64,000 nt of DNA, taken from the NCBI RefSeq assembly GCF_031679605.1, contig NZ_CP117522.1, forward strand, positions 1,674,001 through 1,738,000. Reading direction: 5' to 3'. The notes below the pieces were generated by a model. That model did not search any database. It saw only the letters and a list, made by a program, of their open reading frames with translations, and was not told the origin of the DNA. Positions within the stretch are counted from its first letter, which is position 1, and each line of letters opens with the position of its first letter. This DNA is from Streptomyces luomodiensis (GTDB lineage Bacteria > Actinomycetota > Actinomycetes > Streptomycetales > Streptomycetaceae). Below are positions 1 to 64,000 of this stretch, piece by piece. Made by a program: the position numbers and the translations under genes.

Positions 1-92
1 CGCGCGACGGACTTGATGTCCTTGTCGACGAAGTCGTGCACCGTCCGGACGATGAACTGCTCGTCCTCGGACAGGATGTCGAGGGTGCTCAT
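1..92 (-). CDS. Acyl-CoA dehydrogenase, N-terminal fragment cut by window edge
   Basis: Only the first 30 codons lie in the window; the gene continues beyond position 1. The start is the ATG read leftward from 92, and the peptide opens MSTLDILSEDEQFIVRTVHD, with the acidic helical opening (SEDEQFIVRTVHDFVDKDI) typical of the acyl-CoA dehydrogenase N-terminal domain. Such flavoenzymes oxidise acyl-CoA to enoyl-CoA and pass electrons to electron-transfer flavoprotein, whose genes sit elsewhere in this window. It is divergent from the LysR regulator to its right, which is its most likely controller (inference from arrangement). Substrate cannot be judged from this fragment. Confidence 0.75.
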   Translation of the reverse strand, partial: MSTLDILSEDEQFIVRTVHDFVDKDIKSVA

Positions 93-227
93 GGGAAGAG
101 GTCTCCTTGCCGCGGTCTGGGGAGTGGCTTCGAGGGGGTCAGACGGCCATGCGTTGACCTCCGGAGGTATGGGTGGCCCGGACTCGAGTAACATCATCGG
201 CACTCATGAGCGGCTATGTGAAATAGC

Positions 228-242
228 GATCCATGATGGATC
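228..242. promoter_or_regulatory. Perfect 15-bp palindrome, probable LysR-type operator
   Basis: GATCCATGATGGATC has seven-base arms that are exact reverse complements around a central G. It lies 38-52 bases before the chosen LysR start and within the divergent region shared with the acyl-CoA dehydrogenase gene. Inside it, ATCCATGATGGAT fits the T-N11-A pattern used by LysR proteins. This is a prediction from symmetry and position only. Confidence 0.45.
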
Positions 243-280
243 CATACGGGCCGCGGATGGCCGGGAAGGAGGCACCCCTG

Positions 281-1234
281 ATGGACGTCAAACAGCTGAA
301 GGCGCTCGTCACGGTCGCCGAGGTGGGCAGCGTGACCCGCGCCGCGGAGCTGCTGCACCTGGTGCAGCCCGCCGTCACCCGGCAGATCCGCACACTGGAG
401 GAGGAACTCGGCGTCTCCCTCTTCCAGCGCACACGACAGGGCATGCGGCCCACCGAGGCGGGCGAGATCCTGGTGGACCGGGCGCGCCGGGCCCTGAACG
501 AGCTGGAGCGGGCGCGCGCCGAGGTACAGCCCCGCCCCGGAGAGGTGACCGGCATCGTCACCCTCGGCCTGCTGGAGAGCACCAGCGACCTGCTGGCCGA
601 GCCGCTGGTGTCGGCCGTCGGCGTCGCCCACCCGGGTGTGGAGCTGCGTCTGCTGACCGCTTATTCCGGCCATCTCCAGCAGTGGCTGGACGACGGCGAC
701 CTGGACCTGTCCCTGCTGTACAACCTGGACAGCTCTCCGTCCCTCAACGCCCGCCCCCTGGTCCGTGAGCGCCTGTGGGCGGTGGCCCCCACCGCGGCCG
801 GGCTGCGCGCGGATCGCCCGGTGCCGTTCGCGGAGGTCGCGGCGCGCCCCCTCGTGATGCCGGCCTCCGGCCACGCCCTGCGCACACTGATCGATGGCGC
901 GGCGGCCCGTTCGGGGGTCGCCATGGACATCACCGTGCAGACCAACTCCCTGCGCGTGCAGAAACAGCTCGTCCTGGCCGGACACGGCTGGACCATCCTG
1001 CCCGGCGTCGGCATCGCCGACGACGTCGCGAACGGCGCGCTCAGCGCCGCTCCCCTGTCCGAGCCCGACGTATGGCGGTCGATCGTCCTGGGGACCCCGC
1101 GGTACGGACGCGTCCCACCGGCCGTCGAGATCGTCGCGCGGGAACTGACCCGCCTGATCGACTCGGCCGCGTCACACGGGCGGTGGCCCTCCGCCCGGTT
1201 GCACACGCCGGACGGACCGGGCGCGGACGCGTGA
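281..1234 (+). CDS. LysR family transcriptional regulator
   Basis: A 317-residue protein of typical LysR length. Residues 1-60 form the winged helix-turn-helix (MDVKQLKALVTVAEVGSVTR, then the recognition helix around QPAVTRQIRTLEEELG), followed by a linker helix and a periplasmic-binding-like effector domain from about residue 90. The start at 281 is preferred over an in-frame ATG at 233 because GGAAGGAGG lies just before it and the family fold begins immediately. It is divergent from an acyl-CoA dehydrogenase and upstream of a dehydratase-like gene, so it probably senses an acyl or aromatic acid intermediate; the effector is unknown. Confidence 0.9.
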   Translation: MDVKQLKALVTVAEVGSVTRAAELLHLVQPAVTRQIRTLEEELGVSLFQRTRQGMRPTEAGEILVDRARRALNELERARAEVQPRPGEVTGIVTLGLLESTSDLLAEPLVSAVGVAHPGVELRLLTAYSGHLQQWLDDGDLDLSLLYNLDSSPSLNARPLVRERLWAVAPTAAGLRADRPVPFAEVAARPLVMPASGHALRTLIDGAAARSGVAMDITVQTNSLRVQKQLVLAGHGWTILPGVGIADDVANGALSAAPLSEPDVWRSIVLGTPRYGRVPPAVEIVARELTRLIDSAASHGRWPSARLHTPDGPGADA

Positions 1235-1425
1235 CGCCGATGCCGCCGCGCGCCGATGATCGAACCGACGCTTCCGCCCGTACCGATGACGGGATCCCGG
1301 TGGCGTACCAGGCCCACGACGCGGCTCGCCACCGGCGCGGCGGAGCGCGCCGCACCGTCCGGCCCGGAACCGTCGCGCGCCTCCCATCTGGACGCCGCCC
1401 AGACGCCCGCCGCCGCCCACAACCG

Positions 1426-1473
1426 TCGAAGACCGCATCGATCGCATCGAAAACCGCATCGAAGACCGCACCC
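1426..1473. repeat. Short 12-bp tandem repeat before the dehydratase gene
   Basis: Units GAAGACCGCATC, GAAAACCGCATC and GAAGACCGCACC occur in register, with a shorter copy among them, in the 268-base gap between the LysR gene and the dehydratase gene. No gene is called in the rest of this gap. The frame matching the downstream gene is open here, so an upstream extension of that gene cannot be excluded, but no good start was seen. Confidence 0.6.
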
Positions 1474-1502
1474 CTCACCTGAAGCGCGAGGTCACACCTA
1501 CC

Positions 1503-2375
1503 ATGCAGCCCGGTACCGCCCCCCTCAGCTCCTACGTCGAAACGTGGCACCCCGAGCCGGTCACCGCGCACGACCCGATGGACCCGGGCCCCACCGCCGC
1601 CGTGTCGGCCCTCCTGGACCTGCCCGGACCCGCCGCGAAGGCCGGTGACCCGCTCCCTCCGCTGTGGCAGTGGTTCCACTTCCTGCACTGGCCCGCCCAG
1701 CACGACCTCGGCCCCGACGGCCATCTGCGCGCCGCCCGCTTCCTGCCGCCGCTGCCCGACCGGCAGCGCATGTTCGCCGGAGGGCGCTGCGAGATCGTCG
1801 AGCCGCTGCGACTGGGCGAACCGGCCGAGCGGACCAGCAGCCTCGCCGCGGTGACCCCGAAGCGGGGCCGCAGCGGCGAGCTGCTGTTCGTCACCGAGCG
1901 CCAGGAGTTCCGCCAGTCGGGCCGGGTGTGCATGGCGGAGGAACAGGACATCGTCTACCGATCCGGCCGCAGCGGCGGCGGACGGCACCCGGCCACCATC
2001 GACGACGGTTCCACGCCCGATCCCGAGAGCCCCTGGCACCTGCGCCTCCAGCCCGGCCCGACGCTGCTGTTCCGGCTCAGCGCCCTCACCGCCAACGCCC
2101 ACCGCATCCACTACGACGCCCCGTACTGCCGCGACACGGAGGGCTACCCCGGCCTGGTCGTCCACGGCCCGCTGCTCGCCCTGCTCATGCTCGACGTGGT
2201 GCGCCGCAACGCCCCCGAACGCCGGGTGCGCTCGCTGTCCTTCCGGCTGCGGCGGCCGGTATTCGCCGGCGAGCACATCCTCGCCGAGGGCACACCTTCC
2301 GACACCACCGTCCACCTGCGCACCGCGACCCACCGCGACGCCCAGCACGCCACCGCCGAGGTGACCTTCGCATAA
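1503..2375 (+). CDS. MaoC/FAS1-like (mesaconyl-C4-CoA hydratase-type) dehydratase
   Basis: A 290-residue double hot-dog protein. The N-terminal half has the pattern LWQWFHFLHWPAQHDLGPDG seen in FAS1-like dehydratase and mesaconyl-C4-CoA hydratase-type proteins. The C-terminal half carries the MaoC-like segment YPGLVVHGPLLALLMLDVV. Members hydrate or dehydrate CoA thioesters in acyl-CoA or methylcitrate-like pathways; the substrate is not evident. The start ATG has GCGAGG eleven bases upstream. It follows the LysR gene in the same direction and precedes a metabolite transporter, suggesting a small acid-utilisation locus together with the acyl-CoA dehydrogenase at the window edge. Confidence 0.8.
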   Translation: MQPGTAPLSSYVETWHPEPVTAHDPMDPGPTAAVSALLDLPGPAAKAGDPLPPLWQWFHFLHWPAQHDLGPDGHLRAARFLPPLPDRQRMFAGGRCEIVEPLRLGEPAERTSSLAAVTPKRGRSGELLFVTERQEFRQSGRVCMAEEQDIVYRSGRSGGGRHPATIDDGSTPDPESPWHLRLQPGPTLLFRLSALTANAHRIHYDAPYCRDTEGYPGLVVHGPLLALLMLDVVRRNAPERRVRSLSFRLRRPVFAGEHILAEGTPSDTTVHLRTATHRDAQHATAEVTFA

Positions 2376-2583
2376 CCAGGGGCATCCGAACCGCACACCG
2401 CGGCCCAACGCACCGGTTCCGTCCCCTCGGGTCCCCGAACCGCCCATCCGCGAGCGGGCATGATGGCCACACGCATAACCGGCCGCGGAACTATGTCGCC
2501 CCACCACATGTGCGCCTGATCCGAGCCTTCCTACCGTGTGCCCGACACGTACCGTCCCCACCGCACACGAGGAAGTGGCGCAC

Positions 2584-4077
2584 ATGGCCTCGGCATCAAC
2601 CGCTCCCCCACCTCCCGGCAACCTCCGGCGCATCGTCGCCGCGAGCCTCATCGGCACCACCATCGAGTGGTACGACTTCTTCCTCTACGGGTCGGCGGCC
2701 GCACTCGTCTTCAACCAGCTCTTCTTCCCCGACTCCGATCCGCTCGTCGGCACCCTGCTGTCGTTCCTGACCTACGCGGTCGGCTTCGCCGCCCGGCCGA
2801 TCGGCGCCCTGGTCTTCGGCCACTACGGCGACCGGCTCGGCCGTAAGAAGCTGCTGATCCTGAGCCTGCTGATGATGGGCGGCGCCACCTGCGCCATCGG
2901 GCTGCTGCCCACCCACGCCACGGTCGGCTCGGCGGCGCCCGTCCTGCTCACCGCGCTGCGCCTGATCCAGGGCTTCGCGCTCGGCGGCGAATGGGGCGGG
3001 GCGGTGCTGCTGGTGTCGGAGCACGGGGACGCGCGGCGGCGCGGGTTCTGGGCGTCCTGGCCGCAGACCGGCGCCCCCGCCGGACAGTTGCTGGCCACCG
3101 GGGTGCTCTCCGCGCTGACCGCGCTGCTCTCCGACGGCGCCTTCGCGTCATGGGGGTGGCGGGTGCCGTTCCTGCTCTCGGGCGTGCTGGTACTGGTCGG
3201 CTTGTGGATTCGGCTCTCTGTCGATGAATCGCCCGTGTTCAAGGCGGCGCTGGCCCAGGCCGAGGCCCGTAAGGCCGCCACGGGCCGGGACGGTGCCGCC
3301 GCCGAGAAGCTGCCGCTGGTGGCGGTCCTGCGCCACCACTGGCGGGATGTGCTGGTCGCCATGGGCGCGCGGATGGCGGAGAACATCAGCTACTACGTCA
3401 TCACCGCCTTCGTCCTCGTCTACGCGACCTCCGACCACGTGGGCCTGGACAAGCAGACCGCGCTGAACGCCGTACTGATCGCCTCGACCGTGCACTTCGC
3501 GGTCATTCCCGCATGGGGCGCGCTGTCGGACCGGATCGGACGCCGCCCGGTGTATCTGCTGGGCGCGGCGGGTGTGGGCGCGTGGGCCTTCCCCTTCTTC
3601 CTCCTCATCGACACCCAGGACTTCCCGGCCCTGGTGCTCGCCGTGACGGTCGGGCTGGTCTTCCACGGGGCGATGTACGCGCCCCAGGCGGCCTTCTTCT
3701 CCGAGATGTTCGCGACCCGGATGCGGTATTCGGGGGCGTCGATCGGGGCGCAGTTCTCATCGGTCGCGGCCGGCGCGCCCGCCCCGCTGATCGCCACCGC
3801 GCTCCTGGCCGACTACGACAGCGCCACGCCGATCGCCCTCTATGTGATCGCGGCGGCCCTGCTCACCCTGGTGGCCGTGGGCGCCGCCAAGGAGACCCGG
3901 GACCGCGATCTGGCCGCCGTCGAACCGGCCACGGCGCCCTCCCCGCGGCCGGCGGGGAGGACGGAGAGCGAGACGGGAACGGGACCGGGAACGGGACCGG
4001 GAACGAGGACAGGGACGGGGACGGAGACAGAGACAGAGACGACGGAGCGCCCGGCCCGTTCGTCCTCGGCTCAGTAG
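2584..4077 (+). CDS. MFS transporter, metabolite:H+ symporter (MHS) family
   Basis: A 497-residue, twelve-helix permease. The hallmark opening IEWYDFFLYGSAAALVF in the first helix, the GHYGDRLGRKK loop between helices 2 and 3, and GGEWGGA in helix 4 place it in the metabolite:proton symporter family, which imports organic acids such as shikimate, citrate or ketoglutarate types. The ATG at 2584 follows GAGGAAG and begins right before the family fold; the longer frame from 2536 is unlikely. The last 45 residues are a hydrophilic Thr/Gly/Glu repeat tail built from six-base units, probably dispensable. It is convergent with the GAF regulator and overlaps its end by seven bases. Confidence 0.88.
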   Translation: MASASTAPPPPGNLRRIVAASLIGTTIEWYDFFLYGSAAALVFNQLFFPDSDPLVGTLLSFLTYAVGFAARPIGALVFGHYGDRLGRKKLLILSLLMMGGATCAIGLLPTHATVGSAAPVLLTALRLIQGFALGGEWGGAVLLVSEHGDARRRGFWASWPQTGAPAGQLLATGVLSALTALLSDGAFASWGWRVPFLLSGVLVLVGLWIRLSVDESPVFKAALAQAEARKAATGRDGAAAEKLPLVAVLRHHWRDVLVAMGARMAENISYYVITAFVLVYATSDHVGLDKQTALNAVLIASTVHFAVIPAWGALSDRIGRRPVYLLGAAGVGAWAFPFFLLIDTQDFPALVLAVTVGLVFHGAMYAPQAAFFSEMFATRMRYSGASIGAQFSSVAAGAPAPLIATALLADYDSATPIALYVIAAALLTLVAVGAAKETRDRDLAAVEPATAPSPRPAGRTESETGTGPGTGPGTRTGTGTETETETTERPARSSSAQ

Positions 4078-6614
4078 CCCAGGGCCGAGGCCAGGCGGTG
4101 CAGCCGCAGGGCGAGCTGGATCTCCAGGGAGCGGGCGGGCGACTGCCAGTCGGGGCCGAGCAGCCGCCCGACCCGCTCCAGCCGCTGCGCCACCGTGTTG
4201 ACGTGCACGTGGAGCGCGTCCTTCGTCCGGGCCGGGCTCATCCCGCCGGCGAAGTACGCGTCGAGCGTGCGGATCAACTCGGTGCCGCGCCGCTCGTCGT
4301 AGTCGAGGACCGGACCCAGGGTGCGGGTCACGAAGTCCTGGACGCCGGTGCCGTCCGGGGCGCCGTCGCGGGTACCGGCCAGCAGCAGGCCGAGGAAGCC
4401 GAAGTCCTCGGCGGCGGCGCCCTGTCCGGCCCGGCCCAGCGCCCGCAGGGCGGCCAGACAGCGCCGCGCCTCGGCGTAGCCGGCCGCCACCTCCCCCGGC
4501 CGCCCGGCGGGCGCGGCCACCGGTGCGGAGGCGCCGACGGTGACCGGGGCGTGCACGGCGGTGCCCAGCTGCCGGGCGGTGCGGCGGGCGAGGGCGTCGG
4601 CGGTGTCGCCCTCGGCCAGCGGCAGCAGCAGCACGGTGCCGCCGTCACGGGTGGCGGCCAGACCGTGCCGGGTGGCCGCCAGATGGGAAGCGGCGGACCA
4701 CAACCTCCGGCGCCCGGCGGCATCCTCAGCATGCGCACCGCCGGCCCCGCTTCCGGCCGCACCGCCGGACCCGCTTCTCGATGCGCCGCCAGGCGCGCCA
4801 CCAGGCGTCCCGCCAGACCCGCCTACAGGCGCGCCACAAGGTCCGCTTCTCGGTGCGTCGTTGGATCCGCTCCGGGGCATGCCCCCAGACCCGCCTCCGG
4901 GCGCGCCACCAGACCCACCTCCGGGTCTGCCTGCGGACCCGCTTCTGTGCGTGCCACCAGGCCCGTTTCTCGGTGCGTCGTTGGATCCGCTCCGGGGCAT
5001 GCCCCCAGACCCGCCTCCGGGCGCGCCACCAGGTCCGCTTCTCGGTGCGTCGCCGAATCCACTCCGGGGCGCGCCCCCAGACCCGGCGGGTGCGCCCCCG
5101 GACCCGCCTCCGGGCGCACCACCAGACCCACCCCCGGGCGCGCTTCCGGGCGCGCCACCAGGCCCACTTCTCGATGCGCCACCGAATCCACTCCGGGGCA
5201 TGCCCCCGGACCGACCTCCGGCTGTGCCACCAGGCCCACCTCCGGGTGCGCCGCCGGGTCCGCATCGGAATGCGCCATCGAACCCGCCCGTGGGTGTCCC
5301 ACCGGGCCCGCCCGCAGATGACCCACCGGGCCCGGCGGCGGGTGTGCCGGTGTCCGGGGCTTCGATGCTCGCGGCGAGCACCACGTGGGGCGCGTCCAGG
5401 TCCGCCCGGAGCCGTGCCGCGCGTTCGCGCAACAGCCGGGGTTCGCGGTCGGGGGCGTCGAGGAGGTCGTCCAGGAGCTCACCGCGCACCCGCTGTTCGG
5501 CCTCGCCCGCCGAGCGGCGGGCGAGTTGCAGCAGCGAGGTGACCATCGCTGCCCGCTCCAGGGTGCGCTGGTCCACGGGGTCCAGCCGGGGGTGGCCGCG
5601 CAAGATGAGCGCGCCGAGCAGTTCGCCGCCCGCCGAAACGGCGGCGACCCAGTCCTGCTCGCCGTCGCGCACCGCGCGGCCGTCGGCCCGGGACCGGTCG
5701 ACGGCCGCCGCGGGCGCCTCGTCGGCCTCGACGAACTCCACGGAACCGCTGAGCACTTCGGCCACGGCGTCGGCCACGTCATGCACCCCGCCACCGCGCA
5801 GCACCAGCTCGGTGAGCCGGTCGTGGACGTCGGAGGCGCGCTCGATGACCCCGCTGCGGTCCCGGATGATCTCGTTGGCGGCCTCCAGCTCGGTGAGCGC
5901 CGTACGGGTCTCGGCGAGCAGATGGGCGGTGTCGATCGCCACGGCGGCGTGGGCGGCGAACGAGCCGAGCAGCGCTATCTGTTCGCGCTCGAACACCCGG
6001 GCCCGCCGGTCGGCCGCGAACAGCACGCCGATGACGCCGCTGCCGAGCAGCAGCGGCACCCCGAGGATGGCCACGAGTCCCTCGTCCCTGACACCCGCGT
6101 CGATGGTGCCGGTGTGCTGGAACCGCGGATCGTGGAAGTAGCTTTCGGTCACATAGGGACGGGCGGTCTGGGCGACCAGGCCGCCGAGCCCCTCCCCCAT
6201 GCCGAGCCGCAACTGCTGGAAGCGGGCCGAGACCGAACCGTCGGTGACCCTCATATAGGTGTCACCGGCCGTCGGGTCGTTGAGCGTCAGATAGGCGACC
6301 TCGGTGCCCAGCAGGGAGCGGGCGCGCTGCACGATCGCCTGGAGCACCGCGTCCAGATCGCGCAGCCCCGCCAGGTCGTGGGCGGTTTCGAAGAGCGCGG
6401 ACAGCTCGGCCTCACGACGCCGCCGTCCCTCCAGCTCACCGCGCACCCGCAGGGCGAGCAGCTTGGCGCGCTCCAGGGCCGCCAGCCGGTCGGCCGGGGC
6501 CTTGTCCGCGCGGGCGCGCAGCACCGGGCGCTCGTACGCCTCGGCGGGCGCGCCGCGTACGAGCAGTTCCAGGTAGGGGGTCTCCGGCTGGTCGTCGGGC
6601 ATGGGCACAGACAT
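4071..6614 (-). CDS. GAF domain PucR/CdaR-type transcriptional regulator with Gly-rich insert
   Basis: From the ATG at 6614 the product is 847 residues. A GAF domain (about 75-240) is followed by a helical stalk, then a Gly/Pro/Ser-rich stretch (about 420-625), and ends in a PucR-type C-terminal HTH with the signature DALHVHVNTVAQRLERVGRL. Relatives regulate small-molecule catabolism, and the neighbouring 3-hydroxybutyrate dehydrogenase and transporter are likely targets. The frame is open upstream to 7022 through the 30-bp repeats, but that extension uses codons unlike the rest of the gene (TTG, CGA, GGT, CCA), so 6614 or 6602 is preferred. The Gly-rich insert makes the protein roughly 200 residues longer than usual for the family. 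Confidence 0.82.
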   Translation of the reverse strand: MSVPMPDDQPETPYLELLVRGAPAEAYERPVLRARADKAPADRLAALERAKLLALRVRGELEGRRRREAELSALFETAHDLAGLRDLDAVLQAIVQRARSLLGTEVAYLTLNDPTAGDTYMRVTDGSVSARFQQLRLGMGEGLGGLVAQTARPYVTESYFHDPRFQHTGTIDAGVRDEGLVAILGVPLLLGSGVIGVLFAADRRARVFEREQIALLGSFAAHAAVAIDTAHLLAETRTALTELEAANEIIRDRSGVIERASDVHDRLTELVLRGGGVHDVADAVAEVLSGSVEFVEADEAPAAAVDRSRADGRAVRDGEQDWVAAVSAGGELLGALILRGHPRLDPVDQRTLERAAMVTSLLQLARRSAGEAEQRVRGELLDDLLDAPDREPRLLRERAARLRADLDAPHVVLAASIEAPDTGTPAAGPGGSSAGGPGGTPTGGFDGAFRCGPGGAPGGGPGGTAGGRSGGMPRSGFGGASRSGPGGAPGSAPGGGSGGAPGGGSGGAPAGSGGAPRSGFGDAPRSGPGGAPGGGSGGMPRSGSNDAPRNGPGGTHRSGSAGRPGGGSGGAPGGGSGGMPRSGSNDAPRSGPCGAPVGGSGGTPGGAPGGASRSGSGGAAGSGAGGAHAEDAAGRRRLWSAASHLAATRHGLAATRDGGTVLLLPLAEGDTADALARRTARQLGTAVHAPVTVGASAPVAAPAGRPGEVAAGYAEARRCLAALRALGRAGQGAAAEDFGFLGLLLAGTRDGAPDGTGVQDFVTRTLGPVLDYDERRGTELIRTLDAYFAGGMSPARTKDALHVHVNTVAQRLERVGRLLGPDWQSPARSLEIQLALRLHRLASALGY
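4740..5350. repeat. Imperfect repeats encoding the Gly-rich insert, with an exact 66-bp duplication
   Basis: This part of the regulator gene is built of imperfect repeats encoding GG(A/M)P, GSGG and RSG units. The 66 bases at 4847-4912 recur exactly at 4967-5032, a period of 120 bases. The reading frame remains open through all copies, so expansion and contraction in multiples of three would change only linker length. Confidence 0.8.
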
Positions 6615-6698
6615 ACTCCCGACGGGCGCGGCGGCACCAGGCGCGGGGCGGCCCGGTGACGTCACCTCGACGGGGCGGCCGGGCAGGACGCGGTCCGG

Positions 6699-6990
6699 TG
6701 GCTGAGCCAATGGGCCACCATCGGACGGTGGCTGAGCCAATCGGCCCTCATGGCTGCGTGGCTGAGGCTGAGGCTGAGCCAACCGGCTTTCGTGGCCGGG
6801 TGGCTGAGCCAATCGACCTTCCCCACCACCTGGCTGAGCCAATCGGCCCTCTCCACCCCGTGGCTCAGCCAATCGCCCCTCTCCACCGCGTGGCTGAGCC
6901 AATCGGCCTTCCCCACCACCTGGCTGAGCCAATCGGCCTTCCCCACCCCATGTCTGAGCCAATCGGCCTTCATCAACTGGTGGCCGGTCC
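6699..6990. repeat. Array of nine 30-bp repeats, each holding the palindrome TGGCTGAGCCA
   Basis: Nine copies of a 30-bp unit lie between the 3-hydroxybutyrate dehydrogenase stop and the regulator start. The core TGGCTGAGCCA starts at 6699, 6729, 6801, 6831, 6861, 6891, 6921 and 6951, plus a variant at 6771 in a unit expanded by 12 bases. TGGCT and AGCCA are exact inverted arms around one base; the 6951 copy has one mismatch. All frames are open on the minus strand: one encodes a decapeptide with core ADWLS and Streptomyces-like codon use (6662-6973), another GRLAQP with atypical codons. Either an operator array or a repeat peptide is possible. Apart from this the 392-base gap holds no evident gene. 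Confidence 0.85.
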
Positions 6991-7006
6991 TGTGGCTGTG
7001 GGCCGC

Positions 7007-7813
7007 TCAGTGGGCGGTCCATCCGCCGTCCATGCTGAGCGAGGCGCCGGTGACGAAGGACGCGTGCGGACCGCAGAGGTACGCGACGGCCTCGGCGACC
7101 TCCTCGGGTTCGACCAGCCGCTTGACCGCCGCGTCGGCCAGCAGCACCTCGGAGACGACCCGTTCCGGCGAGATCCCGTGGGCCTCGGCCTGGTCGGCGA
7201 TCTGCCGCTCGACGAGCGGGGTGCGCACATAGCCGGGATTGACGCAGTTGGAGGTCACCCCGTGCGCCGCGCCCTCCAGGGCGGCGACCTTGGAGAGCCC
7301 CTCCAGACCGTGTTTGGCGGCCACATAGGCCGACTTGTACGGCGAGGCGCGCAGCCCGTGCACCGACGAAACGTTCACGATCCGGCCCCAGCCACGCGCG
7401 TACATATGGGGCAGCGCGCCACGCACCAGCCGGAACGGGGCCTCCAGCATCACGGTGAGCACGCGGGAGAAGACCTCGGGCGGGAAGTCCTCGATGGGCC
7501 GGACGAGTTGCAGCCCGGCGTTGTTGACCAGGATGTCGGTGCCGGCGGCGGCCCGTTCGGCGGCGTCGAGGTCGGTGAGGTCGAGGGGGTGGGCCTCGAC
7601 CGGACCGGGCAGCCCGGAGGCCGCGGCGACCAGGTCGGCGAGGCCCGCGGCGTCCAGATCGACGGCCCGCACCCGCGCCCCGGCGGTGGCCAGCCGCAGC
7701 GCGCAGGCCCGGCCGATGCCCCCCGCGGCGCCCGTGACGAGTGCGGTACGGCCGGACAGATCGAGGCCGTCGGACGGCCGGGGGGCCGGCCCTGGTGTGG
7801 TGGACGCGCTCAT
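7007..7813 (-). CDS. 3-hydroxybutyrate dehydrogenase-type short-chain dehydrogenase
   Basis: A 268-residue classical SDR. The cofactor motif TGAAGGIGRACA (about residues 26-37), the NNAG motif, the active-site serine in VNVSSVHG and the YVAAK catalytic pair are all intact, and the ending MDGGWTAH matches D-3-hydroxybutyrate dehydrogenases, which interconvert 3-hydroxybutyrate and acetoacetate with NAD. A GTG nine bases earlier is an alternative start. TAATGT lies seven bases before the ATG, which could be a -10 box giving a leaderless transcript (inference). It is followed by the 30-bp array and the GAF regulator on the same strand. Confidence 0.85.
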   Translation of the reverse strand: MSASTTPGPAPRPSDGLDLSGRTALVTGAAGGIGRACALRLATAGARVRAVDLDAAGLADLVAAASGLPGPVEAHPLDLTDLDAAERAAAGTDILVNNAGLQLVRPIEDFPPEVFSRVLTVMLEAPFRLVRGALPHMYARGWGRIVNVSSVHGLRASPYKSAYVAAKHGLEGLSKVAALEGAAHGVTSNCVNPGYVRTPLVERQIADQAEAHGISPERVVSEVLLADAAVKRLVEPEEVAEAVAYLCGPHASFVTGASLSMDGGWTAH

Positions 7814-7868
7814 GAGGGGCACATTAGGCAGCCGTCGCGCCCGGACCGATGTGCCGACGCCACATACT

Positions 7869-8348
7869 TCACTCCGCGGCGATGGGGTCGAACAACGCCG
7901 GGCCGTCGTCGAGCGCCTGCTTGATCCGGGACAGGGAGAAGTCCTCCATCTCCGGCAGCGCGTCGAGCGGGAACCAGCCCACGTCCAGCGACTCGTCGTC
8001 GTTCACCCGCGCCTCGCCGCCGACCGCGCGGCAGCGGAAGCAGATGTCCACGAACTGGCACACGTCGTCGTTGGGGTAGGTCACCGGCGCCAGCGTCCGT
8101 ACGAGCACGATGCGCTCGGGGACACAGCGCACCGCGGTCTCCTCCTCCACCTCGCGGACCACCGCGGTGCCCGGCTGCTCACCGGGCTCGGGGATGCCGC
8201 AGATGATCGTCCAGCGACCGTTGTCGGCCCGGCGGCCCAGCAGCACCCGGCCCTGGTCGTCGAAGACCACGGCACTCACGCCCGGCAGATAGAGCAGTTG
8301 GTGGCCGATGGAGGCCCTGAGGTCGCGGATGAAGTCGGGGGTCGCCAT
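7869..8348 (-). CDS. Nudix hydrolase
   Basis: A 159-residue single-domain Nudix protein. The Nudix box is GIPEPGEQPGTAVVREVEEE followed by TAV, retaining the metal-binding REVEEE core but with T where most members have G. Nudix enzymes cleave nucleoside diphosphates linked to another group. The sequence VFDDQGRVLLGRRADNGRWT before the box is typical of NTP or NDP-sugar pyrophosphatases; the substrate cannot be inferred. It is transcribed in the same direction as the dehydrogenase 56 bases downstream and divergently from the O-antigen-ligase-like gene. Confidence 0.88.
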   Translation of the reverse strand: MATPDFIRDLRASIGHQLLYLPGVSAVVFDDQGRVLLGRRADNGRWTIICGIPEPGEQPGTAVVREVEEETAVRCVPERIVLVRTLAPVTYPNDDVCQFVDICFRCRAVGGEARVNDDESLDVGWFPLDALPEMEDFSLSRIKQALDDGPALFDPIAAE

Positions 8349-8560
8349 GGGCAGAGGGTATCGGGCGGAAAAGGGAACGCGCCCGGTGGCCGTACCTCGC
8401 GTCCCACGCCCGGTGATTCACGTGATGACGGCCGACTCATCGTTTCTGCGCACCATATACACATTCCTCACGACAAGCGCTACTGTTCCGGATGTCATGG
8501 CTCGTATCCCGGCCGTAAGGCCGCCGGATGCGATGCCCGTCACGACGGGGGGTCGGCGGG

Positions 8561-9583
8561 ATGACGTCATCAGTGGTGGAACCGGTCGTCCAGGGCCACG
8601 GCAGACCGGCCGAGGGGCGCGCCGGGGCATCCGATGTCGCGGGGGTCCTGATCCTGGGCGGCTGCGCCGTCTGGGCCCTGATCGCCGCCATGGGGCGGCC
8701 GGCCCGCCCCGAGGGGGTGCTGCTGGCCGTGCTGGCGGTGGCCGCCGGTTACGCATGCGGCCGGATGGCCGGATCGCTGCTGCCGGTCACCTCGACGGCC
8801 GCCGCCGGACTCGCGGGACTCGCCCTGGCCTGCACCTCGCCGCACGGGATCACCGGCCATGAGGGGCCGGGCGCGGCCCAGCTCACTCTGGCCACCGGCG
8901 CGGTCTGCTGCGCGGCCTGGGCCGCACCGCATGTCCTCCGCCCGGCCCTGTGGCTGCTGGCCGCGGCGGTCACGCTGACGGCCGTGGTGGGCGGCTCGAC
9001 GGCGGGCGCGGCGGCGAGCGGCGCCGTCCTGCTGTGCTCGCTCGCCGCCGCCCGGCCGCGGCGGCTGCCGGCGCTCGCCGCGTGCGCGCTGATCGCGGCG
9101 GTCGCGGTGGGCGGCACCTGGGCGGTGGCCAAGGGCGCGGTCCCGGGCGGGCTGCCGTCCGCCCTGCGGGCCCAGCTCACCGAGCACCGGGTCCGGCTGT
9201 GGCAGGACGCGGCCCGTATCGGCGAGACGGACTGGGTGCGCGGTGTGGGCCCGGACCGGTTCGGCGAGCTGAGCTCGGCGGCGGCCCGGCCGGACGGCCT
9301 GGAGGCCAAGCCCCATTCGGCGCCGCTCCAGCAGGCGGTCGGCCAGGGGCTGCCGGGGGTGGCCCTGCTGGGCGCGGCCTTCGGCTGGCTGCTGCACGCC
9401 CTGTGGCGCTCCCCGCGTCCCACTCCGGTGGTCCTTACGGCGGCCGCGACCCTGACGGCCCTGGCCGTCGAGTCCTGTCTGGGCAACGCCCTCAGCTTCT
9501 CCGAGATCACCGCGGGAGCGGGCCTCCTGGCCGGACTGGCGACCGCCAGCCGCCTGGACGACGGCCCGGGAACGCTTCCCTGA
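8561..9583 (+). CDS. O-antigen ligase-like polytopic membrane protein
   Basis: A 340-residue membrane protein with about nine hydrophobic segments. Near residue 215 the motif VRLWQDAARIGETDWVRGVG followed by PDRFGE resembles the periplasmic loop of O-antigen ligase/Wzy-type proteins (Pfam Wzy_C), where a tryptophan-aspartate pair precedes a GVGP turn. In Gram-positive bacteria such proteins may join or export surface glycans; the substrate here is unknown. The ATG at 8561 is chosen over an in-frame start at 8528 because the preceding residues are Arg/Gly-rich and lack family character, though its ribosome site is weak. TACTGT at 8481 could be a -10 element. Confidence 0.65.
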   Translation: MTSSVVEPVVQGHGRPAEGRAGASDVAGVLILGGCAVWALIAAMGRPARPEGVLLAVLAVAAGYACGRMAGSLLPVTSTAAAGLAGLALACTSPHGITGHEGPGAAQLTLATGAVCCAAWAAPHVLRPALWLLAAAVTLTAVVGGSTAGAAASGAVLLCSLAAARPRRLPALAACALIAAVAVGGTWAVAKGAVPGGLPSALRAQLTEHRVRLWQDAARIGETDWVRGVGPDRFGELSSAAARPDGLEAKPHSAPLQQAVGQGLPGVALLGAAFGWLLHALWRSPRPTPVVLTAAATLTALAVESCLGNALSFSEITAGAGLLAGLATASRLDDGPGTLP

Positions 9584-9650
9584 CACCGGGTACGGCCGGC
9601 GGGGGCGCCTGGCTCGAGGTGAGCGTTCCCCGGACAGAAAACGCGTCCCC

Positions 9651-9736
9651 CTCTTACGGGGGACGCGGACTCCTCTTACGGGGGACCCGGACTCCTACGG
9701 GGGACTGGACCGGCTTTCGGGGAACGCGGACCGGCT
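9651..9736. repeat. Four imperfect ~21-bp tandem repeats
   Basis: Units of the form CTCTTACGGGGGACGCGGACT are repeated four times with growing divergence in the gap between two convergent genes, reaching the stop codon of the PH-domain gene. The inner TACGGGGGAC is kept in three copies. The first 67 bases of the gap hold nothing recognisable. Any transcription-termination role is speculative. Confidence 0.6.
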
Positions 9737-10292
9737 AGACCTGGGATGCGCGGGCCGCGATCAGCCGCAGCCGGTCGCGGATGACCCGGACGGCCGCCTC
9801 CGCGTCGTCCACCGTGACCGTGAAGACGCGGCCGTCCCCGAGGCGGACCACCAGGCCCTCGCCCCGGCGCACCACCACCGCCGTGCCCTTCTCGGGGCGC
9901 CAGCGGTAGCCCCAGCCGCCCCACTGGCAGGGGGTGACCTTGTGGGCCACATCGGCGTGGACCACATCGCTGAGCGGGATGCGGCGGCGCGGGAGCCCGA
10001 TATGGCCGCAGCGGACCTCCAGCACCTCGTCGTCGACCCGCACCGCCACATGGACGAAGGCGAGGGTGCCGAAGAGCATCAGCAGTCCGGCGGTGACACA
10101 GCCGATGACGGACATCAGCAGCGGGGCGAGGCCCGAGCCCCACGGCGAGTCGACGGCGAGGTCGACACCGAGCGCCAGGCACGCGGCGCCCGCCACGGCC
10201 AGCACCCACTGCACGCGATTGTGGGCGCGGCCGGTCCAGACCTCGGGCGGCTGCCCGTGGGCGGTCGGCTTGCCGTGGTCGTGGTGCCTCAT
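9735..10292 (-). CDS. PH domain-containing membrane protein
   Basis: A 185-residue protein with two adjacent hydrophobic helices (about 27-80) followed by a bacterial PH-like domain. Strand patterns such as VRVDDEVLEVRCGHIGLPRR and WGGWGYRWRPEKGTAVVVRR are characteristic of the Streptomyces PH-domain/DUF3093-like membrane family. No enzymatic motif is present. The ATG at 10292 follows GGAAGGTGAG thirteen bases upstream; an in-frame GTG at 10310 is an alternative. Function is unknown, and the adjacent genes do not suggest a pathway. Confidence 0.75.
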   Translation of the reverse strand: MRHHDHGKPTAHGQPPEVWTGRAHNRVQWVLAVAGAACLALGVDLAVDSPWGSGLAPLLMSVIGCVTAGLLMLFGTLAFVHVAVRVDDEVLEVRCGHIGLPRRRIPLSDVVHADVAHKVTPCQWGGWGYRWRPEKGTAVVVRRGEGLVVRLGDGRVFTVTVDDAEAAVRVIRDRLRLIAARASQV

Positions 10293-10390
10293 GGTTGGCA
10301 GCGTACTCACCTTCCGGCACCACGGCAGCGGGGCGGATGAAACCGCTGGTGGGGCGCGTTTCGGTCAGCTCATCGCACGACGCGTTCCGG

Positions 10391-11185
10391 TCAACCGCGC
10401 GCCGGGGCGACGGGCGCCAGCAGCGCTCCCTCGGCGTAGGCCAGGGCGGCCTCCGGCAGGGTGGCCTCGCGTCCGCTGAGGAGGACGGTCAGACCGCCCG
10501 GGGGTACCTCGCCGGCCGGGGGGAAGGGGTCGGCGCCGATCCGGCGCAGGGCCTGGGCGGCGACGGCCCCGGCCGAGCCGTGGAGGGCGATCGGGGGCGC
10601 GTCGGGCTGTTGCACGGCGGCGCGGATGCGGTCGGCGACCAGTTCGTAATGGGTGCAGCCCAGGACGACGGTCGTTACCTCGCGTGGGGTGCGGGCCGCC
10701 GCGGCGGCCACCGCGGCGTCGATGCCCTCGGAGTCGGCGTGCTGCACCGCGTCCGCGAGCCCCGGGCACGGGACCTCGGTGACCTCGACGCCGTCCGCGA
10801 AGTCGCGGATCAGTCCGCGCTGGTACGGGCTGCCGGTGGTGGCCGGGGTGGCCCAGATCGCGATCGGCCCGCCACCGGCCGCCGCGGGCTTGATCGCGGG
10901 CACGGTGCCGATGACCGGCAGTCCGGGCTCCAGCTCAGCCCGCAGCGCGGGCAGGGCGTGGACGGAGGCGGTGTTGCAGGCGATGATCAGCGCGTCGGGG
11001 CCCTGGGCGGCGGCGGCCCGCGCGCAGCCCAGGGCGCGTTCGGTGACGTCCTCGGGGGTGCGCGGTCCCCACGGCATGGTGGCGGGGTCGGAGGAGAGGA
11101 CGAGATCGGCGTCCGGCCGCAGTCTGCGCATCGCGGCGGCGGCGGGCAAAAGCCCGATTCCGGAATCCATAAGCGCGATCTTCAC
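10391..11185 (-). CDS. Glutamate racemase-like aspartate/glutamate racemase family protein
   Basis: A 264-residue Asp/Glu racemase superfamily member. The glycine-rich opening MKIALMDSGIGLLP holds the conserved Asp-Ser pair, and both catalytic cysteines are present in their usual contexts: C70 in IIACNTAS and C177 in VLGCTHYE. Glutamate racemase makes D-glutamate for peptidoglycan. This protein is somewhat divergent from canonical MurI (for example SSDPATMPWG instead of the usual YxGDTARxPYG), so it may be a paralogue rather than the housekeeping enzyme. It is divergent from the glycosyltransferase gene next door. Confidence 0.8.
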   Translation of the reverse strand: MKIALMDSGIGLLPAAAAMRRLRPDADLVLSSDPATMPWGPRTPEDVTERALGCARAAAAQGPDALIIACNTASVHALPALRAELEPGLPVIGTVPAIKPAAAGGGPIAIWATPATTGSPYQRGLIRDFADGVEVTEVPCPGLADAVQHADSEGIDAAVAAAAARTPREVTTVVLGCTHYELVADRIRAAVQQPDAPPIALHGSAGAVAAQALRRIGADPFPPAGEVPPGGLTVLLSGREATLPEAALAYAEGALLAPVAPARG

Positions 11186-11253
11186 CCGGTCACTTTAAGG
11201 GATCGGTCCCGTGCGCCCGACGGCCGGGCCCGCCTTCCGGCAGACTTCGGCGG

Positions 11254-12507
11254 GTGAGCGCGCTGATGTGGATCGCCGCCGGGTCCCTGGCCGCATGGCT
11301 GTGGCTACTGCTGGGTCAGGGCTTCTTCTGGCGTACGGACGTCCGACTGCCCCTGACCGGCCCGCCGGACCCGTCCGGCCCACCGAACCCATCCGGGTCA
11401 CCGGGCCCGTCCGGGTCCCCGGAGTCCGCCGGATGGCCCTCGGTGGCCGTCGTGGTGCCCGCCCGGGACGAGTCCGCGGTGCTTCCGGAGAGCCTGCCCT
11501 CGCTGCTCGCCCAGGACTATCCGGGGCCCGCGGAGATCTTCCTGATCGACGACGGCAGCTCGGACGGCACCGGAAAGCTGGCCCGTGAACTGGCGGACGG
11601 GTACGGCGGGCTGCCGCTGACCGTCGACTCCCCCGGCGAACCCGGTCCCGGCTGGACCGGCAAGCTGTGGGCGGTGCGGCACGGCATGGCGCTCGCGGCG
11701 CAACGTCCCGCCGTCGACCGTAAGGACGGCGGCGGCGTCGACTATCTGCTGCTGACGGACGCGGACATCGCCCATGAACCCGATTCCCTGCGGGAGTTGG
11801 TGCGCGCGGCCGAGGAGAACGGGCTGGACCTGGTCTCCCAGATGGCGCGGCTGCGGGTGGCGACCTACTGGGAGCGGCTGATCGTGCCCGCGTTCGTCTA
11901 CTTCTTCGCACAGCTGTACCCCTTCCGGTGGGTCAACCGGCCTCGGGGGCGCACGGCGGCGGCCGCGGGCGGCTGTGTACTGCTGCGCCGGGAGGCGGCC
12001 GAGCGGGCCGGGGTCCCGGAGGCGATCCGGAAGTCGGTCATCGACGACGTGGCGCTGGCCCGCGCGGTGAAACGGTCCGGCGGACGGATCTGGCTGGGTC
12101 TCGCCGACCGGGTCGACAGCGTGCGGCCGTATCCGCGCCTGGGCGAGCTGTGGCGGATGGTCTCGCGCAGCGCGTACACCCAGCTGCGGCACAATCCGCT
12201 GCTGTTGCTGGTGACGGTCGCGGGACTGGCGGTGGTGTATCTCGTACCGCCCGCCGCGGTGGCCGCCGGAGTGCTGACGGGGCGCCCCGCGCCGCTGGCG
12301 GCGGGCGCCGCCGCCTGGCTCCTGATGGCGGGCACCTACGTCCCGATGCTGCACTACTACCGGCAGACCCTGTGGCTGGCGCCGCTGCTGCCCCTGACGG
12401 CCCTTCTGTATCTGCTGATGACCGTGGACTCGGCGGTGCGGCACCACCTCGGGCAGGGCGCGGCCTGGAAGGGGCGCACCTACGCCCGCCCCAGCGCCGC
12501 GCCCTGA
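11254..12507 (+). CDS. HpnB-like family 2 glycosyltransferase
   Basis: A 417-residue membrane-associated GT-A glycosyltransferase. An N-terminal helix is followed by a short Pro/Ser/Gly spacer (about 36-62), then VAVVVPARDES, LIDDGSSDGT and the LTDADI metal-binding motif, with three C-terminal hydrophobic helices. The pattern DLVSQMARLRVATYWERLIV matches hopanoid-associated HpnB-type glycosyltransferases, although no hopanoid genes are adjacent. The GTG at 11254 is chosen; ATG at 11266 is an alternative. The Pro/Ser spacer is encoded by imperfect repeats and looks expanded. Substrate unknown. Confidence 0.8.
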   Translation: MSALMWIAAGSLAAWLWLLLGQGFFWRTDVRLPLTGPPDPSGPPNPSGSPGPSGSPESAGWPSVAVVVPARDESAVLPESLPSLLAQDYPGPAEIFLIDDGSSDGTGKLARELADGYGGLPLTVDSPGEPGPGWTGKLWAVRHGMALAAQRPAVDRKDGGGVDYLLLTDADIAHEPDSLRELVRAAEENGLDLVSQMARLRVATYWERLIVPAFVYFFAQLYPFRWVNRPRGRTAAAAGGCVLLRREAAERAGVPEAIRKSVIDDVALARAVKRSGGRIWLGLADRVDSVRPYPRLGELWRMVSRSAYTQLRHNPLLLLVTVAGLAVVYLVPPAAVAAGVLTGRPAPLAAGAAAWLLMAGTYVPMLHYYRQTLWLAPLLPLTALLYLLMTVDSAVRHHLGQGAAWKGRTYARPSAAP

Positions 12508-12553
12508 CGGCCGCGCCGCGCATCCCGGATCGTCAGCCGCGCATCCCGGATCG

Positions 12554-13927
12554 TCACTTGCGGCCTGGGGTCCAGTTCATGCCCCAGCCGTAGGCGTGAT
12601 CGAGGGTGCGCTGCGGGCTGACACCGCGCTCCGGCACCAGGTAGCGGGCCTCGCGCTGGACGACGAGGTCGCCGCCGGTGTTGGTGATGAGCGCGAGCGC
12701 GCAGACCGGGGACGGGACGGTGCACTCGTCGAGCGAGAAGTCGATCGGGGCGCCGAACTGCGGTTGCAGGGTGACCGTGGCGTGGAGGTTGGCGAAGCTG
12801 CGGGCGCCCTCGTAGATGGTCACGAAGACCAGGATCCGGCGGAACGACTGCCGGTGGTCGAGGTTGATGGTGAGGTTCTCACCGGCCGCCCGCGCACCGG
12901 TCCGGTCGTCGGCGTCCAGGTGGATGAAGGGCGGTTGGTGGAGTGAGCCGAAGGAGTTGCCGAGCGCCTGGACCACGCCCTTGCTGCCGTCGGCGAGTTC
13001 GAACAGCGCCCCCAGGTCGAGATCGAGGTCGTTGTGCATGGCCATGGCCTTGCCGAGCTTGGAGGCCCAGCCCGAGAACTGCTTCTGCATCTGCCAGTTG
13101 AGGTTGATCCGCATGGTGCCGGAGGTGCCGCCCTGCTTGGTGAGCGAGACCGAGGGCGCCTCCTTCGTCAGGGTGACCTTGCTGAGGCTCACCGGCGTCG
13201 GGGCGGGGGCGGGCGGTGCGGCGGGCGGGGGCGGCGGAAGGGGCGTGGAGACGGCGGTGGGCGGCGGAGGCGGGTACGCCCCGGCCGGAGGGCCGGACGG
13301 CGGCGCGGGGGCCGCGTACGGGGTCTGGGCCGCGTAGGGGTTCTGTCCGACGTTCGGCGGGCCGGCCGGAGCGGGGGCGGCGGGCGGGGGCGGCGTCTGC
13401 CGCGGTTCGTCGACGCTGATGCCGAAGTCCGTGGCGAGCCCCGCCAGCCCGCTCTGGTACCCCTGGCCCACCGCGCGGAATTTCCAGGCGCCCTGCCTGC
13501 GGTACAACTCGCCCAGGACGAAGGCCGTCTCGACCGTGGCGTCGTCGCTGTCGAAGCGGGCGATCTCCGCGCCGCCGGCCGCGTCCAGCACCCGGATGTG
13601 CAGACCGGGGACCCGCCCGAACGTCCCTCCGTCGGCTGAGCCCGCGAGGACCACGGTGTCGATGGCCGGTTCGACCCGGGCGAGGTCCACCGAGAGGGTG
13701 TCGGTCACCGCGTCACCCGTGGTCCGCTTCCCCTCGTGGCGCACCGCGCCCGAGGAGTGCGCCGCCTGGTTGTAGAACACGAAGTCCCCGTCGGACCTGA
13801 CCTTTCCGGACACCAGCAGCAGCGCCGAGGCGTCCACGTCCGGCACCCCCGGCCCGGTGCGCCAGCCGAGCTCGATCCGCACCGCGTCCGCCGGTACTGG
13901 CGTGTTACCGCCCTTGCGCATGGCCAT
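12554..13927 (-). CDS. Two-domain TerD family protein with Pro-rich linker
   Basis: A 457-residue protein. Residues 1-180 form a complete TerD domain, seen in the calcium-site-like [15 protein letters not shown] and the [20 protein letters not shown] ending. Residues 180-250 are a Pro/Ala-rich linker. Residues 255-457 form a second TerD-like domain beginning with [20 protein letters not shown]. TerD proteins are stress-linked, calcium-binding, tellurite-resistance-associated proteins. A single-domain TerD and a TerB-like gene lie about 49 kb away in the same window. Just beyond its stop, a 20-base direct repeat (CCGCGCATCCCGGATCGTCA) occurs twice. Confidence 0.87.
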
Positions 13928-14071
13928 TGTGTCCCCCTGCCTCTCTCTTCTCCTCGGTCACCCGGGTCACCCGGCCGCCGAACCACGTCGTACGACCGGC
14001 GGTTACCCAGTGAAAACGCGCTCTTTACACGAACTCAACGTACCCTGACGACCGATTTTCCCGGGTTCGCT

Positions 14072-14136
14072 CTGATTGGGGATCCGCGGCCACTCCGAAC
14101 ACTGAAAACAACCCTCCTACCGGGCTCCCCAATCAG
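14072..14136. promoter_or_regulatory. Widely spaced 11-bp inverted repeat in the TerD/DUF6643 divergent region
   Basis: CTGATTGGGGA at 14072-14082 and TCCCCAATCAG at 14126-14136 are exact reverse complements separated by 43 bases. They lie between the divergently transcribed TerD and DUF6643 genes, so they could be paired binding sites serving both. The spacing is too long for a simple terminator. The rest of the 235-base gap shows only the DUF6643 promoter-like TATGGT at 14155-14160. Confidence 0.5.
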
Positions 14137-14162
14137 CACATCGTGGGCTTAACTTATGGTCT

Positions 14163-14663
14163 ATGACCTCCCCCCGCAGCACTTACGGTGGCGGCTACTA
14201 CTCCTCGCCGTCCTTCCCGGACACCCCCATCTACGACAGCCTTGTCGCCGAGCGGGGGACACCGCAGATCGCACCCATCAGGGTGCCGTCCGCCTACGAC
14301 ACCGGAAGTCATCTTCCGGCCCTGCCCTCGGCGCTTCCGGCACTGCCGGCCGCTCCCTCCCCGCAGCCCCCGCAGCAGGGATACCAGCAGCACACGCCGC
14401 AGCCCACCGGTCTGCAGCAGGCGCACACGCCCTACATCCCGCAGCAGCCCACGGGGCCGCGGGGCTACCCGGGCGCCCAGCAGCCGCAGGCGCAGCGGCC
14501 CAGCCCTGCCGCGCCGATGGGGTACGAGGCGATGCGCCCGGCCATGACCCGTCCGGTCGCGCCCCGCCCGGCGGCGCCCGCGCCGTCTCCTTACGACGAC
14601 CCTTACGGTCGTCAGCAGCAGTACCCGGGCGGCCGGTCGCCGCAGCCGGGAGGCGGCTACTGA
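14163..14663 (+). CDS. DUF6643 family low-complexity protein
   Basis: A 166-residue Pro/Gln/Ala-rich protein with no signal peptide or membrane segment. The conserved opening MTSPRSTYGGGYYSSPSFPD and the block IYDSLVAERGTPQIAPIRVP mark it as the Streptomyces DUF6643 family; the remainder is repetitive PQQ/PAAP sequence ending GGGY. The TATGGT three bases before the ATG could be a -10 box giving a leaderless or near-leaderless transcript. Two strong hairpins follow the stop. Function is unknown. Confidence 0.85.
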   Translation: MTSPRSTYGGGYYSSPSFPDTPIYDSLVAERGTPQIAPIRVPSAYDTGSHLPALPSALPALPAAPSPQPPQQGYQQHTPQPTGLQQAHTPYIPQQPTGPRGYPGAQQPQAQRPSPAAPMGYEAMRPAMTRPVAPRPAAPAPSPYDDPYGRQQQYPGGRSPQPGGGY

Positions 14664-14681
14664 CACGATTCGGGAGGTGAA

Positions 14682-14744
14682 GCGACCGGGCCGGTGCCCG
14701 GTCGCGGGAAGGATCGGGCCGGACGGGGTCTCCCCGTCCGGCCC
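14682..14744 (+). terminator. Tandem hairpin terminators after DUF6643
   Basis: Two hairpins follow in series. GCGACCGGG pairs with CCCGGTCGC around a six-base loop (14682-14705). GGGCCGGACGGGG pairs with CCCCGTCCGGCCC around TCT (14716-14744), giving a 13-bp stem. Neither has a clear U-tract, which is normal for Streptomyces terminators. Confidence 0.75.
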
Positions 14745-15061
14745 CAGACGTGTCCGGGCCCCTGACCCCGGTCGCCGAGGGCCGTTCGGCCCCTCCCCGG
14801 CGGCGGGGCGCACCGCGATGCTGGACCGAGCAGTACCGCGAGCCGGTCTCCGTCGCCGGGGGCGGGCCGGGCTCTCACTCCACTGCGGTGATGAGCGTCA
14901 TCGACCGGCGCGCCCCCGTTCGGCGTGGGGCGCGGGACCGGAGGGGAGCCGGTCCCGCGCTTCGCGCGACAGGTGCTCCCGGCCCGCCGTAAGGGCGTTC
15001 TCTCACCCTTACGGCCGTGCTCCGCACGGGCTCACCGGCCGGTGCCGCACTCCGCACGGGC
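14745..15061. other. Intergenic region without a gene, holding a hairpin and a 34-bp direct repeat
   Basis: No coding signal stands out in these roughly 320 bases. GCCGTAAGGG pairs with CCCTTACGGC around a ten-base loop at 14986-15015 and may terminate the leftward response-regulator transcript. Next to it, CTCCGCACGGGCTCAC is repeated about 34 bases apart (near 15018 and 15052), just after the response-regulator stop. Confidence 0.6.
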
Positions 15062-15755
15062 TCACTGGCCCGTTTCGCGCTCCCTGAGCCGCTCGGCGAT
15101 CACCGCGGCCTGAATGCGCCGTCCCACGCCCAGCTTGGACAGGATCGCGGAGATGCGGTTCTTGACGGTCTTCTCGGCCAGGAACAGCCGCTCGGCGATC
15201 TGCCGGTTGGTCAGCCCGTCGCCGATCAGCAGGAGGATCTCCCGCTCCCGGGGGGGAGAGCTGCTCCAGTTCCACCGGCCCGCTGGGCGCGGGTCCGCGC
15301 AGCCGGGCCATCACCCGGGCGGTCGCGCCGGGGTCGAGCATGGAGCGGCCGCCGGCCACGGTGCGCACCGCCGACACCAGATCGGATCCGTTGATCTGCT
15401 TGAGCACATAGCCGGCGGCGCCGGCCATGATGGCGTCGAAGAGCGCCTCGTCGTCGTCGAAGGACGTCAGCATCAGACAGGCGAGGTCGGGGAGGCGGGT
15501 CCGCAACTCCCGGCAGACCTCGATCCCTTCGTGGTCCCCGCCGTCGCCCGAGGAGCCGAGCCGTACGTCGAGCACCGCGACCCGGGGCCGTACGGCGGGG
15601 GCGCGGGCGAGGGCCTCGCGGGCGTTCGCCGCCTCGCCGACCACCTTCAGATCGGACTCGGCGTCGAGCAGATCGCGCAGTCCGCGCCGCACCACCTCGT
15701 GGTCGTCGAGCAGAAAGACCCCGATGGGGCCGTCGGGGTCGGCTGTCTGGGGCAC
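15062..15755 (-). pseudogene. DevR/OsdR-like NarL-family response regulator, frameshifted as sequenced
   Basis: Starting at GTG 15755 (GGAGG upstream), residues 1-170 encode a complete receiver domain: [10 protein letters not shown], phospho-acceptor D63 in VAVLDVRLG, and [11 protein letters not shown]. At 15250-15256 a run of seven Cs (coding strand) shifts the frame. With six, it would read [20 protein letters not shown] and continue through a normal LuxR-type HTH ([20 protein letters not shown]) to a TGA at 15062, giving about 231 residues. As given, the frame runs on to 15009 with an unrelated tail. The DNA-binding half is intact in the other frame, so this is a very recent mutation, a slippage-switchable site or a sequencing error. 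The likely partner is the GAF kinase at 18090. Confidence 0.88.
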
Positions 15756-15879
15756 GGCCTCTCCTCCATCGGCGCGCGGGTCGCCGGTCGCGATCCGGCT
15801 GCCCAGCTTTACGGTCTGCCGCGGGGAAGCGTAAGGGGCCGTTCGGCCCCCGGGCCGCCCGCCGCACCCACCGTCCCGA

Positions 15880-16326
15880 TCATGGCGAGATCCCGCCCGC
15901 GTATGGCCCGTAAAGGTCCAGCAGCCGGGTGCGGGCGCTCTGTAGTCTGCGCCCGATCACCTGGGCACAGGCCAGCGCGAGGGCGTAGCCGAGCGCCGGG
16001 TCCTCGTCGCACAGCCGGCGCACCGCCTCCGCGTCGAACTCGTGCGCGCGCACCGGGCTGAGCGCCTCCGCGCCCAGATGCCAGGTGTCCGGCGGGAACA
16101 GCCAGGACCAGCCGATGAGCTCCCCGGGGCCGAGGGTCTCGATCACCGCGGCCCGCCGCCCCGGCACATGCAGATCGAGGGTGACCGCGCCGGTGCGGAT
16201 GATCCAGAAGCGGTCGGCCTTGCGGCCCTCCTCGAAGATGCGCGCCCCCGAGGGGAAGGACACATCGTGGGCGAGCGCCATCACCCGCTCCCGGTGTTCG
16301 GTCTTCAGCGCGCTCAGAAGTCCCAT
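15880..16326 (-). CDS. Cyclic nucleotide-binding domain protein without HTH (Crp-like sensor domain)
   Basis: A 148-residue protein consisting of a cAMP-binding-type beta-roll: [20 protein letters not shown] and a core of [20 protein letters not shown], followed by a dimerisation-like helix. It stops before any DNA-binding helix-turn-helix, so it is not a complete Crp/Fnr regulator. The ATG at 16326 is preferred (GAGG five bases upstream); a longer frame from 16413 adds Arg-rich sequence without family character. It lies between the response regulator and ATPase of the dormancy-like cluster, where single-domain CNBD proteins are common, and may sense a nucleotide or redox ligand (inference). 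Confidence 0.8.
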
Positions 16327-16402
16327 CATGACCTCACTCTGCCGTCTCCTCTCCCCCCTCGCCCCTCGGCGGTCACTATGCGCATGAGAGGCGGACGATC
16401 CA

Positions 16403-16432
16403 AAGCGATACACCGACGAACGGGTATCGCTT
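16403..16432. promoter_or_regulatory. 9-bp inverted repeat in the divergent promoter region of the dormancy-like cluster
   Basis: AAGCGATAC (16403-16411) and GTATCGCTT (16424-16432) are exact reverse complements with a 12-base gap. The site lies between the CNBD gene (leftward) and the ATPase gene (rightward). It could be an operator or an mRNA hairpin in the leftward leader. Confidence 0.45.
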
Positions 16433-16450
16433 CGCCCTTACCCATTTCCG

Positions 16451-16489
16451 GTCACGTTTCCGATATGACACGTCATTTATGGTCGTGAC
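16451..16489. promoter_or_regulatory. Nested concentric palindromes, probable operator
   Basis: An inner palindrome ATGAC-AC-GTCAT (16465-16476) sits inside an outer pair GTCACG (16451-16456) and CGTGAC (16484-16489), and the two centres differ by half a base. Flanking sequence is unusually AT-rich for this genome. Such nesting suggests binding by two dimers on one stretch, plausibly by the cluster's own response regulator; the motif was not matched to a published consensus. Confidence 0.5.
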
Positions 16490-16575
16490 AACCGATGAGG
16501 CCAGACTCCTCGTACCCTCGGCTGCTTCACCGACCCTGTGATGTCGCTCGTACTCGTCACCAACGGGAGGCACTG

Positions 16576-17001
16576 GTGCTAGCCGACCCTCGTCGTCGGT
16601 CCGCCGATCGAGCCGGAGAACACCTGCTTCAGCGCCGTTTCACCGCTGACGAGCTGCCTCGGCTACGGGTGCAGGTCGAGGAGTGCGCGGCCTGGGCCGG
16701 GCTCAGCGAGACCCGCCGCGGCGACTTCGTGCTGGCCGTCGACGAGATCGCCAACAACGCCGTCGAGCACGCGGGCGGCACCGGATCCCTGCTGCTGCGG
16801 CGGATCGGCGACGAGCTGGAGTGCCGGATCAGCGACTCCGGCCCCGGCTTCTCCGAGGACGTCATCCCGCAGATCCTGCCGGGGCTGGACGGCGCGACCA
16901 ACGGCCGCGGACTGTGGCTGACCCGGCTGGTCACCGACCGGCTGGCGATCAGCGCGGGGGCGGTGGGCGCCGTGGTGACGCTGGCCATGCGGCTGCGCTG
17001 A
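16576..17001 (+). CDS. ATP-binding anti-sigma/serine kinase-type protein (HATPase_c)
   Basis: A 141-residue GHKL ATPase of the RsbW type. The N-box is DEIANNAVEHAGG, the G1 box SDSGPGF, and the G2 box NGRGLWLTRLVTD. The GTG at 16576 follows GGGAGG with five-base spacing, so the longer ATG frame from 16495 is not used. Proteins of this kind bind and inactivate sigma factors or phosphorylate anti-anti-sigma partners. No sigma or antagonist gene is adjacent, so its partner is unknown. It opens the rightward arm of the dormancy-like cluster and is followed by the universal stress protein. Confidence 0.85.
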   Translation: MLADPRRRSADRAGEHLLQRRFTADELPRLRVQVEECAAWAGLSETRRGDFVLAVDEIANNAVEHAGGTGSLLLRRIGDELECRISDSGPGFSEDVIPQILPGLDGATNGRGLWLTRLVTDRLAISAGAVGAVVTLAMRLR

Positions 17002-17088
17002 GTGAGCCGCCGGCCTCCCTCGGCCACGGAATCGGCGGGACGACGGGACAATGGGAAGAGACATATCCATGTGCCGGCGGGAGAGGCG

Positions 17089-17976
17089 GTGGGCACGGTG
17101 GAGCTTCCTGTGGTCGTGGGGGTCCACGGTTCGGACGCCGCCTCGGACGCACTGGACTGGGCGGCCGAGGCGGCCGGGCGCCGCGGCCTTCCGCTGCGCA
17201 TCGTCCACGCCTCCCTGTGGGAGCGGTACGAAGGGTACGTTCCGGGCACGGCCGCCGACCGTCCCGCCGAGCGGCTGCACAGCGAGGCGGTGCTGGCCAC
17301 CGCGGCCGAGCGGGCCGGGCGGCGGGTGCCGGCCCTGAAGGTGATGACCGACCTGGCCGCCGACGACGCGGTCACCGCCCTGCTGCGCGCCGGGCAGAGC
17401 GCCGAGGCGCTGGTGGTCGGCTCGCGCGGCCGCGGCGAGTTCGCCTCCCTGCTGCTGGGCTCGGTCGGACTGGGCATCGCGGCGCGCGCCCAGTGCCCGG
17501 TGGTCGTGGTGCGCGGCCACCCGGAGAACGTGCACGGCGGGACGCACCGGGTGGTGGTCGGGATCGCCGAGCGCGAGCGCCCCGGCGAGCAGGAGCCCAC
17601 GCCGCCCTCCGCCGCGGTCGCGTTCGCCCTCCGCGAGGCGCGGCTGCGCGGCGGCGAGCTGACGGCCGTGCACGCATGGCGCTGCGCGGGCCCCGAGGAC
17701 CACGGGGCGCGCGAGGACCACGCACGGCGCGCCGCCGCACTGCTGGACGAGGCGCTGGGCGGCGCCACGGCGGCCGGGCTGGCGCCGGTGCCGGTGGCGC
17801 ACCGCCCGGTCGAGGGCTCGGCGCGCAAGGCGCTGCTGGACGCCTCGGCGCACGCCGATCTGCTGGTGGTGGGGGCCAGGCGGCGGCAGGGGCACTTCGG
17901 CATGCAACTGGGGCTTGTCAACCACGCCGTTCTGCATCACGCCAAGTGTCCGGCCGCCGTGGTGCCGGATTCCTAG
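17089..17976 (+). CDS. Tandem-domain universal stress protein
   Basis: About 295 residues forming two UspA domains. The first runs from VVVGVHGSDAASDALDWAAE to the ATP-binding VVGSRGRGEFASLLLGSVG; the second ends LVVGARRRQGHFGMQLGLVN with the NHAVLHHAKCPAAVVP tail. The start is uncertain: in-frame GTGs at 17089 and 17098 follow GGGAGAGG, and the frame is open back to the previous stop. Tandem USPs are classic members of the mycobacterial DosR regulon, which fits the flanking sensor kinase and response regulator. Role probably in hypoxia or stationary-phase adaptation (inference from context). Confidence 0.87.
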   Translation: MGTVELPVVVGVHGSDAASDALDWAAEAAGRRGLPLRIVHASLWERYEGYVPGTAADRPAERLHSEAVLATAAERAGRRVPALKVMTDLAADDAVTALLRAGQSAEALVVGSRGRGEFASLLLGSVGLGIAARAQCPVVVVRGHPENVHGGTHRVVVGIAERERPGEQEPTPPSAAVAFALREARLRGGELTAVHAWRCAGPEDHGAREDHARRAAALLDEALGGATAAGLAPVPVAHRPVEGSARKALLDASAHADLLVVGARRRQGHFGMQLGLVNHAVLHHAKCPAAVVPDS

Positions 17977-18089
17977 GCATCGGCCCCCGGCGGCCCACCG
18001 ACCCTGGCCGAGTTCCTTCGCTCGCCGTCACCATCCGTGCCCGCCCCGGATACCCTGCTGGTGAGAGGCGCGAGGGGGATGGAGGCCAG

Positions 18090-19838
18090 GTGTCGGGCAG
18101 CGCGGACCAAGGACGCCATCCGGCCCTCCCCCAGCTCCGGCTCGATCAGCTTCTCGACGAGCTCCAGGCGCGGCTGGACGCCGCCCGGTCCACCCAGGAC
18201 CGGATGCACAACCTGCTGGAGGCCGTGCTCAGTGTGGGCCGCGAGCTGGATCTGGAGCAGGTGCTGCGCCGGATCGTGGAGTCCGCGGTGGTGCTGGCCG
18301 ACGCGGAGTACGGCGCGCTGGGCGTGGTCGACCGGCATCGGCTCTCCCAGTTCCTGCCGGTCGGCATGTCCGGGGAACAGGCGCGCCGCATCGGTCCGTT
18401 ACCCAGTGGCCACGGACTGCTCGGCGAGCTGATCCGTCACCCCCAGCCGCTGCGGCTCACCGATCTGTCGGAGCATCCGGCGAGCTACGGCTTTCCCGAG
18501 CACCATCCGCCGATGCGGTCCTTCCTGGGCGTGCCGATCCGGGTCCGGGACGAGGTCTTCGGGAATCTGTATCTGACCGAGAAGCGCGGCGGCGCCCAGT
18601 TCGACCCCGACGACGAGGCGGTGCTGACCACCCTGTCGGTCGCCGCCGGGGTGGCCATCGACAACGCCCGGCTGTACCACGAGAGCCGGCGCCGCGAGCA
18701 GTGGCTGGAAGCGCTCGGCGTCATCACCCGTACGCTGCTGGCGGGCACCCCGGCGGGCGAGGTGCTGAGCATGATCGCCCGGCTCGCCCTCCAGGTGGCC
18801 CTCGCCGACTCGGCGGCGATCCTGCTGCCCGCCGCGGGCACCGATTCCCTGGTGGTCGAGGTGGCCGAGGGGCATGACGCGGAGCGCGTCGGCGGGCTCG
18901 TGGTGCCGTCCGACGGCTCGCTGGCCGGGCTCGCCGCCCGCACCGGGCGCCCCGCGGTCGCCTCGGACATACGGGTGGACTCGCGGGCCCGGTCCTGGCC
19001 GCTGCCGGCTCCGGAGAGCGAGTTCGGCCCGGTGGTGGCCGTCCCCCTGGTGGCCAACGAGCGGGCCTCGGGTGCGCTGCGGCTGTGCCGGCTCGCCGGG
19101 CGGCCGCCCTTCGACGACCATGAGGTGCAGCTGCTGTCGGGGTTCGCGGCGCAGGCGGCCCTCGCCCTGGAACTGGCCCGGCACCGCGCCGAGTCCGAGC
19201 ACATGGCGCTGCTCCAGGACCGTGACCGGATCGCCCGGGACCTTCACGATCTGGCCATTCAGCGGCTCTTCGCGACCGGGCTGACCCTGCAGAGCGCGGG
19301 CCGGCTGATCGAACGCCCGGAGGCGTCCGAACGGGTGCGGCGGGCCGTCGACGACCTGGACGAGACCATCAGGATCATCCGCTCCACGATTTTCGCTCTG
19401 CGCACGGTCGGGGACGACGACGGCGAACCCGCCACTTTGCGGCGCCGGCTGGTCAAGGCCGTCCGGTCGGCCTCCGACACCCTGGGGTTCGCACCGTCGC
19501 TGCTGATGGACGGCCCGGTCGACACCGATGTGCCGGACGAGACCGGCGACCATGTGCTGGCGGTGCTCGCCGAGGCGCTCAGCAACACCGTGCGGCACGC
19601 CCACGCCCAGCGGGCGGAGGTGCGGCTGACCGTCGACGGCGCCATCACCCTGACGGTCACGGACAACGGGGTGGGCATCGGGGATGCCGCCCCCAGTGGC
19701 GGGCTGGTCAACATGCGCTCCCGGGCCGAACTCCTGGGCGGCACTCTGGACATCGAGGCGCCCGAGGCGGGCGGCACACGGCTGGTCTGGTGTGTCCCCC
19801 TGACCGCCGACGGCCCGCCGGAACGGCGAAAGGGCTGA
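18090..19838 (+). CDS. DevS/OsdK-like GAF sensor histidine kinase
   Basis: From the GTG at 18090 (GGAGG four bases upstream) the protein has 582 residues, close to mycobacterial DevS/DosT. It has two GAF domains (about 60-205 and 230-370), a HisKA_3 phospho-acceptor helix with His386 in RDRIARDLHDLAIQRLF, and a GHKL ATPase domain ending GGTRLVWCVPL. The dimerisation helix and domain order match the DevS family, whose first GAF binds haem to sense oxygen, CO or NO. Haem binding here is inferred, not seen. The cognate response regulator is most likely the frameshifted gene at 15062. Confidence 0.9.
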   Translation: MSGSADQGRHPALPQLRLDQLLDELQARLDAARSTQDRMHNLLEAVLSVGRELDLEQVLRRIVESAVVLADAEYGALGVVDRHRLSQFLPVGMSGEQARRIGPLPSGHGLLGELIRHPQPLRLTDLSEHPASYGFPEHHPPMRSFLGVPIRVRDEVFGNLYLTEKRGGAQFDPDDEAVLTTLSVAAGVAIDNARLYHESRRREQWLEALGVITRTLLAGTPAGEVLSMIARLALQVALADSAAILLPAAGTDSLVVEVAEGHDAERVGGLVVPSDGSLAGLAARTGRPAVASDIRVDSRARSWPLPAPESEFGPVVAVPLVANERASGALRLCRLAGRPPFDDHEVQLLSGFAAQAALALELARHRAESEHMALLQDRDRIARDLHDLAIQRLFATGLTLQSAGRLIERPEASERVRRAVDDLDETIRIIRSTIFALRTVGDDDGEPATLRRRLVKAVRSASDTLGFAPSLLMDGPVDTDVPDETGDHVLAVLAEALSNTVRHAHAQRAEVRLTVDGAITLTVTDNGVGIGDAAPSGGLVNMRSRAELLGGTLDIEAPEAGGTRLVWCVPLTADGPPERRKG

Positions 19839-19926
19839 CCCCGTGATATTGCTCTCTCTTCACCGAATCAGCGCATATCCGGCCCGCGATGCGGTACCCA
19901 CGAACGGGAAAGGGGGTGTGTGATCC

Positions 19927-20529
19927 ATGCGAACGATCTGGGGGCTGTGGCGCTGGCGGTGCAACCCGCTGCGCCGTAGGACCGACCTGCTGGAGGCGTA
20001 CGCGGCGCTGGTGGCCGCGTCGCTCATCCTGCTCGTCGCCCCCGTTGTCGGCTGGATGTCGGGGTCCTGGGCGCACGGGGCGCTGGAGAAGGTCGCGCGC
20101 GAGCAGCGCGCCGAGCGTCATCCGCTCTCGGCCACCGTGCTGAAGGTGCTGCCGCAGCCACCCATCGACTCCGATCCCGAGACCGCCTCCGCCGCGGACG
20201 CCCACCGTCGTGTCCTCGCCCGCTGGACGGGGCCGGACGGCAGCAGCCACCAAGGCGCCCTGGCGGCCCGTCCCGACGCCGACCCCGGTGAGCGGTTCCG
20301 GATCTGGACCGACGACCACGGCCGCCCGGTGGACCGCCCGCTGGACGCCGCCACGACCACCACGCACGCCGTGCTGGCCGGAGTCGGCGCGGCCGCGGGG
20401 ACGGTGGTCCTGGTGGACGGCGCCCGGCGGCTGGTCGTATGGCGGCTCATGCGCCGGCGCTACACACAGTGGGACATCGCCTGGGCGCGAGCCGGCCAGG
20501 ACTGGGGCCGGGCGGACGCCGACAGCTAG
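19927..20529 (+). CDS. Rv1733c-like membrane protein
   Basis: A 200-residue protein with two membrane segments, around 24-45 and 145-165, enclosing an outside domain of about 95 residues, and a positively charged C-terminus. The opening RCNPLRRRTDLLEAYAALVA and the RRRYTQWDIAW end resemble the actinobacterial Rv1733c family, a DosR-regulon membrane protein in Mycobacterium. Its place directly after the DevS-like kinase supports assignment to the same stress module. Biochemical function unknown. Confidence 0.82.
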   Translation: MRTIWGLWRWRCNPLRRRTDLLEAYAALVAASLILLVAPVVGWMSGSWAHGALEKVAREQRAERHPLSATVLKVLPQPPIDSDPETASAADAHRRVLARWTGPDGSSHQGALAARPDADPGERFRIWTDDHGRPVDRPLDAATTTTHAVLAGVGAAAGTVVLVDGARRLVVWRLMRRRYTQWDIAWARAGQDWGRADADS

Positions 20530-20742
20530 CGTCGGCGGGCGGGCCACGCTCAGGCGTTACGGGCGCCCATGGACGGGCCGTTAATTGTCATATGAACGCC
20601 AATCCCGCCCGTGGTCCACAGGCACGTCAACTCACGGTGCCGTGCGCACGCTACGGTGGGCACTCCATATGCGCAGCGGCAGTCGGCAGCGGCGGTCAGG
20701 CGCGCACACCGACAACGCACGAGGTGGGGGCACAGCAGCACC

Positions 20743-23181
20743 ATGGCACAGGGCTCGGTCGTCCAGGTGACGCACAGCGGAACGTCGCGGTGGCGGCGCC
20801 GCACCGGAGAGTACGCCTCCCTCACGGCTGCCCTGGAGGCCGCCGGGGACGGTGATGTGCTCTCCATCTCGCCCGGCACCTACCGCGAGAATCTGGTGGT
20901 GGGCCGGGCCGTCACCCTGCGCGGGCCCGAGGGCTCCGCCCGCGGTTCGGTGCGGATCGCACCGGTGGACGGCGTCGCGCTGACGATACGGGCCTCCGCC
21001 ACGGTCCAGGATCTGCATGTCGAGGGCCAGGACTCGGCCGCCCCCGCGCTGCTGATCGAGGACGGCACCGCGGAGCTGGCGGACGTCCGGGTCGCCACCC
21101 GCTCGGCGGTCGGCATCGAGGTGCGCGGCGGCGCCCGGCCGACCGTGCGGCGCTGCACCGTGGACAACCCCGCGGGCGTCGGGCTCAGCGTGCTGGACGG
21201 CGCGGGCGGGGTGTTCGAGGAGTGCGAGGTGGTGGCCGCCGGGCAGTCCGGGGTGGCGGTGCGCGGCGGCGCCCGGCCGCGCCTGGAGCGCTGCCGGATC
21301 CACCACGCCTCCGGGGCCGGGCTCTCGCTGACCGGTGAGCACACCTCCCTGGAGGCCGTCGGCTGCGAGGTGTACGAGATCCGGGGCGCCGGGGTGCAGG
21401 TCTCCGGGCGCGCGACCGGGCATCTGACCGACTGCCGGGTGCACCGCACCACGTCCGACGGGGTGAACCTGGACACGGACGCGGTGCTCACGCTCGCCGA
21501 CTGCGAGATCCACGACATCCCGGAGAACGCGATCGATCTGAGGTCGCGTTCGGTGCTGACGCTGACCCGCTCCACGGTGCGCCGCTTCGGGCGCAACGGC
21601 CTGTCGGTGTGGGACCCGGGTACCCGGGTCGACGCCAACCAGTGCGAGCTGCACGAGAGCACCGGCGACTACCCGGCGGTGTGGGTGAGCGACGGGGCCA
21701 CCGCCGTGCTCGACTCGTGCCGGGTGCGCGAGGTGCCGGACGCGCTGTTCGTCCTGGACCGGGGGTCGCGGGTCGATGTGGTCGACAGCGATCTGTCGCA
21801 GGTGCGGTCCACCGCGGTCTCGGTGAGCGACGGGGCCATCGTCCAGCTGGACGACTGCCGGATCCGGGAGGCGGCCACCGGGGCGTGGTTCCGTGACCAC
21901 GGCAGCGGCGGCACGCTCGCCAACTGCACCATAGACGGCGCCTCCACCGGAGTGATCGTCACCAAGGGTGCCGATCCGACGGTCGAGCGCACCACGGTCT
22001 CCGGGCCGACGGAGGCCGGGTTCTATGTCTCCGCCGAGGGCCGCGGCACGTTCACCGGCTGCCGGGTGACCGGCAGCGGGGGCTATGGCTTCCACATCAT
22101 CGATGGCTGCCGCACCACCTTGACCCGGTGCCGTACGGAGCGGTGCGCGCGCGGCGGTTATGAGTTCTCCGAGGCGGGTCCGGTCGTCGAGGACTGCACC
22201 AGCGACGAGAGCGCCACCACGGCGCCGGGCTCTCCGGCCGTGCCCGCCGCGCCCGGTGTCACCGCGCCCGCCGTGCAGACCGCCGCCTCGACGGGCGGGC
22301 TGCTGGGCGGGGTCCCGGCGCAGCGGTCCGCCCAGACCGCCGCGCCCGCCGCCGAGCCCCCGGTCGCCGTCCGCCCCTCCACCGAGGTGCTGGGCGAACT
22401 GGACGCGCTGGTCGGGCTGGAGAGCGTCAAGCGCGAGGTGCGGGCCCTCACCGACATGATCGAGGTGGGCCGGCGGCGTCAGCAGGCCGGGCTCAAGGCC
22501 GCCTCCGTCCGCCGCCATCTGGTCTTCACCGGCTCCCCCGGCACCGGTAAGACGACGGTCGCCCGGCTCTACGGCGAGATCCTGGCCTCCCTCGGGGTGC
22601 TGGAGCGCGGCCATCTGGTGGAGGTCTCCCGGGTGGATCTGGTCGGTGAGCACATCGGCTCCACGGCCATCCGCACCCAGGAGGCGTTCGACCGGGCGCG
22701 CGGCGGAGTGCTGTTCATCGACGAGGCGTACGCCCTCTCGCCGGAGGACTCCGGCCGGGACTTCGGCCGGGAGGCCATCGACACCCTGGTGAAGCTCATG
22801 GAGGACCACCGGGACGAGGTCGTGGTCATCGTCGCCGGGTACACCGCCGAGATGGAGCGCTTCCTGACCGTCAACCCCGGTGTGGCCTCCCGTTTCTCGC
22901 GCACCATCACCTTCGGCGACTACGCCCCCGAGGAGCTGCTGCGGATCGTGGAGCAGCAGGCCGAGGAGCAGGAGTACCGGATCGGCGAGGGGGCGGCGGA
23001 GGCGCTGCTGAAGTACTTCACCGCGCTGCCGAAGGGCCCGGCGTTCGGCAACGGCCGCACCGCCCGGCAGACCTTCGAGGCGATGGTGGAGCGGCACGCG
23101 GGCCGGGTCGCCCAGCTGAGCGACCCGACCACGGACGACCTCACGCTGCTCTATCCGGAGGACCTGCCGGAGCTCATCTGA
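20743..23181 (+). CDS. Right-handed beta-helix repeat protein fused to a CbbX/EccA-type AAA+ ATPase
   Basis: An 812-residue fusion. Residues 30-470 are parallel beta-helix repeats with recurring motifs such as LEDCRV, GVGLSVLDGAGG and ALTLADCEI. A Pro/Ala linker (about 480-545) leads to an AAA+ module with Walker A GSPGTGKTT (about 597-605), Walker B VLFIDEAYAL (about 656) and the arginine-finger region ASRFSRTITF. The AAA+ part is of the CbbX/SpoVK/EccA1 kind, which remodel protein partners. The beta-helix half may bind polysaccharide or act as a scaffold (inference). The start ATG has GAGGTGGGGG upstream. It overlaps the convergent hydrolase gene by 31 bases. Confidence 0.85.
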   Translation: MAQGSVVQVTHSGTSRWRRRTGEYASLTAALEAAGDGDVLSISPGTYRENLVVGRAVTLRGPEGSARGSVRIAPVDGVALTIRASATVQDLHVEGQDSAAPALLIEDGTAELADVRVATRSAVGIEVRGGARPTVRRCTVDNPAGVGLSVLDGAGGVFEECEVVAAGQSGVAVRGGARPRLERCRIHHASGAGLSLTGEHTSLEAVGCEVYEIRGAGVQVSGRATGHLTDCRVHRTTSDGVNLDTDAVLTLADCEIHDIPENAIDLRSRSVLTLTRSTVRRFGRNGLSVWDPGTRVDANQCELHESTGDYPAVWVSDGATAVLDSCRVREVPDALFVLDRGSRVDVVDSDLSQVRSTAVSVSDGAIVQLDDCRIREAATGAWFRDHGSGGTLANCTIDGASTGVIVTKGADPTVERTTVSGPTEAGFYVSAEGRGTFTGCRVTGSGGYGFHIIDGCRTTLTRCRTERCARGGYEFSEAGPVVEDCTSDESATTAPGSPAVPAAPGVTAPAVQTAASTGGLLGGVPAQRSAQTAAPAAEPPVAVRPSTEVLGELDALVGLESVKREVRALTDMIEVGRRRQQAGLKAASVRRHLVFTGSPGTGKTTVARLYGEILASLGVLERGHLVEVSRVDLVGEHIGSTAIRTQEAFDRARGGVLFIDEAYALSPEDSGRDFGREAIDTLVKLMEDHRDEVVVIVAGYTAEMERFLTVNPGVASRFSRTITFGDYAPEELLRIVEQQAEEQEYRIGEGAAEALLKYFTALPKGPAFGNGRTARQTFEAMVERHAGRVAQLSDPTTDDLTLLYPEDLPELI

Positions 23182-25562
23182 CCGGCCTCCTCCGGCGGCG
23201 GCGTCTGCTCCGGCAGCCGGGCCAGCAGCCCGGCCCGCTCCCGGTCGAAGAGCGGGTCGGCCTGGTAGTCCCCGTGCCCCAGGATCGGCGCGGGCAGCGG
23301 GTGTTCGGGCGTACGGCCGTAGACCATCGGGTCCTTGAACGGGTCGCAGTCGACCTCGGGCCCGCTGCCGTCGGGCAGCCGGATGGGGCCGCCTATGGGG
23401 TCGGTGTACCGCCACAGGTTGCGCCAGCGGCGCATCTCGCCGTGGAGCGAGAGCAGCTGGTCGGGGCCGAAGTAGGCGGGGAACCAGCGCCCGTAGAGCC
23501 GCTCCAGCGGTGAGCCGTAGGTGAGCAGCGCGATCCGGCCGCGGGTGCGGTGGTCCACCTGCCAGGCCGCGGCGGCGGCCAGCACACTGCCCTGGGAGTG
23601 GCCGGAGATGACCAGCCGGCCGCCGTACCGGCGGGTCCAGGTCTCCATCCGCCAGGTCAGATCGGGCACCGCCCGCTCGGCGTAGCACGGCGGCGCGAAG
23701 GGGTGGGCGGCGCGCGGCCAGAAGGTGCCCACGTCCCACAGGATGCCGATGGTGCGGCGGGCGGCGGGGCTGCGGTAGGCGCGGCGGGCCCAGGTGATCA
23801 GCATCAGGAAGGCCAGCCCCATCAGCCAGGAGCCCAGTGCCTGCGCGGTCTGGGCGGCGGCGTCCACGACCCCGGGCGCGCCGTCGGCGGCCCGTCCCGG
23901 CACCTCGTCCGTGACCCAGGCCCCGACGATGGCGAGGGCGCCGAGCAGCAGGGTGAACAGCGCGACGGGGCCCACGATCCACGGGACGGAGTCGGTGAGG
24001 CCGGCGCGGGCGATCGTGCCCGCGATCCGCCGGGTGCGCACGGCGTCGGGGCGCTCCTCCGGATAGCCGTCCATGATGGTCGGCAGCAGCCGGTTGCGCA
24101 CCCGCCACACCCTGACGCTGAAGATCAGCAGCAGTCCGAGCAGGACCAGCAGCAGTGCGGGGATGGCCGTGGCCAGCCAGGTCAGCAGAACCGGCGGGGC
24201 GATGCCCGGCCCCTCACCGGGGGTGGCGCCGCCGTCCAGCCAGTCGGCGAACCGCTGGGCGACACCGCCGGCCAGCACCGCGCCGAGCCCGCAGGCGAGC
24301 GTGGCGACGGCGGGTCCGGCCAGCCCGAGCAGCGGGGTGCGGCCCAGGGCGTATCCGCCGTGTCCGGAGCGCGCGGCCCGGTGGAGGGCAAGGGCGCACA
24401 CCGCCATGGCCACGATCAGCGCGCCCTCCCCGATGACGATGGCGCAGAACGCCTGGTTGCCCGGGAGCTTGCCGGTGGAGACCCAGCCGGGGCGGGACCA
24501 GCCGGCGTGCAGGACGGAGAGCGCCAGCACGGCGAGGGCCGCGCCGGGCAGCGCGGTGATGGTGATGCGGTCCAGCTCCCCGTCGACCTTGGTCTCGCTG
24601 CGGCCGCGGTGGCACACCACGGCCACCACCGCGGCCGCGCCCAGGGTGATCAGCGCCAGCAGCGCCCAGCCCGCGGCGTCCTGGAGGCCGCTGCCGCCCG
24701 GTTTGCGGTCGTAGGTGGTGGTGGGCAGGGTCAGGCCCGCCGCGATGGTGAGGAACCCGGCGGCGGTGTGCGCGGCGCGCAGCCGGGCCACGATCCGGCG
24801 GCCGTACCAGAAGCCGGGCAGGCACAGCGCGGGGCGGTTGCCGGCCTCGGGGGCGGCCTCGTCGACGGGGCGCTCCAGCGGCGGGGAGGACTCGTACGCG
24901 CTCCAGGTGCGGTTGGACAGGTACCACAGCAGTCCGGTGAGCGCGCCGGGCAGCACCGCGGCCAGCGCGAGCCTGCGGCCGGGCTGGCTCCACCAGCCGT
25001 GGTTCTCCGGGGAGAGGAAGGCCAGCCAGGACGTGTCCGCGGCGCAGTCGGCCGAACCGGCACACTGCCAGGCGACCAGGTCCAGGGCCACCTCACAGGC
25101 ACCGGCGATCAGCAGCACGGTCAGGCTGAGCGCCACGAGCCGTACGAACAGGCCGTAGGTGCGCACGGTCCGCTCGCGCCGGTCGGCCGGGGGCCGCATC
25201 CAGTGGGCGAGGTTGGCGACCATGAAGGGCAGCAGGAGCAGCCACAGGGCGCGGGAGCTGTTGCCCGAGGTGAGGTTGCACCATACGTACGCCTCGCGGA
25301 TCGGGCCCTCGCGGCCCGGCTCCTCGCGCTCATGCGGCGGGCGCCGCTCGGCGTCCACGTCCTCGGCCCTGCGGTAGACCGCGGCGGTCTCGTCGCCGGT
25401 GACCAGGCTGGTGCACGGATCGTCCAGCATCTCCTGGGGGGTGGTGCCGCCCACTCCGTGGACGAGCAGTTCCAGGTCGGGCGGCGGCGCTCCGCCCGCA
25501 CCGGCCGACGTCGCCGGCTGCGTCGCGTCGGCCGGTGTGTCCGTACGCGTGGTCGATGCCAC
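23151..25562 (-). CDS. Large polytopic membrane protein with C-terminal alpha/beta-hydrolase (lipase-like) domain
   Basis: From the GTG at 25562 (GGGGGA upstream) the protein is 803 residues. An N-terminal cytoplasmic or lipid-facing segment begins with LELLVHGVGGTTPQEML, which itself resembles an alpha/beta-hydrolase oxyanion strand. About eight to ten hydrophobic helices follow through residue 600. The C-terminal part carries the nucleophile elbow GHSQGS (Ser near 654) and a late HGDY. The split of HGVGG and GHSQGS around the membrane helices suggests one hydrolase domain interrupted by membrane segments. Likely a lipase or esterase of unknown substrate; it is convergent with the beta-helix/AAA+ gene. 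Confidence 0.75.
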   Translation of the reverse strand: MASTTRTDTPADATQPATSAGAGGAPPPDLELLVHGVGGTTPQEMLDDPCTSLVTGDETAAVYRRAEDVDAERRPPHEREEPGREGPIREAYVWCNLTSGNSSRALWLLLLPFMVANLAHWMRPPADRRERTVRTYGLFVRLVALSLTVLLIAGACEVALDLVAWQCAGSADCAADTSWLAFLSPENHGWWSQPGRRLALAAVLPGALTGLLWYLSNRTWSAYESSPPLERPVDEAAPEAGNRPALCLPGFWYGRRIVARLRAAHTAAGFLTIAAGLTLPTTTYDRKPGGSGLQDAAGWALLALITLGAAAVVAVVCHRGRSETKVDGELDRITITALPGAALAVLALSVLHAGWSRPGWVSTGKLPGNQAFCAIVIGEGALIVAMAVCALALHRAARSGHGGYALGRTPLLGLAGPAVATLACGLGAVLAGGVAQRFADWLDGGATPGEGPGIAPPVLLTWLATAIPALLLVLLGLLLIFSVRVWRVRNRLLPTIMDGYPEERPDAVRTRRIAGTIARAGLTDSVPWIVGPVALFTLLLGALAIVGAWVTDEVPGRAADGAPGVVDAAAQTAQALGSWLMGLAFLMLITWARRAYRSPAARRTIGILWDVGTFWPRAAHPFAPPCYAERAVPDLTWRMETWTRRYGGRLVISGHSQGSVLAAAAAWQVDHRTRGRIALLTYGSPLERLYGRWFPAYFGPDQLLSLHGEMRRWRNLWRYTDPIGGPIRLPDGSGPEVDCDPFKDPMVYGRTPEHPLPAPILGHGDYQADPLFDRERAGLLARLPEQTPPPEEAGQMSSGRSSG

Positions 25563-25751
25563 CGTGTCCCCCGATCCGGTGCGGTGCGGTCGTTCTGCTC
25601 CCAGAGTGTGCCCACCGGTCCCCGCTCCCGACCCTGACGGGGCGGGCGTGGCGAAATCGTGACCCGGGGTACTGCGCCCCTCGGCTGTCCCCGCCCCGTG
25701 CGAAGATGAACGCGCGGGCGACGAGGGCCGACCGGAAGGAGACGAGGCAGG

Positions 25752-26597
25752 GTGAGCGACAACCACAACCTGCTCGCGGAGCAGCGGCGTGCCCTGATCC
25801 TCGATGAGGTCAGGCGGCGCGGCGGGGTGCGGGTCAACGAGCTGACGCGCAAGCTCAATGTCTCGGACATGACGGTCCGTCGCGATCTCGACGCGCTGGC
25901 GCGGCTGGGCGTGGTGGAGAAGGTGCACGGCGGGGCCGTGCCGGTGGCCGAGGCGAGCACGTACGAACCGGGGTTCGAGGCCAAGTCGGAGCTCGAGCTG
26001 AGCGCCAAGGAGGACATCGCGAAGGCGGCGGCCGCGATGGCCACGCCCGGCACCGCGATCGGCCTGGCCGGGGGTACCACGGCCTTCACGCTGGCCCAGC
26101 ATCTGCTCGAGGTGCCGGATCTGACCGTGGTGACGAACTCGGTCCGGGTGGCCGATGTGTTCTACAACGCCCAGCGGTCGGCGGCGCTCGGCGGCGTGGG
26201 CCCGCGCCCCGGCGCGGCCACCGTCGTGCTCACCGGCGGGGTGCGGACGCCGTCGGACACGCTGGTGGGGCCGGTCGCGGACGCGGCGGTGCGCTCGCTC
26301 CACTTCGATGTGCTGTTCCTGGGGGTGCACGGCATATCGGTGGAGGCGGGCCTGTCGACGCCGAACCTCGCGGAGGCGGAGACCAACCGCCACTTCGTCC
26401 GGGCCGCGCGGCGGGTGGTGGTGGTCGCGGACCACACCAAGTGGGGCACGGTGGGGCTGAGTTCCTTCGCCTCGCTGGACCAGGTCGACGCGCTGGTCAC
26501 GGACCCGGGGCTGCCGGAGGACGCGCGGGCGGAGATCTCCGAGTACCTGCCGGAGCTGGTGGTGGCGGGCGAGCCGTCGCGCACCGCAGACATCTGA
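25752..26597 (+). CDS. DeoR/GlpR-family sugar-metabolism regulator
   Basis: A 281-residue canonical DeoR regulator. The N-terminal HTH reads RRALILDEVRRRGGVRVNEL then VSDMTVRRDLDALARLG, and the C-terminal sugar-phosphate isomerase-like sensor includes GLAGGTTAFTLAQHL, LTGGVRTPSDTLVGP and the closing VVADHTKWG. The GTG start has GAAGGAG upstream. These proteins usually repress a nearby sugar or sugar-phosphate operon and respond to a phosphorylated sugar, but no such operon is adjacent, so the target may be distant or autoregulatory. Confidence 0.9.
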   Translation: MSDNHNLLAEQRRALILDEVRRRGGVRVNELTRKLNVSDMTVRRDLDALARLGVVEKVHGGAVPVAEASTYEPGFEAKSELELSAKEDIAKAAAAMATPGTAIGLAGGTTAFTLAQHLLEVPDLTVVTNSVRVADVFYNAQRSAALGGVGPRPGAATVVLTGGVRTPSDTLVGPVADAAVRSLHFDVLFLGVHGISVEAGLSTPNLAEAETNRHFVRAARRVVVVADHTKWGTVGLSSFASLDQVDALVTDPGLPEDARAEISEYLPELVVAGEPSRTADI

Positions 26598-26621
26598 CGT
26601 CATGTCATTTATCGTGTGTCC

Positions 26622-27092
26622 ATGACACACCGGCTGCGTTCCGTCGGACTGGAGTACGCCGAGACCGCCCCGGTGCGGCTCGTCTTCGTCGCCGAGATCT
26701 CGGCCGCTCCGGAGGCGGTGTTCGAGGCGCTCGCCGACGTCGAGGGCTGGCCGCGGTGGTACCGGCAGGTGACCGGGGCCCGCCCCACGGACGGCGGCAA
26801 GGGCAGGGAGATCCGTCTCAAGGGCGGCACCCTCTTCCATGAGACGGTCATGGCGGCGGATCCGCACGAGCGCTACGCCTACCGCGTCGACGAGACCAAC
26901 GCACCGGGGCTGCGGGCCCTGCTGGAGGAGTGGACGCTGCGGCCCTCGGGCGGCGGGACCGTGGTGCGCTACGTCTTCGCGCTGGACGGCACGGCGCTGC
27001 TGCGCGGTGCCGTGCGGGTGCTGCGGCCGGGTCTGCGGCGCGCGTTCCACCAGGCGGTGCGGACCCTGGACCGCCGGCTGGCGGCGGCCTGA
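26622..27092 (+). CDS. SRPBCC (polyketide cyclase/dehydrase-like) family protein
   Basis: A 156-residue START-like fold. The strand-helix opening VRLVFVAEISAAPEAVFEAL then ADVEGWPRWYRQV is the diagnostic SRPBCC pattern, followed by beta strands and a C-terminal long helix. These proteins bind hydrophobic ligands, and many annotated members in actinomycetes have no known substrate. A GTG six bases earlier is an alternative start. It sits 24 bases after the DeoR gene and probably shares its transcript. Confidence 0.85.
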   Translation: MTHRLRSVGLEYAETAPVRLVFVAEISAAPEAVFEALADVEGWPRWYRQVTGARPTDGGKGREIRLKGGTLFHETVMAADPHERYAYRVDETNAPGLRALLEEWTLRPSGGGTVVRYVFALDGTALLRGAVRVLRPGLRRAFHQAVRTLDRRLAAA

Positions 27093-27097
27093 CGTCC

Positions 27098-27122
27098 GTA
27101 CCGGCCCGGGGTCGGCCGGTAC
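27098..27122. terminator. Hairpin between convergent SRPBCC and cysteine synthase-like genes
   Basis: GTACCGGCC pairs with GGCCGGTAC around a seven-base loop. Its position just after the SRPBCC stop and between convergent genes fits a bidirectional terminator. Confidence 0.6.
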
Positions 27123-27181
27123 GTCAATCGGGCCGCCAGTCGGCCCGCCAGTCGGTCCGTCAGTCGGTACGTCAGTCGGTC
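27122..27181. repeat. Five 12-bp tandem repeats at the 3' end of the cysteine synthase-like gene
   Basis: Units of the form CGTCAGTCGGTC (variants CGCCAGTCGGCC and CGTCAATCGGGC) occur five times in register. The last unit contains the stop codon of the leftward gene, so the repeat straddles the end of the coding sequence. Confidence 0.7.
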
Positions 27182-28293
27182 CAGGTGCCGGTGGCGAGAA
27201 AGACGTCGAGCGTCTTCGCATGGGGCTCGATGTCCAGTCCCTGCTCCTCCAGCCACGCGTCCGAGTAGTACTTGTCCAGATACCGCTCCCCCGGATCGCA
27301 CAACAGCGTCACCACGCTCCCGGTCCGCCCCGCGGCGACCATCTCGGCGACGATCCGCAGCGCGCTCCACAGCCCGGTCCCCGTGGAGCCGCCCGCCCTG
27401 CGGCCGATGACCCGCTCCAGGGCGCGGACGGCCGCGACGCTCGCCGCGTCCGGGACCTTCATCATCCGGTCGATCGCGCCCGGTACGAAGCTGGGCTCCA
27501 TCCGGGGGCGGCCGATGCCCTCGATGCGTGAGCCGTGGTCGCTGGAGGCACCGGTGTCGTGGTGCACCCAGCCGTCGAAGAAGCAGGAGTTCTCCGGGTC
27601 GGCGACGCACACCCGGGTGTCGTACTGCATGTAGTGGACGTAGCGGGCGATGGTCGCCGAGGTGCCGCCGGTACCCGCCGTGGCCACGACCCACGCCGGT
27701 TCGGGATAGCGCTCCAGACGCAGCTGCTGATAGATCGACTCGGCGATGTTGTTGTTGCCGCGCCAGTCCGTGGCCCGCTCGGCGTAGGTGAACTGGTCCA
27801 TGTAGTGGCCCCCGGACTCCGCCGCGAGGGTGATGGACTCCTCGTACATCGTCCGCGGGTCGTCCACGAAATGGCATTGGCCGCCATGGAATTCGATCAG
27901 GCGGCACTTCTCCCGGCTGGTCGTGCGGGGCATCACCGCGATGAAGGGCACTCCGATCAGCTTGGCGAAGTACGCCTCGGATACGGCGGTCGAGCCGCTG
28001 GATGCCTCGATCACGGGCTTGCCCGGCCGGATCCAGCCGTTGCACAGCCCGTAGAGGAACAGCGAACGTGCCAGACGGTGCTTGAGACTCCCCGTGGGGT
28101 GGGTGGACTCGTCCTTGAGGTAGAGGTCGATCCCCCAGCGCTCGGGCAGCGGGAAGCTCAGCAGATGGGTGTCCGCGGACCGCTGGGCGTCCGCCTGCAC
28201 CTTGCGGACCGCCTCCTTCAGCCACCCGCGGTAGCCGTGGTCGCTGCGGTCCACGTCGATCGTCTCGGTGATTCCGCCCGCCGTGCCGTCCAA
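27172..28293 (-). CDS. PLP-dependent cysteine synthase-family enzyme (Cds1-like)
   Basis: A 373-residue fold-type II PLP enzyme. The PLP lysine is in PTGSLKHRL, followed by [20 protein letters not shown] and [15 protein letters not shown]. The length and the [16 protein letters not shown] block resemble mycobacterial Rv3684 (Cds1), a cysteine desulfhydrase, rather than ordinary O-acetylserine sulfhydrylase. The reaction could be H2S release from cysteine, but this is by resemblance. The TTG start is supported by GGAGGAG seven bases upstream with no better in-frame ATG or GTG. Cytosolic; no partner genes next to it. Confidence 0.82.
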
Positions 28294-28472
28294 CGCCCAC
28301 TCCTCCTGCTTGTGCCCGTGCCCAGCCCGAGTGGCATACTCGTGCCGGTTCGCTCCTCATTGTCCCCCGGTGCGCCCTGGTGTCCCGGGCCGGTCACGGG
28401 CACACTGCGCAGCAGGGAAAATGAGAGGCGGCGGCACATGTGCCCGTCGGAGCCATCGGGGAGGCGGTTGTG

Positions 28473-28805
28473 ATGGCCGATACCGAGTTCAACGCCAGGG
28501 GAGTGCGGATCGAGCGGTTCCTGCGCTCGGTCACCCGCGCCGGACAGGTCTTGATCAAGGACGGCAGGCTGGAGTTGCTGACCAGTTACGGCCGCGAGAT
28601 CGACAGCGCGCCGGTGCAGTCGGTCCGCGCCAGCAAGCCCTGGTTCGTGGACGGGGACCAGGCCATGGCCACCGTGAACGGCACCCGCTACCGCCTCACC
28701 CTCGGCTCCCAGGACACCAAGTCCACCTCGGCCAAGTCCGGCTCCGGCACCGCCAGCCGCTTCCTCGACGCCGTCCGGTCGGCCCGGGGGCGCACCCGGA
28801 AGTAG
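28473..28805 (+). CDS. Conserved hypothetical protein
   Basis: A 110-residue soluble protein. It begins MADTEFNARGVRIERFLRSV, with alternating strands such as GRLELLTSYGREIDSAPVQS and a basic C-terminus, consistent with a small beta-barrel or PH-like fold, but I do not recognise the family. The ATG at 28473 has GGGGAGG seven bases upstream, so the longer frame from 28440 is not used. It is divergent from the cysteine synthase-like gene and followed by a gap of about 190 bases. Confidence 0.65.
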   Translation: MADTEFNARGVRIERFLRSVTRAGQVLIKDGRLELLTSYGREIDSAPVQSVRASKPWFVDGDQAMATVNGTRYRLTLGSQDTKSTSAKSGSGTASRFLDAVRSARGRTRK

Positions 28806-28993
28806 GGGGGCGGCCGAGTTGCGCAGGCGCGCGGTGGGACCGACCCTGGACGCGTATCAGTATCACTGAGGGTCAACAAGCGGTGACGCTGAGAACCGTC
28901 CCACCGGTCGCGCCCAGCAGCCACCACTGCTGAACGTGTTCGTCGCCCGCATCTGCATCAGGCTAGCCCCAACTTCTTCAGGGAGTCGCAGCC

Positions 28994-29731
28994 GTGATCA
29001 GTCGTCCTAGCAGGCATTGCACGGTGGAGCTCCAGGCCCTGCCGTCGCGGATCGGACAGGTCCGCAGAATCGTGTCGGCGCAACTGCGCTACTGGCATCT
29101 GGATCCGCTCATCGACCCGGCGGCGCTCGGCGTCACCGAACTGCTCACCAATGTGCATCGGCACGCCGAGCCGGACAAACAGTGCACGGTGGAGATCGCC
29201 CTCATGCTGGACCGGCTGACGGTTTCGGTCCGCGACCAGGATCCCCGGCTGCCCCGCCTCCGCGACTGTGATCCCGTCTCCACGCACGGCAGGGGGCTCG
29301 CGCTGGTCGCGGCCGTCAGCCAGAGCTGGGGAATGCACGCGCGGGACGACGGCAGCGGGAAGGTGGTCTGGTTCACGCTGGCCGTGCCGCGCTCCACCAC
29401 CACCGCCACGTCGCCCTTCGCGGCGCATGGAGCGGGCCGCAGCGCGCCGCCCCGCCGCACGGACGTCTCCCGCCCGGCACCGGCGCCCGCCGCGCCCATC
29501 ACCGGTCCCGCGCCCATCACCGGCCCGGCGCCGATCAGCGGTCCCGCGCCCGAGCCCGCCACCGCCCCGGCGCCGGCCCCCGCACCCGTCACCCCGGCTC
29601 CCGCACCCGTGGCTCCGGCACCGGCCCCGACCCCCGTCGCCCCGGCGCCCGCACCGGCCGTCGCGCCCGCTCCGGCGCCCGCAGTGCGCGATCGAGCCCC
29701 CGCGGCCGCCCGGTCGGCCGTATCCCCCTGA
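28994..29731 (+). CDS. Anti-sigma-type ATP-binding protein with Ala/Pro-rich tail
   Basis: A 245-residue protein. Residues 1-130 are a GHKL ATPase of the RsbW/SpoIIAB type: N-box GVTELLTNVHRHAEPDKQ, G1-like RDQDPRLP and G2 STHGRGLALVAAVS. Residues 150-245 are a Pro/Ala-rich tail with repeats of APAPAP and ITGPAP, likely unstructured and perhaps a tether. The GTG start has AGGGAG nine bases upstream. No sigma factor gene is adjacent. A strong hairpin follows the stop. Confidence 0.85.
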   Translation: MISRPSRHCTVELQALPSRIGQVRRIVSAQLRYWHLDPLIDPAALGVTELLTNVHRHAEPDKQCTVEIALMLDRLTVSVRDQDPRLPRLRDCDPVSTHGRGLALVAAVSQSWGMHARDDGSGKVVWFTLAVPRSTTTATSPFAAHGAGRSAPPRRTDVSRPAPAPAAPITGPAPITGPAPISGPAPEPATAPAPAPAPVTPAPAPVAPAPAPTPVAPAPAPAVAPAPAPAVRDRAPAAARSAVSP

Positions 29732-29737
29732 GCGAGC

Positions 29738-29761
29738 GTCCCGCCTCCCGCGAGGCGGGAC
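29738..29761 (+). terminator. Hairpin terminator after the ATP-binding protein gene
   Basis: GTCCCGCCTC pairs with GAGGCGGGAC around the loop CCGC, a ten-base perfect stem beginning seven bases after the stop codon. Confidence 0.75.
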
Positions 29762-29777
29762 GGCCTGACAACGTTCT

Positions 29778-29795
29778 GTACCTACTAGTGTGTAC
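29778..29795. promoter_or_regulatory. Candidate TetR-type operator before DUF4865
   Basis: GTACCTACTAGTGTGTAC has 14 of 18 positions symmetric, built from the core ACTAGT flanked by GTAC on each side. It overlaps a likely -10 region nine bases before the DUF4865 start. TetR repressors commonly control DUF4865 genes elsewhere, but no TetR gene is adjacent here. Confidence 0.45.
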
Positions 29796-29804
29796 GCTGA
29801 CGCC

Positions 29805-30404
29805 ATGACGTCACCGATGCTCGCCATGCAGTACCGGATCACCCTGCCCGCCGACTACGACATGCGGATCATCCGGCGCCGGGTGGAGACGAAAGGGCCG
29901 CTGCTCGACGACTTCCCGGGACTGGGCCTCAAGGCGTACGGCATCCGTGAGCGCGGTGTGGACGGCTCGCCGGTCCATCAGTACGCCCCGTTCTATCTGT
30001 GGACCGCGCCCGAGGCCATGAACCGCTTCCTGTGGGGGCCCGGATTCCAGGGCATCGTCCGGGACTTCGGCAGGCCCCCGGTCGAGCACTGGCACGGGCT
30101 CGCCTTCGAACGGGGCCCGGCCACGGGCGCCGTACCACGCGCCGCCACCCGCCACGCCACGCCGGTCCCGGCCGCCGCCGACCCGGCGGCCGCCGTCGAG
30201 GACGCGCTGGCGCGGCTGGCCGAACGGGCCCTCACGGACGGCGTCCACGCGGCGGCCCTCGGCATCGACCCGCGCGGCTGGGAGCTGATCCACTTCACCC
30301 TCTGGGAGGACTCCGCACCGCCCTCGGAGCCCGGCGACCGCTACCAGGTGCTCCATGTGTCGGCCCCGGACCTGGACGCACTCCCCCGGGGACGGCAGTG
30401 GTGA
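29805..30404 (+). CDS. DUF4865 family protein
   Basis: A 199-residue soluble protein. The block MRIIRRRVETKGPLLDDFPG followed by LGLKAYGIRERG and the tail YQVLHVSAPDLDALPRGRQW match the DUF4865 family, whose biochemical function is unknown but which resembles monooxygenase-like alpha/beta proteins. The ATG at 29805 is chosen over an in-frame start at 29790 because the shorter form begins the family alignment directly. A palindromic operator lies just upstream. Confidence 0.85.
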   Translation: MTSPMLAMQYRITLPADYDMRIIRRRVETKGPLLDDFPGLGLKAYGIRERGVDGSPVHQYAPFYLWTAPEAMNRFLWGPGFQGIVRDFGRPPVEHWHGLAFERGPATGAVPRAATRHATPVPAAADPAAAVEDALARLAERALTDGVHAAALGIDPRGWELIHFTLWEDSAPPSEPGDRYQVLHVSAPDLDALPRGRQW

Positions 30405-30489
30405 CCGCCGTAAGGACGGCTCCCGGCGGCCTCGGCGACCTCGCCGCACGGCCTGGCGCGGCGGTTCGCCCGGTCCGGCAGCAGCCGGC

Positions 30490-31719
30490 TCAGCTCACGC
30501 CCAGCGCCGCCAAGGGGTCGTCCAGTACCGGCTGCCACGCCAACTCCGCCGCCCCCACCAGGCTGTTGTAGTCCAGCGTGCACGGCAGGATCGGGACGCC
30601 CCCGCTCCGGCCCCACAGGCTCCGCTCCGCCACCACCGCGCGCAGCCGCTCCGGGTCGGCCTCCAGGAGCTCGCGGTGCAGCCCGCCGAGGATGATGCGG
30701 TCGGGATTGAGGATGTTGACCAGGTTGGCGAGTCCGAGGCCGAGGCGGTCGATGAGCTGCTCGACGGCGGCCCGTACGGACCCATCCGTGGGGTACTCCT
30801 CGCGCAGCAGGTCGCGGGCCTGCTGCAACAGGGACAGCTCCGGGCCCGGGTCGCGCCCGGCCGCCGTGAGGAAGGCGAGCGGGTCGGCCTCGATGTCCAG
30901 ACAGCCACGGCTGCCGCAGTGACAGGGCGGGCCCTCGGGGTTGACGGTCAGATGGCCCACCTCGAGGGCGAGCCCCGCGCTGCCCGTGTGCAGCCGTCCG
31001 TCCAGCACCAGCGCGCCGCCGACGCCCCGGTGCCCGGTGGCGACACAGAGCAGGTGCTGGGCGCCGCCGCCCGCGCCGTGGCGGTGTTCGGCGAGCGCGG
31101 CCAGGTTGACGTCGTTGCCCGCGAAGCCCATGAGCGGCCCCCGGTCGTCGCCGCGGACGCCCGCGGCGGCCAGGCTGCGGGTGAACAGCTCGCGCACCGG
31201 AGCGCCCGCGGGCCAGGCGACGTGCAGCGGGTTCAGGGCGGTGCCCTCCGGTTCGGCGACCGCGGACGGGACGGCGAGCCCCGCGCCCACACAGCGGCGG
31301 CCGGTTTCCCGCAGCAGCTGGGCACCGGCCTCGACGACCGCGTCGATGACGTGTGCCGGGTCCGCGGGCACGGTCATGCAGCCCGGGGCGGTGGCCACGA
31401 TCCGGCCGCCGAGCCCGACGAGCGCCGCCCGGAAACCGTCGGCGTGCACCTGGGCGGCGAGCACGACCGGCCCGTGGGGGGCGATCGAGAGCCGGTGCGA
31501 GGGACGACCCTGCGCCCCGGCGGCCCCGAGCGGCCGCGAGTCCACCTGGATCAGGCCGAGCGCCTCCAACTCGGCGGCGACGGCGCCCGCGGTCGCGCGG
31601 GTCACCCCGAGTTCGGCCGTGAGCACGGCGCGGGTGGGGGCGCGGCCGGTGTGGACGAGCTCCAGCGCCGGGCCGAGAGCGCTTCGGCCGCGCTCGAGCC
31701 TTGTCCGTGTCTGGGTCAC
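30490..31719 (-). CDS. ROK family transcriptional regulator
   Basis: A 409-residue ROK repressor. An N-terminal winged HTH (TRAVLTAELGVTRATAGAVA) precedes the sugar-kinase-like fold with the zinc motif CHCGSRGCLD, the ATP-binding-like GHRGVGGALVLDG and ILNPDRIILGG. Because it has an HTH, it is a regulator rather than a glucokinase; the ligand is probably a sugar or amino sugar. The GTG at 31719 is chosen over an upstream start at 31758. Only 17 bases separate it from the divergent MFS gene, so both promoters must overlap and the transporter is the obvious target. Confidence 0.88.
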   Translation of the reverse strand: MTQTRTRLERGRSALGPALELVHTGRAPTRAVLTAELGVTRATAGAVAAELEALGLIQVDSRPLGAAGAQGRPSHRLSIAPHGPVVLAAQVHADGFRAALVGLGGRIVATAPGCMTVPADPAHVIDAVVEAGAQLLRETGRRCVGAGLAVPSAVAEPEGTALNPLHVAWPAGAPVRELFTRSLAAAGVRGDDRGPLMGFAGNDVNLAALAEHRHGAGGGAQHLLCVATGHRGVGGALVLDGRLHTGSAGLALEVGHLTVNPEGPPCHCGSRGCLDIEADPLAFLTAAGRDPGPELSLLQQARDLLREEYPTDGSVRAAVEQLIDRLGLGLANLVNILNPDRIILGGLHRELLEADPERLRAVVAERSLWGRSGGVPILPCTLDYNSLVGAAELAWQPVLDDPLAALGVS

Positions 31720-31736
31720 GCCCCTATTCTCACTTT

Positions 31737-33026
31737 GTGCCGACTCGAAACAAAACACGGACGGCCACCCGGGGCGCGCGCCGCTCCGCCACCACCGATC
31801 GTGACCTCGCCCGACTCCGCGCCGCCATCACCGCGTTCTTCTTCCTCGACGGCTTCGTGTTCGCCGGATGGGTCGCCCGTATCCCCGCGGTCAAGGACCA
31901 GACGAGCGCCTCGGAGGGCGCGCTGGGGCTGGCCCTGCTCGGGGTGTCCGCGGGCGGGACGGCCACGATGATGGCGACCGGACGGCTCTGCCGTCGCTTC
32001 GGCAACCACCCGACGACGGTCGCCGCCGGGGCGCTGTTCGCGGCCTCCGTCGCGCTGCCGCCGCTGACCCACTCCGCACTCGCCCTCGGGCTGGTGCTGC
32101 TCGTCTTCGGCACCGGGTTCGGCGCGCTCAACGTGGCCATGAACAGCGCGGCCGTCGATCTCATCGCCGCCCTGCGCCGTCCGGTCATGCCCGGTTTCCA
32201 CGCCGCCTTCAGCCTGGGCGGGATGGCCGGGGCCGGGCTGGGCGGACTGATAGCCGATCACCTCTCCCCCACCCGCCATCTGGCGCTGCTCGCGGTCTTC
32301 GGGCTGCTGCTCGCGGCGGCCGCGGGCCGGACGCTGCTCACGCAGCCGGTGCCCTCGCCACCGGTGCCCTCGCCGCCGGGGGACGTCGAGCCGCCGGCCG
32401 AGTCGGCAGCCGGGCCGGGGTCCGGGGCGGCTGCCGCCGCCCCCGAGCCATCGCCCGGGGCGCGGCCGGGCCGCGTCCGGTGGCTCGTCGCCGTCTTCGG
32501 CCTGATCGCGCTCTGCACGGCGTACGGCGAGGGCGCGATGGCCGACTGGGCCGCGCTCCATCTGCACCAGGACCTCGACGCGTCCGCCGGACTCGCCGCC
32601 GCGGGCTACTCCGTCTTCGCCCTGATGATGGCCGTCGGCCGGCTGACCGGCACCGCGCTGCTCGAACGGCTCGGCCAGACCAGGACGTTGATCGCGGGCG
32701 GCGCCACCGCCGCGGCCGGCATGCTGCTGGGCTCGCTCGCGCCCACGGTCTGGCTCGCGCTCCTCGGCTTCGCGGTCACCGGGCTGGGGCTGGCCAACCT
32801 CTTCCCGGTCGCGATCGCACGGGCCGGCGCGCTGACCGGACCGGGCGGGGTCGCCGCGGCCTCCACACTCGGCTACGGCGGCATGCTGCTGGGCCCGCCC
32901 ACGATCGGCTTCCTCGCCGACTGGTACTCGCTGCCCGTCGCGCTCACCACGGTCGCGGCGCTGGCGGCGGTGGCGGCGGTCGTCGCGTACGGGACGCGGA
33001 ACGCCACGCGGCCGTCCGGGAGTTGA
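31737..33026 (+). CDS. MFS transporter, divergent from ROK regulator
   Basis: A 429-residue twelve-helix permease. The opening FFFLDGFVFAGWVARIPAVK and the MATGRLCRRFGNHPTT loop between helices 2 and 3 fit sugar- or drug-exporting MFS families like YbjJ or FucP types. A Pro/Ala/Gly-rich cytoplasmic loop (about 205-255) separates the two six-helix halves. The GTG at 31737 is the best start (frame open to 31701), although no clear ribosome site is visible, which suggests leaderless translation. Likely regulated by the adjacent ROK protein. Confidence 0.82.
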   Translation: MPTRNKTRTATRGARRSATTDRDLARLRAAITAFFFLDGFVFAGWVARIPAVKDQTSASEGALGLALLGVSAGGTATMMATGRLCRRFGNHPTTVAAGALFAASVALPPLTHSALALGLVLLVFGTGFGALNVAMNSAAVDLIAALRRPVMPGFHAAFSLGGMAGAGLGGLIADHLSPTRHLALLAVFGLLLAAAAGRTLLTQPVPSPPVPSPPGDVEPPAESAAGPGSGAAAAAPEPSPGARPGRVRWLVAVFGLIALCTAYGEGAMADWAALHLHQDLDASAGLAAAGYSVFALMMAVGRLTGTALLERLGQTRTLIAGGATAAAGMLLGSLAPTVWLALLGFAVTGLGLANLFPVAIARAGALTGPGGVAAASTLGYGGMLLGPPTIGFLADWYSLPVALTTVAALAAVAAVVAYGTRNATRPSGS

Positions 33027-33110
33027 CCCCTCCCCGGCCGGCCGCCCCTTCGCCCGCCCCTCCTCCGGCGCGGCTCGGGTTCTGTCGGTGGTGGCTGGCA
33101 TGATGCGCCC

Positions 33111-33845
33111 ATGGAGACTGCCGCGTTGATCGAGATCCTGGACCGCGAGGGCCGGCTGCTGGCCGCCGCCGCGGCCGAGGCCGGGGTGGACGCCCCGGTG
33201 CCCACCTGTCCCGGCTGGCGGGTCAGGGATCTGCTGGAGCATCTGGGCGGGGTGCATCTGTGGGCCACGCGCTTCGTCGCCGAGGGGCTGACGGAGCGGG
33301 TGCCGGCGCCGGCCGCGCCGGAGCTGGACGCGGCCGGGCTGGTGGCGTGGTACCGCGAGTGCCACCGCGCGCTCGTGGACACGCTGACCGCCGCCGATCC
33401 GGAGGTGAAGTGCTTCACCTTTCTGCCCGCGCCGTCCCCGCTGGAGTTCTGGGCCCGGCGCCAGGCCCATGAGACGGCCGTCCACCGGGTCGACGCGGAA
33501 GCGGCGCGGGGCGGGGACTTCTCCCGGTGCACCCCGGAGTTCGCCGCCGACGGGGTCGACGAGCTGCTGATCGGCTTCCACAGCCTGGCGCGGTCCCGGG
33601 TGCGCACGGAGGTCCCGCGCACCCTCCGCGTGAGCGCCTCGGACCGGGACGCGGTCTGGACGATACGGCTGTCGGAAGACGTACCGCGGATCGAGCGCGG
33701 CGGTGAGGGCGCGGCCGACTGTGAGCTCGGCGGGCCGGCCCACGATCTCTATCTCGCGCTCTGGAACCGGCTGCCGATCACCGCGCTGAGCGTGGCGGGC
33801 GACGCGGAGCTGGCCACGCTCTGGCGGGAGCGCTCGGGCGTCTGA
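33111..33845 (+). CDS. Maleylpyruvate isomerase-family mycothiol-dependent enzyme
   Basis: A 244-residue protein of the DinB/MDMPI fold. The N-terminal helical bundle carries PTCPGWRVRDLLEHLGGVHL and the metal-site histidine region RRQAHETAVHRVDAE, features of the actinobacterial mycothiol-dependent maleylpyruvate isomerase family. Members isomerise or modify substrates using mycothiol; the specific substrate is not indicated by its neighbours. The ATG start opens METAALIEILDREG. It stands alone between an MFS gene and a DUF4442 gene. Confidence 0.85.
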   Translation: METAALIEILDREGRLLAAAAAEAGVDAPVPTCPGWRVRDLLEHLGGVHLWATRFVAEGLTERVPAPAAPELDAAGLVAWYRECHRALVDTLTAADPEVKCFTFLPAPSPLEFWARRQAHETAVHRVDAEAARGGDFSRCTPEFAADGVDELLIGFHSLARSRVRTEVPRTLRVSASDRDAVWTIRLSEDVPRIERGGEGAADCELGGPAHDLYLALWNRLPITALSVAGDAELATLWRERSGV

Positions 33846-33898
33846 TGCGCCGGTCACATCGGTTACCGGCGAGTAGGGTGTCGTGTTAGCTTCGCGTC

Positions 33899-34384
33899 AT
33901 GTCTCGTCGTTCGATGTCTCCGCGCGGTCTGCGGCGCGCGATGAACTGCTGGCCGCCCTACCTGTTCGCCGGGGTACGGGTGGTCCACCTGGCCGAGGAC
34001 TGGAGCAGCGCTCGGGTCAGGCTGCGGCTGCGCCGCTTCAACGCCAACTACGTGGGCACCCAATTCGGCGGTTCGCTGTTCTCGATGAGTGACCCGTTCT
34101 GGATGCTGCTGGTGATGAACCGGCTGGGCCGGGAGTACATCGTCTGGGACAAGGCCGGCGAGATCGACTTCGTCTCGCCCGGCCGCGGCGATGTGTTCGC
34201 CGACTTCAAGCTCACCGAGGAGCGCCTGGAGGAGATCCTGGAGGCCACGGCGGACGGCGGCAAGGCGCTGCCGTGGTTCGAGAACGACGTCGTCGCCGCG
34301 GACGGTACGGTCGTGGCACGCGTGCGGAAGCAACTGTATGTGCGCCGGAAGCGTCGTGACGGGCAGCGGGCCGGGGCGGACTGA
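33899..34384 (+). CDS. DUF4442 hot-dog-fold protein
   Basis: A 161-residue hot-dog-fold protein of the DUF4442/YiiD C-terminal group. The pattern WPPYLFAGVRVVHLAEDWSS, then FNANYVGTQFGGSLFSMSDP and the strand EIDFVSPGRGDVFADFKL are typical. Members are thioesterase-like but an activity is not established. It is followed at 46 bases by a small membrane protein. Confidence 0.82.
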   Translation: MSRRSMSPRGLRRAMNCWPPYLFAGVRVVHLAEDWSSARVRLRLRRFNANYVGTQFGGSLFSMSDPFWMLLVMNRLGREYIVWDKAGEIDFVSPGRGDVFADFKLTEERLEEILEATADGGKALPWFENDVVAADGTVVARVRKQLYVRRKRRDGQRAGAD

Positions 34385-34430
34385 CCCGGCACCGGCCGAC
34401 GGACACCAGGCGACGGAGGGCTGATACGAG

Positions 34431-34673
34431 ATGACCGGACCCCGTTCCCAGGACGAACGCGACGCGCTCACCGTCGAGATCGTGTTCGCCCTCGTCACGG
34501 CCGCTCTGCTGGCGGCCGTGCTCTACGTCGCGGTCGCGAGCCCCGCGCTCTTCGACGACCTGGGCCGGGCCCAGGAGACGGCTTGGCAGACGGCCGCCTT
34601 CGCCGCGGCCACCGTCGGGTTCACGGTCCGCCTGGTGCGGGTGCTGTGGCTCTTCTCCCGGCAGCGGCGCTGA
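34431..34673 (+). CDS. DUF6332 small membrane protein
   Basis: An 80-residue protein with two predicted membrane helices, around 18-38 and 50-70, between a hydrophilic start (MTGPRSQDERDALTVEIVFA) and a basic end. This layout is the Streptomyces DUF6332 family, of unknown function. Its stop TGA shares one base with the ATG of the next gene, so the two are translationally coupled. Confidence 0.82.
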   Translation: MTGPRSQDERDALTVEIVFALVTAALLAAVLYVAVASPALFDDLGRAQETAWQTAAFAAATVGFTVRLVRVLWLFSRQRR

Positions 34674-35578
34674 TGGCCCCGGGTCCGCGGCCGTCACACT
34701 GGCAATGCGCGGGATCGCGCTGGGACCGCCGCGGGCCCGCGCTGGTCTGGCGCCACCCGCTCCACGGTGAACGGATCTCCCCGCTGACGCCGGACCGCCC
34801 GCTCTCCTTCACCACCGGGCCCCGGCGCGAGTGCGTCGGCGTCCGCAGGGGCGCCCGGCACACCCCCTGCCCGGCCGGGGCCGAGGTCCCGGCCGCCGCC
34901 GTCCCCGCCCAGTGCCCGGACTGCGCCCGGCTGGACCGCTCGTACTCCGTGGCCGCCGACACCCGTACCGACGATCCGCGCCCTTACGACGTCTATCTCG
35001 CCTGGTTCGGCCCGGAACTGCTCAAGGTCGGGATCACCGCGGCCGAGCGGGAGGGGGCCCGGCTGCTGGAGCAGGCCGCGCTCTCGTACTGCCTGCTGGG
35101 CCGTGGCCCGCTGATGGCCGCGCGGCGCGCCGAGGCCGTGCTGGGCGCCGCGCTCGGCGTCCCGGACCGCTTCCCCTACGCCGCCAAGCGCGCCGCCCGC
35201 GAGGCCCCGCCGCCCCCGGAGCGGCGGGCGGCCGACCTCGCCGCGCTCCACCGGCGGGCGCGCGGCCTGAGCGGTCTGCCGGAGTCGCTGGCCCTGGCGC
35301 CGTTCGAGCCCGTGCACCATGACGCGGCGTTCCATCTGGACCGGGTGCGCCCCGCGCTGGGGCTGATCCAGCTCGTCCCCGGGGCCACCGTGGTCGGCCG
35401 TATCGACGCCGTGGCGGGCCCGGACATCCATCTGACCTCGACGGACGGCCGGACCCTGCTGCTGGACACCCGCCGGCTGGCGGGCTGGCCCCTGGCTTCG
35501 GCCGCGGCGGACGCCCCGACGACGGCGCCGGTGGCGGCGTGGGAACGGGAAGCCGAGGCCCCAGAGGGACTGTTCTGA
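34673..35578 (+). CDS. DUF2797 domain-containing protein
   Basis: A 301-residue soluble protein with several cysteines, including CPDCARLDRSYS near residue 80, followed by YDVYLAWFGPELLKVGITAA, the core of the DUF2797 family. That core resembles the GIY-YIG-like fold (VGIT), though the nuclease residues were not verified. Function is unknown. It starts on an ATG overlapping the preceding stop by one base and is thus coupled to the DUF6332 gene. Confidence 0.82.
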   Translation: MAPGPRPSHWQCAGSRWDRRGPALVWRHPLHGERISPLTPDRPLSFTTGPRRECVGVRRGARHTPCPAGAEVPAAAVPAQCPDCARLDRSYSVAADTRTDDPRPYDVYLAWFGPELLKVGITAAEREGARLLEQAALSYCLLGRGPLMAARRAEAVLGAALGVPDRFPYAAKRAAREAPPPPERRAADLAALHRRARGLSGLPESLALAPFEPVHHDAAFHLDRVRPALGLIQLVPGATVVGRIDAVAGPDIHLTSTDGRTLLLDTRRLAGWPLASAAADAPTTAPVAAWEREAEAPEGLF

Positions 35579-35605
35579 CCGCCGCGTACCCGGGAGCCGT
35601 TACGT

Positions 35606-35971
35606 TCAGCCGAACCAACTGGGCCGGACCAGGCCCGACGTGTAGGCGAGCACGAGGAGTCGGGCGTGGTCCCGGGCCCCGGGTTCGACCATGGTGCGGC
35701 TCACATGGGTCGTGGCGGTGAGCGGGCCGGCCTCAAGTCGGCGAGCGATCTCCTGGTTCGACGGCCCCATGCCCACCAGGGCCGTCACCTCCCGCTCCCG
35801 CTCGGTCAACTCCGCGTCGGGGCCTCGCGGACCAACCTCGATGTCCGGCTGCGCCGACGGCAGGGCGTGGAGACCGGCGCGTACCAGGACCTGGTCATCG
35901 GCGGCCCGGGACCGGTGTGTTCCTCCTGTCCGAGACCGGAATCCGGGCCCGGACGCGGACCCCGCCGTCAT
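35606..35971 (-). pseudogene. NarL-family response regulator remnant with internal deletion
   Basis: On the minus strand, ADDQVLVRAGLHALPSAQPD matches the first helix and strand of a NarL-type receiver, then jumps directly to a LuxR HTH: ELTEREREVTALVGMGPSNQ through the final SGLVRPSWFG. About 100 residues of receiver, including the phospho-acceptor Asp loop, are missing. The HTH also has unusual residues (HARLLVLAYTSG after MVEPGARD). It looks like a degenerate, internally deleted two-component regulator with no partner kinase nearby. The frame extends upstream to 36103, but 35971 is the last plausible ATG. Confidence 0.75.
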
Positions 35972-36265
35972 GCCGACCAGACCGTTACCGCCGCCCGTCA
36001 CCCCGCCCCCGGTCGCGGGGCGTCGTCGTCCACCCGCGGCTCCAGCCCACCCGTGGCGGATGACGCTCGGGCCCTGTCCGGTGGGCGCCTCGCCGAGACG
36101 CACCCCTCGCGCAGGGCGCCGTCGCTCGGGAAGCCCCCAACCCAGGCCACGCCCCTCCCTGAACCGGCATCACCCAGGCCGTACCCCGCCCCGTCCCGGG
36201 CCGGCGTCGCTCACGACGCACCCGCCCGGAGCGATGCCCGCCCCGGGGCCGGTATCGCTGCGGGC
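35972..36265. other. GC-rich gap without a gene
   Basis: About 294 bases between a decayed response regulator and an oxidoreductase. It holds imperfect direct repeats of CCGGGCCGGCGTCGCT-like sequence near 36195-36260 but no start with a convincing ribosome site and no recognisable domain in any frame. Confidence 0.5.
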
Positions 36266-37471
36266 CTAGCCCCGGTCCATCGCCGCCAGGGCGCGGCGGG
36301 CGGCCGGGTGGGTGCGGACGAGGTCGCCCAGGGTCGTGGTGCCGCGGGTGATCTTCGTGAAGGCGCGCCAGGCCGGGCGGAAGCCGGTGATCGCCGCGTG
36401 GAACATCCCGGGGCGGCGGGCGAAGACCGCGTAGAGGCGGCGGCCGACGCCCATCTCCACTCCGAGCCCCGCCTTGATCGCGAAGGCGTAGTTCAGGGCC
36501 TGGCGGCGGGCGTCCACCGCGTCGTGCGCCTCGGCGACGCGCACCGCCCACTCCCCCGCGAGGCGGCCCGAGCGCAGCGCGTAGGAGATGCCCTCGCGCG
36601 TCCACGGCTCCAGCAGCCCGGCCGCGTCCCCGCAGACCAGCACCCGGCCGCGCGACAGCGGCGAGTCGTCGGAGCGGCAGCGGGTCAGATGGCCGGAGGA
36701 GATGCTCGGCTCGAATCCGGCGAGGCCGAGCCGGGCGATGAAGTCCTCCAGATAGCGCTTGGTCCCGGCGCCCTCGCCGCGCGCCGAGATGACGCCGACG
36801 GTCAGGGTGTCGCCCTTGGGGAAGACCCAGCCGTAACTCCCTGGCATCGGGCCCCAGTCGATGAGCACCCGGCCCGCCCAGTCCTCCGCGACGGTCGGCG
36901 GAACGGGGATCTCCGCCTCCAGGCCGAGATCCACCTGGTCGAGCTTCACGCCGACATGCGCGCCTATGCGGCTGGCGCTGCCGTCCGCGCCGACCACGGC
37001 CCGCGCCAGCACCGTCTCACCGTCGGCGAGCACCACGGCGACCGTGCGCCGGTCCGGCACGGCCGGGCCGTGCTGCTCGACGCGGGTGACCGCGACGCCC
37101 GTACGGACCTCGGCGCCCGCGTCCTTGGCTGCCTCGACCAGGGCGGCGTCGAACTCCGGCCGGTTGATCAGCCCGAAGAGCGCCTGCTTGGAGCGGCGGG
37201 TACGGGCCAGCTTGCCGTTCAGCGAGAAGGTCACCGCGTGCACCCGCTCCCGCAGCGGCAGTTCGAACCCCGGCGGGAGCGCGTCGCGCGAGGGGCCGAT
37301 GATGCCGCCGCCGCAGGTCTTGTAGCGCGGCAGTTCGGCCTTCTCCAGCAGCAGCACCCGGCGCCCGGCGCAGGCGGCGGCGTGGGCCGCGGAGGCACCC
37401 GCGGGGCCCGCGCCCACCACGACCACGTCCCATACCGTCTCATTGTCCGGGGCTGCGTTGTCGCTGCTCAC
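36266..37471 (-). CDS. Geranylgeranyl reductase-family FAD-dependent oxidoreductase
   Basis: A 401-residue flavoprotein. The FAD dinucleotide motif VVVVGAGPAGASAAHAAACA opens the fold, followed by PRYKTCGGGI, a signature of geranylgeranyl reductase/menaquinone reductase-type enzymes (MenJ-like), and the late FAD-binding GRVLVCGDAAGLLEPWTREG. These reduce isoprenoid side chains of chlorophyll, archaeal lipid or menaquinone; in actinobacteria partial saturation of menaquinone is the usual role, but this is by family. The GTG at 37471 follows GGGAG; TTG at 37489 is an alternative. Divergent from the M20 peptidase. Confidence 0.85.
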   Translation of the reverse strand: MSSDNAAPDNETVWDVVVVGAGPAGASAAHAAACAGRRVLLLEKAELPRYKTCGGGIIGPSRDALPPGFELPLRERVHAVTFSLNGKLARTRRSKQALFGLINRPEFDAALVEAAKDAGAEVRTGVAVTRVEQHGPAVPDRRTVAVVLADGETVLARAVVGADGSASRIGAHVGVKLDQVDLGLEAEIPVPPTVAEDWAGRVLIDWGPMPGSYGWVFPKGDTLTVGVISARGEGAGTKRYLEDFIARLGLAGFEPSISSGHLTRCRSDDSPLSRGRVLVCGDAAGLLEPWTREGISYALRSGRLAGEWAVRVAEAHDAVDARRQALNYAFAIKAGLGVEMGVGRRLYAVFARRPGMFHAAITGFRPAWRAFTKITRGTTTLGDLVRTHPAARRALAAMDRG

Positions 37472-37640
37472 GTGTGGATCCGCTCCCAATCGACCGATCT
37501 GATCCGCCTACCCGGCATCCTACGGCTCGCCGATGGATGACCCCGCTGTGGGATGATCGGCCACGCGGTCACGAGCCGTACAAACGTGCCCATCGCAGCG
37601 CATCCCGCCGCTTGCCCGTCGCAACCCAGGAGTGTCACCC

Positions 37641-39002
37641 ATGGAGCAGGCACCTCTCGCCGCCACCGTCGCCGCCCTACAGCCGCGCGCCAGGGCCGAA
37701 CTGGCCGAGTTGGTGACCTTCAAGTCGGTCGCGGACCCGGCGCAGTTCCCACGCGACGAATGCGAGGCCGCGGCGCGCTGGGTCGCCGACGCGCTGCGCG
37801 CCGAGGGGTTCGAGGACGTGGCGCTGCTGGACACCCCCGACGGCACCCAGTCCGTCTACGGCTTCCTGCCCGGCCCGGCCGGCGCCCCGACCGTGCTGCT
37901 CTACGCGCATTACGACGTGCAGCCCCCGCTGGACGAGGACGCCTGGCTCACCCCGCCCTTCGAGCTGACCGAGCGCGACGGCCGCTGGTACGGGCGGGGC
38001 GCGGCGGACTGCAAGGGCGGCGTGATCATGCACCTCACGGCCCTGCGCGCGCTCAAGGAGCACGGCGGGGTCCCGGTCAACGTCAAGGTGATCGTGGAGG
38101 GTTCCGAGGAGCAGGGCACGGGCGGGCTCGAGCGCTACGCCGAGGCCCACCCCGAGCTGCTGGCCGCCGACACGATCGTGATCGGCGACGCGGGCAACTT
38201 CCGGGTCGGGCTGCCGACGGTCACGGCCACGCTGCGCGGTATGACGATGCTGCGGGTCTCGGTGGAGACCCTGGCGGGGAACCTGCACTCCGGCCAGTTC
38301 GGCGGGGCCGCCCCGGACGCGCTCGCCGCGCTGATCCGCGTCCTGGACTCGCTGCGCGCCGAGGACGGCTCGACGGTGGTCAAGGGCCTGGCGGCGGACG
38401 CGGTGTGGGACGGACTTCAGTATCCGGAAGAGGAGTTCCGCAACGACGCCAAGGTGCTCGACGGGGTCGGGCTGATCGGCTCGGGTACGGTCGCCGACCG
38501 CATCTGGGCACGTCCCGCGGTCACCGTGATCGGCATCGACTGCCCGCCGGTGGTCGGCGCCACCCCGTCCGTCCAGGCGAGCGCGCGGGCGCTGATCAGC
38601 CTGCGGGTGCCGCCGGGCGTGGACGCGGCCGAGGCGAACCGGCTGCTGACCGAGCACCTCCAGTCCTCGGTGCCGTGGGGCGCGCGGCTCTCGGTGGAGC
38701 AGGTCGGTCAGGGCCAGCCGTTCCGCGCGGACACCACGAGCCCGGCGTACACGGCGATGCGGGAGGCGATGCGCCTGGCGTACGACGGGCAGGAGATGGC
38801 GATCGCCGGACAGGGCGGCTCGATCCCGCTGTGCAACACCCTGGCCTCGCTCTACCCGGAGGCGGAGATCCTGCTGATCGGGCTGAGCGAGCCGGAGGCC
38901 CAGATCCACGCGGTCAACGAGAGCGTCTCCCCGCAGGAGTTGGAGAAGCTCTCGCTCACCGAGGCGCTGTTCCTGGGGATGTACGCGGCGGGCAAGGGCT
39001 GA
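37641..39002 (+). CDS. M20 family dipeptidase
   Basis: A 453-residue M20 metallopeptidase. Metal ligands sit in LLYAHYDVQP (His, Asp), GRGAADCKGG (Asp), EGSEEQGTGG (Glu pair) and EAQIHAVNES (His). The lid domain between residues 200 and 310 gives the usual two-domain length. Members such as PepV/CNDP-like dipeptidases hydrolyse dipeptides or carnosine-type substrates in the cytosol. The ATG at 37641 has AGGAG nine bases upstream. A 15-bp tandem repeat follows its stop. Confidence 0.9.
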   Translation: MEQAPLAATVAALQPRARAELAELVTFKSVADPAQFPRDECEAAARWVADALRAEGFEDVALLDTPDGTQSVYGFLPGPAGAPTVLLYAHYDVQPPLDEDAWLTPPFELTERDGRWYGRGAADCKGGVIMHLTALRALKEHGGVPVNVKVIVEGSEEQGTGGLERYAEAHPELLAADTIVIGDAGNFRVGLPTVTATLRGMTMLRVSVETLAGNLHSGQFGGAAPDALAALIRVLDSLRAEDGSTVVKGLAADAVWDGLQYPEEEFRNDAKVLDGVGLIGSGTVADRIWARPAVTVIGIDCPPVVGATPSVQASARALISLRVPPGVDAAEANRLLTEHLQSSVPWGARLSVEQVGQGQPFRADTTSPAYTAMREAMRLAYDGQEMAIAGQGGSIPLCNTLASLYPEAEILLIGLSEPEAQIHAVNESVSPQELEKLSLTEALFLGMYAAGKG

Positions 39003-39019
39003 GCCTCCCCTTCCTGGCC

Positions 39020-39139
39020 GCTTTGGGTGGCGGCGCTTTCCGTGGCGCCGCTTCCCGTTGCCCTGCTTTACGTGGCCGCGTTTTCCCCCGCACCGCTTGC
39101 CGTCGCACCGCTTTACGTGGCCGCGCTTTCCGTCGCACC
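39020..39139. repeat. Eight 15-bp tandem repeats between convergent genes
   Basis: Eight contiguous units with consensus GCTTTCCGTGGCGCC (variants GCTTTACGTGGCCGC, occurring twice identically, and GCTTGCCGTCGCACC) fill the gap after the M20 gene and run into the 3' end of the leftward Nudix gene, including its stop codon. The unit is a multiple of three, so expansion keeps the leftward frame. Confidence 0.8.
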
Positions 39140-40195
39140 GCGGCGGTCAGCCGGTGAGGGGCAGCCCGTGGGGACGCCCGCTTCGAGGTAGAGCGGGCGG
39201 CCCTGCTCGCGGGCGCGCAGCGCCCAGCGGAGCCTGCTCAGCCGTACCGGCGGCAGCAGCGCGGCGGCCTCGGTCTCGGTGACGAAGCGCCAGCCGCGCA
39301 GCTCGGAACCGGGCAGCAGCACCTCGCGGGCGGCCTCGGTGGAGAGCTTGCCGCCGTCGAAGAGCAGCCGCAGGCCCCCGTAGCCGGGCGGCTGGGGGCG
39401 CTCCCAGTCGGCGACCAGCAGCCGCAGCGGTTCATCGAGCCGTACGCCCAGTTCCTCGGTGACCTCGCGCACCCCGGCGCACATCGGGGGTTCGCCCGGC
39501 TCGACGACGCCGCCGGGGAACTCCCAGCCGGGTTTGTAGGTGGGGTCGACGAGCAGCACCCGGTCCTCCTCGTCGAACAGCAGCACTCCGGCGGCCAGCG
39601 TCTCCGCCGTCGGCTCCGGGGTCTGCACGATGTCGCAGCTCCCGGCGCCCCCGCGGACGGCGTCGGCGATGTGCTCGGCGGTCTGGCGCGGGGTGAGCCC
39701 GGTGGTGTCCACGACATGGGCGTCGGCGGTCAGCCAGGTCAGGGCCGCTCGGTAGGGCGCGAGATGGGCCAGGCACCACTGGCGTACGGACTCGCTCGCG
39801 TGCGCGTCCCCGGGTATCTCCTCGCGTTCGGCTATCCGCTTGCGAAGGATCGTTTCATCGGTGTGCAGCAGCACATGCCGCACGGGGATGCGACGAGCGG
39901 CGAAACCGCCGAAGATCTCATCCCGGTACTCCTGCCGGAGGACCGTCATCGGGACCACGAGCGGGCCGCCGACCTCCGCGATCAGTGCCGCTCCGGTGTC
40001 CACGACCAGCCGGCGCCACGAGGGCAGATCCTGGTAGTCGGACACCTGTTCAAGACGTTTGCGCGGGAGCATCATCCGCAGACCGTTACCGACCAGCTCC
40101 GGGTCGTAGAACGTGCTGCCGGGCATGAAGTCCACCAGTTCACGGGCCGCGGCGGTCTTACCCGCACCGAATGCACCGTTCAGCCAGACGATCAC
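39113..40195 (-). CDS. TmrB-like ATP-binding kinase domain fused to Nudix hydrolase
   Basis: A 360-residue two-domain protein. Residues 1-180 form a P-loop kinase-like domain: MIVWLNGAFGAGKTAAAREL with Walker A GAFGAGKT, then DPELVGNGLRMML, resembling tunicamycin-resistance TmrB ATP-binding proteins. Residues 195-340 are a Nudix domain with box GGVVEPGEPPMCAGVREVTE followed by ELGV. A joint activity on a phosphorylated nucleotide or nucleotide sugar is plausible but unknown. The last dozen codons come from the 15-bp repeats, so the native C-terminus may vary. The start ATG at 40195 has no strong ribosome site, but the P-loop begins immediately. Confidence 0.82.
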   Translation of the reverse strand: MIVWLNGAFGAGKTAAARELVDFMPGSTFYDPELVGNGLRMMLPRKRLEQVSDYQDLPSWRRLVVDTGAALIAEVGGPLVVPMTVLRQEYRDEIFGGFAARRIPVRHVLLHTDETILRKRIAEREEIPGDAHASESVRQWCLAHLAPYRAALTWLTADAHVVDTTGLTPRQTAEHIADAVRGGAGSCDIVQTPEPTAETLAAGVLLFDEEDRVLLVDPTYKPGWEFPGGVVEPGEPPMCAGVREVTEELGVRLDEPLRLLVADWERPQPPGYGGLRLLFDGGKLSTEAAREVLLPGSELRGWRFVTETEAAALLPPVRLSRLRWALRAREQGRPLYLEAGVPTGCPSPADRRGATESAAT

Positions 40196-40500
40196 ATTTC
40201 CCCCTATTCCATCGCCTCCTGACAGTTGCCCGCATCACCCTGCCACGGAAACGCCCGAAGACGACCGAGTGACGGATCGCGCGGCCCCGGATACCGCGCC
40301 CGGTGAAGGGCTCGCGCTCGTCCCTCTGACGGGCTTCGACGCCCCGCGGTTCGCCGACGGGGGCATCGGCTACCTCGAGGACGGGGGCATCGACCACCTC
40401 GCGTACGACAACTGCGATAACCAGGGTGTCGACGCCAAGCGGCGCCACCGCCGCGTTCCGGGCGCACGGCCCAGGGGGGAAGAGACGGCGGCAGCGGGGC
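40196..40500. other. Gap without a supported gene
   Basis: About 305 bases between two leftward genes. One rightward frame reads GLALVPLTGFDAPRFADGGI and continues openly, but it has no ribosome site, no recognised domain and runs into the antisense of the glucokinase gene. I call no gene here. Confidence 0.4.
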
Positions 40501-41478
40501 TCAGCCGCCGGTCGGGGATGTGCCCGCCACCGGGCCGAAGCCCTCCAGCCGGGCCTCCTGCGCCGCCGCGGCGGCCGCGCCCACCAGTCCCGCGTCGGTG
40601 CCCATCTGCGCCGGGAGGACCTCCAGTCCCTGGACGAACGACAAGGTCGCGTAGTCGCGCAGGGCGCGCCGCAGGGGCGCGAACAACACGTCCCCGGCGC
40701 CCGCCACCCCGCCTCCGACGACCGCCACCTCGATCTCGACGAGCGCCGCGGTCGCGGCGATCCCGGCGGCCAGGGCCTGAGCGGCCCGTTCGAAGGAGGC
40801 CCGCGCGACCGGGTCACCGGCCCGCGCCGAGGCGGCGACGGCCTGGGCGCTGGTGTCGCCGTCCGGACCCGGGCGCCAGCCGGCGTCCAGGGCGCGGCGG
40901 GCGATGTTGGGGCCGCTGGCGATCCGCTCCACGCAGCCGCGTCCGCCACAGGGGCACAGGTCCCCGTCCAGCTCCACGCTGATGTGGCCGATGTGCCCGG
41001 CGTTGCCGGTCGGGCCCGGGTGCAGCCGGCCGCCCAGCACCAGTCCGCCGCCCACGCCGGTGGAGACGACCATGCACAGGGCGTTCTCCCGGCCGCGCGC
41101 CGCGCCCTGCCAGTGCTCGGCGGCCGTCATCGCCGGCCCGTCACCGACCAGCGACAGCGGCAGGGCGCCGGTGGTCTCCCGGACCCCGGCGACCAGCGGG
41201 AAGTCACGCCAGCCGGGGATGTTGACGGGGCTCACGGTGCCCACGGACGCATCCACCGGGCCCGCGCTGCCGATGCCGACGGCGGCGACCCGGGACCAGT
41301 GCGCGGTGGCCGACAGTTCCTTGAGCACGGCGGTGACCTGCCGCATCACCGTCGTGCCGGCCTCCTGGGCGCGGGTGGCGCGGCGGGCGCGTACGACCAG
41401 CTTGCCGCTTCCGTCCACCAGGGCGCCCGCGATCTTGGTCCCGCCGATGTCGAGTGCGGCGATGAGGTCACGTGGCAT
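40501..41478 (-). CDS. ROK family glucokinase-like sugar kinase
   Basis: A 325-residue ROK kinase without an HTH. The phosphate loop ALDIGGTKIAGALVDG, catalytic-loop GTVSPVNIPGW, the zinc motif CPCGGRGCVE and the GHIGHISVE region are intact, matching actinobacterial glucokinases and N-acetylglucosamine kinases. It phosphorylates a hexose using ATP. The ATG at 41478 has GGAGAG nine bases upstream. It is divergent from a LacI regulator, with a perfect palindromic operator between the two, so it is probably part of that regulator's control region. Confidence 0.85.
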   Translation of the reverse strand: MPRDLIAALDIGGTKIAGALVDGSGKLVVRARRATRAQEAGTTVMRQVTAVLKELSATAHWSRVAAVGIGSAGPVDASVGTVSPVNIPGWRDFPLVAGVRETTGALPLSLVGDGPAMTAAEHWQGAARGRENALCMVVSTGVGGGLVLGGRLHPGPTGNAGHIGHISVELDGDLCPCGGRGCVERIASGPNIARRALDAGWRPGPDGDTSAQAVAASARAGDPVARASFERAAQALAAGIAATAALVEIEVAVVGGGVAGAGDVLFAPLRRALRDYATLSFVQGLEVLPAQMGTDAGLVGAAAAAAQEARLEGFGPVAGTSPTGG

Positions 41479-41549
41479 AGGTGTCGACTCTCCTGGTGGG
41501 CGTGCTGGTGGCCATGGGCGTTCGGTGTGCGGCACCAGTCTTCCCGCGA

Positions 41550-41576
41550 CTGACAACGTTGTCCAGGGGCTATGCT
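41550..41576 (+). promoter_or_regulatory. Promoter with LacI operator between glucokinase and LacI genes
   Basis: GACAACGTTGTC (41552-41563) is a perfect 12-base palindrome with the central CG typical of LacI/GalR operators. CTGACA at 41550-41555 and TATGCT at 41571-41576 form a plausible -35/-10 pair separated by 15 bases, so the operator overlaps the -35 box and the spacer. Occupancy would block the LacI gene and probably the divergent kinase gene. Confidence 0.6.
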
Positions 41577-41621
41577 CGACACTCCTTTCCCCACGACGAC
41601 CAGCGACGGGACGAGCGCACC

Positions 41622-42695
41622 GTGACCGACACCGCCCCGGACACCGCCAGCCGCACCCCCACACGCCGTTACGGCACCCGGCCCACCATGAAGGACGTCG
41701 CCGCACGGGCCGGGGTCGGCCTCAAGACCGTCTCCAGAGTGGTCAACGGCGAACCGGGCGTCACCCCCGACACCGAGCGCCGCGTCCAGGAGGCCATCAC
41801 CGCACTCGGTTTCCGCCGCAACGACAGCGCCCGCATTCTGCGCAAGGGCCGTACGGCGAGCATCGGGCTGGTCCTGGAGGATCTGGCCGACCCCTTCTAC
41901 GGTCCGCTGAGCCGCGCCGTCGAGGAGGTCGCCCGTGCCCACGGCGCGCTGCTGATCAACGGATCCAGCGCGGAGGACCCCGAGCGCGAGCAGGAGCTGG
42001 TGCTCGCCCTGTGCGCGCGCCGGGTCGACGGCCTCGTCATCATCCCGGCCGGCCATGACCACCGCTATCTGGCCCCCGAGATGGCGGCCGGGGTCGCCAC
42101 CGTCTTCGTCGACCGGCCCGCCGGCCGGATCGACGCCGACGCCGTCCTCTCCGACAGCTTCGGCGGCTCCCGCGACGCGGTCGCCCATCTGATCGCCCAC
42201 GGCCACCGCCGGATCGGCTTCCTCGGCGACCTGCCGGGCATCCACACCGCCGCCGAGCGGCTGCGCGGCTATCACGCGGCGATGAGCGAGGCCGGACTGC
42301 CGGTCCACGACGCCTGGGTCTCGCCCGGCCCCACCGACCCGGAGCGGGTCCGGGCCGCGGCCACCGCGATGCTGAACGCCGCCGAGCCGGTCACCGCGCT
42401 CTTCGCGGGCAACAACCGGGTGACGGTCACGGTCGTACGGGTCCTGGCCGAGCGCCCCGCGCCCGCCGCGCCGGTGGCCCTCGTCGGCTTCGACGACTTC
42501 GAGCTCGCCGATCTGCTCTCCCCCGGGATCAGCGTCATAGCCCAGGACTCGGCCCAGCTCGGCCGCACCGCCGCCGATCTGCTCTTCCGCCGCCTCGACG
42601 GCGCGGGCGGGGACCCGCGGCGGGTCGTTCTGCCGACCCGGCTGATCCCGCGCGGGTCGGGCGAACTGCCTCCGCCCGCGACCTCCACGCCCTGA
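41622..42695 (+). CDS. LacI family transcriptional regulator
   Basis: A 357-residue LacI repressor. After about 22 extra residues, the HTH TMKDVAARAGVGLKTVSRVV and hinge helix are followed by a periplasmic-binding-like sensor (IGLVLEDLADPFYGPLSRAV, GLVIIPAGHDHRYLAPEM, GHRRIGFLGDLPGIHTA). The GTG at 41622 is chosen; the family core begins at an in-frame ATG 66 bases later. Its own operator candidate lies 59 bases upstream. Target likely includes the divergent ROK sugar kinase; ligand probably a sugar. Confidence 0.9.
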   Translation: MTDTAPDTASRTPTRRYGTRPTMKDVAARAGVGLKTVSRVVNGEPGVTPDTERRVQEAITALGFRRNDSARILRKGRTASIGLVLEDLADPFYGPLSRAVEEVARAHGALLINGSSAEDPEREQELVLALCARRVDGLVIIPAGHDHRYLAPEMAAGVATVFVDRPAGRIDADAVLSDSFGGSRDAVAHLIAHGHRRIGFLGDLPGIHTAAERLRGYHAAMSEAGLPVHDAWVSPGPTDPERVRAAATAMLNAAEPVTALFAGNNRVTVTVVRVLAERPAPAAPVALVGFDDFELADLLSPGISVIAQDSAQLGRTAADLLFRRLDGAGGDPRRVVLPTRLIPRGSGELPPPATSTP

Positions 42696-42854
42696 ACCGC
42701 CCTTCATCGCCCCTGTCCCGTCGCCGCCCGCTCCCCCGAACACCGCTCCCTCTCCGAACGCCTGAACGGCCCCGTCCCGGTTGCCCCGGCCCCCCGTCGC
42801 CCCGAGGGTGGACGCGGAGGGCCGGGACCCGGCCGGCGGAACGAGGGAGACGCG

Positions 42855-43307
42855 ATGAGCGGGCGCCGAACGCGGACGATCTGCGCGGTGAGCCTCATGG
42901 CCGTGCTGGCGCCGGCCGCCGTCGGCTGTTCGGACGGCGGGGGCAGCCCGTCGTCCCAGGTGTCCCGGGCCTCCGCCGCGATCGCGTCCGCGAAGGCGTC
43001 GGCCAAGGCCGAACTGGACAAGATCAAGGGCGGTGCCCAGGCCAAGCGCGAGGTGAAGGTGGGCCGGGTGACCCACGGCGCCGGGGGACGGGCCGTGGCA
43101 CCGCTGACCGTGACCAACAAGAGCGCGCACACCGCGAACTACGCCGTGGAGGTCACCTTCCGGAACGCGGACGGCGATGTGGTCGACGCCGTCGTGCTGC
43201 GCCTTTCCACAGTGCCGCCGCACCGGCCCACCAAGGCCACCGCGCGCAGCCACCGCGCGCTCACCGGCCGCATCACGGCACAGGTGGGCACGGCGGTGCG
43301 GTACTGA
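42855..43307 (+). CDS. Small secreted lipoprotein
   Basis: A 150-residue lipoprotein. A positively charged start (MSGRRTRTICAV), hydrophobic core and lipobox AAVGC with Cys at about 25 predict lipidation and export. A Lys/Ala-rich helix is followed by a beta-sandwich-like domain (LTVTNKSAHTANYAVEVTFR) of the FxLYD/DUF-type extracellular group. GAGGGAGA lies just before the ATG. Function unknown; it faces the outside of the cell and is separated from its neighbours by gaps. Confidence 0.82.
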   Translation: MSGRRTRTICAVSLMAVLAPAAVGCSDGGGSPSSQVSRASAAIASAKASAKAELDKIKGGAQAKREVKVGRVTHGAGGRAVAPLTVTNKSAHTANYAVEVTFRNADGDVVDAVVLRLSTVPPHRPTKATARSHRALTGRITAQVGTAVRY

Positions 43308-43347
43308 TCCATCGCCACGGTGCCCGTTTGCCCTCTTCTCCGGCCGC

Positions 43348-43731
43348 TCAGGCCGCGAGCACCTTGGCCTTGGCCCGCTCGTACTCCTCGGGGGTGAGGT
43401 CGCCGTGGTTCTTGAGCTCCACGAGATGCTCGAGCTCCTCCGCCCGGCCGGTGGTGGCGGTCGTCCGCACGAACTCCCGGAAGTCCGCCTCCGCCTTCTC
43501 GGCCCGCTTCATCTCGCGCACACCCATCTCGCGGCCCCGTGCCACCAGGTACACGAAAACGCCGAGGAAGGGCAGCACCAGGACGAAGACGGTCCAGCCC
43601 GCCTTGGCCCATCCGTTCAGCGAGTCATCGCGGAAGAGATCGGCGAAGACACGGAACAGCAGAAACAGCCACAGGATCCACAGAAAGACCCACATCGTGG
43701 TCAGAAAGACATTCAGCAGTGGGTAGTCCAT
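43348..43731 (-). CDS. PLDc_N/SHOCT-domain small membrane protein
   Basis: A 127-residue protein. Two hydrophobic helices (about 10-30 and 45-65) of the PLD-nuclease N-terminal type are followed by a charged linker and a C-terminal SHOCT motif LVELKNHGDLTPEEYERAKA. The ATG at 43731 is chosen over a longer frame from 43788, because the first helix starts directly. Such proteins are common and of unknown function. It is convergent with the lipoprotein gene and divergent from the GAP-family gene. Confidence 0.85.
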   Translation of the reverse strand: MDYPLLNVFLTTMWVFLWILWLFLLFRVFADLFRDDSLNGWAKAGWTVFVLVLPFLGVFVYLVARGREMGVREMKRAEKAEADFREFVRTTATTGRAEELEHLVELKNHGDLTPEEYERAKAKVLAA

Positions 43732-43909
43732 CGTCTGCCTCCCGTCGGACACGCCCGGCGGGACCGCGAGGGCCCCACCAGAGCCCACGACCTCAGCTTA
43801 CGGCGGCCCACCCCGGCGGGGCAGCAGCGGATGCCGTGGGGACGGCCGGGGCGTAGGAATGGGAAGGCGGGGCGTCACCACACGGCGGAGACCGGAAGGG
43901 CGGGCGGCC

Positions 43910-44542
43910 ATGGACCTCCGGATCCTTCCACTCGCCGTCACCATGATGGCCGGGCCGCAGATCGTGGCCGCCGTCATCCTGGTGACCACCGCGCGACCGG
44001 TGCGGGTGTGCCTGGCGTTCCTCCTCGGGGTGGCGGCCGCGACGACGGCGGGGGTCGCTCTCGCCCTGGGGCTGTGCGGACTGCTGGGGCAGGCCGTCCC
44101 ACAGGGCAGCCCGGCCGACCCGGGGTCGGCCGCCTCGGTCGTCCAGCTGGTGCTGGTGGGACTGCTGGCGCTGGTCGCGGTGAAGAACGTGGTGCGGCGG
44201 CGGACGGTCGAGCCGCCGAAGTGGCTGGGCTCGCTGATGGAAGCCGGTCCCCGTAAGGCGCTCACGACCGGCTTTCTGATCATCCTGTTCATGCCGTCCG
44301 ACATCGTGGTCATGCTGACCGTGGGGGTGAATCTGGAGCAGCACGAGGCGGGGTTGGCGGCGGCCGTGCCGTTCATCGCCGCCACCGTGCTGATCGCGGC
44401 ACTGCCGCTGCTGCTCTACCTCCTCCTCGGCGAGCGGGCGCGGCGCGCGATGCCCCGGCTCCGGGAATGGCTCACCACCCACAGCTGGGTGATCAATGTC
44501 GCCGCGTGCCTGATCTTCATCGTGCTCATCCTGACGCCCTGA
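43910..44542 (+). CDS. GAP family membrane protein (LysE/Sap-like)
   Basis: A 210-residue protein with six predicted membrane helices. The MMAGPQIVAAVILVTTARPV opening, the cytoplasmic loop VKNVVRRRTVEPPKWLGSLM and PSDIVVMLTVGVNLEQH fit the GAP (sulfolipid-1-addressing protein, Sap-like) family, related to LysE-type exporters. The ATG at 43910 is used rather than the open frame from 43859. Substrate unknown; the flanking genes are also membrane proteins. Confidence 0.8.
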   Translation: MDLRILPLAVTMMAGPQIVAAVILVTTARPVRVCLAFLLGVAAATTAGVALALGLCGLLGQAVPQGSPADPGSAASVVQLVLVGLLALVAVKNVVRRRTVEPPKWLGSLMEAGPRKALTTGFLIILFMPSDIVVMLTVGVNLEQHEAGLAAAVPFIAATVLIAALPLLLYLLLGERARRAMPRLREWLTTHSWVINVAACLIFIVLILTP

Positions 44543-44574
44543 CGGCCTGATGACGGCCTGTGGGGCTGGGGGAC

Positions 44575-45792
44575 CTAACCAGAACGCTCCCTGCCGTGCG
44601 CCCCCGCCCGGCCCATGGCGGCCAGGAGGGCGACCACCGCGAGGGCGGCCAGCAGGACCACCACCAGGAAGAGCACGGTCAGCACCGTGGGATGGTTCCA
44701 CAGGGCGAACACCGCGGCCGGCACCAGCAGGACCGCCGTCGTCAGCCCCCGCCGGTGGTCCGCGGTCCAGGTGCCGGCCCGTCCGGTGCGCATTCCGTGG
44801 TCCGCGCCCCAGCGGGCCGCGCTGTCGGCGAGGATCTCGGCCCGGCCGCGTACCCTGCTCGGCAGCCGTCCGGGGCCGGCCAGATAGGCGCCGGCCGCCA
44901 CCACGACGCCGAGCACCAGCACGGTGAGCACGGTGACCCGCAAGAAGCGCACCACCGTGTCGAAGAGGACCGCGGCGGCCTCCCGGGACAGCACGCTCGC
45001 CGGCACGTGGTCGAGGCAGTAGCGGCGGCCCACCACGAGGGCCAGCGCCAGGGCGAGGGAGGTCAGCGCGGTGCCCAGGGCCGCGCGGGCGAGCGCCCGG
45101 CGGCGCCGACGGGCGAGCAGCACTCCGATGCCGCCGAGGGTCACCGTCAGCGCGGGCAGCCAGTTGCCGGCCAGATCGAGGAAGTGCGCCGACCTCCTGA
45201 TGGTGGCGAGCCGGTCGGAGTGGAAGAGGACGAGCCGCTGGTGGATGTCGGGAATGCCGGTCACCACAGGGAGTCCGGCGTCCACCAACTGGTCTCTGAC
45301 CCGTTCCACGGCGGCGCCGACGTTGAGGGTGACGGTGTGGCCCTCGACCCCGACCGGTCCGCCGCCCTTACCGGTGAGGGCGCCCACGACGGCGGTGTGG
45401 GCGGCCCGGTTGGCGCCGGTCCACACGGCGGGGAAGTGCTCGCTGTGCACGATGTGCGCCGCGACCTTCCGCACCGCCTGGTCCAGGGCCGAGTCCAACT
45501 GCGGGGCCAGCCCCTCGATGGTGTCGGCGGCCCGATCCGGCAGGCCGTGGGCGCGCAGCCAGGAGGCGATGTCGGCGGTGATCTCGCGGCTGTTGTGGCG
45601 GATGTCGACGGCCTCGCTGACCTGGTCCACGGCGGTGTCCTGGATCGCCGGGTCCTTCGCGAGCGGGGCGACCGTCGCCACGTAGCGGTCGGTGTCCAGG
45701 ACGATGTCGTGGACCCACACCGTCAGCACGGACACCGGTACGAGCAGGCAACCGAGCAGGATCAGCAGGGCCGACACGGCGCTTTTGGCCAT
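44575..45792 (-). CDS. Conserved integral membrane protein of unknown function
   Basis: A 405-residue protein. One N-terminal helix is followed by an extracytoplasmic domain of about 190 residues (VHDIVLDTDRYVATVAPLAK, LRAHGLPDRAADTIEGLAPQ), then three to four C-terminal helices and a short basic tail. I do not recognise a named family, although similar proteins are frequent in Streptomyces. The ATG at 45792 is preferred, with GGGAG nine bases upstream; another ATG lies at 45801. Convergent with the GAP-family gene, 32 bases apart. Confidence 0.72.
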   Translation of the reverse strand: MAKSAVSALLILLGCLLVPVSVLTVWVHDIVLDTDRYVATVAPLAKDPAIQDTAVDQVSEAVDIRHNSREITADIASWLRAHGLPDRAADTIEGLAPQLDSALDQAVRKVAAHIVHSEHFPAVWTGANRAAHTAVVGALTGKGGGPVGVEGHTVTLNVGAAVERVRDQLVDAGLPVVTGIPDIHQRLVLFHSDRLATIRRSAHFLDLAGNWLPALTVTLGGIGVLLARRRRRALARAALGTALTSLALALALVVGRRYCLDHVPASVLSREAAAVLFDTVVRFLRVTVLTVLVLGVVVAAGAYLAGPGRLPSRVRGRAEILADSAARWGADHGMRTGRAGTWTADHRRGLTTAVLLVPAAVFALWNHPTVLTVLFLVVVLLAALAVVALLAAMGRAGAHGRERSG

Positions 45793-45992
45793 GACATCCA
45801 TCTCCCGCCTTCCCCGGCGGGGGCGCATCCCGGGTGACACGTGCGGGTGAGCGAACATGTCCAAGCGGATCAGCGGCCCCGGCGGCGCCCGGACGGCTCC
45901 CCGCCCCCGTCGAACCGGCGGGCTCCGGTGGGCCCCTGAGGCTCCGACGGGCCTCAGGACTCCGCTCTGGACCCGGCGGATCTCTGGAGCGA

Positions 45993-47345
45993 TCAGGGGG
46001 TGGCCGGGGTGCGGCCTGCCAGGGTGTCGAGGTCGGTGCGGGCCAGGCCGGTCAGTCGTTCGACCTCGGCGGCGTCGAGGGCACCGCAGTCCAGGCCGCG
46101 CAGCAGATGGCCGCTGAGTGCCTTGGCGGTGGCCGGTTCGTCGGCGATGCCGGTGCCCCCGACCGTACGGTCCACGTACGCGGCGAGCCGTTCCGCCGCG
46201 GCTTCCAGGCCCTCGCGGTAGAAGGCGTAGACGGCGGCGTAGCGGGTGGGGAGATGGCCGGGGTGCATGTCCCAGCCCTGGTAGTACGCGCGCGCCAACG
46301 ACCGCCGGACCAGGCGGTGGTGGAGCTGCCATGCGTCGTGGACCCGCTCGGTGGGGCCGACGGGCAGGACGTTGGTCGAGCCGTCGGAGAGCCGTACGCC
46401 GGTGCCCGCGGCGGCGACCTGCATCACGGCCTTGGCGTGGTCGGCGACGGGGTGGTCCATGGACTGGTGGGCGGCGCCGACCCCGCAGGCGGCGCTGTAG
46501 TCGAAGGTGCCGTAGTGCAGCCCGGTGGCCCGCCCCTGGGCGGCGTCGATCATACGGGCGACGGTGGCGCGGCCGTCGGGGCCGAGGATGGCCTGGGTGG
46601 TCTCGATCTGGATCTCGAAACCGATGCGGCCCGGGGCGAGCCCGCGGGCCTTCTCGAACTCCTCGCACAGCCGGACCATGGCGGTGACCTGCTCGGCGTA
46701 GGTCACCTTGGGGAGGGTGAGCACCAGGCCGTCCGGCAGTCCGCCGGCCGCCATCAGCCCGGTGAGGAAGATGTCGAGGGTCCGGATGCCGCGGTCGCGC
46801 ACGGCGGCCTCCAGGCACTTCATGCGGATGCCCACATAGGGCGGCGCGGTGCCCTCCGCGCAGGCGGCCGCGACGAGCGAGGCGGCGCGGGCGGCCGCGG
46901 CGTCCTCCTCGGCGTCGGGTCGGTGGCCGTAGCCGTCCTCGAAGTCGATGCGCAGATCCTCCACGGGCTCGCGTTCCAGCTTGGCCCGGACCCGGGTGTG
47001 GACGGGTTCGGCGAGGTCGTCGGGGAGGCCGAGGACGGCGGCGAAGGAAGCGGCGTCGGGGGCGTGTTCGGCGAGGGCCGCCAGCGCCTGGTCGCCCCAG
47101 TCGCGCACGGTGCCGGCGGTGAACAGGTCGGCGGGTACGTAGACGGTGTGGACGGGCTGGCGGGTGCCCGGGGCGCCGGGGTAGCGGCGGGCGAGCTCGG
47201 CGTCGACGGCGGCGAGGGAGTCGGCGATGGAGGCCCGTACGGCACCGGACAGGCTGGTCCGCACCGTTTTCTGCGGCTTCCGCGGCTTCCGCGGCTTCCG
47301 AGGCTCCTGAGACTCTTGGGGCTGTCGAGGCTGCTGAGGCTTCAT
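45993..47345 (-). CDS. HpcH/HpaI aldolase/citrate lyase-like protein (DUF6986)
   Basis: A 450-residue TIM-barrel protein. The metal-site block DLRIDFEDGYGHRPDAEEDA, the catalytic arginine region YVGIRMKCLEA, and FEIQIETTQAILGPDG with GLHYGTFDYSAACG place it with HpcH/HpaI-type aldolases and the Streptomyces DUF6986 group. These cleave or condense CoA or pyruvate-type acids, but a substrate is not shown. The N-terminal 28 residues are a Pro/Gln/Lys low-complexity run (QEPRKPRKPRKPQK) encoded by nine-base repeats. The ATG at 47345 has GGGGGAGGAG upstream. Confidence 0.82.
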   Translation of the reverse strand: MKPQQPRQPQESQEPRKPRKPRKPQKTVRTSLSGAVRASIADSLAAVDAELARRYPGAPGTRQPVHTVYVPADLFTAGTVRDWGDQALAALAEHAPDAASFAAVLGLPDDLAEPVHTRVRAKLEREPVEDLRIDFEDGYGHRPDAEEDAAAARAASLVAAACAEGTAPPYVGIRMKCLEAAVRDRGIRTLDIFLTGLMAAGGLPDGLVLTLPKVTYAEQVTAMVRLCEEFEKARGLAPGRIGFEIQIETTQAILGPDGRATVARMIDAAQGRATGLHYGTFDYSAACGVGAAHQSMDHPVADHAKAVMQVAAAGTGVRLSDGSTNVLPVGPTERVHDAWQLHHRLVRRSLARAYYQGWDMHPGHLPTRYAAVYAFYREGLEAAAERLAAYVDRTVGGTGIADEPATAKALSGHLLRGLDCGALDAAEVERLTGLARTDLDTLAGRTPATP

Positions 47346-47467
47346 GTCCGCTCCTCCCCCACTTCCACCGCTTCCGCTCTGCGGAAACGATGATCCGTAC
47401 GGCGAAGTTATCGGCGCGTTCGACAGCGGGTCAACACCCACCCGGCAGACGCGAGACCGGCAGACGC

Positions 47468-47500
47468 GAGGCCCCGCACGCGGATCGCGTACGGGGCCTC
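47468..47500 (-). terminator. Terminator after the etfBA operon
   Basis: GAGGCCCCG pairs with CGGGGCCTC, with an inner CGCG-GAT-CGCG stem-loop separated by a small bulge. It starts about 19 bases after the EtfA stop codon on the minus strand, the expected place for operon termination. Confidence 0.75.
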
Positions 47501-47518
47501 GCCAACGCCCTTCGGAGA

Positions 47519-48481
47519 TCAGCCCTTGCGGGTCTTGACCTCCTCGGTCAGCTGCGGGACGACCTCGAACAGGTCGCCGACCACGCCATAGTCGACCAGA
47601 TCGAAGATCGGGGCCTCGGCATCCTTGTTCACGGCCACGATGGTCTTCGAAGTCTGCATACCGGCCCGGTGCTGGATCGCACCCGAAATACCCGCCGCGA
47701 TGTACAGCTGCGGCGAAACGGTCTTACCGGTCTGGCCGACCTGGCTGGTGTGCGGGTACCACCCCGCGTCCACCGCCGCACGCGAGGCACCCACAGCGGC
47801 GCCCAGCGAGTCGGCCAGCGCCTCGACCACGGGGAAGTTCTCCGCGCCGCCCACACCACGGCCACCGGAGACCACGATCGCGGCCTCGGTCAGCTCCGGA
47901 CGGCCCGTCGACTCACGCGGCGTACGCGACACCACCTTGGTCCCCGTGGCCTGCTCGGAGAAGGACACCTCCAGCGCCTCCACCGCACCCGCGGCCGGAG
48001 CAGCCTCCACCGCAGCGCTGTTCGGCTTCACCGTGATCACCGGAGTGCCCTTGGAAACCCGGGACTTGGTGGTGAACGCGGCGGCGAACACCGACTGCGT
48101 GGCCACCGGACCCTCGTCCCCCGCCTCCAGATCCACGGCATCGGTGATGATGCCCGAACCAATACGGACCGCGAGCCGGGCCGCGATCTCCTTGCCCTCC
48201 GCGGAGGACGGGAACAGCACAGCGGCCGGGGACACGGACTCGTACGCCGCCTGAACCGCGTCCACCTTCGGCACGACCAGATAGTCGGCGAACTCGGGCG
48301 CGTCGGCGGTCAGCACCTTCACCGCACCGTGCTCGGCCAGGGCGGACGCGGTGTTCTCGGCACCGGAGCCCAGCGCGACGGCGACCGGCTCGCCGATACG
48401 GCGGGCCAGCGTCAGCAGCTCCAGGGTGGGCTTGCGGACGGCACCGTCCACGTGGTCGACATAGACAAGGACTTCAGCCAT
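47519..48481 (-). CDS. etfA: Electron transfer flavoprotein subunit alpha
   Basis: A 320-residue EtfA. The N-terminal Rossmann-like half begins MAEVLVYVDHVDGAVRKPTL; the C-terminal FAD domain carries the signature ELTEAAIVVSGGRGVGGAEN and the PQLYIAAGISGAIQHRAGMQ block. With EtfB it accepts electrons from acyl-CoA dehydrogenases and hands them to ETF:quinone oxidoreductase. It follows etfB by 55 bases on the same strand and ends in a strong terminator, giving a two-gene operon. An acyl-CoA dehydrogenase lies at the left edge of this window, though far away. Confidence 0.95.
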   Translation of the reverse strand: MAEVLVYVDHVDGAVRKPTLELLTLARRIGEPVAVALGSGAENTASALAEHGAVKVLTADAPEFADYLVVPKVDAVQAAYESVSPAAVLFPSSAEGKEIAARLAVRIGSGIITDAVDLEAGDEGPVATQSVFAAAFTTKSRVSKGTPVITVKPNSAAVEAAPAAGAVEALEVSFSEQATGTKVVSRTPRESTGRPELTEAAIVVSGGRGVGGAENFPVVEALADSLGAAVGASRAAVDAGWYPHTSQVGQTGKTVSPQLYIAAGISGAIQHRAGMQTSKTIVAVNKDAEAPIFDLVDYGVVGDLFEVVPQLTEEVKTRKG

Positions 48482-48536
48482 GGGAATCGCTCTCCTGCGA
48501 AATGCGAAAGATCTGGGTGGTAAAGGTCAGCGCGGC

Positions 48537-49322
48537 TCAGATGAACTTCTGACCAGCGAGGAACTCGGCGAGCTGCTTACCACCCTCGCCCTCGTCCTTG
48601 ACGATCGTGCCGGCGGTACGGGCCGGACGCTCCGTCGCACCGTCCACGGCGGTCCAGGCACCTTCGAGACCGACCTCGTCCGCCTCGATCTCCAGATCCT
48701 CCAGGTCCCAGGACTCCACCGGCTTCTTCTTCGCCGCCATGATGCCCTTGAACGACGGGTAACGGGCCTCACCCGACTGGTCGGTCACCGACACCACCGC
48801 CGGAAGCCGCGCCTCCAGCTGCTCGGTCGCGGTGTCCCCGTCACGGCGCCCCTTCACGGTGCCGTCCTCGACCGACACCTCCGACAGCAGCGACACCTGC
48901 GGCACGCCCAGCCGCTCCGCCAGCATCGCCGGGAGCACACCCATGGTGCCGTCGGTGGAGGCCATACCGCAGACCACCAGGTCGTAGCCGGTCTTCTCGA
49001 TCGCCTTGGCCAGCACCAGCGAGGTGCCCAGCGCATCGGTGCCGTGCAGATCGTCGTCCTCGACGTGCACGGCCTTGTCCGCACCCATGGACAGCGCCTT
49101 GCGCAGCGCGTCCTTGGCGTCCTCCGGCCCCACCGTGAGCACGGTGATCTCCGCATCGTCGGCCTCATCGGCGATCTGGAGGGCCTGCTCGACCGCGTAC
49201 TCGTCCAGCTCCGAGAGCAGGCCGTCCACCTCGTCCCGGTCCACCGTCAGGTCATCGGCGAAACGCCGGTCGCCGGTGGCGTCGGGCACGTACTTCACAC
49301 AGACAACGATCCTCAAGCTCAC
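48537..49322 (-). CDS. etfB: Electron transfer flavoprotein subunit beta
   Basis: A 261-residue EtfB of normal length. It begins VSLRIVVCVKYVPDATGDRR from a GTG with GGAGAG six bases upstream; the AMP-binding region and DLVVCGMASTDGTMGVLPAM follow, and the family signature near VSVTDQSGEARYPSFKGIMA is intact. It forms the heterodimeric electron carrier with EtfA encoded just downstream. The frame extends upstream to 49424 but that portion lacks family similarity. A candidate operator lies about 120 bases upstream. Confidence 0.95.
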   Translation of the reverse strand: MSLRIVVCVKYVPDATGDRRFADDLTVDRDEVDGLLSELDEYAVEQALQIADEADDAEITVLTVGPEDAKDALRKALSMGADKAVHVEDDDLHGTDALGTSLVLAKAIEKTGYDLVVCGMASTDGTMGVLPAMLAERLGVPQVSLLSEVSVEDGTVKGRRDGDTATEQLEARLPAVVSVTDQSGEARYPSFKGIMAAKKKPVESWDLEDLEIEADEVGLEGAWTAVDGATERPARTAGTIVKDEGEGGKQLAEFLAGQKFI

Positions 49323-49439
49323 GCCGGCTCTCCTACTGCATCGTCTCTTCCGGGCTGCCTTGTGCTGGCAGCATAGGCGCCCTCGGGTGCTCTTCCCGGT
49401 CGGTTCGCGGCCGGGGCGGCTCATCCACCGTACGAGATA

Positions 49440-49453
49440 TTACTCGCCAGTAC
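49440..49453. promoter_or_regulatory. TACT-N4-AGTA palindrome upstream of etfBA
   Basis: TTACTCGCCAGTAC holds the inverted pair TACT and AGTA around CGCC. It lies about 120 bases before the EtfB start in the 220-base intergenic region. The form resembles operators of TetR-type fatty-acid regulators in actinomycetes, which would make sense for an electron-transfer flavoprotein operon, but the match is weak and by eye. Confidence 0.35.
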
Positions 49454-49543
49454 ATCGAGGGTGTTCCCCGGAAGCAACCCGGTTGAACTGTGACCTTGCC
49501 AACGGGTGAGCAGCGGGACGACACCTCTCACCGTGGAGACGGC

Positions 49544-50050
49544 TCAGTCGCGCAGCGCGTTGAAGCGCCCCTGGTGGTACAGGAGCGGACGGCCGGTCCC
49601 GGTCGCGGTGCCGTCGGTGACCTCGCCGATCACCACCCGGTGGTCCCCGGCGGGTATGCGGGCCACCACCCGGCACACCAGCCAGGCCAGCACCCCCTCG
49701 AGCACGGGGACGCCCTCGGGTCCCGGGCGCCAGCGGGTGGCGGGGCCGAAGCGGTCGGCACCGCTGCGCGCGAAGGTGGCGGCCAGCTCCCGCTGGTGCT
49801 CGTCCAGGATGTGGACGCCGACGTGCTCGGCCTCGGAGAGCACCGGCCAGCTCGAGGAGCCGGTGCCCACGCCGAAGGAGAGCAGCGGCGGCTCGGCGGC
49901 GACGGAGGCGAGGGAGGTGGCGGTGAAGCCGACCGGGCGGGTGCCCTGGGCGGTGATCACGGCGACGCCGGCGGCGTGCCGGCGGAAGACGGAGCGGAGG
50001 AGGTCGGACGTCGCGAGCGAGGACGTGCCGAGGTCGTGGGTGGCCGTCAT
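49544..50050 (-). CDS. Flavin reductase family protein
   Basis: A 168-residue FMN-binding split-barrel. The segment RRHAAGVAVITAQGTRPVGF followed by TATSLASVAAEPPLLSFGVG is the flavin reductase-like domain core, and the tail IGEVTDGTATGTGRPLLYHQ with GRFNAL completes it. Such enzymes supply reduced flavin to a monooxygenase or act as free reductases; no monooxygenase is adjacent. The start ATG gives MTATHDLGTS. It is separated from the etf operon by about 220 bases. Confidence 0.87.
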   Translation of the reverse strand: MTATHDLGTSSLATSDLLRSVFRRHAAGVAVITAQGTRPVGFTATSLASVAAEPPLLSFGVGTGSSSWPVLSEAEHVGVHILDEHQRELAATFARSGADRFGPATRWRPGPEGVPVLEGVLAWLVCRVVARIPAGDHRVVIGEVTDGTATGTGRPLLYHQGRFNALRD

Positions 50051-50244
50051 GGAGTTGTCCTTCTGCCGGAGGGATGGGCGGGGGGCGGTGCTCGTCGTCG
50101 TTCGCTCACCCCTCCGGACAGCGCGCGCTGGCGGTCCGCACCAGGTCCACGTGCACCCGTCCGTAGAGAAGGAATCCAGGCCGCATGACGTTCACCCTGA
50201 CCACGCCGGGTGCGGACCGTCAAGGGGGACCGGGGCGCGGCGGC

Positions 50245-50571
50245 TCACACCGCATCACCCAGAGCGGCGATGACATCGACCCGGCGCGGCTGCCCGGCGG
50301 CCCGCCGCACGATCCGCCCGGCCGCGTCGAGCACCAGCACGGTGGGGGTGCGGGTGATGTCCAGCGCCCTGACGAGCTCCAGCCGCGACTCGGCGTCGAT
50401 CTCGACGTGCGCCACCCCGGCCACCATCGCGGCCACCTCGGACAGCGTCCGCCGGGTGGCCCGGCAGGGCTGGCAAAAGGCGCTGGAGAACTGGACGAGC
50501 GTCGCCCGCTCCCCCAGCTCCGCACCCAGCTCGGCGGCGTCCAGCCGCCGGTTTCCGTCGCCGTCCCGCAC
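50245..50571 (-). CDS. Thioredoxin-like protein
   Basis: A 108-residue single-domain thioredoxin-fold protein. The active-site dithiol is CQPC in LVQFSSAFCQPCRATRR, and the cis-proline region TRTPTVLVLDAAGRIV is present. The CQPC pair differs from the classic CGPC, so its redox potential may differ. The GTG start has GGGAGGAG six bases upstream. It is divergent from the acyltransferase gene. Confidence 0.85.
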   Translation of the reverse strand: MRDGDGNRRLDAAELGAELGERATLVQFSSAFCQPCRATRRTLSEVAAMVAGVAHVEIDAESRLELVRALDITRTPTVLVLDAAGRIVRRAAGQPRRVDVIAALGDAV

Positions 50572-50722
50572 CCGCGCTCCTCCCGATCGGACCTCCCCGG
50601 TACAGCGTCCCGGGCGGCGGGGGGATTCCCCGGCGGGTCCCCGACGTGATGAGGATCTCCCGGTCAGGCGGCGTCACGCGGTAGCACAACGAGACGACAT
50701 CGGGCAGCATCTGGCAGAAGCC

Positions 50723-50747
50723 GGAAACCTACGGCCGCGTAACTTCC
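50723..50747. promoter_or_regulatory. TACG-N4-CGTA inverted repeat before the acyltransferase gene
   Basis: The core TACGGCCGCGTA has exact inverted ends TACG and CGTA, with GGAA and TTCC outside in imperfect symmetry. It lies 42-66 bases before the acyltransferase start, a usual distance for an operator or an extended promoter. No regulator gene is adjacent, so the binding protein is unknown. Confidence 0.4.
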
Positions 50748-50788
50748 GCCGGGAGAGCCCTCCCCGGGCATACAACGAAGGGTCCCCA

Positions 50789-51520
50789 ATGGCAGAGCTC
50801 GTCTACCCGCCGGTGATCGGCATCGCCCGCACCATGTTCAAGACGCTCGATCTGCGTTTCGACATCAAGGGCACCGAGAACGTCCCGCGGCGGGGCGGCG
50901 CGGTTCTGGTGAGCAACCACATCGGCTATCTCGACTTCATCTTCTGCGGGCTGGCCGCCCGTCCGGCCAAGCGGCTGGTGCGGTTCATGGCGAAGGAGTC
51001 GGTCTTCCGGCACAAGGTGTCCGGGCCGCTGATGCGGGCGATGAAGCACATCCCGGTGGACCGGGCGGCGGGCATGGAGGCGTACAAGCACGCCCTGAAG
51101 GCACTGCGCTCCGGTGAGATCATCGGGGTCTTCCCGGAGGCGACGATCTCGGAGTCCTTCACCCTCAAGAACTTCAAGTCGGGCGCGGTCCGGCTGGCCC
51201 AGGAGGCGGGTGTCCCGCTGCTGCCGATGGCGCTGTGGGGGACACAGCGGCTGTGGACCAAGGGTCACAAGCGGGCCCTTGGCCGGCATCACTTCCCGAT
51301 CACGATGCGGGTCGGTGAGCCGATGGCGGCCGATCCGGCCGAGCCCTCGGACACCCTGACGGAGCGGCTGCGCGGCCGGGTGCAGGAGCTGCTGGAGGCG
51401 GCGCAGCGGGCGTATCCGGTGCGGCCCAAGGGTCCGGACGACACCTGGTGGGTCCCGGCCCACCTGGGCGGCACCGCCCCCGCCCCGGCCGAGGCCCTGA
51501 CCCTGAACCGGCGCCGGTAG
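50789..51520 (+). CDS. 1-acyl-sn-glycerol-3-phosphate acyltransferase-family protein
   Basis: A 243-residue PlsC-type lysophospholipid acyltransferase. The catalytic HX4D box is SNHIGYLDFIF, and the second motif is GVFPEATISES (FPEATIS replacing the usual FPEGTRS), followed by the C-terminal PLLPMALWGTQRLW block. These add the second acyl chain to make phosphatidic acid at the membrane; related enzymes act in phosphatidylinositol mannoside synthesis. The ATG has AAGGG upstream, and the long frame starting at 50210 is a fusion artefact. No neighbour suggests a specific pathway. Confidence 0.87.
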   Translation: MAELVYPPVIGIARTMFKTLDLRFDIKGTENVPRRGGAVLVSNHIGYLDFIFCGLAARPAKRLVRFMAKESVFRHKVSGPLMRAMKHIPVDRAAGMEAYKHALKALRSGEIIGVFPEATISESFTLKNFKSGAVRLAQEAGVPLLPMALWGTQRLWTKGHKRALGRHHFPITMRVGEPMAADPAEPSDTLTERLRGRVQELLEAAQRAYPVRPKGPDDTWWVPAHLGGTAPAPAEALTLNRRR

Positions 51521-51539
51521 CCCGGAGCGCACACGCACC

Positions 51540-51561
51540 GGGCGGGCCACCGGGCCCGCCC
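51540..51561. terminator. Bidirectional hairpin between acyltransferase and threonine aldolase genes
   Basis: GGGCGGGCC pairs with GGCCCGCCC around ACCG, a nine-base perfect stem between two convergent genes. Confidence 0.7.
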
Positions 51562-51589
51562 AATGCGTACCGCGCGGGCCGGTCGGCCG

Positions 51590-52654
51590 CTAGACGCGGC
51601 CCATCTCCTCCTTGAGCGCCGTGATGAAGCCGTCCACGTCGTCCTCGGTGGTGTCGTAGGAGCACATCCAGCGCACATCGCCCGCGGTCTCGTCCCAGAA
51701 GTAGAAGCGGTACCGCTTCTGGAGACGTTCGCTCACCTCGTGCCGGAGGCGGGCGAAGACCGCGTTGGCCTGGACCGGGTGCAGGATTCGCACCCCGTCC
51801 ACCGCGCGGACGCCGTCGGCGAGCCGCTGGGCCATGGTGTTGGCGTGGCGCGCGTTGCGCAGCCACAGATCGCGGGCGAGCAGGGCCTCCAGCTGGACGG
51901 AGATGAACCGCATCTTGGACGCCAGCTGCATGGACAGCTTGCGCAGATGCTTCATGGCGCCCATCGCGTCCGGGTCGAGGACGACGACGGCCTCGCCGAA
52001 GAGCATGCCGTTCTTGGTGCCGCCGAAGGACAGGATGTCGACGCCCGCCGCGTTGGTGAACGCGCGCATCGGCACGTCCAGGAACGCGGCGGCGTTGGCC
52101 AGCCGGGCGCCGTCGAGGTGGACCTTCATCCCGCGCTCATGGGCGTGCTCGCAGATGGCGCGGATCTCGTCCACCGTGTAGACGGTGCCGAGCTCGGTGT
52201 TCTGGGCGATCGACACCACCTGCGGCATCGCCCGGTGCTCGTCGTCCCAGCCCCATGCCTGGCGGTCGATGAGCTCGGGGGTGAGCTTGCCGTCCTCGGT
52301 GGGGACGGTGAGCAGCTTCAGCCCGCCGACGCGCTCGGGCGCCCCGCACTCGTCGACGTTGATATGCGCGCTGTCGGCGCAGATGACCGCGCCCCAGCGG
52401 TCGGTGAGCGCCTGGAGGGCGACGACGTTGGAGCCGGTTCCGTTGAACACCGGGAACGCCTGTGCGTGCGGGCCGAAGTGGCTGCGCATGACGTACTGGA
52501 GATGCGCGGTGTAGTCGTCCTCGCCGTAGGAGACCTGGTGGCCTCCGTTGGCGAGGGCGAGCGCGGCGAGGATCTCCGGGTGGACGCCTGCGTAGTTGTC
52601 GCTGGCGAAGCCGCGTACGTCGGGGTCATGGTGACGGCGGGCGTCGGTCCTCAC
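51590..52654 (-). CDS. Low-specificity L-threonine aldolase-like beta-eliminating lyase
   Basis: A 354-residue fold-type I PLP enzyme. The opening VRGFASDNYAGVHPEILAAL, DSAHINVDECGAPE and the PLP-lysine motif SFGGTKNGMLF are typical of L-threonine aldolases, which split threonine into glycine and acetaldehyde, or relatives. The GTG at 52654 overlaps the TGA of the SDR gene by four bases (GTGA), so the gene is translationally coupled in an operon with that SDR gene and, upstream, DUF6421. Confidence 0.87.
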   Translation of the reverse strand: MRTDARRHHDPDVRGFASDNYAGVHPEILAALALANGGHQVSYGEDDYTAHLQYVMRSHFGPHAQAFPVFNGTGSNVVALQALTDRWGAVICADSAHINVDECGAPERVGGLKLLTVPTEDGKLTPELIDRQAWGWDDEHRAMPQVVSIAQNTELGTVYTVDEIRAICEHAHERGMKVHLDGARLANAAAFLDVPMRAFTNAAGVDILSFGGTKNGMLFGEAVVVLDPDAMGAMKHLRKLSMQLASKMRFISVQLEALLARDLWLRNARHANTMAQRLADGVRAVDGVRILHPVQANAVFARLRHEVSERLQKRYRFYFWDETAGDVRWMCSYDTTEDDVDGFITALKEEMGRV

Positions 52655-53490
52655 GGCTTGGGGGTCAGCCACTGGCGGGTTCCGTTCACTTCCCGGGCGG
52701 GCCGGTCCCAGAGTCCGGTGATGGCCTCGGCCAGCTCCTTGACGTCCGTGAAGCCCGCGAACTTCGCGTTGGGGCGCTCCGCCCGCATGGCGTCGTGCAC
52801 CAGCGCCTTGACCACCAGGATGGCAGCGGCCGCCGACGGGCCGGCCTCGCCCCCCAGTTTGTGGAAGGAGTCGGCGAGCGCGAGGGTCCACGCCTCGGCG
52901 GCGGCCTTGGCGGCGGCGTACGCGGCGTTGCCGGCGGTGGGCCGGGACGCGCCCGCCGCGCTGATCAGTACATAGCGGCCCTTGCCGCCGCGCAGCAGGG
53001 CGTCGTGGAAGGCGAGGGAGGTGTGCTGGGCGGTCCGGATCAGCAGATCGTGCAGGTGGTCCCAGTCGGCGAGCGGGGCGTCGGCGAAGGTTTTGCCGCC
53101 GCGCCAGCCGCCGACCAGGTGCACCAGGCCGTCGACCCGGCCGAATTCCTTCTCGATGCGGTCGGCCCAGGCGCGCGTGGCGTCCAGGTCGAGCAGGTCG
53201 ACGGTCTCACCGGTGACGGTGGCCCCGCCGTGGGCCCAACGGGCCGCGTCCACGGCCTCGGCCAGCCGGGCCGGGTCGTAGTCGCAGGCGACGACGGTGG
53301 CGCCGGCCTCGGCGAGGCGGAGCAGCGTGGCCCGGCCGGCCGGGCCGGCCGCGCCGGCCACCGCCACCACCGCGCCGTCCAGTGGCCTGATCCCCGGTTC
53401 GTTCGGGCTCGGGCTCGACGTCGGTGTGGTCATGCTCGCTGCCTCCTCGTCCTGCTCCGCCCGGGGGCCATGCGCCGCCGCGGAGCTCAT
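52651..53490 (-). CDS. Short-chain dehydrogenase/reductase family oxidoreductase
   Basis: A 279-residue SDR with a hydrophilic N-terminal extension. The cofactor motif GAAGPAGRATLLRLAEAGA is modified (GxxGxxG kept), the VDGLVHLVGGW block replaces the common NNAG, and ISAAG precedes AYAAAKAA with the catalytic YxxxK. It overlaps the preceding gene by four bases (ATGA) and the following by four (GTGA), making a tightly coupled three-gene operon. Substrate unknown; the NNAG replacement suggests a non-classical SDR. Confidence 0.83.
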   Translation of the reverse strand: MSSAAAHGPRAEQDEEAASMTTPTSSPSPNEPGIRPLDGAVVAVAGAAGPAGRATLLRLAEAGATVVACDYDPARLAEAVDAARWAHGGATVTGETVDLLDLDATRAWADRIEKEFGRVDGLVHLVGGWRGGKTFADAPLADWDHLHDLLIRTAQHTSLAFHDALLRGGKGRYVLISAAGASRPTAGNAAYAAAKAAAEAWTLALADSFHKLGGEAGPSAAAAILVVKALVHDAMRAERPNAKFAGFTDVKELAEAITGLWDRPAREVNGTRQWLTPKP

Positions 53491-54884
53491 GCCGCCGCCG
53501 GCAGGTCGCTGTCGGCCGTGATCCCCTTGGTGGAGGCGACCACGTCACGCAGCTTCTTGGCGAGCGCCTCGTAGAACATGCTCAGCGGAAACTCGTCGGG
53601 GAGCACGTCGTCGACGAGTTTGCGCGGCGGCTGGGTCAGGTCCAGGGCTTCGGGACCCTTGGCCCAGACCGAGCCGGGGTGCGGTGCGAGATAGGTCGAC
53701 ACCAGCTCGTACGCCTTGAACCAGTGGACGAGCTTGGGGCGGTCGATGCCGTCGCGGTAGAGCTTCTCGATCTCGCCGCACAGCTGGTTGGTGACCTGCG
53801 AGGCGCGGGACCAGTCGATGTGCAGGGTGTTGTCCGTCCAGCGTACGACGTCGTGCTGGTGGAGGTAGGCGAAGAGCAACTGGCCGCCGAGCCCGTCGTA
53901 GTTGCGGACCCGCTCGCCGGTGACGGGGAACCGGAACATCCGGTCGAAGATCACGGCGTACTGGACGTCACGGGCCTGGGCGACCCCCTCGCCCTCCAGC
54001 CGCACGGCCTCCTTGAAGGCCGTGAGGTCGCAGCGCAGCTCCTCCAGTCCGTACATCCAGAACGGCTGCCGCTGCTTGATCATGAACGGGTCGAACGGCA
54101 GGTCGCCATGGCTGTGGGTGCGGTCGTGGACCATGTCCCACAGGGCGAACGCCTCCTGGCAGCGGTGCTGGTCGGCGAGCATGTCCTGGATGTCCGCGGG
54201 CAGTTCGAGCCTGAGGGCCCGGACGGCGGCCTCGCTCACCCGGCGGAAGCGGGCCGCCTCGCGGTCGCAGAAGATACCGCCCCAGGTGAACCGCTCGGGG
54301 GCGGTGCGGACGGCGATGGTCTCGGGGAAGAGCACCGCGGAGTTGGTGTCGTAGCCGGAGGTGAAGTCCTCGAAGGCCAGGCCGCAGTAGAGCGGGTTGT
54401 CGTAGCGGGTGCGCTCCAGCTCGGCCAGCCAGTCCGGCCAGACCATGCGCAGCACCACGGCTTCCAGGTTGCGGTCCGGGTTGCCGTTCTGCGTGTACAT
54501 GGGGAAGACCACGAGGTGCTGGAGGCCGTCGGCGCGGGTGCGGGCGGGCTGGAAGGCGAGCAGCGAGTCCAGGAAGTCGGGGACGCCGAAGCCGTCCTCG
54601 GCCCAGCGGCGCAGATCGGCGACGGCCGCCCGGTGGTAGTCGGCGTCGTGCGGAAGCAGCGGGGCGAGCTCCTCGATGGCCTCGATGACCCGTCCGAGGG
54701 TCGCCGTGGCGAGCTCGGGGGTGGGCGCGCCCTCGGCGTCGAAGTCGATGGAACCGTCTTTGGACTGCCACGGACGAATCGTTTCGACAGCGTCCTTGAG
54801 CATCGGCCAGGCCGGATGGTCGACCACACGCTCTGAAGGCAGAACGCCACCTTCCGCTACTGCGGACGAAAGGATTTCCGTCAT
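53487..54884 (-). CDS. DUF6421 family protein
   Basis: A 465-residue soluble protein. The segments DTNSAVLFPETIAVRTAPER and FALWDMVHDRTHSHGDLPFD, holding HDRTHSHGD as a His/Asp cluster that could bind a metal, are characteristic of the Streptomyces DUF6421 family, which has no assigned activity. The ATG at 54884 has GGTGAGGGAG upstream. It is the first gene of the operon with the SDR and the threonine aldolase-like enzyme; the three together suggest an amino-acid or hydroxy-acid pathway, but this is inference. Confidence 0.85.
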   Translation of the reverse strand: MTEILSSAVAEGGVLPSERVVDHPAWPMLKDAVETIRPWQSKDGSIDFDAEGAPTPELATATLGRVIEAIEELAPLLPHDADYHRAAVADLRRWAEDGFGVPDFLDSLLAFQPARTRADGLQHLVVFPMYTQNGNPDRNLEAVVLRMVWPDWLAELERTRYDNPLYCGLAFEDFTSGYDTNSAVLFPETIAVRTAPERFTWGGIFCDREAARFRRVSEAAVRALRLELPADIQDMLADQHRCQEAFALWDMVHDRTHSHGDLPFDPFMIKQRQPFWMYGLEELRCDLTAFKEAVRLEGEGVAQARDVQYAVIFDRMFRFPVTGERVRNYDGLGGQLLFAYLHQHDVVRWTDNTLHIDWSRASQVTNQLCGEIEKLYRDGIDRPKLVHWFKAYELVSTYLAPHPGSVWAKGPEALDLTQPPRKLVDDVLPDEFPLSMFYEALAKKLRDVVASTKGITADSDLPAAA

Positions 54885-55186
54885 GACCACTCCCTCACCG
54901 GAGAAACTCGCGTGAGACCACGGTATCCATGGACGCCTCCCTCGCTCAAGCGGTGGTACCGGAAATCATCCTGCGCCACACCCGCACCACCGCAGTTTTT
55001 CCTGCCCCCATCGGCTCGGCTCATGCCATGGGCGTGCCCCAGCAGTCCTGTCATCGGCGGCCGGTAGGGTGTGCGCCGGTCCGGGCGGCCCGTCCGCCGC
55101 CGAGCCGACGACAACCGCTTTTGCACTGCCTCCCCCCGACCCGACGAAGGCCGCCAAGGGCTGGCCGTCAGAAGAGCGAGACAGCG

Positions 55187-55870
55187 TTGACTTTTCTCAC
55201 CATCGGACACCGCGGAGTGATGGGTGTCGAGCCGGAGAACACCCTGCGCTCCTTCATCCGCGCCGAGCACGAGGGCATGGACGTCATCGAACTGGACCTG
55301 CACCTCAGCAAGGACGGCGCACTCGTGGTGATGCACGACGCGCACGTCGACCGCACCACCGACGGAGCGGGCCCGATCAGCGACTTCACCCTCGCCGAGC
55401 TGCGCGAGCTGGACGCCGGGGACGGTGAGCGGATTCCGGTCTTCGAGGAGGTCGTGGACGCCGTGAAGGCACCGCTCCAGGCCGAGATCAAGGACACGGC
55501 GGCCGCCCGCGCGCTGGCCGAGGTGCTGACCCGCCGCGGGCTGCTGGACCGGGTGGACGTCCTGTCCTTCCACGACGAGGCCCTCGCCGAGATCCGCACC
55601 CTGCTGCCGGCCGCCCGCACCGCCCTCGTGGCCAGCCGCTACGGCCTCGATGCGATCGACCGGGCACACGCCGTCGGCGCGGGGATGCTGGTGCTCAACC
55701 TCCGCAGGCTGACCCTGGAGCTGGTGGAGCGGGCACACACCGCCGGCCTCAAGGTCATCGGCTGGACCGTGAACACCCCCGACCATCTGAAGCTGGCCCG
55801 CGGCCTGCGCCTGGACGGCGGCACCACCGACTTCCCCGAGATCCGGCGGGCGGTCCGCTACACGGCGTGA
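55187..55870 (+). CDS. Glycerophosphodiester phosphodiesterase
   Basis: A 227-residue GDPD TIM-barrel. The catalytic cluster GHRGVMGVEPENTL, ELDLHLSKDG and VVMHDAHVDR is intact, and the C-terminal WTVNTPDHLKLA is the family end. It hydrolyses glycerophosphodiesters into glycerol-3-phosphate and an alcohol. The start is a TTG with weak ribosome signal; the frame is open upstream but lacks family residues. It is divergent from the DUF6421 operon, whose promoter lies in the 300-base gap between; that gap holds nothing else recognisable. Confidence 0.87.
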   Translation: MTFLTIGHRGVMGVEPENTLRSFIRAEHEGMDVIELDLHLSKDGALVVMHDAHVDRTTDGAGPISDFTLAELRELDAGDGERIPVFEEVVDAVKAPLQAEIKDTAAARALAEVLTRRGLLDRVDVLSFHDEALAEIRTLLPAARTALVASRYGLDAIDRAHAVGAGMLVLNLRRLTLELVERAHTAGLKVIGWTVNTPDHLKLARGLRLDGGTTDFPEIRRAVRYTA

Positions 55871-55924
55871 CGCCCCCGCGGACCCCCGTCATCCGTACGG
55901 CGACCCGTACGGCGCCATGGGCGC

Positions 55925-56482
55925 TCAGCCGAGGGGCTTGACCAGCAGCTCGAACTCGAGGTCGGCGCGGCGCGGTACGCCGAAGCGCTCATCGCCGTAC
56001 GGGAACGGGATCATCCGGCCGGTACGGGCGTAGCCGCGCCGCTCGTACCAGGCGATCAGCTCCTCGCGGGCGGAGATCACCGTCATGTGCATCTCCGTCG
56101 CCCCCCACTCCGCCGCCGCGAACCGCTCGGCCTCGGCGAGGATCACCTTGCCCAGGCCCCCGCCCTGCAACGTGGGCCGGACCGCGAACATGCCGAAGTA
56201 GGCGTGGTCACCGCGGTGCTCGAGCTGGCAGCAGGCGATCAGCTCACCGGCCCGCTCGACGATCATCATGCGGCTGTTCTCGTCCCGCACCACGGCCGCG
56301 ACGCCCTCCGGGTCGGTGCGCTGCCCGCCCAGGATGTCCGCCTCCGTGGTCCACCCGGCCCGGCTCGAATCCCCGCGGTAGGCCGACTCGATCAGGGCCA
56401 CCAGCTCCGCAACATCCGCCTCGGTGGCCGGACGGAAGGCGAGCGGGGCGGCGGGGCGTACGGTGGCGTCCGCGGTGTCCAT
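55925..56482 (-). CDS. GNAT family N-acetyltransferase
   Basis: A 185-residue GNAT. After a short variable N-terminus, FRPATEADVAELVALIESAY leads into the fold, and the acetyl-CoA loop is FAVRPTLQGGGLGKVILAEA (the QGGGLG motif), followed by the WYERRGYARTG dimer strand. It acetylates an amine on a small molecule or peptide; the substrate is unknown. AAAGGA precedes the ATG at 56482 at twelve bases, though nearer GTG starts cannot be excluded. Divergent from the VOC gene with about 90 bases between. Confidence 0.87.
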   Translation of the reverse strand: MDTADATVRPAAPLAFRPATEADVAELVALIESAYRGDSSRAGWTTEADILGGQRTDPEGVAAVVRDENSRMMIVERAGELIACCQLEHRGDHAYFGMFAVRPTLQGGGLGKVILAEAERFAAAEWGATEMHMTVISAREELIAWYERRGYARTGRMIPFPYGDERFGVPRRADLEFELLVKPLG

Positions 56483-56572
56483 GGCGTCGGCGGGTCCTTT
56501 CGTCGGGCGGCAGTAGACCTTAACCTGCCCCAAACGGGGCGGGAAACGGGACGGGTTGCGTAGGGTCGCGAC

Positions 56573-56965
56573 ATGGTTCACGTACTGAGCAGCCGCACCC
56601 TGCTGCGGCCGACGGACCCCGAACGCTCCCGGGCCTTCTACGGCGAGACCCTCGGCCTCGCGGTCTACCGGGAGTTCGGCACCGGCCCCGAGCGCGGCAC
56701 GGTCTACTTCCTCGGCGGAGGCTTCCTGGAGGTCTCCGGCCGCTCCGACACCCCGCCCTCCCCGGGCCTCCAGCTGTGGCTCCAGGTCACGGACGTGACC
56801 GCGGCACACGAGGAGCTGACCGCGAAGGGGGTCGAGGTGCTGCGCCCGCCGCAGAAGGAGCCGTGGGGACTGGTGGAGATGTGGATCGCGGACCCGGACG
56901 GACTCCAGATCGTGCTGGTGGAGGTGCCCGAAGACCATCCGATCCGCTACCGACCGGGGATCTGA
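56573..56965 (+). CDS. VOC superfamily (glyoxalase-like) protein
   Basis: A 130-residue vicinal-oxygen-chelate domain protein. It shows the two paired beta-alpha-beta-beta-beta units: PERSRAFYGETLGLAVYREF near the start and VTAAHEELTAKGVEVLRPPQ then WIADPDGLQIVLVEV. Members include glyoxalase I, dioxygenases and antibiotic-binding proteins; the few metal ligands visible do not fix an activity. Divergent from the GNAT gene. Confidence 0.87.
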   Translation: MVHVLSSRTLLRPTDPERSRAFYGETLGLAVYREFGTGPERGTVYFLGGGFLEVSGRSDTPPSPGLQLWLQVTDVTAAHEELTAKGVEVLRPPQKEPWGLVEMWIADPDGLQIVLVEVPEDHPIRYRPGI

Positions 56966-57051
56966 CAGCACGAAGATGACCGCCGCCGCGCCGGCTCGGG
57001 TCTCGCGCACCGGGCCGGGCGGGGCATCCCGAGGACGCGGCGGCGGGTTGG

Positions 57052-57240
57052 CTACGACGCCCCTCCGAGCGACGAGGCGAGTTCGGCGGTGACGGTGTCG
57101 AACAGGGTGGAGAACGCCGTTCCGTCGGGGGCGTCGAGCCAGCGGTCGAACGCGGCTCGGAGCGCGGCCACGGCGACCTCGGCGAGTACGTCCGCCCGGT
57201 GCGGCGAGCGCGGCCTCGGGGTGCGCGCCGCACCGGCACC
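57052..57240 (-). pseudogene. C-terminal fragment of a TetR regulator
   Basis: On the minus strand a frame ending in TAG at 57052 reads DVLAEVAVAALRAAFDRWLD and then AFSTLFDTVTAELASSLGG, the last two helices of a TetR effector-binding domain. No N-terminal HTH is present upstream in any frame, and the sequence beyond about 57240 becomes a GC-rich run of no clear coding character. It is best read as a gene remnant. Confidence 0.55.
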
Positions 57241-57271
57241 GTCTGCCGGTGCCGGGGCGGCGCGGGGGGGA

Positions 57272-57691
57272 TCAGCCGACCTGGCTGCTGTCCTTGTGCT
57301 CGCCCCAGCCGTGCCAGCGGTCGATCTCGATCCAGGCGCTGACCCGGGCGCGGTCCCGCTGCGGGTAGTCCTTGCCGAGGTAGTGCCGGGCCAGCCGGTC
57401 GATGTCGCTCAGATCCTCGTCGTCCTTGATCTCGACGACCCGGCCGATGATGCTGACGTGGTTGTACCAGTCGCCCTCGTCGATCACGGTGAGGGTGACC
57501 CTGGGGTCGTTGCGGATATGGGTCAGGCGCTTGCGGCCCTCGTCCATGTTGACCAGGATCCGACCGTCGTCCCAGAGGTACCAGGTGGCCGTGGACACCG
57601 GCTGGCCATCGGACCGGAGCGTCGCGATCACGGCCGGGTTGGGCTTCTTGAGCATGGCGACCGCGGCCTCGGCGAGCGGGGGATTCGACAC
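57272..57691 (-). CDS. PPOX-class (pyridoxamine 5'-phosphate oxidase-like) F420/FMN-binding protein
   Basis: A 139-residue split-barrel protein. The segment NPAVIATLRSDGQPVSTATW followed by RILVNMDEGRKRLTHIRNDP is the PPOX/F420-dependent family core, and VSIIGRVVEIKDDEDLSDID completes it. Members reduce substrates using F420 or bind FMN; the cofactor here is not decided by sequence alone. The GTG at 57691 has GAGGAGGAGAG upstream. It lies next to a decayed TetR gene. Confidence 0.85.
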   Translation of the reverse strand: MSNPPLAEAAVAMLKKPNPAVIATLRSDGQPVSTATWYLWDDGRILVNMDEGRKRLTHIRNDPRVTLTVIDEGDWYNHVSIIGRVVEIKDDEDLSDIDRLARHYLGKDYPQRDRARVSAWIEIDRWHGWGEHKDSSQVG

Positions 57692-57932
57692 GGACTCTCC
57701 TCCTCGTTGAACAGGTGTGCACGTCCCGTCGTGCGGCTCGGGCCTGCTTGATCCACGGGCCGCACCTCTCACGTTGCCACACCGCGCGCCCCGCGTTCCC
57801 CGCCGCACCGCGCGCCTCGCGTTCCCGGTCGCGAGGCACGCCGTGCGCTCCCCCACTGCGCCCGTGCGCTCGCGTAGCGGGCACCGGGGCAGGGGATGTC
57901 TCCGGCACCACGTCCCTCCCCGGAGGTGTGCC

Positions 57933-58559
57933 GTGCACGGACCCGCGCTCGTCGGCTGGCTGCTGGTCGCGCTCTGCGCTGCCACGGGGGGCTCCTGCCT
58001 GCTCCAGATGCGCGGTGAGCCGCCCGGACCGGGCCGGCGGATCGCGGGGGCCGAGGCGTTGATGGGGTGGGGGATGGCGGTGATGGCGGTGCCGTCCACC
58101 GTGCTGGACCCCCGGCCATGGGGGCCGCCCGCCTTCGCGGCGGTCTTCGCCGTGGTCGCCGTAAGGGCGCTGCTGCCGGCGCGGCGCGGCGCCGGGCTCC
58201 CGGGACACCATCTGCATCACGCCATCGGGGCGCTGGCGATGGTCTATATGGCGCTCGCGATGATGACGGGCGCCACGGGCGGCCACCATCACACCGGCGC
58301 GATGGCCCCGGACCGGATGGCGGCCGGGGTGCCGCCGCTGACCGGGGTACTGCTCGGGTACTTCGCGGTGTACGTCGTATGGTCCGGGCTGCGGCTGGTA
58401 TCGATGACGGACGGCGCCGTGGACGGCCTCGACGGCCGCGCGGCCGGTGCGGTGGGGGCCGGTCCGGCCGGCGTCGGCCGGCCGCGGCGGCCTGAGCTGC
58501 GGCATGCCTGGAGGCTGTCGATGGGGATCGGGATGTGCGCCATGCTGCTGACCCTGTGA
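57933..58559 (+). CDS. DUF5134 membrane protein
   Basis: A 208-residue protein with five to six hydrophobic segments. The HHLHHAIGALAMVYMALAMM helix and the GGHHHTGAM loop, rich in histidine, are characteristic of the Streptomyces DUF5134 family, possibly metal-binding, function unknown. The GTG start has CGGAGG six bases upstream. It is followed by an M56-type peptidase, the usual neighbour of DUF5134 genes. Confidence 0.8.
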   Translation: MHGPALVGWLLVALCAATGGSCLLQMRGEPPGPGRRIAGAEALMGWGMAVMAVPSTVLDPRPWGPPAFAAVFAVVAVRALLPARRGAGLPGHHLHHAIGALAMVYMALAMMTGATGGHHHTGAMAPDRMAAGVPPLTGVLLGYFAVYVVWSGLRLVSMTDGAVDGLDGRAAGAVGAGPAGVGRPRRPELRHAWRLSMGIGMCAMLLTL

Positions 58560-58655
58560 ACGGGCGGCGGGTCCGCCCCGGCCGCGGGGTGGTGTGCGTC
58601 ACTTCGCCGCCGGTACCCGTACCGGCCCCGGCGTCGTGATCATAAGGTGACCGCC

Positions 58656-59591
58656 ATGATGGTCCCGTTCGCGCTGATGGGCCTCGGCGCACTGGCGGCG
58701 GCAATGGCGCCGCGCCTGCTCTCCCGCTCCGACTGGATCGACCGCGAACCCGTGCTCGCCCTGTGGGTGTGGCAGTGCGTGGTCGTCGGTGTGCTGTTGT
58801 GCTGCGCGCTGACCATGGCGCTCACCGGGGCGGCCGCCTGGGAGGTCGTGCGCGGCAATGTCTTCGCCCCCGCGCCCAAGGGCGTGGTGGAGGCGTACGC
58901 GCTGTCCGGCTACGGGCCGTTGGCCGGGCCCGTGGCCCTGGTGCTCGCCTTCGGGGCCGTGTGGAGCGCGGTGATGCTCACCCGCGAGATCGGCCGCGCC
59001 CGCGCCTGGCGCCGCCAGCACCGGGCCGAACTCCTCGTCCGCTCCCCCACGTTGCCCGGTGAGGAGCCCAGCGGGGAGCGTCTGGTGGTGCTGGAGGGCG
59101 ACAAACCGGACGCCTGGTGGCTGCCCGGCACCACGCCCCGGCTCATCATCACCACGGCGGCGCTGCGCCGTCTCAAGGGCCGTCGGCTGGACGCCGTCAT
59201 CGCCCATGAGCAGGGCCACGCCCGTGCCCGCCACCACTGGCTGCTGCACTGCTCGGGCGCGTTGGCCTCGGGCTTTCCGCGGGTGACCATGTTCGCGGCG
59301 TTCCGCGACGAGGTGCACCGGCTGGTCGAGCTGGCCGCCGACGACTCCGCGTCACGGCGCTTCGGGCGCACCACCACCGCCCTCGCGCTGGTCGAACTCA
59401 ACGAGGACCGCGGGGTGTTCGGCCCCTGTCCCAGCGCGCTCGCCCAGGTGCCGCAGCGGGTGGACCGGCTGCTGGCCCCGGCCTCGCGCCTCCCGGTGGC
59501 CCGCCGCTGGCGCCTTACGGCCACGGCGGCGCTCGTCCCGGCCGTGCCGCTGCTGGTCACCTTCGTGCCGGCGCTGCGAGCGCTGGGGTAG
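58656..59591 (+). CDS. M56 family membrane metallopeptidase
   Basis: A 311-residue membrane protease. Three N-terminal hydrophobic helices precede the zinc motif AVIAHEQGHARARHHWLLH (HEQGH), with a downstream LVELAADDSASRRFG that supplies the third ligand, and a C-terminal helix. M56 proteins such as BlaR1 usually sense a signal and cleave a BlaI-type repressor; no BlaI gene is adjacent. The ATG at 58656 has AAGGTGA six bases upstream. The DUF5134 gene before it probably shares its promoter. Confidence 0.85.
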   Translation: MMVPFALMGLGALAAAMAPRLLSRSDWIDREPVLALWVWQCVVVGVLLCCALTMALTGAAAWEVVRGNVFAPAPKGVVEAYALSGYGPLAGPVALVLAFGAVWSAVMLTREIGRARAWRRQHRAELLVRSPTLPGEEPSGERLVVLEGDKPDAWWLPGTTPRLIITTAALRRLKGRRLDAVIAHEQGHARARHHWLLHCSGALASGFPRVTMFAAFRDEVHRLVELAADDSASRRFGRTTTALALVELNEDRGVFGPCPSALAQVPQRVDRLLAPASRLPVARRWRLTATAALVPAVPLLVTFVPALRALG

Positions 59592-59696
59592 GCGCTCGCC
59601 GCCCTCGACACAAGGTCACCTCCGAGCACAAGGTCACCTCCGGGCCGTCGCACGGCCTCCTGGCTCCCGGGCCCGTCCGTCAGCGATCATCGAGCC

Positions 59697-60386
59697 ATGC
59701 AGCCGGCTCCCCTCCCCCGCCAGGCCGCCCGCACCGCGGCCGTGTTCACCGCGCTCTTCCTGGTGCTGCTCGCCCTGGTGGCCGCCCGTTGGGGACCGCT
59801 GGAAGGCGTCGACCGGGACATCGTCGTCGATCTGCACCGCTCGGCGGTGGCGCACCACGGCTGGACCCATGTGAACAGAGTGCTCACGGACTGGTTCTGG
59901 GACCCCTGGGCCATGCGCGCGCTGCTGGCCGTGGCCGTGGGATGGCTGCTGTGGCGCCGGGAGCGGTGGCTCGCCCTCTGGGTCGCCGTGACGGCGGCGG
60001 TGGGGACGGCGCTGCAACAGGCGGTGAAGAGCGCCGTCGACCGGCAGCGCCCCCGGTGGTCGCATCCGGTGGACTGGGCGCACTACGCGGCCTTCCCGTC
60101 CGGCCACGCCCTGACCGCGACCGTCGCCTTCGGGCTGCTGCTGTGGCTGATGACGCTGCACGGGGCGCCGGCGGCATGGCGGCGGCTCATGGCCGTCGTG
60201 GCCGCCGTGTCGGTGCTGGGCGTCGGCTTCACCCGGCTGTATCTGGGCGTGCACTGGCCCAGTGACGTGCTGGGCGGCTGGCTGCTGGGGGCGGCGCTGG
60301 TGTACGGGGCGATCGCCTCGTACGGCTACGCCCAGGGCCCCAGGAGCGCGCACGAGTCGTCCCGTGGTGGAAGAGTGCGGTCATGA
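59697..60386 (+). CDS. PAP2-family phosphatase
   Basis: A 229-residue membrane phosphatase with five to six helices. The three catalytic motifs are present: KSAVDRQRPRW, FPSGHALT and TRLYLGVHWPSDVLGG. Such enzymes dephosphorylate phosphatidic acid, undecaprenyl diphosphate or related lipids on the outer membrane face. Its stop overlaps the ATG of the pirin gene by four bases (ATGA), so the two are coupled. Confidence 0.87.
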   Translation: MQPAPLPRQAARTAAVFTALFLVLLALVAARWGPLEGVDRDIVVDLHRSAVAHHGWTHVNRVLTDWFWDPWAMRALLAVAVGWLLWRRERWLALWVAVTAAVGTALQQAVKSAVDRQRPRWSHPVDWAHYAAFPSGHALTATVAFGLLLWLMTLHGAPAAWRRLMAVVAAVSVLGVGFTRLYLGVHWPSDVLGGWLLGAALVYGAIASYGYAQGPRSAHESSRGGRVRS

Positions 60387-61351
60387 GCAATCTCGATCTG
60401 AGGCCCGCGCCGACCGTATGCGGCGGCCGGAGTGACGTCACCGCCCGGCCGGTGCGCGAACTGCTGGCCGCCAAGCAGGTCCCGCTGGGTGAGTCCACCA
60501 TGGTGCGCCGGCTGCTGCCGAACATCGGGCGGCGCATGATCGGCGCCTGGTGCTTCATCGACCACTACGGCCCGGACGACATCGCCCAGGAGCCGGGCAT
60601 GCAGGTCCCGCCGCATCCGCACATAGGGCTCCAGACGGTCAGCTGGCTGCACGAGGGCGAGGTGCTGCACCGGGACAGCCTCGGCAGTCTCCAGACGGTG
60701 CGCCCCGGTGAGCTGGGGCTGATGACCTCGGGCCGGGCCATCGCGCACTCCGAGGAGTCCCCGCGCGAGCACGCCCGGCTGCTGCACGGGGCGCAGCTGT
60801 GGGTCGCGCTGCCCGACGGCGACCGCCATATCGCCCCCCGCTGGGAGCACCACCCCGAGCTGCCCCTGGTGACCGGCGGCAAAGGGCTGCGGGCGAGGGT
60901 CCTGCTGGGCGAACTGGACGGCGCGGTCTCGCCCGGCACCACGTTCACCCCGCTGGTGGGCGCGGACATCGCCCTCGCGGCGGGCACCGGCACCCGGCTG
61001 CCGGTACGGCCCGACTTCGAGTACGCGGCGCTCACCATGTCCGGCGAGGCCGAGGTCGACGGGGTGCGCCTGGCGCCCGGCTCCCTGCTCTACCTCGGCT
61101 GCGGGCGGACCGAACTGCCGCTGCGGGCCGATGTGGACAGCGCGTTCATGCTGCTGGGCGGAGAGCCGTTCGAGGAGAAGATCGTGATGTGGTGGAACTT
61201 CATCGGGCGGTCGCACGACGACATCAAGCGAGCGCGTGAGGACTGGGCGGCGGGGCGCGGATTCGGCGAAGTGCGGGGGTACGACGGTGCTCCCCTGCCC
61301 GCCCCGGAGCTCCCGCCCGTCCCCCTGAAGGCACGCGGCCGGATGCGCTGA
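60383..61351 (+). CDS. Pirin family protein
   Basis: A 322-residue bicupin. The N-terminal metal site HPHIGLQTVSWLHEGEVLHR with RDSLG and the IAHSEESP block match pirins, iron-containing cupins with quercetinase or regulatory roles. The C-terminal cupin domain ends with IVMWWNFIGRSHDDIKRARE. It is coupled to the PAP2 gene by a four-base overlap. Confidence 0.9.
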   Translation: MSNLDLRPAPTVCGGRSDVTARPVRELLAAKQVPLGESTMVRRLLPNIGRRMIGAWCFIDHYGPDDIAQEPGMQVPPHPHIGLQTVSWLHEGEVLHRDSLGSLQTVRPGELGLMTSGRAIAHSEESPREHARLLHGAQLWVALPDGDRHIAPRWEHHPELPLVTGGKGLRARVLLGELDGAVSPGTTFTPLVGADIALAAGTGTRLPVRPDFEYAALTMSGEAEVDGVRLAPGSLLYLGCGRTELPLRADVDSAFMLLGGEPFEEKIVMWWNFIGRSHDDIKRAREDWAAGRGFGEVRGYDGAPLPAPELPPVPLKARGRMR

Positions 61352-61547
61352 CCAGCGACGTCGTCCTCTGGGTCGCGGTCGGGCCCTGGTGTCCCGCCGG
61401 CCTGTGCATCGGCCTGACCGCCACGGCCCGCGCCTCTGGGGGGCCGCCCGGCCGGGCGGCCCCCACGGCACGGCCCGGAGGGCGCCGCCATGCGTCGCCG
61501 CCGCCGGTGCGAAACACCGGACCGCGACGTCGGACCGCGTCGGCCTG

Positions 61548-62432
61548 TCACACCGTCGTGGTGGCCTGATAGCCCCATGCCTCGGCGATCTCGGCCAGCC
61601 GCGGCGGGAGGTCCGGGCGGTGGTCGACGCGGCGCGCGGGCTGGATCTTGCCCGATGTGATCGTGGTGCTCCAGTCGCCCATGTGCGGACGGAAGGTGCC
61701 GTGGTCGTGCCGGCCGTAGTCGAGCATGCCGGCCTCCCATTCGACACCGAGGAAACGGCAGATCTCGCGGGTGGCCTTCTCGGGCTCACCGGTGAGCTGT
61801 TCGTAGGTGACGGTGTGGCCGGGCAGCGTCTGCCGGGCCTCTTCCAGCTTCTCCGCGTACCGCAGCACCTCGGCGTGGATCTGCGCCAGGTCGGGCTTCC
61901 GGCGGCGGTTGACCAGCGACGTGACCACCCCCTCGGGGTGCCGCAGCAGAAACAGGTAGCGCGCCTGGGGCCAACATCGTCGCAGCCGGGGCCAGATGAG
62001 CGCGTTGGGCGGGGTCTTGTCGACCACGATCTCCTTGCCGCTGCGCTTGAGCTCCAGATCGAGCACCCGGTCCCACAGCAGATGCTCCAGTTCGCTCTTG
62101 TCGAGTTCGAGCTCCTTCATGGCATCCGGGGTGAAGTCGCGGTCCATGTGCACGTGCAGGGTGCGCAGATGCATCTCGTGCGGAGCGCGGATCTTCGAGT
62201 GGCTGTTGAGCAGCACGCGCAGCAGAGTGGAGCCGGAGCGCACCGGGGAGAGGATGAAGACCGGCGACTCGACCAGCCGGGGCGTGTGCGGGGCCACGTA
62301 GCGATCCGTCTCGCCGGTTTCCCGGGTACGACGGGCAGCGGCGGTGCCGCTGCCCGCGTTTGACGTCGGCGGGCGCAGGGCCTGGACCAGGAGCCTGCCT
62401 CGCCGCTTCAGCCCCTTGCTGACGGCGCTCAT
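61548..62432 (-). CDS. Sulfotransferase family protein
   Basis: A 294-residue sulfotransferase. The 5'-phosphosulfate-binding loop is VFILSPVRSGSTLLRVLLNS, and the 3'-phosphate region reads RYLFLLRHPEGVVTSLVNRR, with late motif TYEQLTGEPEKATREICRFL. The N-terminal 60 residues are a variable Ser/Arg-rich lead. The enzyme transfers sulfate from PAPS onto a lipid, sugar or protein; the target is unknown. ATG 62432 is used; GTG 62447 is an alternative with a nearby GGGTGG. Confidence 0.87.
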   Translation of the reverse strand: MSAVSKGLKRRGRLLVQALRPPTSNAGSGTAAARRTRETGETDRYVAPHTPRLVESPVFILSPVRSGSTLLRVLLNSHSKIRAPHEMHLRTLHVHMDRDFTPDAMKELELDKSELEHLLWDRVLDLELKRSGKEIVVDKTPPNALIWPRLRRCWPQARYLFLLRHPEGVVTSLVNRRRKPDLAQIHAEVLRYAEKLEEARQTLPGHTVTYEQLTGEPEKATREICRFLGVEWEAGMLDYGRHDHGTFRPHMGDWSTTITSGKIQPARRVDHRPDLPPRLAEIAEAWGYQATTTV

Positions 62433-62698
62433 CGGAACATCTCGCACTATTCCACCCTTTCCTGGACCCCAAGTCGGCGCGTCACTCCCCCGGTTGACGC
62501 GATTGCAGGGGGACAGGGCAAACTCAGGGTGTCCAGGAGGTGACGGGACGCCGCGAGGGCTCCGCGGTCACCGGTTGCCACCTGCGGTGATGTGCTTGGC
62601 TTAATTTATGCTTTACGACAGCATCCACCCGGCCGGTGATGCCCCAGGCGGCCGCGGCGTGGTCCCGGCAGGTCCCGCGTGGCGATGCGCCGACGGGT

Positions 62699-63271
62699 TC
62701 ACACGTTGACGCCGTAGTCCTTGGCGATGCCCACCAGGCCCGACGCGTAGCCCTGGCCGATCGCGCGGAACTTCCACTCCCCGTCCCGCCGGTACAGCTG
62801 GCCGAACACCATCGCGGTCTCGTCGTGGCCGTCCTCGGTCAGCTCGTAGCGGCACATCTCCACACCGGCCGCCTGGTGCACCACACGGATGTAGGCATCG
62901 CGCACCCGGCCGAAGGTGTGGGCCGCGCCGCCCTGATCGTGGATCGACACCACGAACACGACCGACTCCGCCTCGGGCGGCAGCAAGGTGAAGTCGACGG
63001 CGATCTGCTCGTCGTCCCCCTCACCCTCGCCGGTCCTGTTGTCGCCGGTGTGCCGTACGGAGTTCTCGGGTGTGGCCCGGTTGTTGAAGAAGACGAAGTG
63101 CTGATCGGACAGGACCCGGCCGTCCGCCCCCAGCACCAGGGCGCTCGCGTCGAGGTCCACATCGCCGGGACCGGTGTTCACCTTCCAGCCGAGGCCCGCG
63201 ACGACGCTGGCGACGCCGGGCTGGGAGCGGGTGAGGGAGAGATTGCCGCCTTTGGTCAGGCTCACAGTCAC
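62699..63271 (-). CDS. TerD family stress protein
   Basis: A 190-residue TerD domain protein. It opens VTVSLTKGGNLSLTRSQPGV, has the calcium-site segments VDLDASALVLGAD and FVFFNNRATPENS, and ends FRAIGQGYASGLVGIAKDYG, all classic TerD. These proteins are associated with tellurite, oxidative or phage stress resistance and metal-linked signalling. The GTG start has AGGAG nine bases upstream. It is divergent from a TerB-like gene, with two mirrored operators between them. Confidence 0.93.
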   Translation of the reverse strand: MTVSLTKGGNLSLTRSQPGVASVVAGLGWKVNTGPGDVDLDASALVLGADGRVLSDQHFVFFNNRATPENSVRHTGDNRTGEGEGDDEQIAVDFTLLPPEAESVVFVVSIHDQGGAAHTFGRVRDAYIRVVHQAAGVEMCRYELTEDGHDETAMVFGQLYRRDGEWKFRAIGQGYASGLVGIAKDYGVNV

Positions 63272-63315
63272 AGGGCACAGCTCCTGGGTTCGAAGTGATC
63301 AACAGGCGCCTAGAA

Positions 63316-63331
63316 TCTACAGCACTGTAGA
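63316..63331. promoter_or_regulatory. Operator 1 of the divergent terD/terB region (TCTACA-N4-TGTAGA)
   Basis: TCTACAGCACTGTAGA has six-base exact inverted arms around four bases. On the minus strand it contains TAGATT just after it, a good -10 match for the leftward terD promoter, so binding would occlude terD transcription. The outer left arm AGAATCTACAG (from 63313) is repeated in inverted form at operator 2. Confidence 0.7.
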
Positions 63332-63366
63332 ACCACGGATGCGCGGCCTCTTTTTCGCGACAGCTG

Positions 63367-63382
63367 TCTACAAACCTGTAGA
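63367..63382. promoter_or_regulatory. Operator 2 of the divergent terD/terB region (TCTACA-N4-TGTAGA)
   Basis: TCTACAAACCTGTAGA has the same arms as operator 1, with a different spacer, centred 51 bases away. TAGATT at its right edge (63379-63384) is the likely rightward -10 box for the terB-like gene. CTGTAGATTCT ending at 63386 is the exact reverse complement of the 63313 arm, so the whole region is mirror-symmetric. Confidence 0.7.
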
Positions 63383-63428
63383 TTCTGCTCCCGTGTCACG
63401 TCATGGGTAAGCCGACAAGGAGACGCAG

Positions 63429-64000
63429 ATGGCGCTGTGGGACCGCCTCAAGTACTCGGTCCAGACGATGCAGGCTCAGCTCACGGCGAAGAAGACCGAG
63501 CTGCAGAGCGGGGCGTTCCGGGACGCGAGCATGGCGATGTGCGCCCTGGTGGCGGCGGCGGACGGCACGATCGACCCGTCCGAGAGACGACGCGTCGCCC
63601 AGCTGATCGCCACCAACGACGTGCTCCAGAGCTTCCCCTCGGACGATCTGCACCGCCGCTTCGAGGACCATCTCGATCAGCTGACCGCGGACTTCACCCT
63701 CGGCAAGGTCGGCGCCTTGCAGGAGATCGGCAAGGCGAAGAGGAAGCCCGCCGAGGCACGGGCCGTCATCCAGATCGGCATCGTCATCGGCTGCGCCGAC
63801 GGCCACTTCGACGACAGTGAACGGGCCGTCGTCCATGAAGTCTGCTCGGCCCTGGACATTCCGCCGGCCGAGTTCGACCTGCACCGGGCGCTCCGGGTCC
63901 CCCGTCAGGACCGCGGCCCCCAGGCGGACCGCGGGACGCGCTCCGAGGCCGCCATACCCGGCGACGACCTTCAGGTCTTCCTCAAGGCGCTGGCCAGCGG
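63429..64000 (+). CDS. TerB family tellurite-resistance protein, truncated by window end
   Basis: The frame from ATG 63429 stays open to the last base, giving 190 codons with more beyond. The N-terminal 150 residues are TerB-like: MALWDRLKYSVQTMQAQLTA, MCALVAAADGTIDPSERRRV and IGCADGHFDDSERAVVHEVC, where the paired acidic loops are the metal-binding signature of TerB. Ordinary TerB is about 150 residues; this one continues into a Gln/Asp/Gly linker, suggesting an added C-terminal domain. It is divergent from terD and shares its symmetric control region. Confidence 0.9.
   Translation, partial: MALWDRLKYSVQTMQAQLTAKKTELQSGAFRDASMAMCALVAAADGTIDPSERRRVAQLIATNDVLQSFPSDDLHRRFEDHLDQLTADFTLGKVGALQEIGKAKRKPAEARAVIQIGIVIGCADGHFDDSERAVVHEVCSALDIPPAEFDLHRALRVPRQDRGPQADRGTRSEAAIPGDDLQVFLKALAS

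Follow-up and report, generated by a model that had tools for sequence, protein, structure and literature searches.

A tandem array of nine ~30-bp units (6699..6974, minus strand) in Streptomyces luomodiensis is probably an operator array: it is best read as a series of tandem operators of a GntR/FCD protein (LldR/PdhR-like) that lie in frame inside the gene of a PucR-type regulator. Judging from sequence comparisons, we give this reading a probability of about 0.6. The array was found in a window of 64,000 nt (the whole stretch of DNA that was analysed) from a genome of 10.04 Mb on one contig (G000). The new element is the combination, i.e. an operator minisatellite within coding sequence, the parts of which are already known; the array was not found in the literature searched, which covers few subscription journals.

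Architecture of the array

On the minus strand the nine units read (GGC)(NNA) TTG GCT SAG CCA, corresponding to ...LA[QE]P... at the peptide level, and each is built around a 5-1-5 palindrome. A sequence-only reading of the window had described a tandem 30-bp array, and this array is real, with core starts confirmed at all nine positions. Six cores (6699..6711, 6729..6741, 6801..6813, 6831..6843, 6891..6903 and 6921..6933, all on the minus strand) are exact copies of ATTGGCTCAGCCA and a further one (6861..6873, minus strand) is an exact copy of ATTGGCTGAGCCA; the core at 6771..6783 (minus strand), located in a unit of 42 bp, has two mismatches (GTTGGCTCAGCCT), and the core at 6951..6963 (minus strand) has one (ATTGGCTCAGACA). 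All five arm pairs are intact in seven of the nine units. The last unit, at 6951, is imperfect as had been noted, but the unit at 6771, which had been counted among the exact palindromes, also lacks one arm pair. Searching the window for ATTGGCTNAGCCA with up to two mismatches we found 16 matches, compared to a mean of 1.72 (sd 1.36, max 7) in 100 dinucleotide shuffles. Genome-wide, and with up to one mismatch, ATTGGCTNAGCCA has 21 matches in G000 (8 of them in the array) versus 24 for the reversed pattern, and TTGGCNNNGCCAA occurs at one place versus 9+9 for its reversed pattern. A dispersed REP-like palindrome was considered and rejected, as only one exact place is found outside the array in G000.

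Among 14 distinct arrays, the distance from one unit to the next is a multiple of 3 in all 59 cases, being 30 bp in 51 and 24, 27, 39 or 42 bp in the remaining 8. The proposal that the cores lie on nearly the same helix face is weakened by these values: with 10.5 bp per turn, 30 bp amount to 2.86 turns, and the four other steps are in use among relatives as well. A helically phased bending array was rejected too, the spacings of 24, 27, 30, 39 and 42 bp being out of step with the helix.

Distribution and origin

In a DNA-level search of 392 genomes of the genus, the array region was strongly matched in nine (E ≤1.3e-35), while the matches in the other 142 matching genomes were short and weak. 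Adjacent pairs of TTGGCTNAGCCA are present in 7 of the 392 genomes, every one at the dehydrogenase-regulator locus. The nine genomes and nine named loci provide 18 array loci; after removal of four duplicates (L076, L077, L079 and L084, with spacers equal to those of L047, L049, L051 and L053) 14 distinct arrays with 73 units remain. Only a single clade has the array, namely the S. violaceusniger group, with S. violaceusniger, S. sabulosicollis, S. samsunensis, S. rugosispiralis and S. endocoffeicus among the array species. On a tree of 48 regulator rows a single change accounts for it (support 100/95; recovered in 99% of 200 bootstrap trees), the nearest array-free rows being L085, L087 and L098. 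A distant-mode search for plasmid relatives of the array returned no match in a collection that may lack near relatives.

Copy number varies from 4 to 9 units per array across the clade and also within one species, where G000 has 9 units and G384 has 5; G384 and Streptomyces sp. S465 (L076) have the same spacer.

In-frame position of the array in the regulator gene

The host genes, both on the minus strand, are a 3-hydroxybutyrate dehydrogenase gene (7007..7822; TIGR01963 above cut-off) and the PucR-type regulator gene, the latter in a long form of 983 aa (4071..7022; GAF, GGDEF_2 and HTH_30; ATG at 7022) or in a short form of 843 aa starting at an internal ATG at 6602 (P0008). The ATG at 7022 overlaps the dehydrogenase stop by 16 nt, and from there the regulator frame is open across the whole array, with the decapeptide repeats EGRLAQPxxx. 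This frame, the regulator's own, had been overlooked in the sequence-only reading. Its description of an array filling the gap between both genes holds for the short start at 6602, but not for the frame that runs from ATG 7022 through the array, and its statement that all minus frames are open is wrong, one of them having stops within the array.

For the array group and its near sisters, spacer length modulo 3 is the same and the regulator frame is free of stops in 22 of 22 distinct spacers (26 loci listed); stops in another frame occur in 16 of the 22. With 59 of 59 steps divisible by 3 and, in every one of these spacers, an open frame continuous with the gene, the array has the properties of a coding tandem repeat. 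An open frame by itself is weak evidence here, as the regulator frame is open in 89 of 105 distinct loci (118 were given; those without dehydrogenase match, with a distance >800 or duplicated were dropped). In 43 of the 105 loci the last 30 nt of the dehydrogenase gene contain an in-frame ATG, which is located at the 16-nt overlap in 40 cases; an internal ATG is lacking in 9 of the latter (ATG starts only). Among the matches listed, at least five sister proteins start with MDGPL or MDSPL and have no internal ATG (P0006, P0039, P0096, P0110 and P0116). Loss of the internal ATG in some relatives speaks indirectly for translation of the array. On the other hand, all 14 arrays retain this ATG, the annotated regulators of array species begin there, and array units were found in none of the database proteins among the best 120 of 185 matches. 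In-frame embedding in pucR is well supported by these comparisons, and it is very likely that the array is translated in frame in at least part of the transcripts. The regulator may possibly use both starts, 7022 and the internal ATG. We infer translation from 7022, and the annotations of this regulator in the clade may have missed ~79 to 140 codons at the start.

The regulator N-terminus seems prone to repeat growth, as judged by other, unrelated tandem repeats at this end in L021 and L028 (PDAARPVP-like and PSDSPPSDFPP-like, respectively). A second in-frame repeat region, rich in Gly, is found inside the regulator gene (4734-5345, minus strand; units of 12, 24, 72 and 120 bp), making the short form 843 aa long compared to ~620-720 aa in most homologs among the matches listed. 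Just before the internal ATG, GTATGNCTGTGNCCATG (6600-6625, minus strand) resembles GTATCCCTGTGACCATG at the gene start in other Streptomyces, and is possibly a promoter -10 element close to a leaderless start. Searching the sense strand of the dehydrogenase-regulator spacers we also found TT[AG]TCCACA in 15 of 105 distinct loci (L017, L021, L023-L027, L029, L030, L032-L035, L117 and L129) and in 0 of 14 arrays; this corresponds to a DnaA-box form, and the regulator might be under DnaA control in other Streptomyces.

The core is constrained at the DNA level

The core is constrained at the DNA level, beyond the needs of the peptide. TTG makes up 0.8% of Leu codons and GCT 0.7% of Ala codons in the flanking dehydrogenase and regulator genes of the same species, and neither is ever the commonest codon of a flanking column. 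Where present, TTG was kept in 12 of 94 flank comparisons versus 98.5% between array units of different species, GCT in 0 of 105 versus 85.6%, and CCA in 116 of 196 versus 92.9%; some columns of L078 in this analysis are misaligned owing to a small indel in the dehydrogenase gene. The codon preceding the core varies in its amino acid (R, P, G, S, Q or K), yet its third base is A in 72 of 73 units, and this A is kept in 98.7% of comparisons versus 59.0% in the flanks. Under constraint on the peptide only, the third positions of L-A-Q-P and of the preceding codon would be free to drift; as they are kept, the core is held at the DNA level. The core of the last, orthologous unit is the same throughout the 14 arrays, with varied neighbours.

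Variation within the core is concentrated in its middle (T63/C9/G1 and C51/G22, the third middle base being A72/G1), which suits a motif of the form TTGGC-N3-GCCA. Nine units with GCC-GAG keep the peptide LAEP and lose one of the five arm pairs; this is a mild case of the decay of the palindrome under a conserved peptide that had been named beforehand as an argument against operators, and TGGC-N3-GCCA survives in these units. ATTGGC-N3-GCCA is intact in 61 of 73 units, whereas it was intact in 0 units in 2000 synonymous resamplings of the regulator frame; synonymous resampling of the ADWLS frame, another minus frame, yielded on average 1.7 and at most 7 intact motifs of 73. Array units share ancestry, so that the unit counts given here are non-independent trials.

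The same palindrome is found at the gntR-matC promoter

Outside the array, G000 has a single exact ATTGGCTNAGCCA, which forms a perfect palindrome, ATTGGCTAAGCCAAT (1219439-1219453), located 461 kb from the array between a gene for a GntR+FCD regulator (gntR; G000:C1:1218630-1219313) and a divergent MatC_N/CitMHS transporter gene. The GntR protein contains PF00392 and PF07729 above cut-offs and resembles LldR and PdhR, below the cut-offs of their profiles. In all nine array genomes exact ATTGGCTNAGCCA is confined to the array and the gntR-matC site, save two extra places in G381; in G174 the gntR-matC match is exact on one strand only. No exact match was found in four other genomes, and the reversed control gave none in all 13. 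The gntR gene itself was found in the nine array genomes and in G009, but not in three others searched. The extra sites of G381, of the ATTGGCT-N-AGCCAAT type, are found at L215:4230 and L216:4592 with further half-sites nearby; the neighbouring genes are unrelated, a dehydrogenase-like gene in one case and, downstream of the site, a LacI-like gene in the other (names read from translations). Sites with one mismatch in G000, read by open frames only, pointed to no clear further regulon member.

We extended the comparison by phylogenetic footprinting upstream of gntR, using 34 loci (30 of the 44 gntR-positive genomes, namely those with a locus, plus 4 more) of 77-100% identity, 9 from the clade and 25 from others. 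TGG-N5-CCA is found in 34 of 34 loci and TGGCTNAGCCA in 31 of 34, and a matC neighbour was recognised at 33 of 34. Outside the clade many gntR loci have two sites, e.g. AGTGGCTGAGCCAAT and ATTGGCTCAGCCACT, close to ATTGGCTSAGCCAC of the array units; the outer AT of one operator arm is missing in array units. We consider it highly probable from these matches that the array core corresponds to the gntR-matC operator. As the core is identical to the conserved gntR-matC palindrome and the motif follows gntR, the likely binder is that GntR protein.

FadR-subfamily GntR proteins bind TKGT/ACMA boxes with GT and AC usually 3 nt apart, and carboxylic-acid effectors are usual for FCD-type regulators (PMC4494728). 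In Escherichia coli the LldR box is AAnTGGTCnGACCAnTT, and one printed lldP site, AAgTGGcactgCCAaTT, is a TGGC-N3-GCCA site (PMC10272880). In common with LldR/FCD-type operators, a TGG-N5-CCA palindrome lies here centrally in the promoter region shared by a regulator and a divergent transporter gene, conserved between regulator and target, and the regulator has both GntR and FCD domains. The strict TKGT/ACMA consensus is not found: the site is TGGC-N3-GCCA, with C/G in place of the usual T/A, and in contrast to typical FCD-type operators TGGC/GCCA replace the usual GT/AC boxes and 4-9 tandem copies lie in the coding sequence of another gene. The array core would nevertheless work like an operator.

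Possible function and alternative explanations

We infer binding by GntR, and repression rather than activation. GntR dimers occupying the array would stop transcripts that come from the dehydrogenase gene before they reach pucR, or would repress a promoter close to the internal ATG, or both; an organic-acid effector might then release GntR, tying pucR expression to dicarboxylate status. Coding would fix every step at 3n, and operator function would fix the 13-bp core. The earlier proposal of a multi-operator or DNA-bending array would thus stand as regards operators but not bending or phasing, and the likely binder is the GntR/FCD protein encoded 461 kb away instead of the adjacent GAF/PucR regulator. 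That the array consists of operators of the adjacent PucR-type regulator, for autoregulation, as first proposed and as its position at the regulator's own gene would suggest, is very improbable: this regulator is widespread, yet even a site with two mismatches is found in only 2 of 32 non-array spacers, and the motif follows gntR. Still harder to credit is a translated repeat peptide in the ADWLS frame. This frame has native-like third positions, and the variable central C/G base is synonymous in it; however, two of the 14 arrays (L078 and L080) contain a stop in it, units of 7 of 14 have W-P-S changes, the frame is closed upstream by the dehydrogenase stop, and resampling never approached the observed number of motifs.

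A purely coding repeat, i.e. an N-terminal minisatellite with cores kept alike by recent duplication or homogenisation and a likeness to the gntR promoter due to chance, would account for the 3n steps, the lack of stops and the unrelated repeats found elsewhere at this N-terminus. Bacterial coding minisatellites indeed share with the array units of 3n bp and a copy number variable between relatives, but the array core is conserved beyond what the peptide requires. Spacers diverge and cores do not, even in the last unit with its varied neighbours; rare codons are retained in the array and decay in the flanking genes; and the motif is exactly common to one conserved promoter. We therefore regard this explanation as improbable. 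Rather unlikely, too, is a sponge, in which the array would act mainly by titrating the same GntR protein, so that gntR-matC control would change in threshold or in noise and the location in pucR would be incidental. Synthetic DNA sponges (decoy arrays) likewise consist of tandem operators, 10-30 bp apart, which can titrate a regulator and work in E. coli (PMC7686491); the array differs in being natural, chromosomal, in frame inside a gene and known here from its sequence. With 3-7 intact sites per array versus one or two at the gntR-matC promoter, and 9 versus 5 copies in two genomes of the same species, titration is conceivable, but one such array on the chromosome may have little titrating power, and a sponge could sit anywhere, whereas all 14 distinct arrays are found in frame at the same place in pucR. 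The constant position favours action in cis and the copy number favours titration. We give action in cis on pucR an even chance, and consider repression or a roadblock more likely than a sponge.

Tentatively, and with somewhat less than even odds, the array may be viewed as a natural expandable operator minisatellite, in which an operator was amplified within the gene of another regulator and slippage in steps of 3n would retune the network and leave the protein unbroken. The copy numbers of 9 and 5 in one species make effects of operator number (roadblock versus sponge) directly testable. If the operator reading is true, the array would represent natural tandem transcription factor sites selected inside coding DNA, where the same bases both encode protein and act as a control switch. 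A repressor of dicarboxylate transport would then be linked to the 3-hydroxybutyrate dehydrogenase/regulator pair.
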